A DNA stretch of 64,000 nt, from the NCBI GenBank assembly GCA_012519205.1, contig JAAYQR010000004.1, forward strand, positions 1 through 64,000, read 5' to 3'. The notes beneath the pieces were generated by a model. That model was not told the DNA's origin. It was given only the letters and a program-made list of their open reading frames with translations, and ran no database searches. Of the stretch, positions 1-64,000 are shown in pieces. This DNA is from Candidatus Epulonipiscium sp. GTDB lineage: Bacteria > Bacillota > Clostridia > Lachnospirales > Defluviitaleaceae. Numbering within the stretch: position 1 is the first letter of the stretch; every line of letters starts with the position of its first letter. Position numbers and translations under genes: made by a program.

Positions 1-27
1 CTGAGCCAGGATCAAACTCTCATGTTA
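1..27 (-). rRNA. rrs: 16S ribosomal RNA, 5' end only
   Basis: Positions 1-20 are the exact reverse complement of the universal bacterial 16S primer site 8F-27F, so the gene is on the minus strand and leaves the window at base 1. By analogy with E. coli numbering the mature 5' end is near position 27. Only these first bases are present. The promoters and leader at 100-280 belong to this operon. Confidence 0.93.
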
Positions 28-102
28 ATATCCTTTGCAAGATGATGCTTGCGTTTTGAAATCTTTTATACAATTCTTTAAGAATTGATGGGTTTGGTTT
101 GT

Positions 103-123
103 GCTGTTTAGTTTTCAAGGATC
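103..123 (-). promoter_or_regulatory. rRNA leader boxA-like antitermination element
   Basis: Read on the minus strand the segment contains CTTGAAAACTAAACAGC, which resembles the TTTGAAAACTGAACA element common in leaders and spacers of Bacillus and Clostridium rRNA operons. It lies between the 16S start and the upstream promoters. The role as an antitermination or processing site is inferred from family knowledge. Confidence 0.5.
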
Positions 124-154
124 AACGGCTACTTTCTTTTTGCCGACAAAATAT

Positions 155-183
155 ATCATAACATTTTTTGTACAACCTGTCAA
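155..183 (-). promoter_or_regulatory. rRNA promoter P2 (sigma-A type)
   Basis: On the minus strand TTGACA (183-178), a 17-base spacer and TATGAT (160-155) form a near-consensus vegetative promoter firing toward the 16S gene. It is the nearer of two tandem promoters, as is usual for rRNA operons in Firmicutes. Confidence 0.8.
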
Positions 184-248
184 TCATTTTTCTAATTACA
201 TTTTATTCCATTAATGTTTGTTTGTCTTAAATTTTTGCTGCGAAAATT

Positions 249-277
249 ATTATATACAAAAAACTAATCCATGTCAA
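249..277 (-). promoter_or_regulatory. rRNA promoter P1 (sigma-A type)
   Basis: On the minus strand TTGACA (277-272), exactly 17 bases, then TATAAT (254-249): a perfect consensus promoter. It points toward the 16S gene and lies about 95 bases upstream of the second promoter. The rest of 280-390 is AT-rich and shows no gene. Confidence 0.85.
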
Positions 278-391
278 TATAATTTCTCATTTTTTACTTT
301 TATAGAGCAATTTCGATGGGGTAGTTAGAATTACTAGTTCTTTCTAAATTATAATCCTTAATAACTCTTTCTTAAATAAATAAACTTATGG

Positions 392-397
392 TATAAT
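392..397 (+). promoter_or_regulatory. -10 element for the 437-850 gene
   Basis: A TATAAT hexamer lies 40 bases before the start codon of the downstream gene. The -35 at the right spacing (TTCTTA, 369-374) is weak, so this is a tentative promoter, diverging from the rRNA operon. Confidence 0.4.
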
Positions 398-436
398 AGA
401 CTTAAGGTAAAAACATGTTTAAGAGGAGTGACCCGT

Positions 437-850
437 ATGTCTGATCTTAGAAGTACTATAACTGATGAATTCCAGTATACAGTAGAAAATCTTTTGGTTC
501 GAAATAAAAGTATATTAGATCAAATTACAAAGTACCAGGATTCCTGTTCCCGTGTTAATCGAAATATCGTTAAAGCAACTACCCATTGTGGCTGTATTAA
601 AATTCTCGCTGACAAACAAAAATATCCAGATAATGATTCCGATTTTTCATTAGAAGATCTAAAACCTATGATGAATGACCATATACAGGGCGATTTATGT
701 GAAAACTGCCGTGACCTAATAGAAAAAGAAATCGGTAGAAATTTATTTTATCTCGCCTCTTTATGCAATACCTTAGACTTAAATCTATATGATATTATTA
801 TTAAAGAATTAAATCGGGTTCGCATGTTGGGAAAGTTCACATTACGGTAA
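437..850 (+). CDS. conserved clostridial protein with paired CxC / CxxC motifs, function unknown
   Basis: A 137-residue soluble, mostly helical protein. It has a cysteine pair in 'THCGCIKI' near residue 54 and a second pair in 'LCENCRDL' near residue 93, which suggests a metal or redox site. The sequence strongly resembles a conserved protein of Clostridia that databases label as a domain of unknown function (I recall DUF1573, not certain). ATG 437 is chosen over the in-frame GTG 428 because the ribosome binding site AGGAG (424-428) is 8 bases before ATG 437 and overlaps the GTG. The gene stands alone between the rRNA promoters and a strong bidirectional terminator. I cannot assign a function. 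Confidence 0.75.
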   Translation: MSDLRSTITDEFQYTVENLLVRNKSILDQITKYQDSCSRVNRNIVKATTHCGCIKILADKQKYPDNDSDFSLEDLKPMMNDHIQGDLCENCRDLIEKEIGRNLFYLASLCNTLDLNLYDIIIKELNRVRMLGKFTLR

Positions 851-875
851 ATGACACAAATCTTTTTGGTATAGT

Positions 876-903
876 TTTATGGGCGAATTAATTCGCCCAT
901 AAA
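876..903. terminator. bidirectional terminator, perfect 28-base palindrome
   Basis: A perfect palindrome centred at 889/890 with the GC-rich arm GGGCGAATT and flanking A/T runs on both sides. It separates two convergent genes (437-850 plus and radA minus) and can terminate both. Confidence 0.8.
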
Positions 904-915
904 TATTTTAATATA

Positions 916-2274
916 TTATCTTAATATAATTTGAAGAGCTTCACTAACATTCTCCACCCCGTATACTTTTATACCATCTACCTTTTTCATTCCCCTTAGG
1001 TTAGCCTTTGGTATAACACAGGATTTAAACCCCAATTTAGCTGATTCTATTACTCTTTTTTCTGCCATACTTATCCCTCTTATTTCTCCTGTTAATCCTA
1101 TTTCTCCAAACACTACCATGTGAGGATCTATTGCTTGGTCCTTAAAACTAGAAGCAATCGCTGCAATTACTCCCAAATCAATGGCAGGTTCGGTAATCTT
1201 GATTCCCCCTGCTAAGTTTACGTAGCTATCATAGCTTATTAATTGCATCCCCACCCTTTTTTCCAGTACCGCCATTAAAAGAACTACCCTATTATAATCT
1301 ATACCCGTCGCTGTTCTTCTCGGCATTCCAAAATTAGTAAAGCTCACTAGGGCCTGTACTTCTACTAACATAGGTCTTGTCCCTTCCATGCTGCATGTGA
1401 CAACGGAACCTGAAACATTAAAGGGTCTTCCTGCTAACATCAGCTCTGAGGGGTTCTTTACCTCTGCTAATCCCTTATCTTGCATTTCAAAAACTCCAAT
1501 TTCATTAGTCGAACCAAAACGGTTTTTAACCGCTCTTAAAATACGATAGGCTGCATGCCTTTCTCCTTCAAAATATAGTACTGTATCCACCATATGTTCT
1601 AAAACCCTCGGCCCTGCAAGAGATCCTTCTTTTGTCACATGGCCTACAATAACGATGGATATGTTTTGATCTTTTGAAATTCTCATTAAACTTGAAGTGG
1701 CTTCTCTAACTTGGCTCACACTCCCCGGCGCCGATGTTATCTCTTCTCTAAAAACTGTTTGTATTGAGTCTATTATGACTAAATCAGGCTTACTACTACT
1801 TATTACTCCTTCTATTAAGTCTATATTGGTTTCTGATATAAGGAGTAAATTTTTTGTAGCTACTCCTAATCTGTCAGCTCTCATCTTAATCTGTCTAATG
1901 GATTCTTCTCCTGAGGCATACAGTATTTTGCTTCCTTTTTCTCCTATATATTCACACATCTGCAGCAGCAAAGTGGATTTTCCTATTCCCGGATCCCCCC
2001 CTACTAACACCAAGGAACCCTTTACTATCCCTCCCCCTAATACTCTATCCAATTCTCCTGCCCCGGTTAATATTCTCTCTTCTTTGTCAATTCCTATATC
2101 TTCTAATATCACTGGGTTAAGTTTTATATTGGTCTTAGATTGAATAGATGCCTTTTTAGCTACTATTTCTTCAACAAAAGTACTCCACTCATTACAGCCT
2201 GGGCACTTTCCAAGCCATCTTGGGGATTCATATCCACATTCTTGACATACATAAACATTTTTTGTTTTCGCCAT
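916..2274 (-). CDS. radA: DNA repair protein RadA/Sms
   Basis: A 452-residue RecA-like ATPase that helps process recombination intermediates and acts as a branch-migration helicase. Residues 10-27 form a CxxC...CxxC zinc finger (C10, C13, C24, C27). A Walker A motif GGDPGIGKS is at about 92-100, and the RadA signature KNRFG follows the ATPase core. The C-terminal third is the Lon-protease-like domain, including 'GEIGLTGEIR'. Length matches the family (about 450-460). In many Firmicutes radA lies beside clpC-mcsB-mcsA, as here, separated only by one small gene. Identification is secure. Confidence 0.97.
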   Translation of the reverse strand: MAKTKNVYVCQECGYESPRWLGKCPGCNEWSTFVEEIVAKKASIQSKTNIKLNPVILEDIGIDKEERILTGAGELDRVLGGGIVKGSLVLVGGDPGIGKSTLLLQMCEYIGEKGSKILYASGEESIRQIKMRADRLGVATKNLLLISETNIDLIEGVISSSKPDLVIIDSIQTVFREEITSAPGSVSQVREATSSLMRISKDQNISIVIVGHVTKEGSLAGPRVLEHMVDTVLYFEGERHAAYRILRAVKNRFGSTNEIGVFEMQDKGLAEVKNPSELMLAGRPFNVSGSVVTCSMEGTRPMLVEVQALVSFTNFGMPRRTATGIDYNRVVLLMAVLEKRVGMQLISYDSYVNLAGGIKITEPAIDLGVIAAIASSFKDQAIDPHMVVFGEIGLTGEIRGISMAEKRVIESAKLGFKSCVIPKANLRGMKKVDGIKVYGVENVSEALQIILR

Positions 2275-2308
2275 ATTATCTTCCTTTTTTCTATTGATAT
2301 AAATCTAT

Positions 2309-2335
2309 AAAGCACATCTATTATAGATGTGCTTT
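2309..2335 (-). terminator. terminator after the 2340-2753 gene
   Basis: A 12-bp stem AAAGCACATCTA / TAGATGTGCTTT with a three-base loop sits immediately downstream of the minus-strand stop at 2340 and upstream of radA. The flanks are T-rich. It separates radA from the clp side. Confidence 0.7.
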
Positions 2336-2339
2336 ATTA

Positions 2340-2753
2340 TTAGCCTAATTTTTCTATTTTAATGTCTTTCTCCCTGCCATTAAGTTCAACACTAAATGTT
2401 ACTTTCCCTGCCAGACTTGATTTTACCTTTCCTACCTGCACATTTTCAATAAATATTTTATAATCCTTTTCAGGTTCTAATTCCATAGTAATTTGGGCAT
2501 CCTCTTCCCCCTCCACAGAAAATGAAACAAGTTTCTCATTCATATTAAAATAGTGAACTGTTGTCCCAGGGACTGATTCATATAATAAAATGCCGTTCTT
2601 TTCTAGCTTTGTAATCTTATTATATGTTTTTACTTTATATAAGTCGCCATCTACTTCAAAATCCAGCACTTTCTTTTTTGTTTCCATTAGATGGTTCCCA
2701 AAGCTTATGGTCTTATCATCTTCTACACGTATTAACTCTCTAATAACTGCCAC
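2340..2753 (-). CDS. conserved small beta-rich protein ('endosialidase' family label)
   Basis: A 137-residue soluble protein with no signal peptide or cysteine, beginning 'MAVIRELIRVEDDKTISFGN'. Similar clostridial proteins carry the database label 'endosialidase' or 'endosialidase chaperone'. That label looks unreliable: there is no neuraminidase Asp box and the protein is too short to be an enzyme of that family. The alternating hydrophobic pattern predicts mainly beta strands. It has its own terminator and sits between clpC and radA. Function unknown; the gene itself is convincing from codon use and conservation. Confidence 0.72.
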   Translation of the reverse strand: MAVIRELIRVEDDKTISFGNHLMETKKKVLDFEVDGDLYKVKTYNKITKLEKNGILLYESVPGTTVHYFNMNEKLVSFSVEGEEDAQITMELEPEKDYKIFIENVQVGKVKSSLAGKVTFSVELNGREKDIKIEKLG

Positions 2754-2858
2754 ACTCGTAACCCCCTAGACTAATTATACTTTATTTCATTATACCTTAT
2801 TTTACTCATTAATTCCATCGAAAATCTATATTCTAAAATTTACACAAAAAATTCATGC

Positions 2859-5303
2859 CTAGAGTTTTATAAAGGACAATTTTTCATCTTCTAAGTCAAT
2901 TTTTATACTGTCATTTTCTTTGATTTTGCCATCTAAAATCTGCTCTGCCATCTCATCTTCAATCTTTGATTGTATTGCCCTTCTTAGAGGCCTAGCCCCG
3001 TAGGCTTGATCAAATCCTTCTTTAGCTAAATATTCCTTGGCAGTCTCAGTAATTTCTATGGCAATACCCATGTTTTGTTTTATTCGTTTTGCCAGTTGCC
3101 CAATCATAATGGATACAATATTTTTAATATCTTCCCGATCTAGAGGATGGAATACTATCATCTCATCGATTCTATTTAAAAATTCAGGCCTAAATATCCT
3201 TTTTACTTCATCCATTACATTCTTCTTCATGTCTTCATAGTCTTTTGCTACATTATCCACGGAAGTGAAACCTAATCTTTTTGGGGCAATAATATTCCTC
3301 GCTCCAATATTAGAGGTCATAATGATAACTGTATTTTTAAAATCAATTCTTCTTCCCTGAGCATCTGTTATATGACCATCGTCCAATACTTGAAGAAGGA
3401 TATTAAATACATCGGGGTGTGCTTTTTCCACCTCGTCAAAAAGGATAACTGAATAAGGCTTTCTCCTTACTTTTTCACTTAGTTGTCCACCTTCGTCATA
3501 TCCCACATATCCCGGTGGGGAACCAATTAACTTAGATACACTATGTTTTTCCATGTATTCCGACATATCAATGCGTATCATCGAATTCTCATCCCCAAAT
3601 AGAGCCTCAGCTAAAGCTTTAGTAAGTTCTGTTTTACCAACTCCAGTTGGCCCTAGGAATAAGAAAGAACCAATCGGCCTATTGGGATCTTTTAGCCCTA
3701 CTCTCCCTCTCCTTATTGCCTTCGATACTGCCTTTACCGCTTCTTTTTGACCTATAACCCGTTTATGAAGAATTCCTTCCATATTTCTTAGGCGTTCGCT
3801 TTCCTCTTCGGCTAATTTGCGCACAGGTATTCCAGTCCAACTAGCTACAATATCTGCAATTTCATCCTCTGTAACCACTTGCGCTGATTTTGTATGACTG
3901 TCTTTCCAATTGTTTTTTTCATCTTCCAGTTGTTTTTTAATTTCATCTTGTTTCTTTTTAATTTCCCCCGCTTTTTCAAACTCTTCTGTTTTAATAGCTG
4001 CTTCCTTTTCTTTTTCCAATTCTTCTAACTTTTCTTCTAGCTCCTTAACATTGGGGGGTGCTGTAAAAGTACGAAGCCTTACCCTCGAAGCCGCTTCATC
4101 AACTAAATCAATTGCTTTATCCGGTAAAAACCTGTCGGTTATATATCTGCTTGATAGTTTTACAGCTGCTACAATGGATTCATCTGTGATATGGACTTGG
4201 TGGTGGGCTTCATATTTATCTCTTAATCCCTTTAGTATTTCTATTGCCTCGTCTTCCGTTGGTTGTTCTACTTTCACCGGCTGAAAACGGCGTTCCAAAG
4301 CCGCATCCTTTTCAATATATTTTCTATATTCGTCTAGGGTTGTAGCCCCTATTACTTGGATTTCTCCCCTAGCCAAGGAAGGCTTTAATATATTAGAGGC
4401 ATCAATTGCCCCTTCTGCAGCCCCCGCCCCTATTATTGTATGAAGCTCATCAATAAATAGTATTACATCTCCTGATGTACGGATTTCATCTAATGCCTTT
4501 TTTATTCTTTCTTCGAATTCCCCTCTATATTTGGAACCTGCAACCATTGCAGATAAATCAAGGGATACAACCCTCTTATTTTTTAGAATTTCTGGGATAT
4601 TGCCTTCTACTATTTTTTGTGCCAAACCTTCTGCTATGGCTGTTTTACCTACTCCTGGTTCTCCTACAAGACAAGGGTTATTTTTAGTTCTCCTACTTAA
4701 TACCTGAATAACTCTTTCTATTTCCTTATCCCTTCCTATAATCGGATCAAATTTCTGTTCCGTTGCCATTACAGTTAGGTCCCTGCTAAATTGATCTAAG
4801 GTAGGGGTATCTGATTTGCCTGTCCTTCTTCCCTGCTTACTCATTGGCGTTCCATCTTGAGATTTTTCCCCTTCTCCTAGCATGCTCATAATGTCATCAT
4901 ATATTTTTTGGGGATTAATTCCTAAACTACTAAGTAGTTTTATTGCTATCGAATCTGGTTCTCTAAGAAGGGCTAAAAGAAGGTGTTCCGTACCTATATA
5001 TCCTGTTCCCATTTTCAGTGCTTCCCTAAGGCTCATTTCTAAAATTCTTTTGGCCCTAGGTGTGAAGTCCTGTGGCTCTGCTGTCACCACATCACCGCTA
5101 CCAATAACAGATTTCAGCTTATCTACTATATCCTTTTCCGAGACCCCTTGGTTTTTTAATGCCCTTTCAGCCACGCTATCTTCTCCGCGGATTAAGCCTA
5201 ATAATAAATGCTCAGTACCCACATATCCATGCCCTAATTCTGCTGCTGCTATTTGAGAAGCCTGTAATGCCTCATGGGCCCTTTTTGTAAATTTTCCCAT
5301 CAT
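2859..5303 (-). CDS. clpC: ATP-dependent unfoldase ClpC (Hsp100)
   Basis: An 814-residue class I AAA+ chaperone that unfolds substrates and feeds them to ClpP. It shows two N-terminal Clp repeats (about 1-150), D1 with Walker A GEPGVGKT and Walker B ILFIDE, a UVR/coiled middle domain (about 410-460) and D2 with Walker A GPTGVGKT. The loop 'KRLGF' in D2 is the ClpP-docking tripeptide region. ATG 5303 is chosen because AGGAGG at 5314-5319 lies 10 bases upstream; the earlier ATG 5312 is only one or two bases from that site. ClpC proteins normally begin M(F/M)G(R/K)FT. It is the last gene of mcsA-mcsB-clpC; McsA and McsB are its adaptors and substrate markers. Confidence 0.97.
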
Positions 5304-5333
5304 ATTAAGCATTCCTCCTTTTTATTTGTACAT

Positions 5334-6362
5334 TTATTTTTCAAATTGTTTTCTTATAAAAGATGCCCTATGGGTATCCCTTTCCTGGCTATTTAAATCC
5401 ATCCCTACCCTTTTTTGTAGATTGGCGGATTGTATATATATCATAAACTCATAAAAATTGAGAACCGGCTTAGGTTCCTCTAGTATACCCATTTCATAGC
5501 CCATCTTAATATCTGATAGAAGGGTTGCGGCTTCTTTTGTAGATAACATTTTAGCATAATAAAGTGTTCCATAAGATCTATAAATTCTATCTTGAAACTC
5601 TGCTCTTTTTTCTATCAGGATTCCTTCCCTTATTTGCCTTTCTCTCTCTACAATTTGTAAGGTTATATTGTTTAAATTCTCTATTATTTCATCCTCTGAT
5701 TGACCTAGGGTAATCTGATTTGAGATTTGATAGAGACTTCCTTGGGCCGTTGTTCCTTCACCATATAATCCTCTAACTGTAATTCCTAATTTTCCAATAG
5801 CTTGGAGAATGTTTTGTAGCTGCCCCGACCATTCAAGAGCAGGGATATGAATCATATAAGATGCCCTCATCCCTGTTCCCACATTTGTGGGGCAAGAAGT
5901 TAAGTATCCTAATTCTTCATCAAAGGCATATTCTATGGATTCTTCTAGAACATCATCTACTTTATCTGCTAAGTCCCATGCCTTTTCCATGTCCATTCCT
6001 ATTGCTACGGATTGTATCCTAATATGATCTTCTTCATTAACCATTATACTTAGGGTTTCATCGTTTCTAAGTAGAACTCCACAAGGAGCCGCCTTTTTAA
6101 CCAATTCAGGGCTAATGACATGGCTTTCCATCAAGGCCCTCTTATCTAGGGGGGTCTTTCCAAATACAGGAATATACTCAAACTCCCTAGATAAAATCGT
6201 ATTTCCAGACAATAAGGCCCTTTTAGTTTCATTAATCATATCTTCAGCTTGTGGCTGTGGAATACGAGCAGAAAAAGGATATTTTTTATAATTTCTAGCT
6301 AATCGAATTCTACTAGAGACTACAATACCTGTATCTAAATTTCCTTCATACCACTTGTTCAT
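5334..6362 (-). CDS. mcsB: protein-arginine kinase McsB
   Basis: A 342-residue ATP:guanido phosphotransferase that phosphorylates arginines on proteins, marking them for ClpCP and modulating heat-shock regulators. Visible signatures are the nucleotide-binding 'SSRIRLARN' near residue 17, the active-site cysteine loop 'CPTNVGTGMRAS' near residue 157, and 'RGLYGEGT' near residue 197. Length fits the bacterial family (about 340-360). The start overlaps the mcsA stop in an ATGA junction, showing translational coupling, and clpC follows 30 bases later. No C-terminal truncation is seen. Confidence 0.96.
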   Translation of the reverse strand: MNKWYEGNLDTGIVVSSRIRLARNYKKYPFSARIPQPQAEDMINETKRALLSGNTILSREFEYIPVFGKTPLDKRALMESHVISPELVKKAAPCGVLLRNDETLSIMVNEEDHIRIQSVAIGMDMEKAWDLADKVDDVLEESIEYAFDEELGYLTSCPTNVGTGMRASYMIHIPALEWSGQLQNILQAIGKLGITVRGLYGEGTTAQGSLYQISNQITLGQSEDEIIENLNNITLQIVERERQIREGILIEKRAEFQDRIYRSYGTLYYAKMLSTKEAATLLSDIKMGYEMGILEEPKPVLNFYEFMIYIQSANLQKRVGMDLNSQERDTHRASFIRKQFEK

Positions 6363-6877
6363 TCTTTCCCCCCCTGTTTAAGTGTGTGGATTTTATCCCT
6401 AAGCTCAGCTGCTCTTTCGAACTCTTCTGCCTTAATTGCCTTTTGGAGTTCCTTTTTAAGGATTTCTACTTCTCTTTTTATCTTTAATTTGCCTGCAATC
6501 CTATTAGGAAATTTTCCCGTATGGATATTATCACCATGAAGTTTTTTTATAATAGGGTTTAGCTGTTTTTTAAAAGTTAAATAGCAGTTCGAACATCCAA
6601 AACGCCCTATCTTTTTAAAATCATCATATGTCATCTTGCAAGTAGGACATTGAAATACTTCGTTGTTTTCCTTATAACCTTTTGATTGTGCCTGCCCCCC
6701 CAAAGACATATCCAATAATCCCGTTAGAAAATCTTGGAAAGATATTGGGGTATGAAAGTGAATGGTTTCTGTTTCCTTTGCACAATGTTCGCAAAGATAT
6801 ACTTCTGCTTTTTCCCCATTGTTAATATGGGTTACATGTACCGATGCTATGTTCTTACCACAGCGTTCACATAGCAT
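6359..6877 (-). CDS. mcsA: McsA, activator of McsB
   Basis: A 172-residue zinc protein that activates the McsB arginine kinase. It has an N-terminal 'MLCERCGKN' CxxC with a second CxxC near residue 29, then a further zinc motif pair (CPTCK and CSNCY, about 91-112). A C-terminal UVR motif (about 135-168, 'AEEFERAAELRDKIH') resembles that of UvrB/UvrC and of ClpC. It heads the operon: the usual first gene ctsR is not upstream; the next gene upstream is an unrelated zinc-ribbon protein. ATG 6877 is preceded by a purine-rich AAGGAAAGGGGG site. Confidence 0.93.
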   Translation of the reverse strand: MLCERCGKNIASVHVTHINNGEKAEVYLCEHCAKETETIHFHTPISFQDFLTGLLDMSLGGQAQSKGYKENNEVFQCPTCKMTYDDFKKIGRFGCSNCYLTFKKQLNPIIKKLHGDNIHTGKFPNRIAGKLKIKREVEILKKELQKAIKAEEFERAAELRDKIHTLKQGGKE

Positions 6878-6989
6878 ATGATTTCCCCCTTTCCTTAAGT
6901 TACAATTCTTTTTCCTATATATCCCACAATTTCTTGCTATTTATACATGGCATTTATAAATATAACATAAGATGCTTTAAAATATATGC

Positions 6990-7457
6990 TTATAACTTCC
7001 CACCACAGGCGATGCACTTTTTAGTTTCTGGACTATTTCCCACTTGGCAGTTAGGGCAAAATTTTAATAATGCAAATCCTCCCACCCCTATTGTAGGTTC
7101 CATGGCATATCTTTTATCCATATTATCTTTTAGGACATCCTCATTTATATCCTCAAGTTCACCATTTACTTCTTTCATGTTCTTTATTTCATTTTCCAAT
7201 CTTTTAATTGTTTTAATTTGTTCTTTGATTTGTCTACATATATTATCGATTTTATTTATGTTATCTGCATCACCATTATAGCTAATATGGATTTCATAGG
7301 AGAGTTTCCCTAGTTCTTTGTATAATATATTAAGATCTTTAACCTCCTTTGATAAGGTATTTTTAAGTCTTGCAAAATCAATACCATCCCTTGCTTTTTT
7401 ACCTATATATGCCGTTGCTGTTTCCATGTTTTTTATTATTTTTTCAAGATATTTCAT
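6990..7457 (-). CDS. coiled-coil protein with C-terminal zinc ribbon
   Basis: A 155-residue soluble protein. Residues 1-115 are charged and helical, with likely coiled coil in the KEQIKTIKRLENEIKN region. The last 25 residues form a zinc ribbon (CPNC...CIACGGKL). ATG 7457 is chosen because AAAAGGAG lies 7 bases upstream; a further in-frame GTG (7490) lacks a site. It follows 13 bases after the related gene 7471-8007 and is probably co-transcribed with it. Architecture matches small zinc-ribbon proteins of Clostridia of unknown function; a scaffold or membrane-partner role is only a guess. Confidence 0.72.
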   Translation of the reverse strand: MKYLEKIIKNMETATAYIGKKARDGIDFARLKNTLSKEVKDLNILYKELGKLSYEIHISYNGDADNINKIDNICRQIKEQIKTIKRLENEIKNMKEVNGELEDINEDVLKDNMDKRYAMEPTIGVGGFALLKFCPNCQVGNSPETKKCIACGGKL

Positions 7458-7470
7458 GTTTTTTCTCCTT

Positions 7471-8007
7471 TTAAAAAAGTGCTCTGCCACAAGATAGGCA
7501 GAATTTATCTTCCATTTGGTTTTCCGCCCTACAGGTTGGACATCGTTTTATTTCTACCTTTTGGGATTGTACTTTGTTTTTTATTTGGGACAAGGTATCC
7601 TGAGATTCTTCTTTTTTTACTATTTTAGCCATCGCTTCTTCCTTCGCACTGTCATTCATAGGCGCCCCACACTTTGGGCAAAATTTTGCACCTTTTTCCA
7701 CTTCTTTTCCGCATTCGATACATATTCTTGATTTTCTAAGCTCCTCCATCTTCTTTTGGAGTTCCTCAATCTTTTCTTCCACTTCTTTTATTTCTGTATA
7801 TTTTTCATCAAAGAATTTCCCCAAGGAACCTCCGTACTGATATATTTCATGGACCTTTTTTCCTATTTCGTAATATATTTTTTTTAAAACTTCCTGTTCT
7901 TTGCCAAGATCCACATTTACCTTGGTAGTCTGATATAATTCCCCCGTACCATCTTTTACAGTTTTCAATGCTTGAGCTAGTTTATTTCTCCAATCATCAA
8001 ATGGCAT
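7471..8007 (-). CDS. coiled-coil protein with two zinc ribbons
   Basis: A 178-residue soluble protein. An N-terminal helical region (about 1-70) is followed by a coiled coil (about 70-92, 'EVEEKIEELQKKMEEL'), a first zinc ribbon (CIECG...CPKCG, about 96-116) and a C-terminal ribbon (CPTC...CLSCG, about 157-175). The start has AAGGTG 7 bases upstream. It is the first gene of a pair with 6990-7457; the protein from 13857-14222 shares the same coiled-coil plus double-ribbon plan, so these are probably distant paralogues. Function unknown. Confidence 0.75.
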   Translation of the reverse strand: MPFDDWRNKLAQALKTVKDGTGELYQTTKVNVDLGKEQEVLKKIYYEIGKKVHEIYQYGGSLGKFFDEKYTEIKEVEEKIEELQKKMEELRKSRICIECGKEVEKGAKFCPKCGAPMNDSAKEEAMAKIVKKEESQDTLSQIKNKVQSQKVEIKRCPTCRAENQMEDKFCLSCGRALF

Positions 8008-8360
8008 GTTTTCACCTTCTTATATATTTTAACTTTATATTATACTAAGTATTATTTTATCATATTGATAATTTCTGGTAAATAGCCATTGTTCAGTTAC
8101 TCTTTTCTCAATTAATATCTATTATTATTTATTATATATCTCATATTATAATAATGCAATATATCATTGCTTTACTTTTTTAATATTATCTTTCTCTTAA
8201 AATTAAAAAACCATATTACTAACTATATAGCAATACAGTTTTTATTCGGTATAGGGTACTGCTTAAATATTATTTGGGATTATTTCCAGCCCCATTTATT
8301 CACAAGTACAAGTTGGAATTGAATACAATACAGTATCTATTCTTTAAGGGAGGTTTATCT
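8008..8360. other. 353-bp AT-rich intergenic region between divergent genes
   Basis: It lies between the minus-strand zinc-ribbon gene and the plus-strand lipoprotein gene. I looked for riboswitch signatures (TPP, SAM, cobalamin, FMN) and T-box elements and saw none. Several TATAAT-like stretches exist, but none has a convincing -35. The in-frame extension of the lipoprotein back to 8274 is not used: the ribosome binding site AGGGAGG is at 8347-8353. Confidence 0.5.
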
Positions 8361-9359
8361 ATGCGCAAATTAAAATTTAGCATTATTCTTATGCTTATTT
8401 TAGGAATAATGGGCAGCTTTTTTACCGGTTGTAGTAATGATAACTTAACTAAAATTAGGCTTAACGAGGTAGTGCACTCCGCATTTTATGCCCCACAGTA
8501 TGTAGCAATCGAAAAAGGCTTTTTTGAGGAAGAAGGCCTTAAAATCGAACTTTCTTCTGGTTGGGGAGCAGATAAGTCTATGACAGCCCTTATTTCTGGA
8601 GATGCTGATATTGGAATGATGGGAACTGAGGCTGCTGTATATGTTTACAATGAAGGCCAAGAAAATCACGGTATTATATTTGCTCAACAAACTCAAAGAG
8701 CTGGAAATTTCCTTGTAAGCCGTGAAGAAGAGCCTAATTTTCAATGGTCTGACTTAAAAGGAAAAACTGTTATTGGTGGACGCCCAGGAGGAATGCCTCA
8801 AATGGTATTCGAATACATTTTAAAACAAAATGATATAAAACCCTTTGAGGATGTAAATATCATTACAAATTTACAATTTACTGCAACCGCTGGGGCATTC
8901 GTAGGTGGCATGGGGGATTATTCCGTAGAGTTTGAACCTACTGCTTCTACTATCGAGTATCAAGGCAATGGTCATGTTGTTGCTTCCCTAGGAACAGCCA
9001 GTGGTAAAGTACCCTATACCGTTTTTATGGCTTCTAAAGAATACGCAGAAAAAAATCCTGAAACAGTACAAAAATTCACAAATGCTCTTTATAAAGCTCT
9101 AGTATGGGTTAATGAACATACTCCTGAAGAAATCGCCGAGGCTATCCATCCGCAATTTAAGGAAACAGATAAAGAACTCCTGACAATTATAATAAAAAGA
9201 TATAAAGATCAAGATACATGGCCCGAAACCCCAGTTATGAGTGAAGAATCATTAACTTTACTTCAAGAGATATTAGAAATCGGAGGTGTTCTAGATAAAA
9301 GAGCTCCTTATGAAGATATTGTAACAACTGATTTTGCAGAAGAAGCTATTAAAAAATAA
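8361..9359 (+). CDS. ABC transporter substrate-binding lipoprotein, SsuA/NMT1 type
   Basis: A 332-residue lipoprotein with signal peptide and lipobox FTGC (Cys24). The mature part has the NMT1/SsuA/TauA fold signatures 'HSAFYAPQYVAIEKGFFEEE' and 'LISGDADIGMMG', family-typical for uptake of sulfonates, nitrate, thiamine precursors or other small organics; the substrate cannot be told. ATG 8361 follows AGGGAGG by 7 bases. The gene stands alone, closed by a strong palindrome. The matching permease and ATPase types occur at 23706-25278, 14 kb away, and that pair has no binding protein beside it, so the three may form one transporter. Confidence 0.85.
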   Translation: MRKLKFSIILMLILGIMGSFFTGCSNDNLTKIRLNEVVHSAFYAPQYVAIEKGFFEEEGLKIELSSGWGADKSMTALISGDADIGMMGTEAAVYVYNEGQENHGIIFAQQTQRAGNFLVSREEEPNFQWSDLKGKTVIGGRPGGMPQMVFEYILKQNDIKPFEDVNIITNLQFTATAGAFVGGMGDYSVEFEPTASTIEYQGNGHVVASLGTASGKVPYTVFMASKEYAEKNPETVQKFTNALYKALVWVNEHTPEEIAEAIHPQFKETDKELLTIIIKRYKDQDTWPETPVMSEESLTLLQEILEIGGVLDKRAPYEDIVTTDFAEEAIKK

Positions 9360-9381
9360 CAAAAGGTTAAGCCTATATGCC

Positions 9382-9419
9382 CAAAATAAAAGCATGGCAA
9401 TTGCCATGCTTTTATTTTG
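9382..9419. terminator. bidirectional terminator, perfect 38-base palindrome
   Basis: A perfect inverted repeat with arm CAAAATAAAAGCATGGCAA and no loop offset lies between convergent genes (8361-9359 plus, 9421-11181 minus). The A/T outer arms provide the U-tract in both directions. Confidence 0.85.
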
Positions 9420-9420
9420 T

Positions 9421-11181
9421 TTAAGAAAGTTCATCTTGATTTGAAGAAGTATCTTTCTTTCTTTTTATTCTAACTACTAATGCAATAATTACCACCATTC
9501 CGATAAATAAAATCAGCCCTAAAATCAATAAGGAAACAATAGGAAATGCAGTCTTTTCTAATAAAACTTTTACTACTGCGTGATTTTCATTAAACCTAAA
9601 TTGAAGTAATTGCTCTTTTTTATCTTCATCAGTCTTAGTTTTCGTGTTCTTTTCAATACGTTTAGTTTCCCTGTTACCTGAAGCATATTTTAATTTTGAA
9701 TTATTAGGTATATACACATCATAATTTATTCCTTCTTCTAATCCTAATCCTCCTAATATAGAATTAAAGGATATAGAATCGTATAATAAATACACATCCT
9801 TATTATTATCGGACACCTCTGTTTTTTTATAATAACTAAAGTTTTCACTGGAATTTTGATTTGTTTCTTTAGTAATATTACATACGTCTTCGTATATCCT
9901 TTGTTGTCCGCTTTCCATAACCTTTATCTGTGGGTGTAATTCTTTAAAATACAAGTCAAGTTCTTCATAACCTATTTCATTAGCAGTATACTTATTCCAT
10001 ATGTATTTCGTGCTTTTTTCTGCCTTATTGTTATTTAAAATCTTTACGGAAATATCAATGGAATTCATGTAAAATCTCTTTTCAAATTCTCCAAAAACTG
10101 AAAATACTTCTTCCCCAGAATAATAAGATTCTAATGCAGCCTGATTTTTTTCATCATCTATGTATCCATTAAAATATCTTGTTCCATCAATAGAATATTC
10201 ATAACCCCTGGGATAATATAATCTATACATTACATTATCATTAACGTAGGTTCCCTTTAACAGTTCGTCAATTACAATATCTTCATCAAAATTATAAAAA
10301 GGATGTAGAGTGTTAGAATGTTTACTGGGAGTTAAATGTATTTTATTTTGCTTATCCTTTGATAACTTGTTCATTTCTTCGGTTAACTGTTCAGTGGTCA
10401 TTTTTTCAAATAAAAGTGTATATATACCTTCTCCTGATTCTTCTTTTCTTTCTACTTTATTGCAAAACTTGTGAAAGTAATCTTTAAGATCTTTTTGACC
10501 TATCTTGCTATCTATATTTGAATCAAATATTATTTTTAATTCTCTAGTAATAGTATCCTTAAAGTCTAAGAAAGTATTTATTTCTATTCTTTTTATAGGG
10601 TAGGTTTCATCTACTTCTGCTTTAATATTTGCGGTCCTATTATAGAATGAATCAGAATACCCTGGAATATCAACAGTTATGTCTTGCATGTCAAACAAGT
10701 CTGTCCCACTACCCTCTGAAATTATTTCTGAAGCATCTACTGCATCCGTAGCCCATTTTACAAGATCATAAGAGGGATTTGTTTCTTCAAAACGATAAAC
10801 TCTACCAAATAAACTCTCTTCAGCAACATAAATAGCATCATGGGGTTTCCCCGTAATGGCTTCCGTTTTTTTATTATAATCATCAATGCTATCAAAGCTA
10901 TATGTAAAAACATACTGAACCCCTGACCCGGCAGTTTCCGAATCTTCTTTCGACATTGTTAATACATCCGGCTTTGCTTTAGTCAAAACTTCTTCTAGAG
11001 CATTAATTCCACCTTCTACATACTCGAGATCACTACTACTAATGTAGGCATAAACGGTTTTTGTTCCCTTACCGTCTTCATCAATACTTATGTTAGATGT
11101 AATTTGGGCTCCACAACCCGACAAGATAACAACAAGTGTAAATAATAGGCAGAATAAAAACCCCCTCTTCCATCTATTCAT
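9421..11181 (-). CDS. large lipoprotein with C-terminal membrane anchor, function unknown
   Basis: A 586-residue predicted lipoprotein: signal peptide with lipobox LSGC (Cys23), a long extracytoplasmic region opening with 'ITSNISIDEDGKGTKTVYAY', and a C-terminal membrane helix (about 550-572) followed by a KRKK stop-transfer. It would be anchored at both ends. ATG 11181 overlaps the previous stop in TGATG, with AAGGTG 7 bases upstream, so it is translationally coupled to the membrane protein 11181-13622. Together with that gene and the zinc-ribbon gene 13857-14222 it forms one operon. No catalytic motif recognised. Confidence 0.75.
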   Translation of the reverse strand: MNRWKRGFLFCLLFTLVVILSGCGAQITSNISIDEDGKGTKTVYAYISSSDLEYVEGGINALEEVLTKAKPDVLTMSKEDSETAGSGVQYVFTYSFDSIDDYNKKTEAITGKPHDAIYVAEESLFGRVYRFEETNPSYDLVKWATDAVDASEIISEGSGTDLFDMQDITVDIPGYSDSFYNRTANIKAEVDETYPIKRIEINTFLDFKDTITRELKIIFDSNIDSKIGQKDLKDYFHKFCNKVERKEESGEGIYTLLFEKMTTEQLTEEMNKLSKDKQNKIHLTPSKHSNTLHPFYNFDEDIVIDELLKGTYVNDNVMYRLYYPRGYEYSIDGTRYFNGYIDDEKNQAALESYYSGEEVFSVFGEFEKRFYMNSIDISVKILNNNKAEKSTKYIWNKYTANEIGYEELDLYFKELHPQIKVMESGQQRIYEDVCNITKETNQNSSENFSYYKKTEVSDNNKDVYLLYDSISFNSILGGLGLEEGINYDVYIPNNSKLKYASGNRETKRIEKNTKTKTDEDKKEQLLQFRFNENHAVVKVLLEKTAFPIVSLLILGLILFIGMVVIIALVVRIKRKKDTSSNQDELS

Positions 11182-13622
11182 CAGTTTGCACCTTCTTTCA
11201 TCTGCTCTAGTGTATATATAAGATTCATCGTAATATTTTCCCACTCATTTGATTTTGCATCATACATAAAGTAATCTAGAGTATCCATACGCCTTACTAT
11301 CAGCTTTCCGTCCTTTTCTGAGATATCCGATATATAAGAAACTTCATTTTCTAATGCAATAGTTTCGTCTTTTCTTAGTATTTCTAGTATGTTATCGCCT
11401 TCTTTATCATGCTTGATAATATATTTTTGATTATTATCATCTACTAGATACTGCATTATCGTCTCATTAATAGATTCTTCTGAAATCGTATGATCCATAC
11501 TTTCTAAAAAGGTTATGTATTCGGAAGTTATGCTACCATCTTCATTTTCTATTTCCCTATTCTCATTTTTTATTGCCAGTACCTTTGCTCCTCCATTCCA
11601 TAGGGAGTTAGCTTCTAATTCCATATCCTTTTTAACTTTGCTTTTATAATCGTATTCATATACTTTTTCATCCTCAAGAAAGGCAATCTTATCATCCCCG
11701 GTCCATATTAGATTGTTTCCCCCTATTTCGAGCATCTCATTGTCACTTCTTTTAGGAAACATCATTTGATGGGTAACCCCTTCTAAAATAAGCGCGCTTC
11801 CCTTAGAATTCCATTGTAAATTATATAAATCATTAAAAGGTTTTTTATTTAATTCTTTTCCCTTATCGTTGATAATGATTACTTTATCGCCATCATAGGA
11901 TTCATCGTATAATGCTAGTTTTTCATTATCCTTAGAAATATTTAAAAAGACGATTTCTCCATTTGTTTGGTAGATTGGTTTAATTTTATTTTTCCTTGGC
12001 TCATATCTATAAATAGAATTATGTGTTTTTATAAAATATGTATTATTGTTACCTAATAGCACGGTTTCTATATTATTAATATTAAAGGTATCATTTATCT
12101 GAGAACTATTATCTTTTCCAAGTAGGGATACAGCCTTCACATTCGCTCTGTTTTCATTGGTCTTAACATTCTTAGGTTGTGGTGATACTACCTTAAATCC
12201 TACTACCATCATCACCGACACTAATATTCCACCACCTGCTAGACACCATGTACGATATTTCATTAGTTTTTCTTCTAAAACATCTAGCTTTATTTTTTCT
12301 CCACCAAAATATTTAAGTATTCCAAACAGTAAAATCCATACGAAGATATTAATAAAAACAAATACTGGTGAGTATCCCACCCACATTTTTTCCTGCAAAT
12401 ATACGGGAATATCTAAACCTAGTATGGATAATGCCTCCCCAACTGTATCAAGATTACCCCTTATATTAATATACGATTGGGTAGTGATTGCCAAAGTCAC
12501 ATTCCAAACTGCTAATAGGATACCCAATACTCCAAAATCTTTCCAGTTTTTCTTATCTTTAATCCTCTTAAAGCCTAAATATAAAATAACTATTGTTCCC
12601 AATACTACCAATACATTCAGGCCTGTAAAGGCATAAGATTTATCTACAGAACCAGGTAATACCCCTTCCGCTGCTACCCTAAAAAGGCCCAATTTAATAA
12701 ATGCTTGTCCGATTTGTACACGAAATCCATTACCAAGTACAGCTAAAGCTCCATACCCCCACAGACTAGGAATAAATAACAGGGCTTTTATATTTCTCAT
12801 CGTATTTGCCATTTCACTTCCCAAAATACCGATCACTGATAAAATATATAGAACAAGAACTAATATTCCGCTGTATATAAACTGCCATTTAATAATCCAT
12901 ACAAAGGAGCCAATACTATCTGAAAAGGGCATTTCCTTATAAATATTTGATATGCTTTCCTTCTTTATTATTAGGCTCCAGATTAATTGAATAAGAAATG
13001 CTATCATAAAAGTTCCCAATAATCCTCTGAAAAATGCAAATCCTCCGTGAAATTTAAAAGAAAAGTCTATAATAAATTTGTTTGCTCCGGAAATCAATTT
13101 GTAGTTGAGTAAAGAAAATACATTTAAAACAATACTAAAGATTAGTGATGTTCTTATATAATACCCTAAACCATCTATAGTAGAGCTGCCTTCTTTGTAT
13201 TTCCTAAAATTTCCCGCTAAAAATGAACTTCCGGGTATTAATAAAAATAAAAGAAACGCAAATCTAAATGAAATTAATATATTGTTATTTGTCCCTCCTA
13301 AATTACCCCTAAAAGATATCTTAAACGGCGTTTGCATAGATGCCTGGAGTATGTCAATAGCATTAGGCTTTAATCTCATTTTTATAGATGACTCTACTGT
13401 ATTGGTTTGATTATATATTTCATTTATTCCTTCTTTTATACCCCTTAAAAATACAAGGTCTAACATAAAACAAATAACTAACCCTACTATAAATGCGATT
13501 CCTGCTCCAATTAATGATTCTATCCAGACCTTTTTATCTTCCAAAAAAAAATTTTTAATTCTTTCGGCTAAAAAGCCATCCTTAGTTATAAGATTTTGGG
13601 TATTGGACTTAACAGTTTCCAT
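11181..13622 (-). CDS. polytopic membrane protein with extracytoplasmic propeller-like domain (main reading frame of a frameshifted gene)
   Basis: From ATG 13622 the frame encodes 813 residues: about ten transmembrane helices in residues 30-480, then a hydrophilic C-terminal region of about 330 residues with repeated strand motifs reminiscent of TolB/WD propellers ('NISKDNEKLALYDES', 'NLQWNSKGSALILEG'). The ATG has no ribosome binding site. The same frame stays open upstream to about 13735 and encodes a perfect zinc ribbon (FCNQCG...YCSECGRPV, about 13653-13723) without a start codon. The true N-terminus is probably at GTG 13845 in another frame (see the fragment 13717-13845). Removing one A from the A8 run (plus-strand T8, 13734-13741) would join them into an 887-residue protein. 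Confidence 0.75.
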   Translation of the reverse strand: METVKSNTQNLITKDGFLAERIKNFFLEDKKVWIESLIGAGIAFIVGLVICFMLDLVFLRGIKEGINEIYNQTNTVESSIKMRLKPNAIDILQASMQTPFKISFRGNLGGTNNNILISFRFAFLLFLLIPGSSFLAGNFRKYKEGSSTIDGLGYYIRTSLIFSIVLNVFSLLNYKLISGANKFIIDFSFKFHGGFAFFRGLLGTFMIAFLIQLIWSLIIKKESISNIYKEMPFSDSIGSFVWIIKWQFIYSGILVLVLYILSVIGILGSEMANTMRNIKALLFIPSLWGYGALAVLGNGFRVQIGQAFIKLGLFRVAAEGVLPGSVDKSYAFTGLNVLVVLGTIVILYLGFKRIKDKKNWKDFGVLGILLAVWNVTLAITTQSYINIRGNLDTVGEALSILGLDIPVYLQEKMWVGYSPVFVFINIFVWILLFGILKYFGGEKIKLDVLEEKLMKYRTWCLAGGGILVSVMMVVGFKVVSPQPKNVKTNENRANVKAVSLLGKDNSSQINDTFNINNIETVLLGNNNTYFIKTHNSIYRYEPRKNKIKPIYQTNGEIVFLNISKDNEKLALYDESYDGDKVIIINDKGKELNKKPFNDLYNLQWNSKGSALILEGVTHQMMFPKRSDNEMLEIGGNNLIWTGDDKIAFLEDEKVYEYDYKSKVKKDMELEANSLWNGGAKVLAIKNENREIENEDGSITSEYITFLESMDHTISEESINETIMQYLVDDNNQKYIIKHDKEGDNILEILRKDETIALENEVSYISDISEKDGKLIVRRMDTLDYFMYDAKSNEWENITMNLIYTLEQMKEGAN

Positions 13623-13716
13623 ATCTAGTGAGATTTTTTTATTACTAATAGAATATATATCTACCGGTCTCCCACATTCAGAGCAATATTGACCTACTAA
13701 TCTAACACCACATTGA

Positions 13717-13845
13717 TTACAAAAATCGCTCTGTTTTTTTTACAAAGGCTACATTTGGTACATTATATAAATTGATCTTTATGCCACAGCTATGGCAATA
13801 ATTATTACTTGATTTGTTTTCATTTCCACATTGATTACAATACAC
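13717..13845 (-). pseudogene. 5' fragment of the frameshifted zinc-ribbon membrane protein
   Basis: GTG 13845 follows AGGAGGG by 5 bases, and that site overlaps the stop of the preceding gene, as expected for an operon. The 42-codon frame encodes a complete zinc ribbon (YCNQCG...YCHSCGIKI) and then runs into a run of eight A on the coding strand and a stop. One base fewer in the run continues directly into the zinc ribbon and membrane protein downstream (11181-13622). It may be a sequencing or assembly error, a genuine mutation, or transcriptional slippage on A8; the sequence alone cannot decide. Confidence 0.7.
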
Positions 13846-13856
13846 ACTATCCCTCC

Positions 13857-14222
13857 TTATATCTGCTTACTCCCACAAATATTACAAAAAGCAGATTCTT
13901 TCTGAATTAAGCCCTTACATACTCCGCATTCCTTTACTTCTTCCATATAGAATTTATTAATGTCAAGGCCGCAGCTATTGCAAAATTTTGTCCCTTCATC
14001 CAAGGGCTGGTTACATTTTGGACATATCTTTTCTGCCTTTTTATGTATAATGTTTTTGTTTTCCTGTGCTATTTCATTTTCTAGCAGACATATTTCATTT
14101 GATATAGCCTTAAGTTTAGAATCCTCTAGTTCATTTTTGCGCATTTTATAATGCACTTCTTCTCCTAACAATACTAGCTTTTGTAAAACCTTTTGCTGTA
14201 AATCTGATACTTTTGCTGCCAT
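13857..14222 (-). CDS. coiled-coil protein with two zinc ribbons
   Basis: A 121-residue soluble protein: a helical N-terminal half with a coiled coil (about 30-63), a zinc ribbon CPKCN...CNSCG (about 68-86) and a second ribbon CGVC...CNICG (about 99-117). The start has AAAGGGGGAAG upstream. It opens an operon with the frameshifted membrane protein and the lipoprotein 9421-11181. Its plan matches 7471-8007. Proteins of this kind often sit beside membrane proteins with their own zinc ribbons, which suggests assembly of a membrane-associated complex, but the function is unknown. Confidence 0.75.
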   Translation of the reverse strand: MAAKVSDLQQKVLQKLVLLGEEVHYKMRKNELEDSKLKAISNEICLLENEIAQENKNIIHKKAEKICPKCNQPLDEGTKFCNSCGLDINKFYMEEVKECGVCKGLIQKESAFCNICGSKQI

Positions 14223-14311
14223 CTTACTTCCCCCTTTAGATTATATGTAATCCTTTATAGTGTATATATAATTCCTCTAAATTTCAATACCTTTTGATTT
14301 TTATGTAAAAT

Positions 14312-14338
14312 AATAGGGTATCTTGAAGATACCCTATT
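14312..14338 (-). terminator. terminator after the flavodiiron gene
   Basis: A 13-bp perfect stem AATAGGGTATCTT / AAGATACCCTATT with a tight loop lies just downstream of the minus-strand stop at 14355 and is followed by TATTTTAC in the direction of transcription. Confidence 0.75.
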
Positions 14339-14354
14339 ATCTTTATTATCTTTA

Positions 14355-15545
14355 TCATACAAAACTTTTTATAAAGCTTTTTCCAAATTCCTCACATCTT
14401 TTAGTTGCCTCTTCATCTGGAGTCCACAAAACCCTTATTCCATCATTAATAAGCTCAAAACCTCCTTCTTTTAATCTGTCAGAAATCATCTTTGTGGATT
14501 GACCACCCCAACCATAGCTGCCGAAGGCTGCTGCTTTTTTATTTTTAAATCCTAACCCTCTCATTTCTTCTAGTATAGCGGCAGTCGAAGACAATATTCC
14601 ATTATTAATTGTGGAAGACCCTACCAATATTCCTTTTGATTTGAATACTTCTGTAATCACATCGTTTTTATCAGTCCGAGCAATATTATATAGTTTGATG
14701 ATTACTTCTTTATCCTCTTGCTGTATCCCCTTTTTGATGGCTTCTGCCATCTTCTTTGTATTATCCCACATACTATCGTATAAAATAGTTATTTGGTTTT
14801 CTTGGTAATTGTCTGCCCACTTTAGGTATTGTTCTACTATTTGTACAGGATTATCTCTCCAAATGACCCCATGGCTTGTACAAATCATATTTAGAGGTAG
14901 GTTGAAGCTTAAAACCTCTTTAATTTTATCTATAACTAAAGAACTAAAAGGAGTTAATATATTTGCATAGTATTTTATTGCTTCTTGATAAAGCTCGCAT
15001 TGGTCTACTAGATCATTATAGACTTGTTCAGTCGCCAAATGTTGACCAAATGCATCATTACTAAATAGGATATTTTCTTCTGTAAGATAACAAAACATGC
15101 TATCGGGCCAATGGAGCATTCTAGCCTCGATAAATATAAGTTCCTTACTGCCTAAGCTAAGCTTATCCCCTGTCTTTACAGTATTAAAATTCCAATCCTT
15201 ATGATATTGTCCCTTTAGAGAACTAACAGCATTTTTTGTACAATATATAGGCGTGTCGGGTATTTCCTCCATAAGTCGCGACAAAGAACCACTGTGGTCT
15301 ATTTCTCCATGGTTAACGATAACATAGTCTATCTCTTTAAGGTCAATTTCTTTTTTAAGGTTTTCTACAAATTCTTCACTATATGGGTTCCAAATAGTAT
15401 CAATAAGAGCTACTTTTTCGTCTCTAATAAGATAAGAGTTATATGTAGACCCTCTATGGGTTGAGTATTCTTCCCCATGAAAAGTGCGAAGCTCCCAATC
15501 CCTTTTCCCAACATATGTTACACTGTCTGTAATTTTAAAAGACAT
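14355..15545 (-). CDS. fprA: flavodiiron protein (FprA-type A flavoprotein)
   Basis: A 396-residue cytoplasmic enzyme that reduces O2 to water or NO to N2O and protects anaerobes. The N-terminal metallo-beta-lactamase domain holds the diiron ligands HGEIDHSG (H-x-E-x-D-H, about 79-86), plus 'LHWPDSM', 'FSNDAFGQH' and 'CTSHGVIW'. The C-terminal third is a flavodoxin domain beginning 'ILYDSMWDNTKKMA' (about 255), which binds FMN. The length is typical. It is monocistronic with its own terminator. Electrons usually come from rubredoxin; none is adjacent. Confidence 0.95.
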   Translation of the reverse strand: MSFKITDSVTYVGKRDWELRTFHGEEYSTHRGSTYNSYLIRDEKVALIDTIWNPYSEEFVENLKKEIDLKEIDYVIVNHGEIDHSGSLSRLMEEIPDTPIYCTKNAVSSLKGQYHKDWNFNTVKTGDKLSLGSKELIFIEARMLHWPDSMFCYLTEENILFSNDAFGQHLATEQVYNDLVDQCELYQEAIKYYANILTPFSSLVIDKIKEVLSFNLPLNMICTSHGVIWRDNPVQIVEQYLKWADNYQENQITILYDSMWDNTKKMAEAIKKGIQQEDKEVIIKLYNIARTDKNDVITEVFKSKGILVGSSTINNGILSSTAAILEEMRGLGFKNKKAAAFGSYGWGGQSTKMISDRLKEGGFELINDGIRVLWTPDEEATKRCEEFGKSFIKSFV

Positions 15546-15616
15546 ATAATCAACCCCTTCTTAGTTTTTATCTATTTTAGTATATATTGAAAATCTAATT
15601 CCTATTCATGCTTTTA

Positions 15617-15645
15617 TTGACACATACGTAAAAAAAGTATACAAT
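15617..15645 (+). promoter_or_regulatory. sigma-A promoter for the DAHP synthase gene
   Basis: TTGACA (15617-15622), a 17-base spacer and TACAAT (15640-15645) form a near-consensus promoter 31 bases before the start codon at 15677. No leader peptide, T-box or other attenuator fits in the short leader, so transcript-level control by tryptophan or tyrosine is not evident. Confidence 0.85.
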
Positions 15646-15676
15646 GGTTAAAATTTAAGTAGAAAGGAGCTTTAAG

Positions 15677-16705
15677 ATGAGCTTTAAATACATAAGAAAT
15701 ATTCCTTCCGCAGAAGAGATTATAAGTGAAATTCCTTTACCTAAAGAATTAGGCATTCTTAAACAAAAAAGAGATGAGGAAATAAAAGCTGTAATAGAAA
15801 AAAGTTCCAATAAATTTATCCTAATAATCGGTCCTTGTTCTGCCCATGATGAAGATGCTGTTTGCGATTATATCGGCCGTCTTGCTAAGGTACAAGAAAA
15901 AGTACAAGAAAAAATTATTATTATACCTAGAATATACACTAACAAACCACGAACTACCGGCGAAGGATATAAAGGGATGCTTCATCAACCGGATCCCATG
16001 GATAAACCAAATATTCTAGAGGGACTTAAGGCAATTCGAAAAATGCATATACGGGCCATCAGTGAATCTTACTTAACCCCTGCAGATGAAATGCTCTATC
16101 CGGAAAACTATACCTATCTTCAGGATGTCCTAAGCTATGTGGCAATAGGTGCCCGCTCTGTAGAAGACCAACAGCACCGCCTAACAGTAAGTGGTATGGA
16201 CATTCCTGTAGGTATGAAAAACCCCACTAGTGGAGATACTTCCGTTATGTTAAATTCCATTCAGGCTGCGCAGCATGGTCATACCTTCCTCTATCAAGGT
16301 TGGGAAGTTAAGACTAGTGGCAATCCCCTTGCCCATTCTGTTTTAAGAGGTGCAGTGAATCATTATAGTACTAATATACCAAATTATCATTATGAGGACA
16401 TGATGAATCTTGCTAAAGATTATGAAGATAGGGGGCTTACTAACCCTACTATTATCGTTGATACCAATCATGCCAATTCCATGAAAAGATTTAAGGAACA
16501 ACCCCGTATTGTAAAAGAGGTCCTATATAGTAGAAGACATTCTCCAATTCTAAAAGATATGGTAAAGGGGCTTATGATTGAAAGTTATATAGAAGAAGGA
16601 AATCAAAATGCCAATGAAAGAGTCTACGGTAAATCCATAACTGACCCTTGTCTTGGCTGGGAAGACTCTGAAAAACTTATTTATTATATTGCTGAAAATT
16701 TATAA
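15677..16705 (+). CDS. 3-deoxy-7-phosphoheptulonate (DAHP) synthase, AroFGH class
   Basis: A 342-residue enzyme condensing phosphoenolpyruvate with erythrose 4-phosphate, the first step of the shikimate pathway. Signatures of the type I-alpha family are 'IIGPCSAHDE' (about 51-60), 'RIYTNKPRTT' and 'GYKGM', and the C-terminal metal-binding 'DTNHAN'. The length matches E. coli AroG/AroF (about 350). The ribosome binding site AAAGGAG is 7 bases before the ATG. It is a single-gene unit closed by a bidirectional hairpin. Which amino acid inhibits it cannot be read from the sequence. Confidence 0.95.
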   Translation: MSFKYIRNIPSAEEIISEIPLPKELGILKQKRDEEIKAVIEKSSNKFILIIGPCSAHDEDAVCDYIGRLAKVQEKVQEKIIIIPRIYTNKPRTTGEGYKGMLHQPDPMDKPNILEGLKAIRKMHIRAISESYLTPADEMLYPENYTYLQDVLSYVAIGARSVEDQQHRLTVSGMDIPVGMKNPTSGDTSVMLNSIQAAQHGHTFLYQGWEVKTSGNPLAHSVLRGAVNHYSTNIPNYHYEDMMNLAKDYEDRGLTNPTIIVDTNHANSMKRFKEQPRIVKEVLYSRRHSPILKDMVKGLMIESYIEEGNQNANERVYGKSITDPCLGWEDSEKLIYYIAENL

Positions 16706-16749
16706 TACCCAATGCTTAAAATAGCTAATCCAATCCACTGTAATTTTGT

Positions 16750-16785
16750 AGTCAATGCCTGACAATATTAGGCATTGACTATTTT
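16750..16785. terminator. bidirectional terminator between aroF-like gene and hydE
   Basis: Stem AGTCAATGCCT / AGGCATTGACT (16750-16760 and 16770-16780) with a nine-base loop, then ATTTTGCT. It lies between convergent genes and overlaps the last codons of hydE. Confidence 0.75.
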
Positions 16786-17823
16786 GCTATATAATGCATT
16801 ATCTCCTCTAGATAAATCCACATGAAAACCAGCGTTTTCAATTCTTTTCTCAATGCATTTTCTGCACTCTGCTGCCTCATCTCCAGTACATATCTTTCCA
16901 TCATAAAGGGAATATTTCTCCCTTATACCGATGGGGGATAAATTGGGCATTACTACATTGGCCCCTGCCCTTAAAGCCTTTTCCCTTCCTGTTGCATCTA
17001 AGGTTCCTAGGGCTGTGGTTGCCGGTAATAAGACACTAGGGAGTAAAAGACGAATAATCGCAAGCAGTATAACAGTCATTTCGGTGGTTCCTCCTTCTTT
17101 CTTGGAAAGGGAAGTTTCCTTATGAGGAATAAACGGACCAACTCCTACCATATGGGGATTAAGTTCTTTTAAAAATCTTAAATCCTTTATATAATGCCCA
17201 TAGGCCTGGTCTGGAAGTCCTACCATAAACCCTGCCCCCACCTGGTATCCTATTTCTTTTAGATTCCATAGACATTTTATTCTATTTTCAAAATTGCCCT
17301 TTGGATGAAGAGTTTCATATAGTTTCTTATCTGCTGTTTCATGTCTTAGAAGATATCTGTCTGCCCCTGCGTCATAATATCTTTTATAGGATTCATAGGA
17401 TTTTTCTCCTATTGAAAGGGTTATTGCACATTCAGGGTATTTATTTTTAATGGTATATACCATTTTTAATATCTTTTCATCGTTATAATACCTATCTTCT
17501 CCCCCTTGAAGTACAAAGGTTTTATATCCTAAGTTATAGCCTAGTTCACAGCATTCAAGGATTTCTTCAATGGATAACCTATACCTGTCCACGTTTTTAT
17601 TGGAAGCCTGAATTCCACAATATACACAATCTCTGCTGCAATAATTTGTAAATTCTATTAACCCCCGTAAATATACCTTATCCCCATAATATTTTTCCCT
17701 AGTCTTCCTAGCCTTTTCCTTTAAATATTTAGTATTCTCTTCATCTATACCCTTAAAAAGTTTAAGTAATTCCCCATCATCTAAATTATTAAGTTCATAT
17801 AATTTATCAATTAAACCTTTCAT
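16768..17823 (-). CDS. hydE: [FeFe]-hydrogenase maturase HydE (radical SAM)
   Basis: A 351-residue radical SAM enzyme that helps build the 2Fe subcluster of the hydrogenase H-cluster. The radical SAM motif CxxxCxxC is at C62, C66 and C69. The glycine-rich 'LQGGED' and 'GFMVGLPDQ' fit HydE. A second, optional cluster motif CTGDEAAECRKC is present near the C-terminus. ATG 17823 is chosen because it overlaps the upstream stop in ATGA and has GGGGGTG before it. It is the last gene of an operon otherwise concerned with lipids and glycosyl transfer; hydF and hydG are not in this window. A hydrogenase-like sensor lies at 25423-27333. Confidence 0.92.
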   Translation of the reverse strand: MKGLIDKLYELNNLDDGELLKLFKGIDEENTKYLKEKARKTREKYYGDKVYLRGLIEFTNYCSRDCVYCGIQASNKNVDRYRLSIEEILECCELGYNLGYKTFVLQGGEDRYYNDEKILKMVYTIKNKYPECAITLSIGEKSYESYKRYYDAGADRYLLRHETADKKLYETLHPKGNFENRIKCLWNLKEIGYQVGAGFMVGLPDQAYGHYIKDLRFLKELNPHMVGVGPFIPHKETSLSKKEGGTTEMTVILLAIIRLLLPSVLLPATTALGTLDATGREKALRAGANVVMPNLSPIGIREKYSLYDGKICTGDEAAECRKCIEKRIENAGFHVDLSRGDNALYSKIVNA

Positions 17824-18473
17824 AAAGCACCCCCGGTATTTTCCCATTGCTCCATTACGGTTCTAACCTTTATCCTTTGTTCTATGAATTCTTTTTTTAA
17901 ATCCTCTTTATTTACTTCTACTGGTTCATGAATACATACTTTTATTTCATTAAAGGGAAACGGAATAACAAATTTATCCCACCTTTTGTTTAAGGATATT
18001 TTTCTTCTTACCCTGATGGATAAAGGTACAACTCTTCTTTTAGAAAAGAGAGCAACTGCGAAAGGAAAGATTTTAGGTTCATGAAAAGGCCCTAGGGGGC
18101 CATCAAAGGTAATTGCCACACTGGAGTTCGCCTCTTCCCTAATGATACTCCTAATCTTCAGAAAAAAATTCCCCCCCGATGGTTCATCTGGAACACGAAT
18201 AGGCACATAACCAAAACTTTTACATATATTTGATATATAATTTCCCCTAGGGTCTTTGGTGGTAACTACACACAGCCGCTCTCCTTTTAATAAAGGGTAA
18301 AAAGAATAGCTAGAACCATGCCAAAATGAAAAGATAAACTTTTCTTCATGATTGGATTTAAGGTATTCACCATTACCGCTTAACTCAATTTTACTAGTAG
18401 CATAAACCAAACGTATATAGACTATAAATATGACACTAATAATCTTTTGAAACAAATCATGTACTTTTTTCAT
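17820..18473 (-). CDS. DUF374 lysophospholipid acyltransferase-like protein
   Basis: A 217-residue protein of the DUF374/LPLAT superfamily, related to acyltransferases that add acyl chains to lipids. An N-terminal hydrophobic helix (about 8-25) anchors it; the acyltransferase-type motif is 'FSFWHGSSYSF' (about 48-58), followed by 'TKDPRGNYIS' and the DGPLGP loop (about 124-129), where the family usually has DGPRGP. It lies between the glycosyltransferase 18519-20771 and hydE with a stop/start overlap to the latter. Together with the flippase-like gene it suggests synthesis or modification of a glycolipid. The lipid substrate is unknown. Confidence 0.85.
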   Translation of the reverse strand: MKKVHDLFQKIISVIFIVYIRLVYATSKIELSGNGEYLKSNHEEKFIFSFWHGSSYSFYPLLKGERLCVVTTKDPRGNYISNICKSFGYVPIRVPDEPSGGNFFLKIRSIIREEANSSVAITFDGPLGPFHEPKIFPFAVALFSKRRVVPLSIRVRRKISLNKRWDKFVIPFPFNEIKVCIHEPVEVNKEDLKKEFIEQRIKVRTVMEQWENTGGAL

Positions 18474-18518
18474 GCCATCCTCCCTGTCAGTAATACAACT
18501 CCTATCTCTATAGATATA

Positions 18519-20771
18519 TCAATCTAAACTTTTTCTAATAGAAAGAGCATTTTCTTGTTCCCTTATAGTCTTATGATATACCCTAGATGCTTTTTTTGCC
18601 ATTTCTTCGATAGAAAACCCTTTTGAGAAATCATATGCATTTTTACCCGTCTTAACCCTTAAATCTTCGTCTTCTACCAACTCTATTACCTTTTCTCCCC
18701 ATTCCTTGATATTTGCCTTTGTTTTGTATCCATTCTCGCCATCTATAATCATGTCATCGGTTCCACTAGAACGAACTGCAACTACTGGACACATTCCTGC
18801 CATAGCTTCTAGAAGAACCATACCCTGAGTTTCAGAACGGGATGCAAAGACAAAAATGTCAGAGGCTCTATAGTAAAATGCTATTTCCCTAGGTTCTACT
18901 TTTCCTATCAGTAAAATCGTGTCTTGTAGATTGTAGTCATCTATTACTTGTTGTAATTTTTGCTTTTCGGGCCCATCCCCTATAATAATGCATCTTACAT
19001 CTTTTTTAGTTTTTTCTCTAATATACTTGATACCATCTATAAGAAAGTATAAGTTCTTTTCTTTAGTCAATCTAGATACGGAACATAATAACACTTCATT
19101 TTCAACATACTTTTTCTTTATTTCTTTGACTCTTTCCATATTTATATTTTCATATTGTTCAAATTCAATCCCCGTCGGTAGGACTTCTATGGGTCTTGTC
19201 ACCCCTATATGTTCAAGATATTCCTTGGCACTTCCTGTCGGCGCAATGATTGTACTGCATCTTTGAGCAAACTTCCTTATTATTTTATGAGGAATCTTAC
19301 TTTTAAAAAGCTTACCACCAACCGGTAGATTATGAACATATTTTTCATATCTTGTATGGTATGTAAGAACCGTAGGAATATTATATTTCCTTGCAAGCTT
19401 CAGTCCCTTGTGGCCGATGCCAAAAGGATGATGGATATGAAGTATATCTATATTACGCATAGAAAATTCCTTTTCTATTTCTGGCAGGAAAACATTAACT
19501 ATAGGAAAATCAAATTGATTGGTTTCGTAGTATGTAATTAATTTGCATCTGACAACACTATCTTCATCGTCTTCCCATTTCTGGGGGTATTCTGGGGCAA
19601 ATATGTATACTTTATGGCCTTGTTTTCTAAGTCCCCTTGAAAGTCTTTCTATAGAAATTGGAACTCCTCCCACGAAAGGAAAATAATTATTTGTAAACAT
19701 TGCTATATTTAATTTTTCACCTTGATAGTCATCATCTTCCGAATAATCAAAGTCCCTATAATAATCAACTTCTCCTATGACCTTTTTATAAATGAACAGT
19801 ATTGCTAAAGACAATACAAATAATCCTATTAGAAAATTGATAAAGTTTATCTTAAACAATGAATAAAAATAAGCTGCTTTGCTACTTAAAACGCTCTTTA
19901 ATCCTTTTTCTTCTCCCTTGCCTATTTTCTTAACTTGACATTCAACCTTATCAAGAGAAGGCTTTACCTTAACATAATGATAAAAGCTATTTTGATTACC
20001 TAAAACAAGAGGGCCCCCTCCTCCGCCAGTGATGTAATAGGGGACCTCGTTGATTATTTCTTCGTGATACACCCCTATACTTGATGAAAATACCCCATTA
20101 ACTTTATATTTTGTAAAAGAATCCATTAAAAATTTACTATATGCCGCATCGGAAATATATAAATTATTATGTACAGGATAATCTATTTGATTTGGCTTAT
20201 AGGGCGATTTGCTTATAAATACAAATTTATTTTTATATTTATTTCCCTCTTCTAGCTCCCTTATAAGCCATTCTTTTTGCCAAGACATTGAAGTCTTTTC
20301 CGTAGCATCGATAAAAATATAATAACTATCCCCCGCACCAAAAGAAAAATATAGAGGACCAAAATATTCGTAAAATCTAAATGCACCTTCCCCCGATACC
20401 TCTCCTTCTCCTATAGCCATGACGAAAGGAACACCTAACTTATTGATACTTTTATTCAAAACCCTATATTTATTATTAGAACCATCTACTACAGCGTTAC
20501 CTGCAGAGATAACAAAATCTATATCATCATCCTTAATCGTTTTTATAATACGTTTATCAAATACCTCCACAGAACTTTTTATATTTCCTATTACTGCAAA
20601 AGTTATATCTTCTTTATTTTTGGATAATCCTTGTATTCTTTTAATATTACTATAGTTTAAAGAACATAAATCTGTATTAGAAAAATAAGTGCATACTCTA
20701 AAAGATATAAGTACCGCTAATATAGCTGCATTTGCCCATAAATAGACCCTTGTTTTCTGCCTATTTTGCAT
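18519..20771 (-). CDS. membrane fusion of a degenerate metallophosphoesterase domain and a GT4 glycosyltransferase
   Basis: A 750-residue protein with two membrane helices (about 10-30 and 305-327). Between them lies an outside domain of calcineurin phosphoesterase type in which every metal-binding motif is altered: FAVIGN for FxVxGD, SAGNAV for xxGD, AIGEGE for xxGNHD, ISKSPY for HKPP, and no GHxH. The cytoplasmic C-terminal half (about 355-740) is a family 4 glycosyltransferase with 'GGVPISIERLS' and the E-x7-E motif in 'SETQGMVLLEAMAG', similar to diacylglycerol glucosyltransferases. ATG 20771 has AGGAGG 8 bases upstream and lies inside the 3' end of the flippase-like gene. The outer domain probably binds rather than cleaves. 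Confidence 0.88.
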   Translation of the reverse strand: MQNRQKTRVYLWANAAILAVLISFRVCTYFSNTDLCSLNYSNIKRIQGLSKNKEDITFAVIGNIKSSVEVFDKRIIKTIKDDDIDFVISAGNAVVDGSNNKYRVLNKSINKLGVPFVMAIGEGEVSGEGAFRFYEYFGPLYFSFGAGDSYYIFIDATEKTSMSWQKEWLIRELEEGNKYKNKFVFISKSPYKPNQIDYPVHNNLYISDAAYSKFLMDSFTKYKVNGVFSSSIGVYHEEIINEVPYYITGGGGGPLVLGNQNSFYHYVKVKPSLDKVECQVKKIGKGEEKGLKSVLSSKAAYFYSLFKINFINFLIGLFVLSLAILFIYKKVIGEVDYYRDFDYSEDDDYQGEKLNIAMFTNNYFPFVGGVPISIERLSRGLRKQGHKVYIFAPEYPQKWEDDEDSVVRCKLITYYETNQFDFPIVNVFLPEIEKEFSMRNIDILHIHHPFGIGHKGLKLARKYNIPTVLTYHTRYEKYVHNLPVGGKLFKSKIPHKIIRKFAQRCSTIIAPTGSAKEYLEHIGVTRPIEVLPTGIEFEQYENINMERVKEIKKKYVENEVLLCSVSRLTKEKNLYFLIDGIKYIREKTKKDVRCIIIGDGPEKQKLQQVIDDYNLQDTILLIGKVEPREIAFYYRASDIFVFASRSETQGMVLLEAMAGMCPVVAVRSSGTDDMIIDGENGYKTKANIKEWGEKVIELVEDEDLRVKTGKNAYDFSKGFSIEEMAKKASRVYHKTIREQENALSIRKSLD

Positions 20772-21825
20772 TGATATAGCCTCCTGGAAAACCACTTTTA
20801 AACATTTCTTTATAAAATATAATACCGCCTATTACCATACCTATATAAACCGTAACAAACCTCCATGTAAAAGTTAAAGAGATAATATCCCCCCGTTTGA
20901 TAAAGTTTGAATAAATTAAGGTATACCCCCCTTCTGCAATTCCAGATGCTCCTGGAGTAATAGCAAAGTACATAATAAAAGTAATAAGGACCTGAAAAGA
21001 AATAATGCTTATAACAGGGATATGATATCCCAATCCATTAATAAGTACCACTGAAAAATAAAAAAGAGTAAATAAATATATAATGGCAAATCCTATAGAT
21101 AATAAAATATATTTCGGCTCTCCCTTAGCAAAACTTTTAATGCTATTTGAAAATGTATCTATTTCTTTATAAAGAGAACGGCTCCATTTTTTATTTCTTC
21201 TATTGCTGATTAATTTTTTTCTTTCCAAAAAATTAAAGCTACTAAATATTATTCCCTTAATAATTTTAGTTCGATAAATAAACTTATAACATATGTAAAT
21301 TAAAACAAAATATATAAAAATAATTAAAAAGACATATACAATTCCTCCGCCTTTTGAAAAGATATCAATCAAACTTTTTTCAGTAAATATAATTATGGGT
21401 GTCGTAATAAGAAAAAACACAGTAGCTATAACTGTTCTTATAGTAGTCGCAGCTGTAGAGTTTCCTATAGATATTCCTTTTTTATTCAAAAAATAAATCT
21501 GTGCAAAACCTCCGCCTGTAGCAAAAGGAGTAATATTAGATATAAATATATTTATGAAAACTAGTTTTAAAACATACAAAAAAGATATTTTAATATCCAA
21601 GGCACGGATAATATAAAAAAGCCTAAGAGCATCAAAAACATAATACATTATAAGCATTATACCAATAATATATAAAGTTTCATACCTAAACTTCCTTAAT
21701 TCAAGAAAGGAAGTACCGTCCCCAAAATGTTGATATAAAAATATTAAGGATAAAATAGAAGTTCCTATGAAAAAAAATGCAAATATTATATAGGCCCATT
21801 TCCTAGGTGGCACAATGTGAGTCAT
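20761..21825 (-). CDS. flippase-like membrane protein (LPG synthase TM-domain family)
   Basis: A 354-residue protein with about eight membrane helices. It belongs to the lysylphosphatidylglycerol synthase N-terminal/UPF0104 flippase-like family, recognised by 'NITPFATGGGFAQIYFLNKKG' type sequence near residue 105 and 'ITPGASGIAEGGY' near residue 297. There is no C-terminal aminoacyltransferase domain, so it is a flippase-like form as in AglD2-type proteins. AAAGGGG precedes the start. It opens the operon and overlaps the glycosyltransferase start; moving a lipid carrier or glycolipid across the membrane is a reasonable inference. Confidence 0.85.
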   Translation of the reverse strand: MTHIVPPRKWAYIIFAFFFIGTSILSLIFLYQHFGDGTSFLELRKFRYETLYIIGIMLIMYYVFDALRLFYIIRALDIKISFLYVLKLVFINIFISNITPFATGGGFAQIYFLNKKGISIGNSTAATTIRTVIATVFFLITTPIIIFTEKSLIDIFSKGGGIVYVFLIIFIYFVLIYICYKFIYRTKIIKGIIFSSFNFLERKKLISNRRNKKWSRSLYKEIDTFSNSIKSFAKGEPKYILLSIGFAIIYLFTLFYFSVVLINGLGYHIPVISIISFQVLITFIMYFAITPGASGIAEGGYTLIYSNFIKRGDIISLTFTWRFVTVYIGMVIGGIIFYKEMFKSGFPGGYINAK

Positions 21826-21910
21826 CTTTACAACCCCTTTTTATTTATTATATCTATAATAATATGTATGTTTCCACATTTCAACATATTATATAAACAA
21901 ATGCAAATTA

Positions 21911-21948
21911 AAAAACAGTCAATTATTCTATAATCATTGACTGTTTTT
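21911..21948 (-). terminator. terminator after the PspC gene
   Basis: Stem AAAAACAGTCAA / TTGACTGTTTTT (21911-21922 and 21937-21948) lies 5 bases past the stop of the minus-strand PspC gene, with T-rich flanks in both directions. Confidence 0.8.
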
Positions 21949-21952
21949 AAAG

Positions 21953-22171
21953 TTAATTGCTATTATTACCATAGTAATCATTTCCTATAGGTTCATCTGG
22001 GATAACTAAGACACATATAATATATGCTAAGACCCCACTACCACCAAATAATATAAACAAAATCCATAGAATCCTTACTAGAGTCGGGTCTAGTCCAAGA
22101 TATTTCCCTAAACCTCCGCAAACACCACTAATTTTTCTATCAATTGTTGATTTATACAATCTCTTTTCCAT
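21953..22171 (-). CDS. PspC-domain membrane protein
   Basis: A 72-residue protein with the PspC signature 'GVCGGLGKYLGLDPTLVRI' and one membrane helix (about 33-56). In proteobacteria PspC belongs to the phage-shock envelope-stress response; in Firmicutes small stand-alone PspC proteins are common and their role is less clear. ATG 22171 (MEKRLYKS) is preferred because AGGAG is 9 bases upstream; the in-frame ATG at 22177 would leave only 3. It is a single-gene unit. Confidence 0.85.
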   Translation of the reverse strand: MEKRLYKSTIDRKISGVCGGLGKYLGLDPTLVRILWILFILFGGSGVLAYIICVLVIPDEPIGNDYYGNNSN

Positions 22172-22338
22172 TTTCATACACTCCTATTTCATATTTTATT
22201 GCCTTATTTATATTATATACGTATTAAATAATAATAAGTTTACTTAATACTACTTTTTTCATCTTTCTCTTTTTATCTTTTTCATATATAATAAAAAAAT
22301 GCATAAAAAATTAAATTATCTAGAAAGATGAAAATACC

Positions 22339-23700
22339 ATGAAAAAAATAATAATAGACATAGAATTTTATAAACGCCTCTTTACTTTAGCTCTCCCTAT
22401 TGCTATACAAAACTTTATTTCTTCCTCGTTAAATATGGTAGACACTCTTATGATTGGGAAAATAGGTGAAACTCCTATAGCCGCCGTGGCACAAGCTAAT
22501 AAGATTTTTTTCTTATTTACCTTAATTTTATTTGGAATCAATAGCGGGGGCTCTAGCTTTACAGCACAATTTTGGAGTAAAAAAGATATAAAAGGGATAA
22601 GAAAAGTCCTGGGAATATGTCTGGTGTCAGGGGGAATAGCTGCAATAATTTTCTCTATTGGGGCAATATTTTTTCCCAAAGAGTTAATGTATGTTTTCGC
22701 AAAAGATACCGAAGTAATAGATTTAGGAAGCCAGTACCTAAGAATTGTTGCATTTAGCTATCTCATTACTGCCATTACTTTTTCCTACTCTATTCTCCTT
22801 CGTAGTACTGGAGAAGCTGTCATTCCTATGGTAATCAGTATGATTTCACTTGGGGTGAATACCTTATTAAATTGGACATTTATTTTTGGTCATTTTGGAT
22901 TTAATCCCATGGGGGTTAGGGGAGCAGCAATTGCTACCGTTATTGCTAGAGTAGTCGAATTAGGGTTGTTTTTATGGATTGTATATAAAAAAAATACTTC
23001 CCTCGCAGCTTCTTTTAAAGAAATGATAGATATCTCTTCTGATTTTATGAAAGCCTTCTATAAAACGACTATATTTGTTATTTTAAATGAATTTATTTGG
23101 GCTCTAGGGACAACTCTTTACTCCATCGCTTATGGTCGAATGGGTAAGGAAGCTGTTGTTTCTATCAGCATTTCTAGTAATGTAGAGCAAATCGCCATGG
23201 TCATCTTTTTTGGTATAAGTAGTGCCTGTGGGGTCATGTTAGGAAATGAAATCGGATATGGAAATGAAAAAAAGGCATTTTCCTATGCCAAACGTTTTGC
23301 CATTATAGGACCTATTCTTGCTCTAATCATGGGGGTTATCGTAGTAATAACTTCTCCTCTTATTTTATCTATATTTAATATTTCTCAGAATGTTTATTTA
23401 GACTCTACAAAGATAATAGCAATCTTTGCTCTGATATTACCCTTTAAGGTATTTAATCTATTTACCGTAGTAGGAATCTTAAGAAGTGGCGGAGATACAA
23501 CCTATGGATTAGCTATGGATGCTGCTGGAGTATGGCTTATCGGGGTTCCCTTTGCCTTTATTGGAGGGCTAGTTTTAAATCTTCCTATTTATTGGGTATT
23601 TGCCTTGGTATCTTCTGAAGAACTTTTTAAAGCCATATTTGGTCTTCGTAGATTACTTTCAAAAAAATGGATTCACAATTTAGTGAATCACATGGGATAA
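22339..23700 (+). CDS. MATE family efflux transporter
   Basis: A 453-residue polytopic protein with about 12 membrane helices and internal two-fold repeat typical of MATE exporters ('LTLALPIAIQNF' type opening and 'NMVDTLMIGKIGETPIAAV' near residue 32). These use Na+ or H+ gradients to export cationic drugs or metabolites. The ribosome binding site is weak (GAAAG), and TATAAT at 22287-22292 may be the -10. It ends 5 bases before the convergent permease gene with no obvious terminator between them. The substrate cannot be inferred. Confidence 0.9.
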   Translation: MKKIIIDIEFYKRLFTLALPIAIQNFISSSLNMVDTLMIGKIGETPIAAVAQANKIFFLFTLILFGINSGGSSFTAQFWSKKDIKGIRKVLGICLVSGGIAAIIFSIGAIFFPKELMYVFAKDTEVIDLGSQYLRIVAFSYLITAITFSYSILLRSTGEAVIPMVISMISLGVNTLLNWTFIFGHFGFNPMGVRGAAIATVIARVVELGLFLWIVYKKNTSLAASFKEMIDISSDFMKAFYKTTIFVILNEFIWALGTTLYSIAYGRMGKEAVVSISISSNVEQIAMVIFFGISSACGVMLGNEIGYGNEKKAFSYAKRFAIIGPILALIMGVIVVITSPLILSIFNISQNVYLDSTKIIAIFALILPFKVFNLFTVVGILRSGGDTTYGLAMDAAGVWLIGVPFAFIGGLVLNLPIYWVFALVSSEELFKAIFGLRRLLSKKWIHNLVNHMG

Positions 23701-23705
23701 CATAC

Positions 23706-24518
23706 TTACTCTCTCCATTTAAGAAACTTTTTTTCTAGTATAAGTACCGCCTTGTATAATAGGGCAGCTAGTATAATAAGTATAACAATGCTCGTCATTA
23801 CCCAATCTAATTTAAAGATTTGGCTGCCATATATAATAAGATAACCTAACCCTGATTGAGCTACTAAAAACTCTCCTACCATAACACCTACAAGAGATAA
23901 ACCAACATTTACCTTTAGGGCATTAATAATGGTTGGAACATTAGCGGGAAGTATTACCTTGTTAAGGATATCTTTTTTACCTCCTCCAAATGTTTCAATC
24001 AATTTTATTTTATCATGGTCCACTTCTAAAAAACCACTCAAAACTGTTAGGGTAGTTACGACTATAGACATTAATATGGCTGTAAATAAAATAGACTTCA
24101 TATTATTACCCATCCATACTATAAGAATGGGAGCTAATGCTGTCTTAGGAAGACTATTAATAATAACAAGATAAGGATCAGAAACCTTTAGGACAAAATT
24201 ATTCCACCATAATAAAACTGCTATGGCTGTACCAAGAAATGTACTCAAGAGAAATCCTAAAACTGTTTCAAAAAGGCTAACACCTGTGTGAATGAACAAG
24301 CTCCCGTCTAATATCATATTCCAGGAAGTTTTTAGAATTTTACTAGGTTGACTAAATATGAATGGATCAATCCATTTGAAATATGCTGCTACTTCCCAAA
24401 TTAAAAGCAATCCTACCAGTATAGAGACTTGTGTAATTTTAACAGCTATCCTCGTTTTTTTTATTTTATTCATATACTTAAGATGTTCATTTGAATAAAC
24501 ACTATTGCTGCTCTTCAT
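23706..24518 (-). CDS. ABC transporter permease, SsuC/TauC type
   Basis: A 270-residue inner-membrane permease with about six helices. The permease-ATPase coupling EAA loop is in 'KLIETFGGGKKDILNKVILP' (near residue 178). It belongs to the nitrate/sulfonate/taurine/bicarbonate group. The start overlaps the end of the ATPase gene by 17 bases, with AAGGAG 10 bases upstream. No binding protein is adjacent, but an NMT1/SsuA-type lipoprotein of matching class is encoded at 8361-9359. Confidence 0.9.
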   Translation of the reverse strand: MKSSNSVYSNEHLKYMNKIKKTRIAVKITQVSILVGLLLIWEVAAYFKWIDPFIFSQPSKILKTSWNMILDGSLFIHTGVSLFETVLGFLLSTFLGTAIAVLLWWNNFVLKVSDPYLVIINSLPKTALAPILIVWMGNNMKSILFTAILMSIVVTTLTVLSGFLEVDHDKIKLIETFGGGKKDILNKVILPANVPTIINALKVNVGLSLVGVMVGEFLVAQSGLGYLIIYGSQIFKLDWVMTSIVILIILAALLYKAVLILEKKFLKWRE

Positions 24519-25278
24519 CAGACTTCAACTCCTTCCACATAAGGTTAAAGTATTCCCTGAATTCAGGGGCTTCCCTAGATTTAAGTGGAGTTCTATCATC
24601 AATAGACAACTTTATTGGGTGAATCGCTTTAATCTTAGCCGGCCTTTGGGTTAATACTATTACTTTATCAGCCATGCTTATAGCCTCAGAAATATCATGG
24701 CTAACCAGTATAGCAGTCTTATTCTCTTTCTTGATAATGCTCCCTATTTCATCAGCTACACTTAGCCTAGTTTGATAATCTAATGCCGAAAATGGCTCAT
24801 CTAAAAGAAGAATGTCTGGTTTTACTGCAAGGGTCCTAATAAGTGCTGCCCTTTGCCTCATTCCTCCCGATAATTCTGAAGGAAAATGATTTTCAAATTC
24901 TCCTAATCCATACATATTTAAGAGTTCCTTCGAATACTTTTTACTTTCTTCAGTTAGCTTATTTTGGATTTCCAGACCTAGAAAGACATTTCTAAGAATT
25001 GTCCGCCATTCAAATAAATGATCTTTTTGAAGCATATACCCGACCCTAGAAGACGTACCCTTTACTACTTTTCCAAAAACCAATGTTTCCCCCGCAGAAG
25101 GCTTTATGAGCCCTGCAATTAAGGATAAAATGGTTGATTTACCACATCCACTAGGACCTATAATACTTATAAATTCCCCCTTGTTAATGGTAAAACTGAG
25201 GTTATCTATGGCCTTTGTTTCTCCCGAAGGGGTATGGTAATTTTTTACAATCGATTTTAATTCTACGACAGGCTTCAT
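24502..25278 (-). CDS. ABC transporter ATP-binding protein, SsuB/TauB type
   Basis: A 258-residue ATPase with Walker A GPSGCGKST (about 41-49), Q-loop in 'GYMLQKDHLFEW', signature LSGGMRQR (about 136-143), Walker B ILLLDEP and the H-loop 'LVSHDISEA'. It energises the partner permease 23706-24518. The class is the same as in sulfonate, taurine or hydroxymethylpyrimidine uptake. The two genes form an operon; substrate unknown. Confidence 0.92.
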   Translation of the reverse strand: MKPVVELKSIVKNYHTPSGETKAIDNLSFTINKGEFISIIGPSGCGKSTILSLIAGLIKPSAGETLVFGKVVKGTSSRVGYMLQKDHLFEWRTILRNVFLGLEIQNKLTEESKKYSKELLNMYGLGEFENHFPSELSGGMRQRAALIRTLAVKPDILLLDEPFSALDYQTRLSVADEIGSIIKKENKTAILVSHDISEAISMADKVIVLTQRPAKIKAIHPIKLSIDDRTPLKSREAPEFREYFNLMWKELKSDEEQQ

Positions 25279-25363
25279 ATTATCTGCCTCCCTAAAATAA
25301 GTGTTTCAATAACTAATATATTAAAATAAACGATTAAATGTGACAATTTTCCAAATTAAATAA

Positions 25364-25407
25364 GAGTTACTCTTAGATGTAAAAAGGTTTTTATCTAAGA
25401 ATAACTC
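25364..25407 (-). terminator. terminator after the hydrogenase-like sensor gene
   Basis: Arms GAGTTACTCTTAGAT (25364-25378) and ATCTAAGAATAACTC (25393-25407) pair with one mismatch around a T/A-rich loop. It lies 15 bases past the minus-strand stop at 25423. Confidence 0.65.
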
Positions 25408-25422
25408 CTATTTGTAATACTA

Positions 25423-27333
25423 CTAATCTTCTTGTTTTTGAACTATTAGGGATGCAGTGCTAGCTATTTCTTCAGATTGGGATGTAATTTCCTCGGTGCT
25501 TGCAGCAATAGTCTGAATAGCTGAGTTTATTTCCTCCATTTTACTTAAGAAAGATTGGGACATAAAGATAATCTTTTGTAAATTTGGAAGGGTTGAACGA
25601 TTATTATTTTGGGCAGTTTCTGCTGATAACTTAGTTTGTTCTGCTAGTTTCCTTACCTCTTCTGCTACAACGGCAAAGCCCCTTCCATGTTCTCCTGCCC
25701 TAGCCGATTCTATGGAGGCATTAAGGGCAAGTAAGTTCGTCTGCTCAGATATACTTACGATAACATCTGATGTTTCTACATATTTGTTAATGTTTCTTTG
25801 TATCAAATCTACTATTTCTCTTAACTGTTGTACCTGTTCAACCACATCATTGGTTTCACCACTTATGGTATTTACTACTATCGCAGTATCTTCGCTGGCC
25901 TTTGTAACCTGTTCTAGCGCTTGGGTTATTAGTTCAACATTATCTTTTAGATCTTCAGCTTCTTTCTTTCTATCCAGACTCATCTTATTTACTTCTCTAA
26001 ACATTCTTTCTACTTCTTTATTCTTTTCCTCTATCTTCTCATTTTCCAATTCCACCATTTTTTTATTATAATGAATACAATTCTTTTCATAATTTAATCC
26101 TTTAGCAATAGCTCCTGCCATTTCTAGGCAAGTCTTATATCCACAGGAGGAACAATCTATGGATTTTTCACTATCAGTTTCTTTCATAAGCTTATTAAAG
26201 GCTGCATTTATTTCTTCTTTTTTCACTTCATATACTTCTATGGGTATTAAATCATATTCCCTTTCGAAATCTATAATGTTCAAATTCTTATCAAAGTACT
26301 TAAATAAATCAGATTTCTTCTTTCTAAGTCCCTTTGATTCTTTAATGGTCGCTAGTTTTTTATTGTGAAGTATCAAATCAGCATTATCTACAGTTTCTTG
26401 CTTTGAAGTTCCTGTTCCAAAATTGCACCCATGTCTACAGTTTAAGATATCCACCAAAAGAGGAAGTTCCTTCCCCTGTCCTATCCTTTGTTGATAGGCA
26501 TTTAGATATCTATAGGCATCCCCCTGACCCTCTATTTGCCTTATCCATACTTGGCCATTTAAATGGAATTCCACATTTTCCCTTAGGCCTCCATGCCTAG
26601 GAAAAATGGCCCCTAGTTCAGTTTTAATACCATCAAATTCACATTCTGGATACTGGGATAAATCAATATTATTACTTATATAATTGATTAACTTCTTAAA
26701 GGTAATATTATACCTGATGATGCCTTTGGTATTTTGATCCTCTATTTCATCCTTTTTAGCAATACATGGTGAAATAAAAGCAAAAGAGTCTTCTATTTTT
26801 TCGTACTTTCTCATATATACAGCTGCACACATCATAGGACTATGTATCGGGGCCAATTTTGGTAATAACCCCGGCTGATATCTTTCGATATAATTAACTA
26901 TAGCAGGACAGGGTTGTGATATAGTTCCTGAAAGCTTTTTCTCATGAATAGCTTTTAAATAAGCCCATGTAGTAATGTCTGCCCCAAAAGATGTATCATA
27001 TATATAATTTATTCCTACGGCCTTAAAATACCCAAATAACTTTTTGTAGTTTTCAGGAAAATTGGTTCTGATAGATGGGGCAACGATTAAGGATATCTTT
27101 TTGCCTTTTTTTAGGTCTTCAAAAAAAGCATCGGTATCATCATAATAATCCCTGGCATCATGGGCACATGCATCTATACAATTCCCGCAGTGAATGCATT
27201 TTTCTCCATTAATCACAATTTTATTTTTACCATTCACCTCTTGTGCCAAATTAGCTTCCGGAATCGGACAGGCAGAAATACACCTATTGCAACCAATACA
27301 ATTATCATTAGTAAAAATTAAAGAAGTACCCAT
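25423..27333 (-). CDS. [FeFe]-hydrogenase-like sensor with methyl-accepting signalling domain
   Basis: A 636-residue cytoplasmic protein. Residues 1-65 hold two 4Fe-4S ferredoxin motifs ([12 protein letters not shown] and [12 protein letters not shown]). Next comes an H-cluster domain with degenerate L1 'SQPCPAI', L2 'SPCIAKKDE' and L3 'NCRHGC': the four cysteines that hold the cluster remain, but the proton-relay cysteine of TSCCP is absent. A 4Fe-4S domain follows (SSCGYKTC, about 390), then a coiled coil and an MCP signalling domain with the hairpin '[20 protein letters not shown]'. There are no membrane helices. This matches sensory group hydrogenases (HydS-like). It probably senses H2 or redox state and signals through a Che or other kinase. 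HydE is encoded 8 kb away. Confidence 0.88.
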
Positions 27334-27354
27334 TATATCTCCCTCCGTATACTT

Positions 27355-28143
27355 TCATAATTTTAATAGCTTTACCGCATTTATTCCAAAAATCCTTTCT
27401 TTTTCTTCGTCTGTTATTGAAAGCCTTTTTATAAATCCTACTTCTTTTTCTTGTTCTCCCCATGGGGAATCAGTACCAAAAATAATTTTCTTTGCTCCAT
27501 GATTCCTAATAAGCCTTTCCATAAAATCCATATTCATGGCATGAGAAGTATAGGACGTATCAAAATATATGTCTTCTCCCAAAAGATATTCTTCTACTTC
27601 TTCCCATAGTTTATAGCCTCCCATATGGGCTGCAATAATCTTTCCTCCTTTCATATTATTCAATACCGTTTTTAATCTTTTAGGAGTGCAATGACAAGGC
27701 TCTGGCAAGCCTATATCTATTCCCGCATGAAATAAAATAACCATATCTTTTTTAATTATTTCTTCATAAAGTTTCATAAGTTTTATATCATCAACATAAA
27801 ACTTTTGATAATCAGGATGTAATTTTATGCCCTTAACTCCAAGGGATGCTAATTTATTTATTTCCTCCTGCCAATCATCATATTCAGGGTGAATTGTTCC
27901 AAAGGGTATAATCTTTGAATCCATAATTGATTCTATCCATGAATTAATTATGGGGGTTTGTTGTGGTTTCGTTGCAATGGGTTGTATAACACTTATATCA
28001 ATCTTGCTTTTTTCCATGGACCTTTTTAAATCGGATATTGTTCCATCTGTGTATGCCTTAACATTAGCTTCTTTTTCCAAGACTTGAACTGCTTTTTTAG
28101 CAATTTTGTTATCAAAGCAGTGGGTATGTATATCAATTATCAT
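27355..28143 (-). CDS. metal-dependent amidohydrolase-family protein
   Basis: A 262-residue TIM-barrel protein of the amidohydrolase superfamily (Amidohydro_2/ACMSD-like). Metal and catalytic positions are DIHTH near residue 3, 'KLHPDY' (about 124), 'LFHAG' (about 151), 'AAHMGG' and 'FGTDSPWG' (about 223). The exact substrate cannot be read. It precedes the hydrogenase-like sensor by 22 bases and is probably co-transcribed with it; why a hydrolase accompanies the sensor is unclear. Confidence 0.85.
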   Translation of the reverse strand: MIIDIHTHCFDNKIAKKAVQVLEKEANVKAYTDGTISDLKRSMEKSKIDISVIQPIATKPQQTPIINSWIESIMDSKIIPFGTIHPEYDDWQEEINKLASLGVKGIKLHPDYQKFYVDDIKLMKLYEEIIKKDMVILFHAGIDIGLPEPCHCTPKRLKTVLNNMKGGKIIAAHMGGYKLWEEVEEYLLGEDIYFDTSYTSHAMNMDFMERLIRNHGAKKIIFGTDSPWGEQEKEVGFIKRLSITDEEKERIFGINAVKLLKL

Positions 28144-28217
28144 AATGCTTTCTCCTTAGCTTGATTACTTACTATTTTATTACTTTTAGTATATTCTGTC
28201 AAATTAAACTAGAATAA

Positions 28218-28250
28218 AATAACCCCCTTTCCTTGAAGAATAGGGGGGTG
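28218..28250 (-). terminator. terminator after mazF
   Basis: On the minus strand ACCCCCCTATTC, a short loop and GAAAGGGGGTTATTTTA form a GC-rich hairpin followed by a U-rich tract, 14 bases after the mazF stop. It closes the acpS-alr-mazF block. Confidence 0.8.
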
Positions 28251-28263
28251 CTTACTCTATGTA

Positions 28264-28605
28264 TCATAGCCCGAAGCTTATGGCTAAGCCTTTATCCACT
28301 TTATGCATTAAATCCTTATTTAGGTGGCAAATCTTTTCTTTTAGCCTTTTCTTATCGATGGTTCTAATCTGTTCTAATAAAACCACTGAATCCTTTACCA
28401 AATCATAAGAGGTTGCATCAACCTCTATATGAGTAGGTAGCTTTGCTTTATTAATCTGGGAAGTGATTGCCGCACATATAACTGTGGGGCTATATTTATT
28501 ACCGATATCATTTTGTACAATAAGTACTGGCCGCACACCTCCTTGTTCAGATCCGACAACTGGACTTAAATCAGCATAAAAAACATCTCCTCGTTTAACT
28601 ACCAC
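28264..28605 (-). CDS. mazF: MazF/EndoA-type endoribonuclease toxin
   Basis: A 113-residue mRNA interferase of the PemK/MazF family, closest in look to B. subtilis NdoA (EndoA), which cuts single-stranded RNA at UACAU. Conserved segments are '[20 protein letters not shown]', '[11 protein letters not shown]' and '[12 protein letters not shown]'. GTG 28605 is chosen: it starts one base after the antitoxin stop, GGAG lies about 10 bases upstream, and this gives the usual length (about 116). A longer in-frame reading to 28662 would overlap the antitoxin and lacks support. It is the last gene of the alr operon, as in Bacillus. Confidence 0.93.
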
Positions 28606-28606
28606 G

Positions 28607-28822
28607 TCACTCACACTCCGCAATTTGTTCAAAAAACTGCTCAACCTCTCTTTCAGCTTCAAAGCAGTATTCTGATAACCCTAAATTAATTTCTGCCATT
28701 TCTATATATCCTTTAATCATGACATCTTTTATCTGCCCTTTGGGACTGTGATTTTTATTTGCTATCCATTCATCCATATTAGAACTTTTTTTCATGTTGA
28801 TTACCTTTTTTCCTCTTGACAC
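28607..28822 (-). CDS. putative MazE/EndoAI-type antitoxin
   Basis: A 71-residue protein directly upstream of mazF, one base apart. It starts with GTG 28822 and has GGGAG upstream. The N-terminal strand 'KKVINM' followed by helices fits a ribbon-helix-helix fold, and the acidic C-terminus ('[17 protein letters not shown]') fits a toxin-wrapping tail. The N-terminal strand lacks the usual ISLP-like pattern, so the call leans on position and size. It should neutralise MazF and may autoregulate. Confidence 0.75.
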
Positions 28823-28893
28823 TGCAAATCACTCCCTTTAAACCGAGTTTATATTTTTCACTCAATCGGAAGATAATTTATTTGCACATATAT

Positions 28894-30063
28894 CTATCTC
28901 ATATCTTTGCCCATGAAATAGGTTTTTATGCAATGTTTTCTATAAACCCTAGGTATTCTTTTTCCTATCATACATACAACTTCATAATTTATTGTTCCTA
29001 TGCTTTCGGCGATTTCCTCGGCAGAAATTATTTTATCTCCCTGCATTCCTATTAAAACTACCTCATCCCCAGCCTCTACACCGGGAATATGGGTTACATC
29101 AACCATAAATTGGTCCATGCATATATTTCCAATGATTGGAGCATAAGCCCCCTTTATCAATACTCTGCCTATGGATGATAATCTTCTAGAATACCCATCG
29201 GCATATCCTACAGGGATTGTAGCGACCTTTGTCTTTCTATTAGTTATGAATTTTCTCCCATAACTAATAGGAACATCTTCCCCTACTTCTTTTACATATA
29301 CTACTTGAGACTTTAATGTCATTGCAGGTCTTAGGTTCAAAGTTTCTTTTTCAACCTCTTCTGAAGGATATAAACCATAGAGTATGATTCCAGGACGAAT
29401 TAAGTCCATTTGCATATTCTTGTAGCTAATAAAGCCTGCACTATTAGAACAATGTTTAATAGGAATGTGAATGTTTAGTTCTTCCAACCTTCTAGTAAAT
29501 GAAGTAAAATTTTCAAATTGTAGGTTAGTAAAGATTGTGTCAACTTCATCTGCAGAAGAAAAGTGGGTAAAAATACCCTCAATGTTGATATTAGGTAATT
29601 TGCTTATCTCTTCAATGAGATTCAAAGATGCTTGGTTGGGCTTAAGGCCTATTCGCCCCATCCCTGTATCGATTTTTATATGAATATTTGCTTCTTTCTT
29701 TTGTTTTAGGGCTGCATAAGAAATAGCCTCTGCCATTTCATAAGTAAATACAGTCTGTGTAAAATTAAAAGAAACAATTTCATTTGCCAGTTCAAGAGGA
29801 GTATATCCTAAAATAAGTATCGGTACATTAAACCCTTCCCTTCTAAGTTGTTTGCCTTCTTCTAAGATGGCAACTGCCAAACGCTCTACCCCGCTTTCTA
29901 ATAATACTTTTGACACCTCGACAGCTCCATGGCCATAGGCATCAGCTTTGACAATAGCCATAATATTTGTGTCCTTAGTAAGGTTTTTTTGAATTTGATT
30001 TATATTGTGTTTGATAGCATCCAAATTAATTTCTGCAATTACACGGTAGTGTTCTTGTGTCAT
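28894..30063 (-). CDS. alr: alanine racemase
   Basis: A 389-residue PLP enzyme that interconverts L- and D-alanine for peptidoglycan. The PLP lysine is in 'IVKADAYGHG' (Lys39), and the catalytic tyrosine is in 'ISYGRKF' (about 265). 'IPVGYADGY' and 'CMDQFMVD' are further family motifs. The length is typical. ATG 30063 has GGGGAGG 7 bases upstream. The gene sits between a YdcC-like lipoprotein and the antitoxin, the same order as in Bacillus. Confidence 0.97.
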   Translation of the reverse strand: MTQEHYRVIAEINLDAIKHNINQIQKNLTKDTNIMAIVKADAYGHGAVEVSKVLLESGVERLAVAILEEGKQLRREGFNVPILILGYTPLELANEIVSFNFTQTVFTYEMAEAISYAALKQKKEANIHIKIDTGMGRIGLKPNQASLNLIEEISKLPNINIEGIFTHFSSADEVDTIFTNLQFENFTSFTRRLEELNIHIPIKHCSNSAGFISYKNMQMDLIRPGIILYGLYPSEEVEKETLNLRPAMTLKSQVVYVKEVGEDVPISYGRKFITNRKTKVATIPVGYADGYSRRLSSIGRVLIKGAYAPIIGNICMDQFMVDVTHIPGVEAGDEVVLIGMQGDKIISAEEIAESIGTINYEVVCMIGKRIPRVYRKHCIKTYFMGKDMR

Positions 30064-30085
30064 TTGTATCCTCCCCTAAAACACC

Positions 30086-30733
30086 TCATTGTCCTTCGTT
30101 GGATTTACTTATGCGAAAAATTCTATCCTCAAGCTTAATATTATACTTAAATTGTTCATATTTAACAATGATTCTTTCTTTTCCCTCTATATCATATACT
30201 ATCAACTTGTTAGGTTCTAAAGTTTTATTTGAAACCCATAATTTTTCCGTAGCAAGATATTTACCGCCCTCAGGGATTACAGCTTCCAAAACAGAATATT
30301 CCTCATCGTTTATGTTAAAGACTTCTAAAGTTACTTCCTCAGATTGAAGATAGTTTTTAAGAAATACTCCTAAAAATATTTCGTTTCGATTTTTCGATTC
30401 TGGGATTTCATCAATGACCTCTCCATTTATTCGGGGATTATATTGCATCACCTTTTCTCCATCATATACAGTTACTAGGCCTTTTACCTCCTCGGGAGCA
30501 ATCATTTCAACTCTATACTCCCCCGTAGTTCTATAATACTGCTTTGTCTTATATGTATTTTCCCCCTTATTGGAAATATAAGTTAAATCAGCAATGCATC
30601 CATAGGTTTCCATAGTCATTAGTTTGTCATTAATTTCTTCTATAGGTGACTTTTGAACCTTTTTAGGAGCACAGGAGGTAAGAATAACACATCCCATAGT
30701 AACTGCTAAAAATAAGGCTTTTAATTTTTTCAC
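30086..30733 (-). CDS. LolA-like lipoprotein (YdcC family)
   Basis: A 215-residue lipoprotein with a signal peptide and lipobox LTSC (Cys21). The mature part resembles outer-membrane lipoprotein-sorting proteins (LolA fold), the family of B. subtilis YdcC. The start is a GTG (30733) with GGGGGGA 5 bases upstream. In Gram-positives the role is unclear; in B. subtilis the gene also lies between acpS and alr, which supports the assignment. Confidence 0.82.
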   Translation of the reverse strand: MKKLKALFLAVTMGCVILTSCAPKKVQKSPIEEINDKLMTMETYGCIADLTYISNKGENTYKTKQYYRTTGEYRVEMIAPEEVKGLVTVYDGEKVMQYNPRINGEVIDEIPESKNRNEIFLGVFLKNYLQSEEVTLEVFNINDEEYSVLEAVIPEGGKYLATEKLWVSNKTLEPNKLIVYDIEGKERIIVKYEQFKYNIKLEDRIFRISKSNEGQ

Positions 30734-30750
30734 GCAATCCCCCCATAAAA

Positions 30751-31197
30751 CTATAAGATTGTCTTTAACATATCAGCTCTGCTTATAATGCCTATTAGCT
30801 TTCCTTTCCCATCAACTACCGGTACACGGTTTACACCCTTTTCCACCATGATTTTTGCAATTTCTTCGACTGGAGCCTCCTCAGTAATGGTATAAACATT
30901 CTTTGTCATGATTTCTTCTGCAACAGTCGCCGCTAATTTTCTTAGCTCTTCATCATATTGTTTTACTCCCTCTACGAATATTATACTCCCCAAAAACTCT
31001 ACATATGACGGAAATCTTGGTTCTTTATCCTTAACCAATAAATCTTTTTCGGTAACTATGCCAATCACTGTCTTATCATCTTCCACAACCGGAACTCCAC
31101 TTATCTTATTTTCAAATAATATTTTAGCAACCTCTTCTATTCGTGCATCTCTTTTTACATACATTACATTTCTTTGCATAATATCTTTAGCTTTCAT
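30751..31197 (-). CDS. tandem CBS-domain protein
   Basis: A 148-residue protein made of two CBS domains ('MKAKDIMQRNVMYVKRDARI' and 'EEIMTKNVYTITEEAP'), which bind adenosyl ligands such as AMP or ATP and act as energy sensors. A 20-residue insertion separates them. TAGGAGG precedes the start by 7 bases. No catalytic domain is attached, so the partner is unknown. It lies between nnr and the lipoprotein, in the same operon. A second, shorter CBS protein is encoded at 62640-63071. Confidence 0.9.
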   Translation of the reverse strand: MKAKDIMQRNVMYVKRDARIEEVAKILFENKISGVPVVEDDKTVIGIVTEKDLLVKDKEPRFPSYVEFLGSIIFVEGVKQYDEELRKLAATVAEEIMTKNVYTITEEAPVEEIAKIMVEKGVNRVPVVDGKGKLIGIISRADMLKTIL

Positions 31198-31208
31198 ATT
31201 ACATCCTC

Positions 31209-32762
31209 CTAATTTTCATAGTATAGTTTAATTGCTTTTGGAATGCAATTACATATATCCCCTGCTAGCATTCCATGTAAACCTAATTCATTGGCTACTA
31301 AATCCCCCGCCTTGCCATGTAAAAATGTTCCTAATACCGCTGCCTTATAGGGATTCATTCCTTGGGCAATCAACCCCGAGATAATCCCAGTTAACACATC
31401 TCCTGAACCTGCAACAGCCATTCCAGAATTTCCTGTTGTATTAATGTATATTTCTCCATCGGGATGTCCTATTATAGTTCTAGCATCTTTTAACACCAAA
31501 ATTATATTCCACCTATGGCAAAATTCCCTTACAATTTCTATGGGTTCTGATAATATTTCTTCAATGCTTTTACCTGTTAATCTTCCCATTTCTCCTGGAT
31601 GGGGTGTCAGAACAACAGGTACCCTTAAGTTTTTTAACATATTAATATTTTTTGCAATAGCATTAATCCCATCTGCATCAACTACCAAGGGAACAGTTGT
31701 ATTTGTAATAAGTTTTTCCATAAACTTTACGATTTCCAAAGTTTGCCCCATCCCTGGCCCTACGGCTATTACTGTAGCCTTTTCAAGTTGAGATTTTATT
31801 GTATCAAAACTCTTTTCACATATCTTTCCACTGTCCTCTGGGAGAGGGGTAGTAATTGCTTCCGTCAACTTTTCTTCTAAAACATAGTTTATACTCTCTG
31901 GAACGGCCAAATTAACTACACCGGCTCCAATTCTAAAGGCCCCTTTGCACGAGAGGGCTGCTGCCCCTGTCATTCCCTTTGATCCTGCAATCACTTGAAC
32001 TCTCCCATAAGTTCCTTTATTACTTCTTGGCGGTCTCTTAGGAATAAGGCTTTTTATTTCTTCATTCTTAAGTACATTCATTTTTAATTCTATTTCATCT
32101 ATCACTATTTTTGGAATCCCTATATCCCCAATAACTAATTCCCCTACACATTCTGTCCCAGGATATAAATAAAGGCCACTTTTAGGCAATGCCAAGGTAA
32201 TCGTTTTATTAGCTTTTACCGCATTACCCAAAATAGCTCCTGTTTTAGAATCAACGCCCGAAGGAATGTCCACTGAAATAATATGTTTTCCGTAAAAATT
32301 AATTAAGTCAATTAGATCGCTAAAAACCCCCTTTATTTTTTTAGATAATCCTGTTCCAAAAATGGCATCTACTATGATATCGCTTTTTTGAATTAGGTTT
32401 GCAATTTCATCATCTATAAAAACTCCTTCTTTTAGTATCTCCATGGGTATTTGAAGGGTTCGAGCAATATCAAAATTCATCCTAGCATCACCTTTTAATA
32501 AAAGATAATCCCCGATAAAAATTATGGTCACATCTATATCTCGATTAAATAGATGCCTTGCAGCCCCAAGACCATCCCCACCATTATTTCCTTGCCCACA
32601 AATAATGGACACTTTGGGGTTTGTAATACCTCTTAAATCTTTTTTTATTTCATTCAAAATACATATAGATGCATTTTCCATTAACACAATCCCTGGTATG
32701 CCTATCTTATTGATGGTAATATCGTCTATGACTTCCATTTCCTTTCCACTACATACCTTCAT
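31209..32762 (-). CDS. nnr: bifunctional NAD(P)H-hydrate epimerase/dehydratase
   Basis: A 517-residue metabolite-repair enzyme. The N-terminal YjeF epimerase domain (about 1-215) shows 'GQGNNGGDGLGAARHL', 'VDAIFGTGL' and 'DIPSGVD'. The C-terminal ADP-dependent dehydratase domain (about 225-510) shows 'TPHPGEMGRL' and 'GSGDVLTGIISGL'. Together they restore hydrated NAD(P)H. It overlaps acpS by four bases (ATGA). The fused form is the usual bacterial one, and location next to acpS is common in Firmicutes. Confidence 0.95.
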   Translation of the reverse strand: MKVCSGKEMEVIDDITINKIGIPGIVLMENASICILNEIKKDLRGITNPKVSIICGQGNNGGDGLGAARHLFNRDIDVTIIFIGDYLLLKGDARMNFDIARTLQIPMEILKEGVFIDDEIANLIQKSDIIVDAIFGTGLSKKIKGVFSDLIDLINFYGKHIISVDIPSGVDSKTGAILGNAVKANKTITLALPKSGLYLYPGTECVGELVIGDIGIPKIVIDEIELKMNVLKNEEIKSLIPKRPPRSNKGTYGRVQVIAGSKGMTGAAALSCKGAFRIGAGVVNLAVPESINYVLEEKLTEAITTPLPEDSGKICEKSFDTIKSQLEKATVIAVGPGMGQTLEIVKFMEKLITNTTVPLVVDADGINAIAKNINMLKNLRVPVVLTPHPGEMGRLTGKSIEEILSEPIEIVREFCHRWNIILVLKDARTIIGHPDGEIYINTTGNSGMAVAGSGDVLTGIISGLIAQGMNPYKAAVLGTFLHGKAGDLVANELGLHGMLAGDICNCIPKAIKLYYEN

Positions 32763-33142
32763 AACTTCCCCCCCCTCTTAGCTAATGCGTAAGCTACTGC
32801 ATAATCCCTACAATGAGATATACTAATTAAAACATCTGCAATGTTTAACTCATTAAATATTAATCTAGCATTACTATATGAATTTACATAGGGCTTACCT
32901 TTTTTATCCCTAAGGATTTCTATATCCTGTATCCCAAATCCTCTAAATCCTGTTCCCATTGCCTTAACTACTGCTTCCTTAGCAGCAAAAGTGCCTGCTA
33001 TAGTCTGAATACTATTATTTTTATCCTTAAATAACTCCTGTTCTTCTTTAGTAAAGCATTTATTTGTAAATTTAGGATTTCTTTTGATAGCCTCCTCTAT
33101 TCTTCTAATTTCGATTATATCCGTTCCTATACCTACAATCAT
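32759..33142 (-). CDS. acpS: holo-[acyl-carrier-protein] synthase
   Basis: A 127-residue phosphopantetheinyl transferase that activates acyl carrier protein for fatty-acid synthesis. Motifs: 'GIGTDIIEIRRI' (metal Asp8) and 'FAAKEAVVKAMGTG' (about 53-66). The length is typical of the AcpS group. It overlaps nnr by four bases at its 3' end and lies 4 bases downstream of the coiled-coil gene. Secure identification. Confidence 0.96.
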   Translation of the reverse strand: MIVGIGTDIIEIRRIEEAIKRNPKFTNKCFTKEEQELFKDKNNSIQTIAGTFAAKEAVVKAMGTGFRGFGIQDIEILRDKKGKPYVNSYSNARLIFNELNIADVLISISHCRDYAVAYALAKRGGKL

Positions 33143-33146
33143 TTTA

Positions 33147-33767
33147 TCACCGCCAATAATGTTTATCTAAATACTCAATAAATTCCGCTCCTATCAAATT
33201 ATGTAGGTAAGTATAGATTTGTGTTGCTTTCTCCTCGTGAAACACCTTTTTTTCTAACTTCTTCTTTAATTTTTCCCTTGTTTCCTCAATCCATGAGTTT
33301 AATTCATTCAAATATTCCTGATGTTCTCGCATCTCTTTATAGCATACCTTAACGCTTTCTCTCAAAAGCTTTCCATTAGTTTCTTCTATTTCTTTAGGAA
33401 TCTTATCTAGCCTAACTTGAATTTCTTCTATTTTTCTATTTATCTCTAAAATATTTCTTTGGTTTCTTTCCATTTCTTTTTTAGCTCTTTCATTCTCATT
33501 GGTAAATACCTCTGTAGTAAGTTCTAGTATCCCATCCATCATTTTTTTCTTTAACTTCAAGTAATCCTTAAGATTATTATTTAACTGCCCCTGTTGTTTA
33601 AGTAAGGTGCTTAATTTTCCCTCTAATATCAGTATTGTTCTTGTTTTCTTATCAGGAGGAAAGATATTATGCCAAACATTATCTAGAATTAGGATAGGGA
33701 CATTACTCTTTTTTAATAATTCTAATTTTAATTTTGGCTCCTTTTTATTCCACGGTAGATTCATCAT
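33147..33767 (-). CDS. coiled-coil protein of unknown function, conserved near acpS
   Basis: A 206-residue soluble, highly charged protein with predicted coiled coil at about 60-190 ('EINRKIEEIQVRLDKIPKEI'). It lacks cysteine motifs, a signal peptide and membrane helices. The first two codons are both ATG (33767 or 33764), and the GGGGGGAG site is only a few bases upstream, so the exact start is uncertain. It overlaps the acetyltransferase gene by 23 bases and is followed by acpS after 4 bases, so it is part of the operon. Function unknown. Confidence 0.68.
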   Translation of the reverse strand: MMNLPWNKKEPKLKLELLKKSNVPILILDNVWHNIFPPDKKTRTILILEGKLSTLLKQQGQLNNNLKDYLKLKKKMMDGILELTTEVFTNENERAKKEMERNQRNILEINRKIEEIQVRLDKIPKEIEETNGKLLRESVKVCYKEMREHQEYLNELNSWIEETREKLKKKLEKKVFHEEKATQIYTYLHNLIGAEFIEYLDKHYWR

Positions 33768-34242
33768 TCTCCCCCCCTATCCTACGCCTCTTATAAAATG
33801 ATATGGTATCGAATCCTAAGTCTTTCCAAAATACTTGGGCACCTTTGTTTCCAATACCAACATGAAGATTAATAAAAGCAATTTCTCTTTTTTCAAATTC
33901 CTTTATAATAGCATTTGCTAATAAAGTAGCATAACCCTGTCTCCTAAACTTTGGATTTATATAGATTTCTTCTATATTTCCTTCATATACTATATCGTAT
34001 AGTGGTGGGTTTCTTCGTACACTTCCCCTAATATAACCTAAAATAATATCGTTTGATTCTACAATATAAATAATAATACGTTCACTTTCAATAGCCCATT
34101 GTAACTCTTTTGTTTTTTCTTCCCTCCATACACCGGATAATGGATAAACAACTCTTTTACCCATATGAGATATGATTAATTCTTTCCATAAGGCAAATAA
34201 AGGATTTATATCTTTTATATCGGCTTTCCTTATATTGACCAT
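33745..34242 (-). CDS. GNAT-family N-acetyltransferase
   Basis: A 165-residue acetyl-CoA-dependent acetyltransferase. The acetyl-CoA loop is 'RRQGYATLLANAI' (about 99-111), preceded by the strand 'EEIYINPKF'; the C-terminal 'WKDLGFDTISFYKRR' completes the fold. The substrate is unknown. It is the first gene of the acpS-alr-mazF block, with the upstream terminator of the SLH gene behind it. Confidence 0.85.
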   Translation of the reverse strand: MVNIRKADIKDINPLFALWKELIISHMGKRVVYPLSGVWREEKTKELQWAIESERIIIYIVESNDIILGYIRGSVRRNPPLYDIVYEGNIEEIYINPKFRRQGYATLLANAIIKEFEKREIAFINLHVGIGNKGAQVFWKDLGFDTISFYKRRRIGGENDESTVE

Positions 34243-34303
34243 ATCTTTTCACCACTTTATTATGTTTATTTTTATTTTATCATTGAATTAGATAAATTAA
34301 CAT

Positions 34304-34332
34304 AAAAAACTCCGATTTACCCGGAGTTTTTT
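34304..34332 (-). terminator. terminator after the SLH-domain gene
   Basis: Stem AAAAAACTCCG / CGGAGTTTTTT (34304-34314, 34322-34332) with a seven-base loop; it is immediately downstream of the stop at 34334 and has T-tracts in both directions. Confidence 0.8.
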
Positions 34333-34333
34333 A

Positions 34334-36043
34334 TTAATCTGTAAAATCCAATAATTTATAAATTATCCTTGCAGCCTCTGCCCTAGTAGTTGTATGAAAG
34401 GGCTTAAAGGTACCATCTAAATATCCATCCATAATGTAATAATATGTTGTTATAGCAAACTCCTTTTTGTGCTTTATATTTTTTGTATCCGAAAACCTTC
34501 CAGAATAATTAACAGATTCCCCATAGCCTAGCCCCTTAAGAATTTTCCCTACCATAAAGGCTACTTCTTCTCTTGTAATAGCCTCATCAAAATCTAAGTT
34601 TCCATAATCATGGCCATAATCTGCAGTTGTTATAAGATTTAATTTCTTAGCCCCTTCAAAATATCCTTCTTTTATAAACCAATGAGCATTGTTTTTTCCT
34701 CCAACTACTTTATAATCTATGGCTCTCATTAACATAGTCATAAACTCCGCTTTTGTTATTTTATTATTTGGCTTATAAGAACCGTCCTCATACCCCTTGG
34801 CTATTTTTTTGTCTATAACTGTTTGGATAGATTCCCTGGCCCAATGTCCTTGCGGTACATCCGTCATTCTATAAACTGAGTCTTTTTTCTCGTTACCAAA
34901 ATTAAATTTCATAGGTTCTGTTGAAAAAATAAAGCCTTTAGAATCTTTAATGAAAAGCCTAAAATAATAGTCCCCTTTATACTGATCGTCTAATATTAAT
35001 CTATTTGTGTCCTTATTATTAGAATTAATAGCACTACCTATGTAAGCTTTCATAGGTTCCCCTGTTAATACTGTTTTTATGGGTCTTGGAAAATTATTAT
35101 CTTCCGCCGGGTAAGATACTAATGTGTATTCATATTCTTTATCGTTAAATAAAATTGGATTCCAAGAGATTTCATACTGCCAGTATCCGGGCATAACCTC
35201 CTTATATTTCTTAATTGTCAGGGTAGGCTTTATTGGCAATTTGGGGTCTATAGTAGTATATCCTGCTAATTCAAGCCAATAAAGATAAAGCCCCGGCACA
35301 TCTGCTGCTAAGGGAATCGACAAGTTCTCCTGTGGAAGAAGATTAAAACTATTAGTAGAATAATAATACTCCTTTATATTATTATCCACTCTTTCTTGCA
35401 CATCCTTGTAAACTATGGATTTTTTAGCTGTAGGAGAGCCAAAAAGCTGTACATAATCTTCTGCAGCAATCTCTGAAATATCCCATTCATGAATATACTC
35501 TACCGTATTAACTGAAAAATATTCCACATCTTTATTATCTAATAATCCCCTGATTTTTGCATAGTCCGTTTCTTTCCATTGATTGAAGTTTTTATTTTCC
35601 CCGGTTAACAGATAGTATAGTGTGAAATGATGCCCATATTCATGGGATAATACCCTTGCAAATTGAGATATATCCGTATACTGATTTCCATTAAATATTT
35701 CTATAGAGCGGCTCTTTTTATATATGTATTTTCCCTTATTATCAATTTCATAGTCTTCGTAATAACGACCTGCAACTCCATCAGGGGAATCGGGGTAAAT
35801 GTATATAGTAGATAAGTAAAAAATTTCCTCTCCATGAAAATTTTCAAGAAGTTCTTCATAGATTGTTTTTAATTTTTCTACAGATGCCCAGTTTTTGGAA
35901 AAGCTAATAATCTTAATGCCAATTTCACCTTCATATATTCCAAGGGGAGATCCATAATTTCCTTCTTCCTTTGCCCAAAGATTATTAGTTAGTAAAAGCA
36001 GCACCAAGACAAATGCACTCAATCTAAAAACACACTTTTTCAT
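34334..36043 (-). CDS. secreted SLH-domain protein with HExxH metalloprotease-like motif
   Basis: A 569-residue exported protein. A signal peptide (about 1-24) is followed by a domain with 'VLSHEYGHHFTLYYL' (about 130), a zinc-peptidase HExxH motif. The C-terminal 185 residues are three SLH modules ('DVPQGHWARESI', 'AHWFIKEGYFEGAKKL', and 'FSDTKNIKHKKEFA'), which bind secondary cell-wall polymer and hold the protein on the surface. ATG 36043 is chosen because GGGGGT is 6 bases upstream and a signal peptide follows directly. An in-frame ATG at 36091 adds 16 residues without support. Catalytic activity is inferred from the motif alone. Confidence 0.82.
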   Translation of the reverse strand: MKKCVFRLSAFVLVLLLLTNNLWAKEEGNYGSPLGIYEGEIGIKIISFSKNWASVEKLKTIYEELLENFHGEEIFYLSTIYIYPDSPDGVAGRYYEDYEIDNKGKYIYKKSRSIEIFNGNQYTDISQFARVLSHEYGHHFTLYYLLTGENKNFNQWKETDYAKIRGLLDNKDVEYFSVNTVEYIHEWDISEIAAEDYVQLFGSPTAKKSIVYKDVQERVDNNIKEYYYSTNSFNLLPQENLSIPLAADVPGLYLYWLELAGYTTIDPKLPIKPTLTIKKYKEVMPGYWQYEISWNPILFNDKEYEYTLVSYPAEDNNFPRPIKTVLTGEPMKAYIGSAINSNNKDTNRLILDDQYKGDYYFRLFIKDSKGFIFSTEPMKFNFGNEKKDSVYRMTDVPQGHWARESIQTVIDKKIAKGYEDGSYKPNNKITKAEFMTMLMRAIDYKVVGGKNNAHWFIKEGYFEGAKKLNLITTADYGHDYGNLDFDEAITREEVAFMVGKILKGLGYGESVNYSGRFSDTKNIKHKKEFAITTYYYIMDGYLDGTFKPFHTTTRAEAARIIYKLLDFTD

Positions 36044-36296
36044 CCTGTGACCCCCTAAAGTTTCTATATATCTATTTTTATGGATAAGCATATATCCATT
36101 GTAAAAGATAAATATTGAATTATTATTACAACTAGATTAAATATTATTATATATTTAATCCCCCACTCTTGTTTGTAAAGTTTATTTAAGCTTTCAATAT
36201 AATATCACCGATACATATATAAATAGAAAATCCTAGGGTAAAAATCCCTATCTAATCCTACCCGGAATCCATATAAACTATTAGGAGTGAACTATT

Positions 36297-36794
36297 ATGG
36301 CAAAAAACCAATCTTCATACAATATAAAATGGATATTGATTATTATTCTGTTTTCCTGCATATTGATTTTATCCTCTGTTTTTATTACCATTACTGTTAT
36401 TTATCCTTCCCTATCTCCCTTTTCCCAGAAGGAAAAAGGCATTTCAATTAAAAAAATGTATGCTTCCATCCAATCTTCTGATGGGGAGAACCATAGCTTA
36501 GCTGTTGATTTTTACATTACTGTTTCTCAACCCAATATAACCGAATCACAAATAAAGGAATTAGAATCCTCTATATTAAGTATCATCCCTACCCTTGATT
36601 ATAATAATATTACAAAAAAAGATGGAACCAATTATTTTATTGAGTCAATTAAAAAAGAGCTTAGAAACACTCCCTCAGGCAATTTTATTGATGAAATATA
36701 TGTTTCTAATTTTATTTTAGATATTACAATTAGCAATGGAAAAAGTAAAAGAGACAATACAGATAATTTTGGTGAGATGTTTAAGAGCCGATAA
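36297..36794 (+). CDS. FliL-like single-pass membrane protein
   Basis: A 165-residue protein with an N-terminal membrane helix (about 11-33) and an outside domain with the outline of FliL: a strand ('LAVDFYITVS'), a helix with a run of short motifs, a helix 'YFIESIKKELRN' and a final strand 'IDEIYVSNFILDI'. FliL binds the flagellar stator. No flagellar genes are nearby, so it may be an unrelated FliL-fold protein. AGGAGT lies 8 bases before the ATG. It ends at a strong bidirectional hairpin. Confidence 0.6.
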   Translation: MAKNQSSYNIKWILIIILFSCILILSSVFITITVIYPSLSPFSQKEKGISIKKMYASIQSSDGENHSLAVDFYITVSQPNITESQIKELESSILSIIPTLDYNNITKKDGTNYFIESIKKELRNTPSGNFIDEIYVSNFILDITISNGKSKRDNTDNFGEMFKSR

Positions 36795-36827
36795 AAAGCT
36801 AAGTTCAAACCGAACTTAGCTTTTTAT
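36791..36827. terminator. bidirectional terminator between FliL-like and DUF445 genes
   Basis: A 16-bp perfect stem ATAAAAAGCTAAGTTC / GAACTTAGCTTTTTAT with a five-base loop between two convergent genes. Confidence 0.85.
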
Positions 36828-36832
36828 CGTAT

Positions 36833-38326
36833 TTATATATTAAAAATTACCGGGAAAAATCCTATTATAAATCCTAAAACGGCTCCTAGCCAGGTTATTG
36901 CCTTTAACTCCTTATCTACAACCGATAAAATGATTTTCTCTGCATAATCCGTTTCAAATTCTATAATCCTTTCCTCAACTATATGGGGAATGTTTACCAC
37001 TTTAGTAATATCAGCGGAATGATTTATAACGAAATCCTTATAGAATTTCAATATCGACTCTTTAATTGTTTCTTCAGTGGAAGGTTGTAATCCTTCCATC
37101 CATTTAGAAATTGGCATTTGTAATATCTTTTCTAATTCCTTTGCAATAAGGTTTTTAACTAGCTGGTTTAATTCTTCTTTTTGTACCTTGTGATGTGTTT
37201 TAATCCACTTTTTAATATCATATAATATGCTAGGTTTAAATCTTTTAGCGATATCAAGGATATTCATATCTCCTTGGTAAGATAAATAATCCCTAAGTTT
37301 TGATTTGAATATATTTATGTTTTCGCCATCGCTTACATAGAAAATTATATTATCATATATTTTTTCTATTTTATCTTTTTCACTGATAAATTCAATCCTC
37401 TTTACCCAATACCCTATAGGCTTTTCTAGGATATAATTGATAAATTCTTCTATTTGCTTTATTATTTCTTTTTGATTTTCATCTTTTTCTATATATTCTC
37501 CGAGGTAATGAACGAGTTTATCATACACCCTTTTTTCATCAACAAACATAAGTCCTAATTTCCCTACATTAGCTTCAATGATGCCTACTAACAGTTTTTT
37601 GACTTTATCTTGTATTGAGGGTTTGTCCATATAACTTAATAAAATAGGCATATAGTTCGGAATTTGACTTTTAATCATATCCTTAATGCCACTACTTATG
37701 GCAGGGGGGATAATTTTAGATAAGGTTGCATCCTCTTGCCTAAGCTTATCTTTTGAACTTATTACCAGGTCAATCGCCCATTGTTTTAAGAAGTCATTTT
37801 TTATAAAGTCAATTTGTATCAGCCTATCTACATTAATATCTGCCACATTTTTATCTAATATTTTTTCTATTTGTCCTGTAATAAATTCCGCAACCCTATC
37901 CAGGGAATCTGGAGAACTAATCTTCTGTAGAATAAACCCCGCAAGGTAATCTTCTATCAGTTTTAAACTTTTTATTTTATCCTCTCCCAAGAGAAAGTCC
38001 AGCATTTCATCTATGCCTTCTTCTTTTTCTTTTAGATTGGAGAAAGTATTCGATATCCTATTATGGATACTTTCAACAGTCCTCTCCTCTATAAGAATTT
38101 TTACTATTGCATCTTCAGAAAGAAGATGTTCCCCTACGGTTACCCCTATTTTTTTTGCTATTTTGTCTTTTTCTTTAGGAATAAGTCCGGGAGTAAATGG
38201 AACTTTAATCCCTAACACCCTTTTTTCTTCGTGGGGTTTAAAAAGCATTTTTATCGCAAGCCAATTAGTAAAGTATCCTATTACACTTCCCGCAATAGGA
38301 CTAATAAAAAAGTCAAATAGATTCAT
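36833..38326 (-). CDS. DUF445 family membrane protein (YheB-like)
   Basis: A 497-residue protein of the DUF445 family. It has an N-terminal helix with the signature 'GYFTNWLAIKMLFKPHEE' (about 17-34) and 'PFTPGLIPKEKDKIA', a long soluble helical middle (about 60-470), and a C-terminal membrane helix 'LGAVLGFIIGFFPVIF'. The two ends therefore anchor the middle to the membrane. Function is unknown; Bacillus YheB is a homologue. It lies 30 bases downstream of rex and is probably co-transcribed with it. Confidence 0.88.
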   Translation of the reverse strand: MNLFDFFISPIAGSVIGYFTNWLAIKMLFKPHEEKRVLGIKVPFTPGLIPKEKDKIAKKIGVTVGEHLLSEDAIVKILIEERTVESIHNRISNTFSNLKEKEEGIDEMLDFLLGEDKIKSLKLIEDYLAGFILQKISSPDSLDRVAEFITGQIEKILDKNVADINVDRLIQIDFIKNDFLKQWAIDLVISSKDKLRQEDATLSKIIPPAISSGIKDMIKSQIPNYMPILLSYMDKPSIQDKVKKLLVGIIEANVGKLGLMFVDEKRVYDKLVHYLGEYIEKDENQKEIIKQIEEFINYILEKPIGYWVKRIEFISEKDKIEKIYDNIIFYVSDGENINIFKSKLRDYLSYQGDMNILDIAKRFKPSILYDIKKWIKTHHKVQKEELNQLVKNLIAKELEKILQMPISKWMEGLQPSTEETIKESILKFYKDFVINHSADITKVVNIPHIVEERIIEFETDYAEKIILSVVDKELKAITWLGAVLGFIIGFFPVIFNI

Positions 38327-38356
38327 AGTTTACCCTTACACTTCCATTCATTTATA

Positions 38357-39016
38357 CTATTTTTTTGATTCTGCTTCCTTTCTAAGCATCCTTCTATTAA
38401 TTTTATAAGATAAAGTCATTAGACTATCGGATAAATGCACATCCTCTACTATGACATCAGGAGAAACTTCAATATCAACCGGTGAAAAGTTCCAGAGTCC
38501 TTTAATTCCCCATTTTGTTAAATCCTCTGCAACCTTTCTCACTCTTGTCTTTGGCAAAGTCAAATAAGCCACATCGATTTCATTTTCCTTAATAAAAGAT
38601 TCCATTTCATCTATATCTCTTACCTCTATCCCTCTTATGGTCATCCCAATTAATCTTGGGTTAACATCAAATAAACCTTTAAGAATAAAGCCTCTTTGCT
38701 CGAACTTTATATAGTTTGCTAAAGCTTGTCCTAGATTACCTACTCCAACAATAATAACCTTATATGTATTGTTAATCCCTAATATTTTGGCAATCTCCTC
38801 GTATAAATATTCCACATTATAACCATATCCTTGTTGTCCGAAACCTCCAAAGTTGTTTAAGTCTTGACGAATTTGTGAGGCTGTAACCCCCATTCGTATA
38901 CTAAGTTCCTTAGATGAAATCCGAGTAATATCATTTTCAAGGAGTTCCCCTAAATATCTATAATACCTTGGTAATCGCTTAATAACCGCTATTGAAATTC
39001 TTCTATTTTCGCTCAA
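38357..39016 (-). CDS. rex: redox-sensing transcriptional repressor Rex
   Basis: A 219-residue repressor that reads the NADH/NAD+ ratio and controls fermentation genes. The N-terminal winged helix shows 'RISSKELSIRMGVTASQIRQ' (about 32-51) and 'FGGFGQQGYGYN'. The Rossmann domain has 'VGVGNLGQAL' (about 91-100). The length is typical. It is divergent from the ABC-F gene, an arrangement also seen in Bacillus (ydiF/ydiH). Target sites for Rex were not clearly found in the window. Confidence 0.96.
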   Translation of the reverse strand: MSENRRISIAVIKRLPRYYRYLGELLENDITRISSKELSIRMGVTASQIRQDLNNFGGFGQQGYGYNVEYLYEEIAKILGINNTYKVIIVGVGNLGQALANYIKFEQRGFILKGLFDVNPRLIGMTIRGIEVRDIDEMESFIKENEIDVAYLTLPKTRVRKVAEDLTKWGIKGLWNFSPVDIEVSPDVIVEDVHLSDSLMTLSYKINRRMLRKEAESKK

Positions 39017-39051
39017 TCCCTATTCTCTCCCTTCAACAAAACTATGTCTAA

Positions 39052-39081
39052 AGTATAACATTCTTATAAAAAATATGTCAA
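39052..39081 (-). promoter_or_regulatory. sigma-A promoter of rex
   Basis: On the minus strand TTGACA (39081-39076), an 18-base spacer and TATACT (39057-39052) stand 36 bases upstream of the rex start. No Rex operator palindrome overlaps it by eye. Confidence 0.7.
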
Positions 39082-39189
39082 TCATACCTTTCTTTAATAT
39101 GTATTTTTTGATATCATATTAAATATTATAGGTTTATATTTTAAAAACCTTACACTTTTATCCATATGTTAATAAATTGAGGTGTCAAT

Positions 39190-41097
39190 ATGATTCTAGC
39201 ATGCAAAAATATAAATAAATCCTTTGGAACAGATATAATTCTTAAGGATATTACTTTTCAAATAGAAGAAAAAGAAAAAGTTGCTCTTGTAGGAATTAAT
39301 GGTGCCGGAAAGTCCACACTATTTAAAATACTGGCCGGTGAAATCTCCTATGATAGCGGTGAAATTTTTAAGCCTAAAGAGGTATCCTTAGGATATCTTT
39401 CTCAAAATATGGAGATAAATACTAATAATAATATTTTTGATGAGATGCTTTTAGTTTTTCAAGATCTCATTGAAATGGAAGCAAACCTTCGTCTCCTTGA
39501 AAAAGAAATGAGTACCCATGGAAATGATACCCTAACTAACCTCATGAATCAATATTCTACCCTACAACATCAATTTGAAGAAAAAAACGGCTATAGCTTC
39601 AAAAGCCAAATCAGAGGCGTGTTAAAGGGATTAGGTTTTAGGGAAGAACAATTTACACAACCTGTATCTATCTTATCCGGTGGGGAAAAAACCCGGATTG
39701 CCTTAGCAAGAATATTATTATCTTCCCCGTCAGTTTTACTTTTGGATGAACCTACTAACCATCTTGATATCAATGCTATTGAGTGGCTGGAAGACTTTCT
39801 TAAAAGTTACCCCGGAACTGCTATTATAATATCCCATGATAGGTATTTCTTAGATAGAATCACGACAAAGGTTATTGAAATCGAAAACAATAATGCATCG
39901 GTCTATAACGGTAATTACTCCTTTTATGCAAAACACAAGATGATTAATCGCGAAATACAACTTAATCAATACCTAAATCAACAAAAAGAAATTAAACGTC
40001 AAGAAGAAGTAATTCAAACCCTTCGTTCTTTTAACCGTGAAAAGTCAATAAAAAGGGCCAGAAGCCGCGAAAAAGCTTTAGAAAAAATCGATAAAATAGA
40101 AAAACCAGAGGCACTTCCTTCTTCTATGACACTTAATCTAGAGCCTAAAATTCAAAGTGGCAATGATATTGTTCATGTAGAAAATCTATCTAAGGCTTAT
40201 AATAGCAAAAAACTTTTTGAAAATGTATCCTTTGATTTAAAAAAAGGTGAAAAAGTAGCGCTTATAGGACCTAATGGAGCAGGAAAGACAACGCTTTTTA
40301 GAATCATTTTAAATCAAACTAACTGCGATGATGGTTCTTTTAATCTAGGTGCTAATGTAAAAATCGGCTATTACGATCAGGAACATCAAAATATTTCCTG
40401 TAACAAAACTATTATTGACGAAATTTCAGATTCCTATCCAACATTAACCCATGGAGAAATTAGAAATGTTTTAGCTGCATTTTTATTTAAGGGCGACGAG
40501 GTTTTCAAAAAAATTTCTACCTTAAGTGGCGGGGAAAAAGGGCGGGTATCTTTAGCTAAAATTATGCTTTCAGAAGGGAATTTTCTACTCCTTGATGAAC
40601 CAACAAACCACCTGGATTTATTATCTAAAGAAGTCCTTGAGGATGCCATAAATAGTTATAGGGGTACTGTACTTTATATATCCCACGATAGATATTTTAT
40701 CAATAGGACAGCTACTAGAATACTAGAGCTTAATCCTAGGGGAATCAAGGAATACCTTGGAAATTACGATTACTATATTGAAAAAAGGACTCAACTTAAA
40801 CCTAATACCTCTAATGATACAACATCACAAAATAAAAAGCCCTCTTCGATAAAAGAAGATTGGCTTAGAAAAAAAGAAGAACAGACCAATCTACGAAGAC
40901 TCCAATCTCAAATCGAAGATATTGAAAATCAAATTCATGAAATAGAATATCAAATAAAAGAATGTGATAAAAAGCTAAATCTTGAGGATATATACACCAA
41001 TCCTGAAAAATCTACATCTATATATGAACAAAAGCTAAAATTAGAAGCACAACTGGAAAACCTATATTTGGAATGGGAAAATTTAAATCATCTATGA
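39190..41097 (+). CDS. ABC-F type ATPase (ribosome-associated, YdiF/Uup-like)
   Basis: A 635-residue soluble protein with two ABC domains in tandem and no membrane helices. Walker A motifs are GINGAGKST (about 35-43) and GPNGAGKTT (about 357-365); signatures are LSGGEKTR and LSGGEKGR; Walker B is 'LLLDEPTNHLD' twice. A linker helix (about 245-310) and a C-terminal coiled coil (about 555-635) complete the ABC-F plan. Such proteins act on ribosomes in translation factor or resistance roles; the linker does not mark it as a known resistance type. GAGGTG lies 5 bases before the ATG. Divergent from rex. Confidence 0.92.
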   Translation: MILACKNINKSFGTDIILKDITFQIEEKEKVALVGINGAGKSTLFKILAGEISYDSGEIFKPKEVSLGYLSQNMEINTNNNIFDEMLLVFQDLIEMEANLRLLEKEMSTHGNDTLTNLMNQYSTLQHQFEEKNGYSFKSQIRGVLKGLGFREEQFTQPVSILSGGEKTRIALARILLSSPSVLLLDEPTNHLDINAIEWLEDFLKSYPGTAIIISHDRYFLDRITTKVIEIENNNASVYNGNYSFYAKHKMINREIQLNQYLNQQKEIKRQEEVIQTLRSFNREKSIKRARSREKALEKIDKIEKPEALPSSMTLNLEPKIQSGNDIVHVENLSKAYNSKKLFENVSFDLKKGEKVALIGPNGAGKTTLFRIILNQTNCDDGSFNLGANVKIGYYDQEHQNISCNKTIIDEISDSYPTLTHGEIRNVLAAFLFKGDEVFKKISTLSGGEKGRVSLAKIMLSEGNFLLLDEPTNHLDLLSKEVLEDAINSYRGTVLYISHDRYFINRTATRILELNPRGIKEYLGNYDYYIEKRTQLKPNTSNDTTSQNKKPSSIKEDWLRKKEEQTNLRRLQSQIEDIENQIHEIEYQIKECDKKLNLEDIYTNPEKSTSIYEQKLKLEAQLENLYLEWENLNHL

Positions 41098-41134
41098 AAG
41101 AATGCAGATTCTTACTCTGCATTCTTTCATAGAT
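41090..41134. terminator. bidirectional terminator, 18-bp perfect stem
   Basis: ATCTATGAAAGAATGCAG (41090-41107) pairs perfectly with CTGCATTCTTTCATAGAT (41117-41134). It includes the stop of the ABC-F gene and the last codons of the convergent response regulator gene. Confidence 0.85.
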
Positions 41135-41873
41135 TTTGATCACATTTATCTTTTATAAAATCAGAATAACTTTCTCCTGTATATTTCTTAAAACATTTTC
41201 CAAAATAATTAGGGTCTGGTATTCCTACCATCTTAGCAGTTATATACATTAAGCTACCTTTTTTTGCATATTCCATTGCTTTTTCTATCCGACATTTTAA
41301 AAGATAATCACTAAGATTCATTCCTGATTCAACTTTAAATAGCCTACTTAAATAACTAGGGTTAAAGCCGAAAACTTGGGCTATGGATGTTAAATTTAAA
41401 TCTGCTTTAATATAATTTTTATTTATGTATTCTTTTATTTTATGGGTGGTATTACTTTCTTGATATGTAATTTCATTTTCCCGCTCTTTCCTTGGCTCTG
41501 TTTCTAATCTGTTTATTATTCTATGTAAGGTTTCTTGTATTTCAGTTCTGACAATGGGCTTTAAGAGATAATCACATACTCCTACTCCTATGCATTCTCT
41601 CGCATAATCAAAGTCTCCAAAAGCAGTTAAAATAATAACCTTCAAATTTGGATACTGATTAATTGCAAGTTTTGAAAACTCAATACCATCCATAAATGGC
41701 ATTTTGATGTCCACAAAAGCTATATCTGGTTGTACTTCATCAATGATATTAATGGCCTCAATACCACTAGCCGCTTCCCCAGCTACTTCTAGTCCAAGTT
41801 CTTCCCAATCTATAAGCCTTTTTAGGAGATTCCTAATTGCTCTTTCATCATCTATTATCATTACCTTATACAT
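41127..41873 (-). CDS. AraC-type response regulator, YesN-like
   Basis: A 248-residue regulator: receiver domain with acidic pocket D9/D10 and phospho-acceptor Asp55 ('FVDIKMPFMDG'), and a C-terminal AraC helix-turn-helix pair (about 145-245, 'NLTSIAQVFGFNPSYLSRLF'). It pairs with the histidine kinase 41885-43618 eleven bases upstream. The pair is the YesMN type that controls carbohydrate uptake; the target is very likely the neighbouring sugar transporter and GH3 operon. Confidence 0.92.
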   Translation of the reverse strand: MYKVMIIDDERAIRNLLKRLIDWEELGLEVAGEAASGIEAINIIDEVQPDIAFVDIKMPFMDGIEFSKLAINQYPNLKVIILTAFGDFDYARECIGVGVCDYLLKPIVRTEIQETLHRIINRLETEPRKERENEITYQESNTTHKIKEYINKNYIKADLNLTSIAQVFGFNPSYLSRLFKVESGMNLSDYLLKCRIEKAMEYAKKGSLMYITAKMVGIPDPNYFGKCFKKYTGESYSDFIKDKCDQNL

Positions 41874-41884
41874 TATACCCTCCC

Positions 41885-43618
41885 TTATATGGGGATTTTA
41901 ATATCAACTTCACAGTATACCCCTTCTTCGCTTCTAATATCGAAAACATCCTCAATACTATAATAATATCCTATCCTATCCATTGTTCTCTTAAAGCCGA
42001 AGCTTTTTTTATTATTTCCCTTTATCATTGTTGATATTTGTTCCTTATCCATACCTATTCCACTGTCATAAACAGTAATATGAACCTTTTTATCCTTTTT
42101 ATAAACAGATATCTTTATAATTCCCTTTTCTCCTTTTGGTCTTATTCCATGATATAGGCTATTTTCTACTAGGGGTTGTAGTATTAATTTCGGTACCCTA
42201 ATATCTAGCAATTCTTCTTGTAAATCATATATATCTTCGAACACCCCTTCATATCTTAAGTTTTGAAGTTTTAGGTAGTTCTTTACAATGGCTATTTCAT
42301 CCCTTAGGGTGATTTCTTTGCTACCCTTACTTAAAAATTTTCTATAGAAATTTCCCAAGGTTTCAATAGCATCATAAACTTCATTATCATTATTTTGTAT
42401 AGCTAGATCTGCTATGGTACCTAGGGTATTATATAAGAAATGAGGTTTTATCTGTTCTTGTAAAACTTCTAATTCGGCTCTTTGCTTTGCCTTTTCATTT
42501 TCTAATAATTCTTCAACCAATCGATTAATTTCGACCAATTTATTATCATTAATTTTTTTTAGGTATTTCATTGGGTTATCAGATAATAGTGTGCTTTCCT
42601 TTTTAGACCACCCGAAATTTGATATATCTATATATTGTACAAGTTTTTCAATGGGTTTAATAATATATACAGAAATAAAAACTCCAATAATAACTAAACA
42701 TACTATGGTTAAGGCTATAATAATTGTTATTATCATAATTCCCTGGGGAGAAATATATTTGCTAATATAAAGATTTTCAATCTTAGCTATAATAAAGGGG
42801 GTATCCGGAACATTATAATAGGATAATACTTTGGAATTAATTAATCCTTGTATTGCCACCTGTTTAAACTTTTCGTCGCCTATTTTTACTTGATAGGAAA
42901 ATTCTTCTATCTTCTCTCCAAATAGGATGTTAGCATCTTTATCATAGTAACAAAAACCCTTATCATTATTTATCATATCTTTATATGTATTTTCAAGTAT
43001 ATTCGTAGTTAAGTTAATGACTATCAACCCTATGGGTTTTTGAGTATCCATATCATTAATGACCCGTACAAAAGATATAATAGGAGTCCCAGTTCTTGTT
43101 GAAAATGCCCCATCTCCATTAATTTTTATGACATAAGAACCTGCTTTTTCAAATATTTCTTCACGCCATTTTTCACTGTTAATAATTTTTTTATCTACAT
43201 AGGTAACTTCCCTACCAATATCTATATAATCCTCATCTAATCTAAATATATACACAGAAGATATGTAATTAAAGGTATTACTAATATCATATATAGATGT
43301 AATAGCATTTTGGGGTAATCTGCTATTTTTATCTTTATTACTCTTTAAATAATCCACCACATTTTTATTAGTCATAATAAGTTTACTCATTGAGCTTATT
43401 GCTCCTAACTCGATATTAAGGTTATTCCCGATAGAAACCATTGAGTTATAATTATTATCCATCATATATTCAATCATATTCTTCCTAATGAAAACAGAAT
43501 ATATCAAAAAGAATATAGTGATATAGGAGACAATTAACATTAGGAATAAGAATCTTACTTTTTCTTTTAACCTTTTTGAGTAAAACCATTCTTTAATTTT
43601 TTTTATCATATTTCCCAT
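41885..43618 (-). CDS. sensor histidine kinase, YesM-like
   Basis: A 577-residue membrane kinase. Two membrane helices (about 21-43 and 280-305) flank an extracytoplasmic Cache-like sensing region. After a HAMP-like stretch the His_kinase motif 'KPHFLYNTLG' (about 390) carries the phosphorylated histidine, and the HATPase N-box 'LVENSLYHGI' and 'GIGMDKEQI' follow. It should sense an extracellular sugar or the transporter and phosphorylate the response regulator downstream. Either ATG 43618 or the in-frame ATG three codons later may be the start; the ribosome binding site is weak. Confidence 0.9.
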   Translation of the reverse strand: MGNMIKKIKEWFYSKRLKEKVRFLFLMLIVSYITIFFLIYSVFIRKNMIEYMMDNNYNSMVSIGNNLNIELGAISSMSKLIMTNKNVVDYLKSNKDKNSRLPQNAITSIYDISNTFNYISSVYIFRLDEDYIDIGREVTYVDKKIINSEKWREEIFEKAGSYVIKINGDGAFSTRTGTPIISFVRVINDMDTQKPIGLIVINLTTNILENTYKDMINNDKGFCYYDKDANILFGEKIEEFSYQVKIGDEKFKQVAIQGLINSKVLSYYNVPDTPFIIAKIENLYISKYISPQGIMIITIIIALTIVCLVIIGVFISVYIIKPIEKLVQYIDISNFGWSKKESTLLSDNPMKYLKKINDNKLVEINRLVEELLENEKAKQRAELEVLQEQIKPHFLYNTLGTIADLAIQNNDNEVYDAIETLGNFYRKFLSKGSKEITLRDEIAIVKNYLKLQNLRYEGVFEDIYDLQEELLDIRVPKLILQPLVENSLYHGIRPKGEKGIIKISVYKKDKKVHITVYDSGIGMDKEQISTMIKGNNKKSFGFKRTMDRIGYYYSIEDVFDIRSEEGVYCEVDIKIPI

Positions 43619-43645
43619 GGTTTCTATCGGATACCTTTCTAAATA

Positions 43646-45754
43646 TTATAGGGTGATGGGTATACTAATAGATTTTTTCCCTGTTAATTCTTCACTTCTT
43701 TCATCGACCCCTGAAGTTCCTACATAAAGAATAAAGTTTTTACTATCTAAGATTTTCTCTCCTGCATCATTGACTGCCTTTAAAGAATCAAAAGGAATAG
43801 ATATGGTAATCTTTTTGCTTTCATTAGGATTTAAAAAAACTCTAGAAAATCCACATAAACTTGTATTCCTAACTGCATATTGTGATTCTTCATCTTTTAT
43901 ATAAACTTGTACTACATCTTCTGTTGCTATCGTTTCTTTATTTTCCAATGAAATTTCAACTTTTATATCTTTTTCAATCTCAACTACTTCTAGAAGCTCT
44001 GCACCGGTGCATACTATTTCCCCGTAGGTTAACCCATATCCAAAAGGGTATAACGGCTTTTCTTCAATATATCGATAAGTACGATTCTTCATGGAATAAT
44101 CTGTAAAGGATGGCATATTATCGAGGGTTTTATAAAATGTAATGGGAAGTTTTCCAGAAGGAGAAGTCTTTCCAAATAAGATATCTGCTACAGCCTTGCC
44201 TCCCCTTGCTCCCGGATACCAAGCCAGTAGTATTCCACTGCAGTTTTGATGAGCATAACTTAAATTAATGGCGCTTCCTGCTATAAGGCTAAGGATAACT
44301 GGTTTACCCACTGCTACTATTCTTTCTAATAGCATTTTCTGCACTTCCGGTAATTCTAAATCCTTTTTATCCCCTGAGCCATAATTATTGCCCTCGTCTA
44401 TTTCCTCCCCTTCTATTGTTTCGTCAAGACCAAGACATAAAATTACAACATCACTATGTTCTGCTACAGTTACTGCTTCCATAAGTCTATCATGGGATTG
44501 GGCTAAATTTTCAGTCCTATCCTTAACCAGTTCACATCCCTTTGAATATAATACACGAATATCTTCTCCTACCTCGTCTTGAATTCCTTCAAGTAAAGTA
44601 ATATATCTTGAGGATGTTCCATAATAATTACCCTTAAGAGCAAGCCTACTATTGGCATTAGGACCGATAACTCCTATGGTCTTAACTTTACTTTTATCAA
44701 TAGGTAAAATATCATCATTCTTTAATAATACTATACTTTTTCTTGCTGCTTCAATAGCAATCTCTATATGTTCTTTAGATTCTACTACCTCATAAGGAAT
44801 ATTATCAAATTCACTACCTTCAAAAAGGCCTAATTTGAACCTAGTTGCAAATAATCTTTCCGCAGCCCTTGTGATATGTTCTTCTGTTATTAATCCTTCG
44901 CCTAAAGCTTGTAATAGTACCAAATACATATTACCACAATTTAAATCACAACCTGAATCAATGGCCAAGGCTACTGATTCTTGTGGAGTGCTAGTTACCA
45001 TATGATACATATGAAAATCTTTAATTGCCCAGCAATCAGATACCACATGGCCTTCAAATTCCCATTTTTCTCTTAAAATATCTCGAAGAAGGGTATAACT
45101 TCCACAGCAAGGTTCTCCATTAGTTCTATTATAAGCTCCCATAACTGATTCAACTTTGCCTTCTTTTACACAGGCTTCAAAAGCAGGTAAATATGTTTCC
45201 CATAAATCTTTTTGGTTTGTTTCAGCATTAAATTCATGGCGTAAATCCTCTGGGCCACTATGGACAGCAAAGTGTTTTGCACAAGCTGCCGATTTCATTA
45301 CTTCCTTATCTCCTTGCAAGCCCTTTATAAAAGCTACCCCTAGTCTAGAAGATAAAAATGGATCTTCACCATAAGTTTCATGTCCCCTTCCCCACCTAGG
45401 ATCTCTAAATATATTTACATTTGGGGACCAAAATGTTAACCCTTTATATATATCTCTATCTTCGTGCTTTGTGCTTTCATTATATTTTGCTCTTCCTTCT
45501 TCGGCTATAATATCGGCAATCTTTTTTAAAAATTCTTCATCAAACATAGCCGCTAATCCAATTGCCTGAGGAAAACTAGTAGCTGTCCCAGCCCTAGCAA
45601 CACCATGCAGTGCCTCATTCCACCAATTATAAGCAGGAATATTAAGTCTTTTAATTGCTGGTGAATTATAAGTAAGTTGACTTGCCTTTTCTTCTAGGGT
45701 CATTTGTGATACCAATTTTTTTGCTTTTTCCATATAAGAATTGTTAAGTTTCAT
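43646..45754 (-). CDS. family 3 glycoside hydrolase (beta-xylosidase/beta-glucosidase type)
   Basis: A 702-residue cytoplasmic enzyme (no signal peptide). The GH3 N-terminal barrel shows 'RDPRWGRGHETYGEDP' (about 118-133) and the nucleophile region 'GHVVSDCWAIKDF' (Asp about 240). The C-terminal domain has the GH3 second fold and a fibronectin-III-like tail (about 600-700, 'EDVVQVYIKD'). Overall it looks like BxlB/Xyl3A beta-xylosidases, though beta-glucosidase activity is possible. It follows the sugar permeases in the same operon, so imported oligosaccharides are probably split here. Confidence 0.92.
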   Translation of the reverse strand: MKLNNSYMEKAKKLVSQMTLEEKASQLTYNSPAIKRLNIPAYNWWNEALHGVARAGTATSFPQAIGLAAMFDEEFLKKIADIIAEEGRAKYNESTKHEDRDIYKGLTFWSPNVNIFRDPRWGRGHETYGEDPFLSSRLGVAFIKGLQGDKEVMKSAACAKHFAVHSGPEDLRHEFNAETNQKDLWETYLPAFEACVKEGKVESVMGAYNRTNGEPCCGSYTLLRDILREKWEFEGHVVSDCWAIKDFHMYHMVTSTPQESVALAIDSGCDLNCGNMYLVLLQALGEGLITEEHITRAAERLFATRFKLGLFEGSEFDNIPYEVVESKEHIEIAIEAARKSIVLLKNDDILPIDKSKVKTIGVIGPNANSRLALKGNYYGTSSRYITLLEGIQDEVGEDIRVLYSKGCELVKDRTENLAQSHDRLMEAVTVAEHSDVVILCLGLDETIEGEEIDEGNNYGSGDKKDLELPEVQKMLLERIVAVGKPVILSLIAGSAINLSYAHQNCSGILLAWYPGARGGKAVADILFGKTSPSGKLPITFYKTLDNMPSFTDYSMKNRTYRYIEEKPLYPFGYGLTYGEIVCTGAELLEVVEIEKDIKVEISLENKETIATEDVVQVYIKDEESQYAVRNTSLCGFSRVFLNPNESKKITISIPFDSLKAVNDAGEKILDSKNFILYVGTSGVDERSEELTGKKSISIPITL

Positions 45755-45771
45755 TACATACCTCCTTATGT

Positions 45772-46611
45772 TTATCCTTTAATAGCCCCTGCCATTAAAC
45801 TTTCTTGAATTTTTCTGCTGGCAAACATATATACAATCAAGGTTGGGAAAGTGGCAATAACAAGAGCTGCCCCTATGGGCCCCCATGCAGTTGTATAGGC
45901 CCCTGATAGGGTTTGAATACCTACAGATAAGGTTCTATATCTTGATTCACTAATAAAAATAACAGCAAACATAAGCTCATTCCATGCTTGTAGAAAAGTA
46001 AAAATAGCTATGGTAGAAAGTGCTGGCTTCATAAGGGGTAATATAATTCTAAAGAAAATCCCATACACTCCGCTTCCATCAATACAAGCTGCTTCCTCCA
46101 ATTCTTTAGGGATACCCGAAATAAATCCATTGCAAATCATAATTGCCATAGCAAGGGCAAATGCAGTATAAGGTATAATTAATGCTTGATAGGAATTGGT
46201 CATTTTTAAATTACGTAAAATTATAAATATAGGTAAAAGAGATGCATGGATTGGAACTGTAAGTCCTAGCATAAAAATGCTATTTAAAGCATTTCTCCCC
46301 TTCCATTCAAGCCTTGTTAAAGCATAAGATGCCATTAATGAAATCACTGTTGTTAATACAATTGTTATGGCTGTAACTATAAAGCTGTTTAAAAAATACA
46401 GTCCCATATTACCAGTTGTTAATGCAGCCCTATAGTTAGACCACAACCATTCCCTAGGTAGCCCTATAACATTTTGCCCAAAGATTTCTCTGTTGCTTTT
46501 TAGGGAAAATGTCAACATCCAATAAAGAGGAAATAGATTTATTAAGGTCCATATAATTAATACAGAATATGTTATAACCTTTCCTATATCTGAACTTCGT
46601 GACTTTTTCAT
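45772..46611 (-). CDS. carbohydrate ABC transporter permease (MalG type)
   Basis: A 279-residue inner-membrane permease with six helices. The EAA loop is 'EELEEAACIDGSGVYGIFFRIILPL' in kind (near residue 170-195). It forms the channel with the MalF-type permease encoded immediately upstream (the genes abut, stop directly before start). No ATPase gene is present here; MsmK-type ATPases are usually encoded elsewhere and shared. Confidence 0.92.
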   Translation of the reverse strand: MKKSRSSDIGKVITYSVLIIWTLINLFPLYWMLTFSLKSNREIFGQNVIGLPREWLWSNYRAALTTGNMGLYFLNSFIVTAITIVLTTVISLMASYALTRLEWKGRNALNSIFMLGLTVPIHASLLPIFIILRNLKMTNSYQALIIPYTAFALAMAIMICNGFISGIPKELEEAACIDGSGVYGIFFRIILPLMKPALSTIAIFTFLQAWNELMFAVIFISESRYRTLSVGIQTLSGAYTTAWGPIGAALVIATFPTLIVYMFASRKIQESLMAGAIKG

Positions 46612-47493
46612 CTACTCCACCTCCGTCTTAAATGCCTTTTGAATCCCAATGGCAAAGAAAAAGCATAAGAATATTATAAAAATAGCAATAGAACTACCGA
46701 AACCATATCGGTTTCTCCCAAAAATCATATCTACCATTAATGTACTTGGTACTTCACTGGCATGAGCCGGTCCTCCATTAGTCAAGACATAAATTAAATC
46801 AAAAGCCTTAAGGGAGCCCGTTACTGCAAAGATAACACTAATTTTCAAAACTGGTTTAATCATGGGAATAATAATATGTCTTGCTATTTGCCATTCAGTT
46901 GCCCCGTCTATTTTAGCTGCTTCCCTGTAGTCATTTGAAATCGATTTAATGCCCGCATACATAAGAAGCATATGATATCCGACATATTGCCATAGTATTG
47001 GAACAAATACTGCCCCTAAGGCCGTTTCCTGAGTTCCCAGCCAAGGTTTTGCCCACTTACTAAGCCCTATAGCCCTTAGTGTAACATTTATAATACCATA
47101 TTCAGGATTATAGATTTTCATCCAGAGCTGTCCTATAACTACTGTCGAAATCAATACTGGTACAAAAAATACCGATACAAAAAATCCTTCTCCCTTTACC
47201 CCTTTTGATAATAACAATGCTAATCCAAGGGATATAGGTAGTTGAATAAATACAGATAAAAATGCAAGTAAAAACGCATTAATAAATGTTCTTTGGAACC
47301 CTGCCGACTTACTGGTGAACAATTCTAAGTAATTGCTAAATCCAATAAATGTTCCCTTGGTGATGCCATCCCATTTTAGTAGGCTATAGTATCCAGACAT
47401 AAAAATTGGTAAAATTATAATACTAGCAAATAGTATAAGGGCGGGAAGGATAAATAAAAATATGGCAAGTTTGTTTCTTCTTACAGAATCCAT
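46612..47493 (-). CDS. carbohydrate ABC transporter permease (MalF type)
   Basis: A 293-residue permease with six helices and the coupling loop 'REAAKIDGATEWQIARHI' (about 190). It pairs with the MalG-type permease and the binding lipoprotein 47575-48879. This CUT1 family takes up oligosaccharides; from the GH3 neighbour, xylo- or gluco-oligosaccharides are likely. Confidence 0.92.
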   Translation of the reverse strand: MDSVRRNKLAIFLFILPALILFASIIILPIFMSGYYSLLKWDGITKGTFIGFSNYLELFTSKSAGFQRTFINAFLLAFLSVFIQLPISLGLALLLSKGVKGEGFFVSVFFVPVLISTVVIGQLWMKIYNPEYGIINVTLRAIGLSKWAKPWLGTQETALGAVFVPILWQYVGYHMLLMYAGIKSISNDYREAAKIDGATEWQIARHIIIPMIKPVLKISVIFAVTGSLKAFDLIYVLTNGGPAHASEVPSTLMVDMIFGRNRYGFGSSIAIFIIFLCFFFAIGIQKAFKTEVE

Positions 47494-47535
47494 TTTAAAC
47501 CTCCATTCTAATGCTTTCTTAGATTAAAACCTTTC

Positions 47536-47570
47536 ATAATAAAAGCGTGCAGAAATCGCACGCTCTTATG
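47536..47570 (-). terminator. intra-operon hairpin between binding protein and permeases
   Basis: On the minus strand AGCGTGC, a seven-base loop and GCACGCT followed by TTTTATTATG, located 4 bases after the binding-protein stop. As in maltose-type operons, partial termination here would give more binding protein than permease. Confidence 0.65.
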
Positions 47571-47574
47571 AATT

Positions 47575-48879
47575 TTATTTGCTAAGCTGATTATCCATTC
47601 CCTTAGCAAAATCTTCAGGACTAATATTACCCATATACAGTTCTTGTAATAATGTTAAATATTCACCTGCGTCTTCCGCTTCCATTAAAGTATCATACCA
47701 AATTGTAAACGATGTTGCTGTAGATGCAAGTTCTGCTACTTTTTTAGTAAGTTCAGGAACAGGACTATCATCGTAATCCACCTGCCAAGCCGCTATGCCT
47801 GCTCCATCAAGATAAGCATATTTCGAAATACCTTTTGTTATTTCAAATGCTGCCTTAGCTGCAATGTCTTTATTAGGAGTTGCTGCATTTACCATAAATG
47901 AATCCGTTGCCCCACCCATAAGGTCAGTTGCTTTCCCATTACCTCCTACCGCAGGGAATGGATATACATCAAAGTCTTCAGGATTTTCAGGGTCTGTTTG
48001 AATGGAACCTGCCATCCAACTTCCTGTTGTATACATTGCAGCGGTACCATTATAGAACATCGCACTGGCTTCATCATTAGATAACCCTGCTGCACCTTCT
48101 GGAAAAGCACCCATATCTATTAATTCTCTAAGTTTAGCTGAGGCATTTATAAAATCGGCATCATTATAACTTTGTCCGGATTTTGTGAGGGCTGCATTTA
48201 CCTTTTCTGGTCCTGCCGATTTTAATACTAGGTTATCATGGGTCATGGCAATTACCCACGTATCCTTTGCACTAATACCTATTGGTGTGATACCATTATC
48301 CTTCAATGTTTTACAAGCAGCTATAAATTCATCCCAGTTCGTTGGAACCTTTATTCCATTATCATCAAATAACTTTTTATTATAAAAAATTGCTGATAAT
48401 GGAGTTGTGAAAGTAGAACCATATAGCTTTCCATCATACATTACATTTGAAAGGGCTGCATCAGATATTTGACCTTGGTATGGTGCAAAATAATCATCAA
48501 GAGGTAAAACCTTTCCTGCATCTATAAATGGTCTAGAAAACCCTCCGCCCCAGGTGAAGAATATATCTGGAAGTTCGTTAGCAGCTACTGCTGACTTAAT
48601 TTTTGTTTTATATGATTGATTTTCAAAAGTTTCGTGTTTAACTTTTACCCCTGCATTTGCCTCTTCAAAATCAGCTATCGCCCTTGTATAAGCACTATGG
48701 AATGCGTCACTTTCTGTAGCAATGCTCCAAAGGGTTAGATTTGCCCCCTGTGTAGATGTATTTCCCTCTGTTCCGGGTGTTTCTCCTTGGTTAGGCTGGT
48801 TTGCCTGTTTACCACATCCTACGAAGATAGAAGCAGCCATAACTACGCATAGTAATGAACTTACTAGTTTTTTACTCAT
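47575..48879 (-). CDS. carbohydrate-binding lipoprotein of an ABC transporter
   Basis: A 434-residue extracellular solute-binding protein of family 1. Signal peptide with lipobox FVGC (Cys22), a Q/N/G/T-rich linker, then the fold with 'AIADFEEANAGVKVKHETFE' and 'ELPDIFFTWGGG'. ATG 48879 is chosen because GAGGGGG is about 9 bases upstream and a clean signal peptide follows. In frame, an upstream ATG at 48993, with AAGGAGG 11 bases before it, would add 38 residues that are not signal-like. The gene opens the operon with the two permeases and GH3 enzyme. Confidence 0.9.
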   Translation of the reverse strand: MSKKLVSSLLCVVMAASIFVGCGKQANQPNQGETPGTEGNTSTQGANLTLWSIATESDAFHSAYTRAIADFEEANAGVKVKHETFENQSYKTKIKSAVAANELPDIFFTWGGGFSRPFIDAGKVLPLDDYFAPYQGQISDAALSNVMYDGKLYGSTFTTPLSAIFYNKKLFDDNGIKVPTNWDEFIAACKTLKDNGITPIGISAKDTWVIAMTHDNLVLKSAGPEKVNAALTKSGQSYNDADFINASAKLRELIDMGAFPEGAAGLSNDEASAMFYNGTAAMYTTGSWMAGSIQTDPENPEDFDVYPFPAVGGNGKATDLMGGATDSFMVNAATPNKDIAAKAAFEITKGISKYAYLDGAGIAAWQVDYDDSPVPELTKKVAELASTATSFTIWYDTLMEAEDAGEYLTLLQELYMGNISPEDFAKGMDNQLSK

Positions 48880-49305
48880 CTTTAATTTCCCCCTCAAAAA
48901 TTTATTTGATAATTTAATTATAGAGGGCTCTAATAGGTAATAAAAGGGATAATCTTTACTTGAATGTGTAATATTTTTACCTTTTTCCATCATTATAGTC
49001 TTTTCCTCCTTGTTTTTGTGTTAAACTTGCACATATTTTAGATTGATTATAGAATAAAAATGTGAACTTAGCATTAAATATTTATGATAAATACTAAATT
49101 CATTGTTACTCTTTATATAACAAGAGCAATAAGAAATCCCCCTTGGTTTGTACTATATTTTTACCAATAGAGGAGATTATTATTACATATTCTTATATTT
49201 TTTTAATTTTCCACTTATCTATCTATATTTAGCATTCCAGTATGACCAAAGAAATCTTTGGTCCTACTAATATGTCCGATGCCTAGTTTATCTCCTTTTT
49301 ATATT
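48880..49305. other. 426-bp non-coding region upstream of the sugar operon
   Basis: It contains the second ribosome-binding-like site AAGGAGG (about 49007-49013), two TATAAT-like hexamers without convincing -35 partners, and a short hairpin GACCAAAGA / TCTTTGGTC (49244-49263) lacking a T-tract. I see no cre (CcpA) site matching the consensus well. Regulation by the YesMN pair would act here. Confidence 0.45.
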
Positions 49306-49959
49306 TTAAATCAAATTTCTTTTTAAATCCTCTACTGTTTCTGCAATATATGTGGGTTTTTCCAATTCAAGTTCCTCTAATGGACCAAATCCATAAAGTA
49401 CCCCTATAGAATCTAATCCTAATTTTCTAGCCCCTATAATATCAAATTTTCTATCCCCTATCATTACAATCTTATTATAATTTGGATTGTCTATGTTTTC
49501 TATTACATCGGATATTATTTCTCCTTTATCAACCCGGCTCCCATCAAGGTTACTCCCTACAATCGACTTAAAAAACCGAGATATACCAAAATGTTCAAGA
49601 ATCTTTTTAGCAAAAATTGTAGGTTTAGAAGTAGCAACATATAGGAATTTACCCCCGTTATATAATTCCTCAAGTAATTCATATATACCAGGATAGATAG
49701 CATTTTCATATAAGCCCTTTTCCGCAAAGTACTCCCTGTACTTCTTTATTGCCTCCTCCGTTTGTTCCTCAGTGAAATCATAAAATTCCATGAAGGAATC
49801 TTTTAAAGGAGGCCCTATAAATGGTACCAATCGATCCAAGCAGGATTCATTAATTCCAAAATGCTTTAAACTATATTGTATGGATTTGGTTATTCCTAAT
49901 TTAGGATCTGTAAGGGTTCCATCTAAATCAAATAATATTATGTCATGTTCTTTAAACAT
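49306..49959 (-). CDS. HAD-family phosphatase (phosphoglycolate phosphatase-like)
   Basis: A 217-residue haloacid dehalogenase-type hydrolase. Motif I 'LFDLDGTLTD' (about 9-18) holds the nucleophile Asp; motif II is 'YVATSKPT' and motif IV 'KIVMIGDRKFD'. The cap is C1 helical, of the Gph/PgmB-like group ('FIGPPLKDSFMEFY'). The substrate is not determinable; phosphoglycolate or a sugar phosphate is usual. It stands alone with a clear ribosome binding site (AGGAGGAGTT) upstream. Confidence 0.88.
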   Translation of the reverse strand: MFKEHDIILFDLDGTLTDPKLGITKSIQYSLKHFGINESCLDRLVPFIGPPLKDSFMEFYDFTEEQTEEAIKKYREYFAEKGLYENAIYPGIYELLEELYNGGKFLYVATSKPTIFAKKILEHFGISRFFKSIVGSNLDGSRVDKGEIISDVIENIDNPNYNKIVMIGDRKFDIIGARKLGLDSIGVLYGFGPLEELELEKPTYIAETVEDLKRNLI

Positions 49960-50104
49960 TGATTAACTCCTCCTAATAATCTTTTCATAATATAAATATC
50001 TTATACCTATACCATTAATGAATTAATTCCTATTATAAGGATAATTTATATTGTGTCGACAGTCAACTTTCCAACCCAAATATAAAAGTGTGGACAAACA
50101 AGCG

Positions 50105-50136
50105 CCAAAAAAGCTGACGATATGTCAGCCTTTTTC
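50105..50136 (-). terminator. terminator after the isocitrate dehydrogenase operon
   Basis: On the minus strand GGCTGAC, a short loop and GTCAGC followed by TTTTTTGGC, five bases past the stop at 50142. Confidence 0.8.
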
Positions 50137-50141
50137 TTGGT

Positions 50142-51302
50142 TTATATGGATTTGATTGTTTCCATTATATAATCTGCAAATTCCTCATTGGTTGCTCCGG
50201 TATCTCTTCCTGTTATAACTAGCTTTTTCTCGACACGGGAACAGATGTCCATTGCTTTATCAAGTTTTTCAGCTTCTCTTATGTATCCAATATGGGATAA
50301 AAGCATGGAAGCTCCGCGGATAACACTACTTGGATCTGCATATTTTGCTCTTCCCTCTTCTACCATTCTAGGTGCTGAACCATGAATTGCTTCGAACATA
50401 GCATATCTTTTACCAATATTGGCACTTCCTGCTGTTCCTACTCCTCCTTGGAATTCAGCAGCTTCATCGGTTAAAATGTCCCCATAAAGGTTTGGAAGAA
50501 CTAAAACTTGGAACTGAGTTCTTCTTTTTTCATCTACCAATTTAGCAGTCATAATATCAATATACCAATCATCCATTTCGATTTCAGGATAATCTTTAGC
50601 TACTTCCTTACAAATATTTAGGAATTTACCGTCTGTTGTTTTAACAACATTGGCTTTGGTTACGACAGTAACCCTTTTCTTACCATTGGCCCTTGCATAA
50701 TCAAAAGCTGCTTTTGCTATCCTTTCAATTCCCTGGGTTGTCATTACTTTAAAGTCAAAAGCTATATCATCATTTAAATGAAATCCTTTAGAACCAAGTA
50801 CATAAGCTCCTTCGGTATTTTCTCTGAAGAAAGTCCAATCTATACCTTGTTCCGGTACTCTTACAGGTCGTACATTGGCAAAGAGATCTAATTCCTTTCT
50901 CATTGCTACATTAGCGCTTTCAATATTTGGCCAAGGATCTCCTGCTCTTGGAGTGGTTGTAGGTCCTTTTAGTATTACATGGCATTCCTTAAGTTCAGCT
51001 AAAACGTCCTCTGGGATAGCCTTCATGGCTTTTGCTCTATTTTCAATAGTAAGTCCATCTATTGTCCTAAATTCTACTTTCCCTTTTTCTATTTCTTCCT
51101 TTAAGAGAAATTCTAAGATTCTCCCGGCTTGTGCTGTAATAGCAGGCCCAATGCCATCTCCCCCAGCAACCCCAATTATGATTTTATCAAGTTCCTGATA
51201 GTTGATAAAATCTTCCTGAGCTTTCATCATCTCTACTCTTTCCAACTGTTCTTCAATAAGTTTACCAAATTTCTCTTTTGCTTCTTCAATTATCGTATTC
51301 AC
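50142..51302 (-). CDS. icd: isocitrate dehydrogenase (isocitrate/isopropylmalate dehydrogenase family)
   Basis: A 386-residue oxidative decarboxylase. Substrate-binding positions are visible in 'NIESANVAMRKELDLFANVR' and metal-binding aspartates in 'GDILTDEAAE'. The context (Re-citrate synthase, aconitase) supports isocitrate rather than isopropylmalate as substrate. The N-terminal 45 residues are a helical extension before 'IIIGVAGGDGIGP'. Cofactor specificity (NAD or NADP) cannot be decided. The product is 2-oxoglutarate for glutamate synthesis. Last gene of the operon. Confidence 0.9.
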   Translation of the reverse strand: MNTIIEEAKEKFGKLIEEQLERVEMMKAQEDFINYQELDKIIIGVAGGDGIGPAITAQAGRILEFLLKEEIEKGKVEFRTIDGLTIENRAKAMKAIPEDVLAELKECHVILKGPTTTPRAGDPWPNIESANVAMRKELDLFANVRPVRVPEQGIDWTFFRENTEGAYVLGSKGFHLNDDIAFDFKVMTTQGIERIAKAAFDYARANGKKRVTVVTKANVVKTTDGKFLNICKEVAKDYPEIEMDDWYIDIMTAKLVDEKRRTQFQVLVLPNLYGDILTDEAAEFQGGVGTAGSANIGKRYAMFEAIHGSAPRMVEEGRAKYADPSSVIRGASMLLSHIGYIREAEKLDKAMDICSRVEKKLVITGRDTGATNEEFADYIMETIKSI

Positions 51303-51359
51303 AAATAACCCTCCTTTTAGTCATCCAGTAACCGAATACCTAACGTCCTAAGCACTAGA

Positions 51360-53645
51360 TTAGGATTTATAAAAATTGATTAGACACCCTGAAAGTATAA
51401 TGTTTCTTTCATCGTCTGTCAAATCCGCCATTTCAAGGGTAAATTCTTTTAACTTGTCATGTACAACATATGCTTTAATTTCATTAGCTTTATTAGTTAT
51501 TGCTTCCCTTATTCCAGGGATAAATATATAATCACCTTTTTCAAATGGTAATTCTTCTTTAAATATAAAGGGAAGCATACCCCAGTTAATAAGATTGGAG
51601 CGATATCTTTTAGTAGCATACTCTTTTGCTATATTTGCCCACCCTCCTAGCACCTTTTGACAGCTTGCCGCCTGTTCTCTAGCTGAACCATCTCCTGGTT
51701 TAATGGCATATATAACACTACCTACTCCCGTACTGCCTACCTCTATATCTGTATAAACTTTTCTCACGGTTTTAAATATCTTTTTATAATCACTACTAAT
51801 TTCTAAAGGATTTTCCCCATTTAATCTTGCTTTTTCAATTATTTGTACCTTTTTTGCTTCCCCTACATAAGTAGGATCCTTCCTTGAAAGAGTGAACTCT
51901 GCAAGGCCTAAGGGGTTAGAGCGATATGAAGAAGTTTCCCCTGAGGGTATCAATTCATCAGTTGTTGTAACAGGGTCTGTTATAACAGATGCTACTTTAA
52001 GCATAATATTCTCTGTTAGTGGTGGCATATTAGGCCATGGTGTTATATTGGGGCCGTATTTAATTTCTACCCTATCATCCGCCTTGCCAAAGCCGTTATA
52101 AACCCTGTTGTCATAAACATCTTTTTTGAAATAATATTTGGGATTTGTAAAGTTTACATCAATATCTGTAGCTGCTGTAAGCAATCCTTTATTTGCCGCC
52201 GTTGCTGCAATTGAACGGGCATCCATAAGAGCAACTGATGCTATTTGTCCATCTCCCGGCTTTGAGCCCTCGCGGTTAGGGAAGTTCCTTGTTGTATGCC
52301 TAATGCTCAAACCATTATTCGCTGGGACATCTCCTGCTCCAAAACACGGTCCACAAAAAGCGCTCCTTATAACTGCCCCTGCCGTAGCAAGTCTTGTCAT
52401 AACACCATTTTCCATAAGAGTTATATTGATTGGCTGGCTGCCTGGGTATACACTAAGAGAAAAATTACCCGCTCCAGTAGATACTCCTCCTAAAATATCT
52501 GCTGCATCACAGATATTTTCATAAGTACCGCCGGCACAACCAGCTATAACCCCTTGATCTACAATTAATTTTCCATTTCTTATTTTATCTTTCAAGGTAA
52601 ATTTAATCTTTGAATTATCTAACTGTTTGATTGCTGTTTTTTCTACTTTATCTATTATCTCTAAAAGATTTGAATTTAAATCTTCAATAGTATATACATT
52701 ACTTGGATGAAATGGCATAGCTATCATTGGTTTAATCTTTGATAAATCAACATAAACCATCCCGTCATAATAAGCGATATCTTTTGGTGAAATTTCAGCA
52801 TATTCCCTAACTCTTCCGTGGATTTCATAGTATTCCTTAACCTTATTATCGGTAGTCCATATAGAAGATAAACAGGTAGTTTCCGTAGTCATAACATCTA
52901 TACCACATCTAAAATCTACACTAAGATTTTTAACCCCATCTCCAACAAACTCCATCACCTTATTTTTAACATAGCCATTATCAAATACAGCTCCAATAAT
53001 CGCTAAGGCAACGTCTTGCGGCCCTACTCCCTTATTGGGAGTACCTGTAAGATATACCCCTACAACCTCTGGCTTATCGATATCATAGGTTTTACCAAGA
53101 AGTTGCTTAACCAATTCAGGTCCCCCTTCTCCTACAGCCATGGTGCCAAGAGCACCATAACGGGTATGGCTATCAGAACCTATAATCATTTTGCCGCAAC
53201 CACTCATCATTTCTCTCATATATGAATGAATAACTCCCTGATGAGTAGGTACATATATGCCGCCAAATCTTTTGGCCGCAGATAAACCATACATATGGTC
53301 ATCTTCATTGATTGTACCCCCAACGGCGCAAAGTGTATTATGACAATTAGTTAATACATATGGTATGGGGAACCTTTCAAGCCCACTGGCCATGGCGGTT
53401 TGTATGATACCTACATATGTGATATCATGAGAGGCCATTCTATCGAATTTTATTTTAAGTTTATCCATATTATCTGAAGTATTATGAGCCTCCAGAATCG
53501 AATAGGCCATAGTATTTTTGGAGGCTTCTGTCTTTTCTATGGTTTTTCCCATTTTTGATTTTATAATTTCCTGTGCATTAATGTTATCCTCAACTATTTC
53601 TTGCCCATTAATTAAATAGGCTCCCCCTTTGAACAAATTAATCAA
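51360..53645 (-). CDS. acn: aconitate hydratase
   Basis: A 761-residue 4Fe-4S enzyme converting citrate to isocitrate. The cluster cysteines are in '[11 protein letters not shown]' (about 380) and '[11 protein letters not shown]' (C-x2-C, about 450); '[19 protein letters not shown]' (about 156) and the swivelling C-terminal domain are also seen. The length falls with the mitochondrial-like aconitases. It follows the citrate synthase gene by 29 bases and precedes icd by 57, so all three act as one pathway. Confidence 0.93.
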
Positions 53646-53674
53646 TTAAATCAGCTCCTGTTTATTATCTAATT

Positions 53675-55036
53675 CTAGTTCCCTTTTACTTTGAGGAAAA
53701 CTTCTTCCAATTCCTCATCAGTTATAACTGTTACTCTTCCTTCATCGTACTGAGCATCTACCCACTCTTTAATTTTTACAACTACCTCATCTTTTTTATC
53801 TACAGCCTCTTCATCTTTAAAATTGAAGTAAGAATTAATCCAGTGGGCTATTCCTGCAAGTCCTGATGTATTGGATACTGCTACACGACAAGGACGATTT
53901 AAAAGTTTGCCTGTATCAAATATATTATAAATCTCTTCATTTTTCAATAGTCCATCCGCATGAATCCCTGCTCTTGTAACATTAAAGTTCTTGCCTATAA
54001 AGGGGGTCATAGGGGGTATATCATATCCTATTTCATTTTCAAAGTACTCCGCTATTTCTGTTATTACTGTTGTATCCATACCGTCAGTTGTCCCTCTAAG
54101 CTGTGCATACTCCATCACCATGGCTTCTAGGGGGCAATTTCCCGTTCTTTCTCCTATTCCAAGTAGGGAACAATTAACAGCAGATGCACCATATAACCAA
54201 GCCGTAGATGCATTGTTTACAGCACGATAAAAATCATTATGCCCATGCCACTCAATAAGCTCTGAGGGTACCCTTGCATGGTGCAGTAACCCATAAATGA
54301 TTCCTTGTACACTTCTTGGAAGTGCAACGCCTGGAAAACTAAGTCCATATCCCATAGTATCACATGCCCTGATTTTAATAGGCATTCCAGATTCTTTACT
54401 TAATTTCATAAGTTCAAACACAAAAGGAACCACAAACCCATAAAAATCCGCCCTTGTGATATCCTCAAAATGACATCTTGGTTTAACTCCTGTTTCGATG
54501 CATTCCTTTACTACTGATAAATAGTGTTCAATTGCTTGTTTTCTTGTCATTTTCATTTTATAAAAAATATGATAATCAGAGCAACTAACTAGGATTCCCG
54601 TTTCCTTTAGCCCGATTTCCTTAACCATTTCAAAATCTTTTTTAGAAGCTCTAATCCAGCTAGTAACTTCGGGGAACTCATATCCCCTTTCTAGACATTT
54701 ATAAACTGCATCCCTATCTTTTTTACTATATAAAAAAAACTCGCTCTGTCTTATAATGCCTTTTGGTCCCCCAAGTTTATGAAGCAAATCATATATATGA
54801 ACTATTTGTTCTGTAGTATAAGGCTGCCTTGATTGTTGACCATCCCGAAATGTTGTATCCGTAATCCATATTTCACTCGGCATATTTATTGGTACATGAC
54901 GATGGTTAAATGCTATCTTTGGAACTTCTTCATAATTAAATAAATTCCGATATAAATTCGGCTCTTTAATATCCTGAAGCGGATAAGTAAATTCTGTTCT
55001 TTCTAATAAATTCGTTTTCTTATTAAATTCTAACAT
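53675..55036 (-). CDS. Re-type citrate synthase (DRE-TIM metallolyase)
   Basis: A 453-residue enzyme of the homocitrate/isopropylmalate synthase fold. The signature 'DTTFRDGQQS' (about 48-57), 'HGHNDF' and 'GIGERTGNCPLEAMV' are clear. Its sequence and length resemble the Re-citrate synthase known from Clostridium kluyveri, which makes citrate from acetyl-CoA and oxaloacetate with opposite stereochemistry to the ordinary enzyme. ATG 55036 is chosen because GAGGGGG is 6 bases upstream; an earlier in-frame ATG (55087) overlaps the promoter. Position before aconitase and isocitrate dehydrogenase supports citrate synthesis rather than homocitrate or isopropylmalate synthesis. Confidence 0.88.
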   Translation of the reverse strand: MLEFNKKTNLLERTEFTYPLQDIKEPNLYRNLFNYEEVPKIAFNHRHVPINMPSEIWITDTTFRDGQQSRQPYTTEQIVHIYDLLHKLGGPKGIIRQSEFFLYSKKDRDAVYKCLERGYEFPEVTSWIRASKKDFEMVKEIGLKETGILVSCSDYHIFYKMKMTRKQAIEHYLSVVKECIETGVKPRCHFEDITRADFYGFVVPFVFELMKLSKESGMPIKIRACDTMGYGLSFPGVALPRSVQGIIYGLLHHARVPSELIEWHGHNDFYRAVNNASTAWLYGASAVNCSLLGIGERTGNCPLEAMVMEYAQLRGTTDGMDTTVITEIAEYFENEIGYDIPPMTPFIGKNFNVTRAGIHADGLLKNEEIYNIFDTGKLLNRPCRVAVSNTSGLAGIAHWINSYFNFKDEEAVDKKDEVVVKIKEWVDAQYDEGRVTVITDEELEEVFLKVKGN

Positions 55037-55076
55037 ATAGTGCCCCCTCATTATTTTTCCTATATTTTTACGTATG

Positions 55077-55105
55077 ATTGTATACAATTATGCCGATTTT
55101 GTCAA
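55077..55105 (-). promoter_or_regulatory. promoter of the 2-oxoglutarate operon with overlapping palindrome
   Basis: On the minus strand TTGACA (55105-55100), 17 bases, TACAAT (55082-55077). The perfect palindrome ATTGTATACAAT (55077-55088) covers the -10, so a dimeric repressor binding there would block initiation. A second copy of the core TTGTATACAA lies at 56541-56550. Confidence 0.8.
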
Positions 55106-55276
55106 TGAATATTCTTGAAATTGTATCTTACCTTTTTGAAAGTTGCATTCTATATTATAAATGCATTAATTTCTTCATGATTGCCAAGGATTTAATTATA
55201 TTATCATGAATGTTTTATCACCAAAATGAATCAGTGTCATCTTTATCCTTCAAATAAACACTTCTTGAAAGCAAGA

Positions 55277-55519
55277 TTATATTTCTTGTTTGTTTATAGA
55301 TACTCTTTTATCCCTACCACATTTAGGGCAATAAAATAAATGAACACACTGACTAGGTGGACAGCCGTCTATCCTAGCGGTTATGGATATGGGAAGATAA
55401 GGGCTGTAATCATCATAGTAATCACCTATCATTCCCCCATCCTCCATCTTAGTATGACAAGTCTCACAGATTATTTCTTTGGTCTTTAGGGCATTACATA
55501 AGGGACAAACCAGATTCAT
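55277..55519 (-). CDS. small zinc-binding protein, function unknown
   Basis: An 80-residue protein with three cysteine pairs: CPLC (5-8), CETC (18-21) and CPKC near residue 64, plus a cysteine at 'DGCPPSQC'. This is a rubredoxin or zinc-knuckle-like arrangement. It ends in a basic tail. The gene lies 14 bases after the PrpE-like phosphatase gene and may be co-transcribed. The product is plausible from spacing and cysteine pattern, but unnamed. Confidence 0.65.
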   Translation of the reverse strand: MNLVCPLCNALKTKEIICETCHTKMEDGGMIGDYYDDYSPYLPISITARIDGCPPSQCVHLFYCPKCGRDKRVSINKQEI

Positions 55520-55533
55520 ATGGATTTTCCTTC

Positions 55534-56331
55534 CTAATTAGATTTTGTAAGTTCCTGATACTTTGATTTCATCCTTATTAATTGGGCCTCATCTTCGGGC
55601 CTCGTTGAATCTACGGTTATAATTTTTTTCTCCGGATAGCAAAGAGCTCCAAGTTTTCCGCCGAATACACAGCCCAAATCAATGTCTAGGGTGTTATTAA
55701 TCCATATAGGTTTTAATATAGGGGTATGACCGTAAACAATCATAGCCCTGCCTGTATATTCCTTTGCCCAATCTCTTCTTATGGGATGACCTTCCTCATC
55801 TTTCCTTCCTGTTATATCTCCATATAAACAAAACTTATGGGTTCTTGGATCATCTCTTCCTACTAGGGATTGTTTAATACCCCCATGAACTACTATTAAA
55901 TCACCCTCATCTAGTATCCAGTAATGGGATTGTTTTTCGTAAAAATTAATATACTTATTTTTAAAGTTTTCTTTTTCTTCCCATGTGAGTTCATTGTATT
56001 CTTTTACCGTACCCTCTAATCCATGGGTGATTTGAACCTTCCTTCCTAATAAATATCTATAAAATTTATTACAGTGATTGCCATACACATATAAAGCATT
56101 GTTATTTTCAACCATATTAATGATAAGATTTATAGTTTTTAAGTTTTCAGGTCCCCTATCATTTAAATCCCCTAGGGATATAAGCTTTCTTCCCTTAGGG
56201 TGCATGTAACTTCCGTTTTTTTTGTGATACCCTAATTCTTTTAAAAGAATGCTTAATTCTTTATAGCATCCATGAATATCCCCTATAATGTCAAAAGGTC
56301 CCCTATCTTTGATATAAGTGTTTATTCTCAA
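55534..56331 (-). CDS. prpE: PrpE-like metallophosphoesterase (symmetrical diadenosine tetraphosphatase type)
   Basis: A 265-residue calcineurin-type phosphoesterase. All metal motifs are intact: GDIHGCYKE (about 18-26), LGDLNDRGP (about 51-59), YGNHCNKFYR (about 79-88), 'VVHGGI' and 'VYGHTPI' (about 196). The order and spacing closely resemble B. subtilis PrpE, which cleaves Ap4A asymmetrically or acts as a protein phosphatase and affects spore germination. The sequence 'GDIHGCYKELSILLKELGY' is close to PrpE. Adjacent to a sporulation-like cluster, but transcribed away from it. Confidence 0.9.
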   Translation of the reverse strand: MRINTYIKDRGPFDIIGDIHGCYKELSILLKELGYHKKNGSYMHPKGRKLISLGDLNDRGPENLKTINLIINMVENNNALYVYGNHCNKFYRYLLGRKVQITHGLEGTVKEYNELTWEEKENFKNKYINFYEKQSHYWILDEGDLIVVHGGIKQSLVGRDDPRTHKFCLYGDITGRKDEEGHPIRRDWAKEYTGRAMIVYGHTPILKPIWINNTLDIDLGCVFGGKLGALCYPEKKIITVDSTRPEDEAQLIRMKSKYQELTKSN

Positions 56332-56435
56332 TTTATTCTTCCTTTCACAGGGTTATCTTTATTACGGGAAATCTATTTAATATTACATAATTGTTATAAT
56401 CTTATAACGCTATTTAACATAATTTATATATATTC

Positions 56436-56567
56436 CGTGGATAACTTTTTATCTTATCCACACTATCCACAAAGTTATGCACATCTCTATTTATCATTTT
56501 AAAAGGCTCGTACCATTTTTCCACATACTCCACATTTATTTTGTATACAAATTTTAGCTGTGGATAT
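56436..56567. other. cluster of DnaA boxes in a 376-bp intergenic region
   Basis: Five or more matches to TTATCCACA/TTWTNCACA in 132 bases: CGTGGATAA (56436-56444, reverse), TTATCCACA (56454-56462, perfect), CTATCCACA (56463-56471), TTATGCACA (56475-56483), TTTTCCACA (56517-56525) and TGTGGATAT (56559-56567, reverse). The region is AT-rich. No dnaA or dnaN is adjacent, so this is not the standard origin. It may be a DnaA-titrating or regulatory cluster like those known outside oriC in Bacillus. The surrounding 56332-56707 contains no gene. Confidence 0.65.
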
Positions 56568-56609
56568 TTGGTTACAAGGTATACATAAATCATATGAAAA
56601 TGGTACAGG

Positions 56610-56638
56610 ACCATTACTTATTATTATGTCATAAAATA
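56610..56638 (+). promoter_or_regulatory. possible sigma-K-like promoter for 56708-56917
   Basis: AC (56610-56611), 18 bases, CATAAAATA (56630-56638), matching the mother-cell sigma-K pattern AC-N17-CATANNNTA with one extra spacer base. It is 70 bases upstream of the start codon. Similar elements precede three other genes of this cluster. Confidence 0.35.
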
Positions 56639-56707
56639 AAAATATTCTACATAGATTTATAAGGAAACAACTTTAAAGTTTAATATTTATAGAATAAGGA
56701 GGTAGCT

Positions 56708-56917
56708 ATGAATCATTTAAATCAGAATTCCTATGGACTTCAAGATATCCCTGAACCGTTTAGGGGGCAACGTAAAGACTTTTCTAATATTAACGTGATT
56801 AATACAACTGAACCCCAAACATCAACAACCGTTAGCAGCGCCCGCTCATCATTTGCCATAGAAGACTTATTCTTAATTCTACTTCTTTTTATACTTTTAA
56901 GCGATTATAAATGGTAA
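56708..56917 (+). CDS. small protein with C-terminal hydrophobic helix
   Basis: A 69-residue protein: a polar N-terminal 48 residues rich in Asn, Ser and Thr, then a single hydrophobic helix 'EDLFLILLLFILLSDYKW' at the very C-terminus. The ribosome binding site AAGGAGG is strong. It begins the small-protein cluster 56.7-61.3 kb. It resembles other very small YjcZ-like or spore-associated clostridial proteins in style only. A spore or membrane location is inferred. Confidence 0.6.
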   Translation: MNHLNQNSYGLQDIPEPFRGQRKDFSNINVINTTEPQTSTTVSSARSSFAIEDLFLILLLFILLSDYKW

Positions 56918-56924
56918 TCCTTTT

Positions 56925-56948
56925 AAAAAGTCCTTTCAGGGACTTTTT
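56925..56948 (+). terminator. terminator after the 56708-56917 gene
   Basis: AAAAAGTCC / GGACTTTTT (56925-56933, 56940-56948) with a six-base loop, followed by T and G. Confidence 0.75.
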
Positions 56949-56957
56949 TGTTTAGTA

Positions 56958-56985
56958 ACAATTGTTTTTTTTATTTCATAGAATG
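56958..56985 (+). promoter_or_regulatory. sigma-K-like promoter for 57096-57257
   Basis: AC (56958-56959), 17 bases, CATAGAATG (56977-56985): one base from CATANNNTA. It is 110 bases upstream of the start codon. The match agrees with mother-cell sporulation promoters, but short consensus elements occur by chance in AT-rich DNA. Confidence 0.4.
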
Positions 56986-57095
56986 TACTATAGATTTCAA
57001 ACTGTATACCCCTTGTTTTGTCATGTAATGCTAGAAATCTATTTTGGGAACCATGTTGTAATTATCTAAATTTCCTTTTGGAAGGAGGTGTCGCA

Positions 57096-57257
57096 ATGGG
57101 AGCTAAAGGTTATAATCAATACAGTATCTTCTTTTTATTCTTTTTCTTATTATTATTTAATCAAGGTTATGGAGCTAAATTTGATAACTCCCTTTTCTTT
57201 TTCTTATTAATTTTCCTAATTTTATTTGGTGGAGTTGGCTTCGGATACGGATATTGA
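57096..57257 (+). CDS. small double-hydrophobic protein, cluster family
   Basis: A 53-residue protein consisting of two very hydrophobic stretches, 'FFLFFFLLLFN' and 'NSLFFFLLIFLILFGG', with a short polar linker and a glycine/tyrosine tail. The same plan appears in 59116-59325 and in the frameshifted 60093-60256. ATG 57096 is chosen because GAAGGAGGTG is 7 bases upstream; a longer frame to 57018 lacks a site. A very small membrane or spore-coat protein is likely; function unknown. Confidence 0.65.
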   Translation: MGAKGYNQYSIFFLFFFLLLFNQGYGAKFDNSLFFFLLIFLILFGGVGFGYGY

Positions 57258-57262
57258 TTCAA

Positions 57263-57300
57263 AAAAATATGCACCCTTATTTTCAAAGGTGCATATTTTT
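57263..57300. terminator. bidirectional terminator
   Basis: AAAAATATGCACC (57263-57275) pairs with GGTGCATATTTTT (57288-57300). It separates the convergent genes 57096-57257 and 57304-57642. Confidence 0.8.
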
Positions 57301-57303
57301 TAT

Positions 57304-57642
57304 TTATATATCTCTATTCATTTTCTCACTCTTAACTCTTTCTAATTCTCGTTGAAGATTTTTTGCAGTATTTATGATATTCATCATTTCTATTACTTTA
57401 TCGACATTTATTTGTGCCTCTTTTTGCATAAAGGGTTTTATTGCCTGCATAAGCATAACTTCCTTAGGTGGATTATTAGTAACATTTTCTTTATGTCGTG
57501 ATACAAGTTCATCCATTCTTGAAATGTATTTATCATTTAGAAGTTTCCTTACTATGTTCGTAATTTCCATCATATCATTTTTTATATATTCTCTATTAGT
57601 TATCATATTGGTTATTTCAGTGGCATTAATATTTTCTACCAT
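57304..57642 (-). CDS. helical-repeat protein of the small-protein cluster
   Basis: A 112-residue soluble helical protein with the motif 'KEVMLMQAIKPFMQKEAQIN' (about 62-81), which is also found in 59460-59948 and, as repeats, in 60418-61059 and 61089-61349. Residues 20-60 ('DMMEITNIVRKLLNDKYISR') also match 59460-59948 closely, so these two are paralogues. ATG 57642 is chosen because GGGGG is upstream; it overlaps the last 17 bases of the S8 protease gene, so it is translated with it. Function unknown. Confidence 0.7.
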   Translation of the reverse strand: MVENINATEITNMITNREYIKNDMMEITNIVRKLLNDKYISRMDELVSRHKENVTNNPPKEVMLMQAIKPFMQKEAQINVDKVIEMMNIINTAKNLQRELERVKSEKMNRDI

Positions 57643-58885
57643 AAGAATTCCCCCTTTCAAATAGCTTCCTAATATCAATTAACCCCCAGCCTTGCTGCTC
57701 TTGTGGAAAATCTAAATTATTGGTACAATCTTTTAGATAAAATTTAACATCATCAGGAGTCATATAAGGGCTGTTTTCAACAAGAAGGGCTAATGCCCCT
57801 GAAACCATGGGGGTTGCCATTGATGTTCCGCTTTTCTTTACATATGCTACTTCTAAGCTGTCCTTAAGGCTTACCCCTTCCTTAGGGATATACTTTGTAT
57901 CTGCTGCACAAGCCATTATATTAGAGCCTGGTGCTACCACATCAGGTTTTTTTATGCATTCTTTCGTGGGTCCGCGCCCCGAGTAGTTAGAAACAGTATC
58001 CCCAAAAATATTGACGGTTTTTTGGTCGTCTGATGCCCCGACTGTTATAATTTTTCTACTGACTCCTGGGGATGTGATACTCTTTCTTTGAGGTCCATCA
58101 TTTCCCGCAGCCACCAGGGTGATAATTCCTGCATCCCAGGCTGCATTAACTGCCCTTACCATAGGATCGCTTTCGCCTTCTTTATCTGGACTCCCTATGG
58201 ATAAATTAGCCACCCTTATATTATACCTATCCTTATTATCAATCATCCACTGAATTCCTGCTAAAACATTAGAAGTGCTTCCACTGCCCTCTTCATCCAA
58301 TATTTTAATACCTATTAGATTACATTCAGGAGCTATCCCTACATATTTTCCATTAGATTTTGTTCCATTCCCTCCAATTATTCCTGCTACATGAGTTCCA
58401 TGTCCATTGTCATCATAAGGATTATTATAACCATTCACAAAATCTTTAAAAGCGATAATTCTACTCCTAGGATATAGAAAATCTTCATGGGGATAAATTC
58501 CGGAATCTAATACTACAACCCCTACACTCCTTCCTTTGTACCCCCTCTCCTGTGCCCAATTAGCTTTTATGACCTGCCTTGCAATATCGGTTTGAGCGGT
58601 AATATGAGAGTCTTGCTGTACCCTTCTTATTCCCTTGAGCTCCCGAAGTTTATGGAGATTGTGTACCGGTATTTCTATAACATAGGAATCAATCATAGGA
58701 AGCCTATGCTTTACTTTTCCTAATTCACATATTTGACACTCCCGTTCATCATCCATGCTACATTCTACAATTACCTGAACAGTTTCTTCTAACGTGCTAT
58801 CGTTTTTAGGCCGATTTACACTTGTGTTTTTTACTTTGCCTTGGCCCATAACTCCTAATAAAAGCAATAAAATAGATAAATCCAT
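57626..58885 (-). CDS. S8 subtilisin-family serine peptidase
   Basis: A 419-residue protease with the full triad: Asp in 'GVVVLDSGIYPHED' (about 129), His in 'NGHGTHVAGIIGG' (about 162) and Ser in 'SGTSMATPMVSGALALL' (about 352). Residues 30-95 look like an I9-type inhibitor propeptide ('SYVIEIPVHNLHKLRELKGI'). The N-terminus has only a short hydrophobic stretch (MDLSILLLLLG) and no clear cleavable signal peptide, so it may be intracellular or spore-associated. AAGGAAGGAG is upstream. It lies in an operon with the repeat protein 57304-57642, which suggests a processing role in that system. Confidence 0.9.
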   Translation of the reverse strand: MDLSILLLLLGVMGQGKVKNTSVNRPKNDSTLEETVQVIVECSMDDERECQICELGKVKHRLPMIDSYVIEIPVHNLHKLRELKGIRRVQQDSHITAQTDIARQVIKANWAQERGYKGRSVGVVVLDSGIYPHEDFLYPRSRIIAFKDFVNGYNNPYDDNGHGTHVAGIIGGNGTKSNGKYVGIAPECNLIGIKILDEEGSGSTSNVLAGIQWMIDNKDRYNIRVANLSIGSPDKEGESDPMVRAVNAAWDAGIITLVAAGNDGPQRKSITSPGVSRKIITVGASDDQKTVNIFGDTVSNYSGRGPTKECIKKPDVVAPGSNIMACAADTKYIPKEGVSLKDSLEVAYVKKSGTSMATPMVSGALALLVENSPYMTPDDVKFYLKDCTNNLDFPQEQQGWGLIDIRKLFERGNSYGRKY

Positions 58886-58918
58886 ACTTATACTCCTTCC
58901 TTTATACCCTATATATTA

Positions 58919-58945
58919 AATGTATGATTCTAATAGTTAATGTAT
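58919..58945 (-). promoter_or_regulatory. sigma-E-like promoter for the S8 protease gene
   Basis: On the minus strand ATA (58945-58943), 16 bases, CATACATT (58926-58919), which fits the mother-cell sigma-E pattern ATA-N16-18-CATACANT. It is 34 bases before the start codon. Functional status is inferred. Confidence 0.4.
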
Positions 58946-59115
58946 TAAATTCTTCAGTATTAGTTTACACTTTATTCCACACTATTATTGTAAATGATGT
59001 TTTGGGGATAGTTTGTCCCAATTTTCACCATTTTTTTCATAACTGGTCATTTCTTTTCATATCGTGCATAGAATATAAACGTAGGATATAAATTTAAGAT
59101 AAGGAGGCTATTCTT

Positions 59116-59325
59116 ATGGCAGATTCTAAATCTTTCTTCGGAGGCGGCAATAACATACTATTTTTATTCTTCTTCTTACTTCTCTTTAACAGTGGCGGCG
59201 GTGGATTTTTTGGCTGCGACTCAAAAGGTCAAGGAGGATTCGGCGGCTGTGGCGACAATTCATTATTTTTCTTCTTGATTATCTTCTTAATTTTATTTGG
59301 CGGATGCGGTGGTGGCATCTGTTAA
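59116..59325 (+). CDS. small glycine-rich double-hydrophobic protein, cluster family
   Basis: A 69-residue protein: 'NNILFLFFFLLLFNSGGG', a glycine- and cysteine-rich middle (three cysteines including GCD and GGCGD), then 'NSLFFFLIIFLILFGG' and a C-terminal GCGGGIC. The two hydrophobic stretches align with those of 57096-57257. AAGGAGG is upstream. A CATAGAATA element (59067-59075) lies 41 bases before the start, but the -35 partner is poor. Probably a spore or membrane component. Confidence 0.7.
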   Translation: MADSKSFFGGGNNILFLFFFLLLFNSGGGGFFGCDSKGQGGFGGCGDNSLFFFLIIFLILFGGCGGGIC

Positions 59326-59332
59326 GCAGCAA

Positions 59333-59362
59333 AAAAGCAGAGGATATAAATCCTCTGCTTTT
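59333..59362 (+). terminator. terminator after the 59116-59325 gene
   Basis: AAAAGCAGAGGAT / ATCCTCTGCTTTT (59333-59345, 59350-59362), a perfect 13-bp stem with a short loop and T-tract. Confidence 0.85.
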
Positions 59363-59459
59363 TACATATCCATTTCAAATTCAGATAGCTACCCCCACTC
59401 CACCATACTCCTAGCTCAATCCTAATATAACCCCCTCAGTATACAGGTCTAAATATCTC

Positions 59460-59948
59460 TTATTTAAAATCACCCAAGTAAAAGGGCTTTCCCATCAACA
59501 TAAAAATAATAAAAATAAATATAATGAATCCGCCGCCTGAACCTTGTTCCTTAGCTTTCATGCAAACCTCATCTATTTCATATACACCATCGCTTCTTTT
59601 CAATATTTTCTCCTCCTTTTTTTCACTTCTTTGGGGCTGTGCTGTTTGTATCTTATCATTTAGTAGCTGGATTGTTCTAAACGAATTCATAGTTTCCGTA
59701 AGTTTATCAATTTTCCAATGCATCTCAGTACCTATAAATGGTTTTAGAGCTTGGAGTAGAGCAATTTCCTTAGTAGGATTTGTCTCCACCCTACTTTTAT
59801 TTTGATTTACTAAAGACTGAACCCTATTTATATATTTTTCCTGAAACATGCTCCTGATATTTTCCTTAATATCTATCATATCTTGCTGCAAATCTATATT
59901 GCACCCTAAAGTATTGCCTATATCCTGTAACAATTCGTTATTTCCCAT
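59460..59948 (-). CDS. helical-repeat protein with glycine-rich hydrophobic tail
   Basis: A 162-residue protein. Residues 20-90 align with 57304-57642 (KYI.R...LV...K..V..NP.KE pattern and the 'LLQALKPFIGTEM' repeat). The rest is a charged linker and a C-terminal glycine-rich hydrophobic tail 'GSGGGFIIFIFIIFMLMG' similar to the small double-hydrophobic proteins. It therefore joins both protein classes of the cluster in one chain. AGGAGGGGG is upstream, with a possible promoter at 59986-60012. Function unknown. Confidence 0.72.
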   Translation of the reverse strand: MGNNELLQDIGNTLGCNIDLQQDMIDIKENIRSMFQEKYINRVQSLVNQNKSRVETNPTKEIALLQALKPFIGTEMHWKIDKLTETMNSFRTIQLLNDKIQTAQPQRSEKKEEKILKRSDGVYEIDEVCMKAKEQGSGGGFIIFIFIIFMLMGKPFYLGDFK

Positions 59949-59985
59949 GTTCCCCCTCCTATCATTAATCTAATACCTCCATATC

Positions 59986-60012
59986 AATGTATGTTAAAAA
60001 GTAAAACTTTGT
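59986..60012 (-). promoter_or_regulatory. sigma-K/E-like promoter for 59460-59948
   Basis: On the minus strand AC (60012-60011), 17 bases, CATACATTG (59993-59985; CATACATT fits the sigma-E -10). It is divergent from the element at 60034-60061, giving a back-to-back pair of promoters of the same type. Confidence 0.4.
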
Positions 60013-60033
60013 TAATTAATTCATTGCTTTCGA

Positions 60034-60061
60034 ACATTTCTTGTTTATGTTTCATACAATA
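60034..60061 (+). promoter_or_regulatory. sigma-K-like promoter for 60093-60256
   Basis: AC (60034-60035), exactly 17 bases, CATACAATA (60053-60061): a perfect match to AC-N17-CATANNNTA. It is 32 bases upstream of the ATG of the frameshifted small gene. Confidence 0.45.
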
Positions 60062-60092
60062 CTCTTAGAAGCTTATATAAAGGGGGGATTAC

Positions 60093-60256
60093 ATGAACTC
60101 TCTAATTTTATATGAAATGATTTTTTGTTCTTCCTATTACTTTTATTTGATAATGATAATGATTTAACCGATGAAAAGCTTTTCTTTTCTCTGATTATTT
60201 TTTATATTTTATTCTCACAAAAAAACATAGCTATAAACAGTAAGCCGGCACCATAA
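60093..60256 (+). pseudogene. frameshifted small double-hydrophobic protein gene
   Basis: ATG 60093 follows AAGGGGGGATT. As written the frame runs 24 codons to a stop. If the T6 run at 60121-60126 had one more T, the frame would continue as '...FLFFLLLFDNDND...LFFSLIIFYILF...' to TAA 60254-60256, with 54-55 residues and clear similarity to 57096-57257 and 59116-59325. This is a one-base homopolymer shift, either a real inactivating mutation or a sequencing/assembly error. A weak hairpin (GGCACC/GGTGCC) follows. Confidence 0.55.
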
Positions 60257-60417
60257 GGTGCCTTATCCTATGTCCTAGGAAATCATTTAAGATACAAAGT
60301 AAATGAAACTCTAGCAATGTTCCCTATAGATATTTTTTAGAACTTGTCATGTTTTTGTTAGTTTGTACATAAATATTAAATGATATTGTATAAGATACTT
60401 TTTAAGGAGGTTGACCT

Positions 60418-61059
60418 ATGAATGAAGAAAACCCTGTTCCTCCAGAAGCCTCTAATCCCCAAGAAAATGATGAATTCGATGCTTCTAAGATTCTTGAGAT
60501 GGTAAAATTGTTCTCTACTTTAATGTCTGATAGTAGCAAAGAAAATAATGTAGAAAGTGAAACTGAGATTAGGACTAAGCCTATTCCTGTCGTATATCCC
60601 AGTCCTTCAATTTTATTTGATGAAACCATTCATACCCCTAAAATGAAAGCAATAAAAGCTGCCATCCCATATATGGAATATTCCAACCAAAAAATCCTAG
60701 GGGTATTTATCAAATCTTTGGAATTAAAAAAGGTATTGGATGTTTATAGCAATGCTAACAGCCCCTTAGGAGCTGCTAATTTAACTTCTAACCCCAACTG
60801 GAAAACTGATATGCTAAATTCTATTAGACCTCACTGCTCTGAAGATAGGCAGTGCGTCTTAGATATGTTAGTTAAGATAATGGATATTGGCGAATTGATA
60901 AATAGGGTAAAAACTCTAAAAGCACCTAAAGAATCGGAGGCTGAAACACAACCTTCGGGCAGCAACAATCAAAAGCAAATACTTTTGCAGGCTCTCACGC
61001 CTATGCTTGATGAAAATCAAAAACAAATGCTTTCTATGTTAACTACTTTAATAGAATAG
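60418..61059 (+). CDS. multi-repeat helical protein of the small-protein cluster
   Basis: A 213-residue soluble protein. It contains at least three degenerate copies of a repeat: 'KAIKAAIPYMEYSNQKILGV' (about 78-97), 'DMLNSIRPHCSEDRQCVLDM' (about 132-151) and 'ILLQALTPMLDENQKQMLSM' (about 189-208). The same unit occurs singly in 57304-57642 and 59460-59948. The N-terminus is acidic and disordered. AAGGAGG is upstream. Followed after 29 bases by a related shorter gene in the same operon. Function unknown; a scaffold is the best guess. Confidence 0.75.
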   Translation: MNEENPVPPEASNPQENDEFDASKILEMVKLFSTLMSDSSKENNVESETEIRTKPIPVVYPSPSILFDETIHTPKMKAIKAAIPYMEYSNQKILGVFIKSLELKKVLDVYSNANSPLGAANLTSNPNWKTDMLNSIRPHCSEDRQCVLDMLVKIMDIGELINRVKTLKAPKESEAETQPSGSNNQKQILLQALTPMLDENQKQMLSMLTTLIE

Positions 61060-61088
61060 ATTTTATAAAATATCAAGGAGGACTTTAT

Positions 61089-61349
61089 ATGCAAAAGGAT
61101 GTTTTAAGCGGATTAGATCCGGATATGTTACAGGAAGTTAATGACGTTATGAATAATCTTAAGGGAAAGTCGGAAGTGGAAGTTCTAGAAACACTTATCA
61201 AATTATCTGCCCAAAAAAAGAATTCAGGTAAGAAATTAACTAAAGAACAAAATAAGGCTCTTCTAGAAGCTATGAGGGAATCCCTTCCCTTCAATCAAAG
61301 AAAAAAATTTGATGCTTTATTAAAGATAACGGAAATGTTGAGTATGTAA
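61089..61349 (+). CDS. small helical-repeat protein of the same cluster
   Basis: An 86-residue charged helical protein with one repeat unit at the C-terminus ('ALLEAMRESLPFNQRKKFD', about 55-73). CAAGGAGG is 8 bases upstream. It is in an operon with 60418-61059 and ends at a strong hairpin. Function unknown. Confidence 0.72.
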   Translation: MQKDVLSGLDPDMLQEVNDVMNNLKGKSEVEVLETLIKLSAQKKNSGKKLTKEQNKALLEAMRESLPFNQRKKFDALLKITEMLSM

Positions 61350-61375
61350 AAAGCTATAGGATTTCCTATAGCTTT
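61350..61375. terminator. terminator closing the cluster
   Basis: AAAGCTATAGGA / TCCTATAGCTTT (61350-61361, 61364-61375) with a two-base loop, then AATTTTTATATT. It serves the plus-strand operon and possibly the minus-strand gene 61400-61621. Confidence 0.8.
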
Positions 61376-61399
61376 AATTTTTATATTAGTACTATTTAT

Positions 61400-61621
61400 T
61401 TAATATACTCCATCATAATCTTCTTCATCTTCACCAAAACCATTAATGTAGTCTTTAGTCCAATCTTTTTTGCGACCACCGCTATTCGATACCTTCACTC
61501 TTCCCTTCTTTTTACTTCTGCTTATCTCTAAATCTACTTCTTTTTTCTTCTGGGCCTCTGCTTCTTTTTGAAGCCTTTTCATTCTTTCATAGCGATCAAA
61601 TTCAGTTTCTTTCTTTGACAC
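61400..61621 (-). CDS. small highly charged protein, function unknown
   Basis: A 73-residue protein rich in Lys, Glu and Asp with a predicted coiled coil at about 8-35 ('RYERMKRLQKEAEAQKKKEV') and an acidic C-terminus (GEDEEDYDG). The start is a GTG with AGGAGGAG 8 bases upstream. No homologue recognised. It may be a spore or nucleoid protein, but nothing proves it. Confidence 0.6.
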   Translation of the reverse strand: MSKKETEFDRYERMKRLQKEAEAQKKKEVDLEISRSKKKGRVKVSNSGGRKKDWTKDYINGFGEDEEDYDGVY

Positions 61622-61747
61622 TACAATTCTCCTCCTATTAATGATAAAACTAAATATACTCTTATATTATTATTCATAAATAGGATTCCTGTCAATATCA
61701 TAAGTGAAAATTCTTATATCATTCTGCCATTTTATAAAGAGTCATTG

Positions 61748-62587
61748 CTACTCTACTGCAGATACAAAATATTCAAATGAATCCCCATTATTCACTTCGC
61801 CAAAAAAACGATAAGCTGGTACTAATAATCTCTCTTTAGTGTTGTCATTATTTAAATAATATACCAGATCTACTTTTTTAATATCTATCTGAACATATTC
61901 TTTATCAATGGGTAGTTTTATTAGTTCTTTATATGCTTTCTTAGCTGGTTTAATCGATACCACTGTGCGGGGTTTGTACGTTGCCTTATGGCATTCAAGG
62001 CCTAATATCTCGCCACTGTAACTTATATCAGCTTTTGCACAATATCCATAATTTAAAATCCCTTCAACGGTATTAATAAATCTAACCCGGTATCTGTTTT
62101 CCTGAGGAATATCTTCTATTAGACTTTTTTTGTGACTGCAATCAAGTCCTATATTCTCCATAAAATCTATAATACTTTCACCAGCTTTTTCTGATGTTAT
62201 TTTATTAGATAAATCCGAAGTATTCTTGTTTAGATTATTATATTGGATAATCCCTAAGTTTCTGGAAATAATAAGTTGATTTTGTTGACTTTGACCCCTG
62301 AATTCTAAATTAGTTTCTTTAATGGTATCTATACCAAGCTTTTTCGCATAGGACTCTGCATCTTTTTTTGAAATTTGTACGGATTTTAGCTCATAGGTTT
62401 TCATTTTGCTAATCATATGATTCTTCAAGGCTGTATTTAAATCGTAAATCACCTTTGGCACTTTTTTATCCCTACCCTTTATAAGGTTGCCTTGAATCAT
62501 AGCGCTATTTTCACTAATACTATAAAAAATAGGAATACTAATAATAGCAAATACGATAAGAAACCAGTTAATTCTCTTTTCTCTCAT
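61748..62587 (-). CDS. membrane-anchored protein, YycI/PepSY-like in outline
   Basis: A 279-residue protein with an N-terminal signal anchor (about 6-26) and an extracytoplasmic region. The C-terminal strand motifs 'VQIDIKKVDLVYYL' and 'LLVPAYRFFGEV' recall the YycI/YycH and YpeB/PepSY type domains, which modulate sensor kinases or germination enzymes. Similarity is by eye only and weak. No partner kinase is adjacent. A regular ribosome binding site precedes the ATG. Confidence 0.65.
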   Translation of the reverse strand: MREKRINWFLIVFAIISIPIFYSISENSAMIQGNLIKGRDKKVPKVIYDLNTALKNHMISKMKTYELKSVQISKKDAESYAKKLGIDTIKETNLEFRGQSQQNQLIISRNLGIIQYNNLNKNTSDLSNKITSEKAGESIIDFMENIGLDCSHKKSLIEDIPQENRYRVRFINTVEGILNYGYCAKADISYSGEILGLECHKATYKPRTVVSIKPAKKAYKELIKLPIDKEYVQIDIKKVDLVYYLNNDNTKERLLVPAYRFFGEVNNGDSFEYFVSAVE

Positions 62588-62611
62588 AAAATCTCTCCTT
62601 ATATATGGGAC

Positions 62612-62644
62612 AGTAAAAGGTATGGCTTAGCCATACCTTTTACT
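62612..62644 (-). terminator. terminator after the CBS-domain gene
   Basis: A 33-base palindrome with arms AGTAAAAGGTATGGCT and AGCCATACCTTTTACT around a single central base. It overlaps the stop of the CBS gene and its T-tracts face both ways. Confidence 0.8.
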
Positions 62645-63071
62645 GATAATCCGGCATACTTGGAGTAGAAATATCTTTTAGAGCTTCTCCAGCTTCACTT
62701 TGCATAGTCTGTTTAGTTGCTAAATCTCCTAAAGAAACCATGCCGACAATTTTATTATCTTCAATTACCGGTATTCTTCTTATTTGATTTTGGGCCATTA
62801 AATCTACCGCTTCATTAATATCCATATCTGGTGAACATGTGATTACATCTTTTGACATAATTTCCCTGCAGATGGTATCCCTTACATCTTGTCCCTCTGC
62901 AGCATTACGAATTACAATGTCTCTATCCGTAATAATTCCAACAATCTCTTCCCCATCTCTAACAGGTACAGATCCTACATTAGTATCCCTCATAATCTGA
63001 GATGCCTTTAAAACCGATTCTTCTTCATCTACCGAAAATATATTTTGAGTCATAATATCTCTTACTTTCAT
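62640..63071 (-). CDS. tandem CBS-domain protein (YhcV-like)
   Basis: A 143-residue protein of two CBS domains ('MKVRDIMTQNIFSVDEEESV' and 'EIMSKDVITCSPDMDI'), 'GSVPVRDGEEIVGIITDRDI' between them. It would bind adenine nucleotides and act as a regulatory subunit. It stands alone, downstream of leuS with the dispersed repeat between. Similar to B. subtilis YhcV. The partner is not evident. Confidence 0.88.
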   Translation of the reverse strand: MKVRDIMTQNIFSVDEEESVLKASQIMRDTNVGSVPVRDGEEIVGIITDRDIVIRNAAEGQDVRDTICREIMSKDVITCSPDMDINEAVDLMAQNQIRRIPVIEDNKIVGMVSLGDLATKQTMQSEAGEALKDISTPSMPDYQ

Positions 63072-63150
63072 ATCATTGCCTCCTTAGGGTAATTTCTATA
63101 TTATTTTGGGCAATGTTAAAGTAAAATATGTATATGATAATATTTTAATT

Positions 63151-63213
63151 CTTTGTCACTCTGAGCATTAGCGAAGGATCTTACATCTTTCACTTCGTTC
63201 AGAATGACAAAGG
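63151..63213. repeat. dispersed palindromic repeat (GTCATTCTGA type)
   Basis: An imperfect inverted repeat: CTTTGTCACTCTGA...(AGCGAAGGATCTT)...CTTCGTTCAGAATGACAAAG. The pattern GTCATTCTGAgCGnAGCGAAGnATCT is a very widespread intergenic repeat in Firmicutes and other bacteria. It lies between leuS and the CBS gene. It may be a REP/BIME-like or MITE-like element; only this copy is visible in the window. Confidence 0.65.
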
Positions 63214-63224
63214 ATTAGCTTTGT

Positions 63225-64000
63225 TTACTTTATAACCAAATTAACAACCTTTCCTGGTACATATATTTCTTTTATAATACTCTTTCCATCTAACTTATCA
63301 TCTATCGAAGCTTTTGCCTTTTCCAATATGGAATCCTTAGATTCTTCAATACTTATCTCAATTGTACTCCTTAATTTTCCATTGACCTGAACTGCAATTT
63401 CAATAGAATCTTCTTTCATTTTTCCCTCATCATATACAGGCCACGATTCATTAAATACTGTATCTGCATGCCCAATCATTTCCCAAAGCTCTTCTGCCGT
63501 ATGGGGAATAAAGGGTGCTAAAAGTATAACAAGAGTTTCTATAGTCTTTTTATCCAAGCCTTTTGAGGATTTTGCAATGTCCATGAATTTATTAGTATAC
63601 TCCATAAACCCACTAACAACGGTATTAAGATGGAAATCATTCATTCTAGTTGTTATTTCATAAATTAATTTATGCCTTGTTCTTTCCATTTCTCTAGTAG
63701 CTGCTACGGAGGAGTCTTTATTTTCAGTAATTAACTTCCATACTTTATTAATAAAGCGATACACTCCTTCTATCCCTCTGTCGTCCCACTCTGAATCCAG
63801 TTCTGGTGGACCTACGAATAATTCATACATACGAAGAGAGTCTGCCCCATATCTTTCTACTAATCCGTCTGGAGATACCACATTTCCTTTTGATTTGCTC
63901 ATTTTGGCGCCATCTTTTGTAATCATTCCCTGATTAAACAGACGTTTAAATGGTTCTTCAAAATCTACCACGCCGATATCGTATAAGAATTTAGTATAAA
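63225..64000 (-). CDS. leuS: leucyl-tRNA synthetase, C-terminal part
   Basis: The 3' portion of a class I synthetase that charges tRNA-Leu. The visible 258 residues start in the catalytic domain and include the KMSKS loop ('GAKMSKSKGNVV', about 32-43 of this fragment), the anticodon-binding alpha-helical bundle ('LAPFIPHTAEELWE') and the C-terminal domain (VNGKLR). The frame stays open through 64000, so the gene is cut by the window edge and not truncated in nature. The GTG at 63971 is an internal codon. Confidence 0.95.
   Translation of the reverse strand, partial: YTKFLYDIGVVDFEEPFKRLFNQGMITKDGAKMSKSKGNVVSPDGLVERYGADSLRMYELFVGPPELDSEWDDRGIEGVYRFINKVWKLITENKDSSVAATREMERTRHKLIYEITTRMNDFHLNTVVSGFMEYTNKFMDIAKSSKGLDKKTIETLVILLAPFIPHTAEELWEMIGHADTVFNESWPVYDEGKMKEDSIEIAVQVNGKLRSTIEISIEESKDSILEKAKASIDDKLDGKSIIKEIYVPGKVVNLVIK

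Follow-up and report, generated by a model that had tools for sequence, protein, structure and literature searches.

A glycosyltransferase joined to a predicted external pseudo-phosphoesterase domain and commonly encoded next to a putative flippase gene in Bacillota and Pseudomonadota

Genomic Context and Architecture of the Fusion Gene

The window, i.e., the whole stretch of DNA that was analyzed, comprises 64,000 nucleotides. On its minus strand we found a gene whose product combines a metallophosphoesterase-like domain and a GT4 glycosyltransferase (GT) in one polypeptide. The features of this locus are as follows:

20761..21825, minus strand: predicted MprF/YbhN-type flippase gene (LPG_synthase_TM, TIGR00374), overlapping the start of the fusion gene by 11 bp; conserved operon partner
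18519..20771, minus strand: fusion coding sequence, 750 amino acids, with the order TM1, pseudo-metallophosphoesterase, TM2, GT4 glycosyltransferase; stop codon at 18519-18521
20691..20747, minus strand: TM1 (residues 9-27), N terminus predicted inside from hydropathy and the positive-inside rule; kept in all fusions
19896..20672, minus strand: predicted external pseudo-phosphoesterase domain (residues 34-292) with a calcineurin-like/PAP fold that lacks the metal ligands
19788..19844, minus strand: TM2 (residues 310-328), followed by a conserved juxtamembrane YY motif (residues 337-338)
18534..19712, minus strand: GT4 domain (residues 354-746), predicted cytoplasmic, with E647 and E655 as the EX7E pair
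17820..18473, minus strand: DUF374 gene, lysophospholipid-acyltransferase-like (PF04028, 26.8 bits, at the gathering score)

The reading frame of the fusion is uninterrupted and starts with an ATG at 20771, with AGGAGG located 8 nt upstream; a longer version starting with a GTG at 20795 is possible. Membership of the C-terminal part in GT4 is indicated by the presence of PF13439 (residues 367-538, E = 1.7e-32) and PF00534 (residues 553-714, E = 2.5e-39), and both E647 and E655 are invariant across all fusions. Basic residues flank the two hydrophobic segments on their predicted cytoplasmic sides, and Y337-Y338, directly after TM2, is invariant among the fusions. The predicted topology, with the phosphoesterase domain outside and the GT inside, agrees with the sequence-only reading of this DNA, which had proposed two membrane helices with the same arrangement.

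The upstream gene is predicted to encode an MprF/YbhN-type flippase, as its product contains PF03706 and scores 111.7 bits with TIGR00374, above the cut-off of 43.2 bits. Downstream, the DUF374 gene and a HydE-like radical SAM gene overlap each other and together occupy 16768-18473. A deacetylase gene was absent among the neighbors of the fusion in the window (DUF374, radical SAM, and MATE-like genes).

Distribution of the Fusion

Orthologs with 62-63% identity were detected in two genomes of the window's family (G006 and G007), and a scan of the genome contigs revealed no other fusion. Using tblastn in plasmids, we found whole-length fusions in Halomonas and in three roseobacter genera; the spread among Proteobacteria is known from plasmid records only. 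A profile search of the phylum yielded three further fusions, and a search of the order of these three yielded 12 loci in ten genomes, 11 of them full-length. The resulting set contains 18 full-length fusions: the window, its two family relatives, 11 Halanaerobiaceae-type loci, Halomonas, and three roseobacter plasmids. Two genomes carry two fusion copies each: G791 (L103 and L106) and G797 (including L110 on contig C33).

A frameshift error, which had been raised earlier as a possible origin of the fusion, was rejected: the 750-residue frame is open, and whole-length fusions occur at 17 other loci, giving 18 in several lineages. Proteins of this architecture are annotated in the roseobacter records as "glycosyltransferase" only. 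A search of open-licence papers found no description of a fusion between GT4 and a pseudo-phosphoesterase, in line with the earlier remark that it resembled no described protein. The architecture is real, conserved, and apparently undescribed.

Fold of the External Domain

A Pfam scan of the N-terminal domain of the window protein alone gave no match, nor did hmmsearch with a three-sequence profile against PDB sequences. PF00149 was detected in the ortholog from G007 (E = 0.0011) and, above the gathering score, in two distant orthologs (L050 and L051); the phosphoesterase identity was also seen by alignment with intact enzymes and by fold. The AF2 model of the N-terminal domain, for which a 24-sequence alignment was used with four rows from annotated plasmid records left out, had a pLDDT of 89.8 and a pTM of 0.90. 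Its best structural matches are to purple acid phosphatases, Rv0805, GpdQ, and GAP50 (Z scores of 23-24), spanning 207-225 residues at 2.6-4.5 Å and Foldseek E-values down to 1e-11. The model of the full-length protein, built from three sequences, was poor (pLDDT 53) and was kept out of the fold search. Judging from the domain model and its structural matches, the domain is predicted to have the fold of the PF00149 superfamily.

The nearest relatives in sequence are stand-alone secreted metallophosphoesterases of Bacillota (L057-L078; 23-29% identity in full-length alignment). Unlike the fused domain, they have all seven metal ligands intact and no GT attached. Two intact metallophosphoesterases (L062 and L076) have a C-terminal TM helix and a short basic tail, and might serve as a model of the ancestor of the fused domain. 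The window itself contains a second, ordinary metallophosphoesterase gene at 55534-56331 (PF00149, 46.9 bits).

Loss of the Metal-Binding Site

The dinuclear metal site of this superfamily is formed by seven ligands (D, D, N, H, H, H, H), none of which is present in the window protein. Aligned with 18 intact relatives, the window protein shows the replacements D63N, D92N, N122E, H123G, H187S, H231S, and H233G, which bears out the earlier claim that all five metal-binding motifs had been lost. All 18 of the stand-alone relatives that the same profile detected have the complete set of seven ligands (D, D, N-H, H, H-x-H). It had been suggested to look for fusions with intact metal motifs; over the 18 fusions, the ancestral residue is kept in 1 of 126 ligand cells (the first Asp of the G007 protein), a count that overstates independence, as 11 of the 18 sequences come from one family. 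Ligand states were scored by aligned columns; a simple table of regex motifs gave false positives for some fusions. Apparent retention of the motif IV His in roseobacters ("GHPL") was rejected, as it lies one alignment column off.

The fusion domains form one clade (support 100/99), and thus a single loss before the radiation of the fusions is the simplest reading. Local decay in the window was rejected because the dead site is common to 18 fusions in several lineages. By its residues, the domain is a predicted pseudoenzyme of the metallophosphoesterase superfamily and not a catalytic member of it.

Constraint and the Rebuilt Pocket

The NG86 dN/dS of the phosphoesterase domain is 0.10-0.38 in three lineages, close to that of the GT domain (0.08-0.19); these values come from pairs with estimable dS and are approximate, dS being high in some pairs. 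The phosphoesterase domain is under purifying selection. The former ligand positions are 51% Asn and 2% hydrophobic. The corresponding shares are 6% and 44% in the remainder of the domain, and 4% and 40% when only the non-ligand residues of the ligand-bearing loops are counted. Asn occurs at positions 63, 92, 187, and 231 together in 12 of the 18 fusions, and N92 is found in all 18, spanning all lineages. S67, E124, and W164 are also fixed in the fusions and differ from most or all intact enzymes. H265, on the other hand, is invariant in intact enzymes too and is therefore probably structural. Motif III positions vary among the Halanaerobiaceae fusions, and the pocket is therefore not wholly under constraint.

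Such an Asn-rich, polar, and constrained replacement favors binding or docking over decay, and a non-catalytic role of the external domain is well supported. A binding or sensing role had been proposed earlier; the composition of the pocket and the dN/dS values uphold this proposal as far as binding or docking against decay is concerned, and do not extend to sensing as such, or to the lipid-linked product that had been suggested as the ligand.

The Flippase Partner and Other Neighbors

A flippase gene overlaps or adjoins the fusion gene upstream at 15 of the 18 loci. The pair is found in all 11 full Halanaerobiaceae loci and in the three roseobacters, where the genes overlap by 4 bp. Where two fusion copies are present (G791 and G797), every copy has its own flippase, and two Halanaerobiaceae genomes that are 99% complete (G792 and G794) have neither the fusion nor the flippase. 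At one of the duplicated loci (L110), a second flippase-like gene lies ahead in tandem. No such flippase was detected in the genomes of G006 and G007 at an E-value of 1e-5, and no flippase gene adjoins the Halomonas fusion; thus, the flippase is not obligatory for the fusion. It is nonetheless the strongest clue to function.

At one locus (L010, in G228), the GT is fused directly to a flippase and has no phosphoesterase domain. This GT is the nearest one without the domain and nests among the fusions beside that of the window in the GT tree (support 95/91). The frame (328-2670, plus strand, of 1..4173) encodes a 780-residue protein with a flippase-like membrane domain joined to the same GT4, a single chain comparable to MprF, and a DUF374 gene comes next. 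Up to three label changes are needed in the GT tree, and the tree reads best, with moderate support, as one fusion followed by losses.

By sequence likeness, DUF374 is also encoded downstream of the GT in G006, G007, L010, L011, and L012, which suggests a putative acylation step. A HydF-like GTPase gene follows in G006 and G007 (L091 and L092), and none is present at that place in the window. In L011-L013, related GTs are preceded by what reads from its sequence as a DedA-type membrane protein instead of a flippase; this protein may take the translocation role there.

Glycosyltransferase Family and Likely Lipid Product

The best NCBIfam family for the GT of the fusion is the MGlcDAG synthase (NF049988), with 203 bits, below the cut-off of 400 bits. 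The same family was best for every fusion scanned (176-213 bits), and GlcNAc-PG synthase was among the next best. Another GT in the window genome is more Mgs-like (324 bits), and therefore the sugar or the acceptor used by the fusion may be a different one in this organism.

In Halanaerobium praevalens, 43-47% of the lipid has been reported to be glycolipid, consisting of a single diacylglycerol derivative (PMC3156398). In the genome taken as H. praevalens (G615), we found no GT28 gene of the MGDG/UgtP type, with a positive control in B. subtilis, and the fusion is the only strong Mgs-like GT4. Since neither a GT28 MGDG synthase gene nor any other strong Mgs-like GT4 is present, we infer that the fusion is the leading candidate for the synthase of this glycolipid.

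Possible Function of the Fusion Protein

We propose that the fusion is a glycosyl-diacylglycerol synthase paired with a flippase, with an external pseudo-phosphoesterase that has a binding or docking role at the outer face, a reading to which we give about half of our confidence. The membrane-anchored GT4 domain would glycosylate a diacylglycerol or phosphatidylglycerol-type acceptor on the inner leaflet, and the MprF/YbhN-type flippase, whose gene overlaps the fusion gene upstream, would then take over the glycolipid and turn it to the outer leaflet. The external domain, having presumably lost both metals, would be incapable of the ancestral phosphoesterase chemistry; in place of the metal ligands, its pocket would be polar and lined mostly with Asn, on a fold that stays under constraint. 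It might bind the flippase itself or a lipid head group, be it that of a phospholipid or that of the glycolipid as it emerges, and binding at the outer face would keep synthesis and translocation together or mutually adjusted. The topology, lipid acceptor, partner, and ligand are inferred here, and the data fit head-group binding and docking alike.

Several other explanations should be considered. The protein could be a transmembrane sensor, in which binding of a head group carrying phosphate or sugar, or of free phosphate or polyphosphate, on the outside alters GT activity via TM2 and the YY motif, providing feedback on membrane composition. The polar rebuilt pocket with its invariant N92, S67, and E124 would fit such a role, as would the invariant tyrosines right past TM2 in a polypeptide that is predicted to span the membrane; however, the YY motif may merely anchor the helix, and close GT relatives without the domain presumably function, and we regard a sensor as possible but rather unlikely. 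We are similarly doubtful that the domain serves in docking only, as an adaptor that takes no small ligand and links the GT to the flippase or to some partner in the envelope. The operon overlap, the joint absence of fusion and flippase, the direct linkage of GT and flippase in a protein that lacks the domain (L010), and the fold match to GAP50 (Z 23.4) all argue for docking, but G006 and G007 have fusions without a flippase, none adjoins in Halomonas, and conservation includes old pocket positions such as N92. A further idea is that of leaflet coupling, with the dead external domain reading outer head groups and setting the rate of the cytoplasmic glycolipid synthase while the flippase exports the product. 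We offer it tentatively, as a rather unlikely case; if true, it would represent a direct sensor-synthase for membrane composition.

Retained catalysis, in which the domain would act on a lipid or glycan outside the cell by a novel mechanism that needs no metal, is very unlikely: conserved polar or acidic residues (E124, N92, and H265) are available in the pocket, but the seven metal positions are all lost, mostly to Asn, and the last of these residues is the one that is probably structural. Finally, a functionless spacer might persist simply because removal from the middle of a gene is hard, and both the absence of the domain from related GTs and the variable motif III of Halanaerobiaceae would be expected of such a relic. 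The selection result, a dN/dS far lower than 1 in three lineages, makes it very improbable; a confident predicted fold and derived residues that are invariant across phyla also argue against it.

In anaerobes such as H. praevalens, glycolipid can account for almost half of the membrane lipid. The fusion and the flippase offer a two-gene, culturable test of how synthesis and flipping are matched, in which the external domain can be altered separately. The fusion family also provides a clean bacterial case of a pseudo-phosphoesterase retained by selection after total loss of its metal site, in both Bacillota and Pseudomonadota.

Comparison with Known Systems

The likeness of the fusion to Mgs (NF049988) is limited to the GT domain, which is all that the 398-position model covers. 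In the PlcP-Agt pair, PlcP is a separate and active phospholipase C that supplies diacylglycerol. The fused domain differs from PlcP in being dead, external (as predicted), and joined to the GT. This pair likewise brings together a metallophosphoesterase-family protein and a diacylglycerol glycosyltransferase (PMC4796936, PMC8231724). GAP50 of Plasmodium uses a PAP fold as a membrane anchor (PDB 3tgh; PMC8949495) and matches our domain model over 225 residues at 2.6 Å (Z 23.4). It is eukaryotic, however, and has no GT fusion, and it has been reported to act as a phosphatase as well.

Probable functional parallels are found in two operons. HexS and HexF of C. difficile (hexSDF) are likewise a lipid GT encoded with an MprF-like flippase, and they make and are proposed to export aminohexosyl-hexosyl-diradylglycerol (PMC10128005). 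The operon has a separate deacetylase gene, hexD, whereas none adjoins the fusion in the window, and an external pseudo-phosphoesterase is not described for HexS in the relevant passages (PMC10128005). GpgS and GpgF of P. aeruginosa (gpgSDF) similarly combine a GT4 with an AglD2/YbhN-type flippase, but GpgS is predicted to be cytoplasmic and without TM segments, unlike the fusion (PMC12713373). The GT and the flippase of the window match the GpgS and GpgF models far below their cut-offs (NF053787, 82 vs. 480 bits; NF053789, 61 vs. 320 bits). Because of this low GpgS score and the lack of a deacetylase, the fusion was not placed with GpgS; instead of synthase, deacetylase, and flippase, as in the hexSDF/gpgSDF operon type, the locus has synthase and flippase only. 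The novelty with respect to HexS/HexF and GpgS/GpgF is the external pseudo-phosphoesterase.
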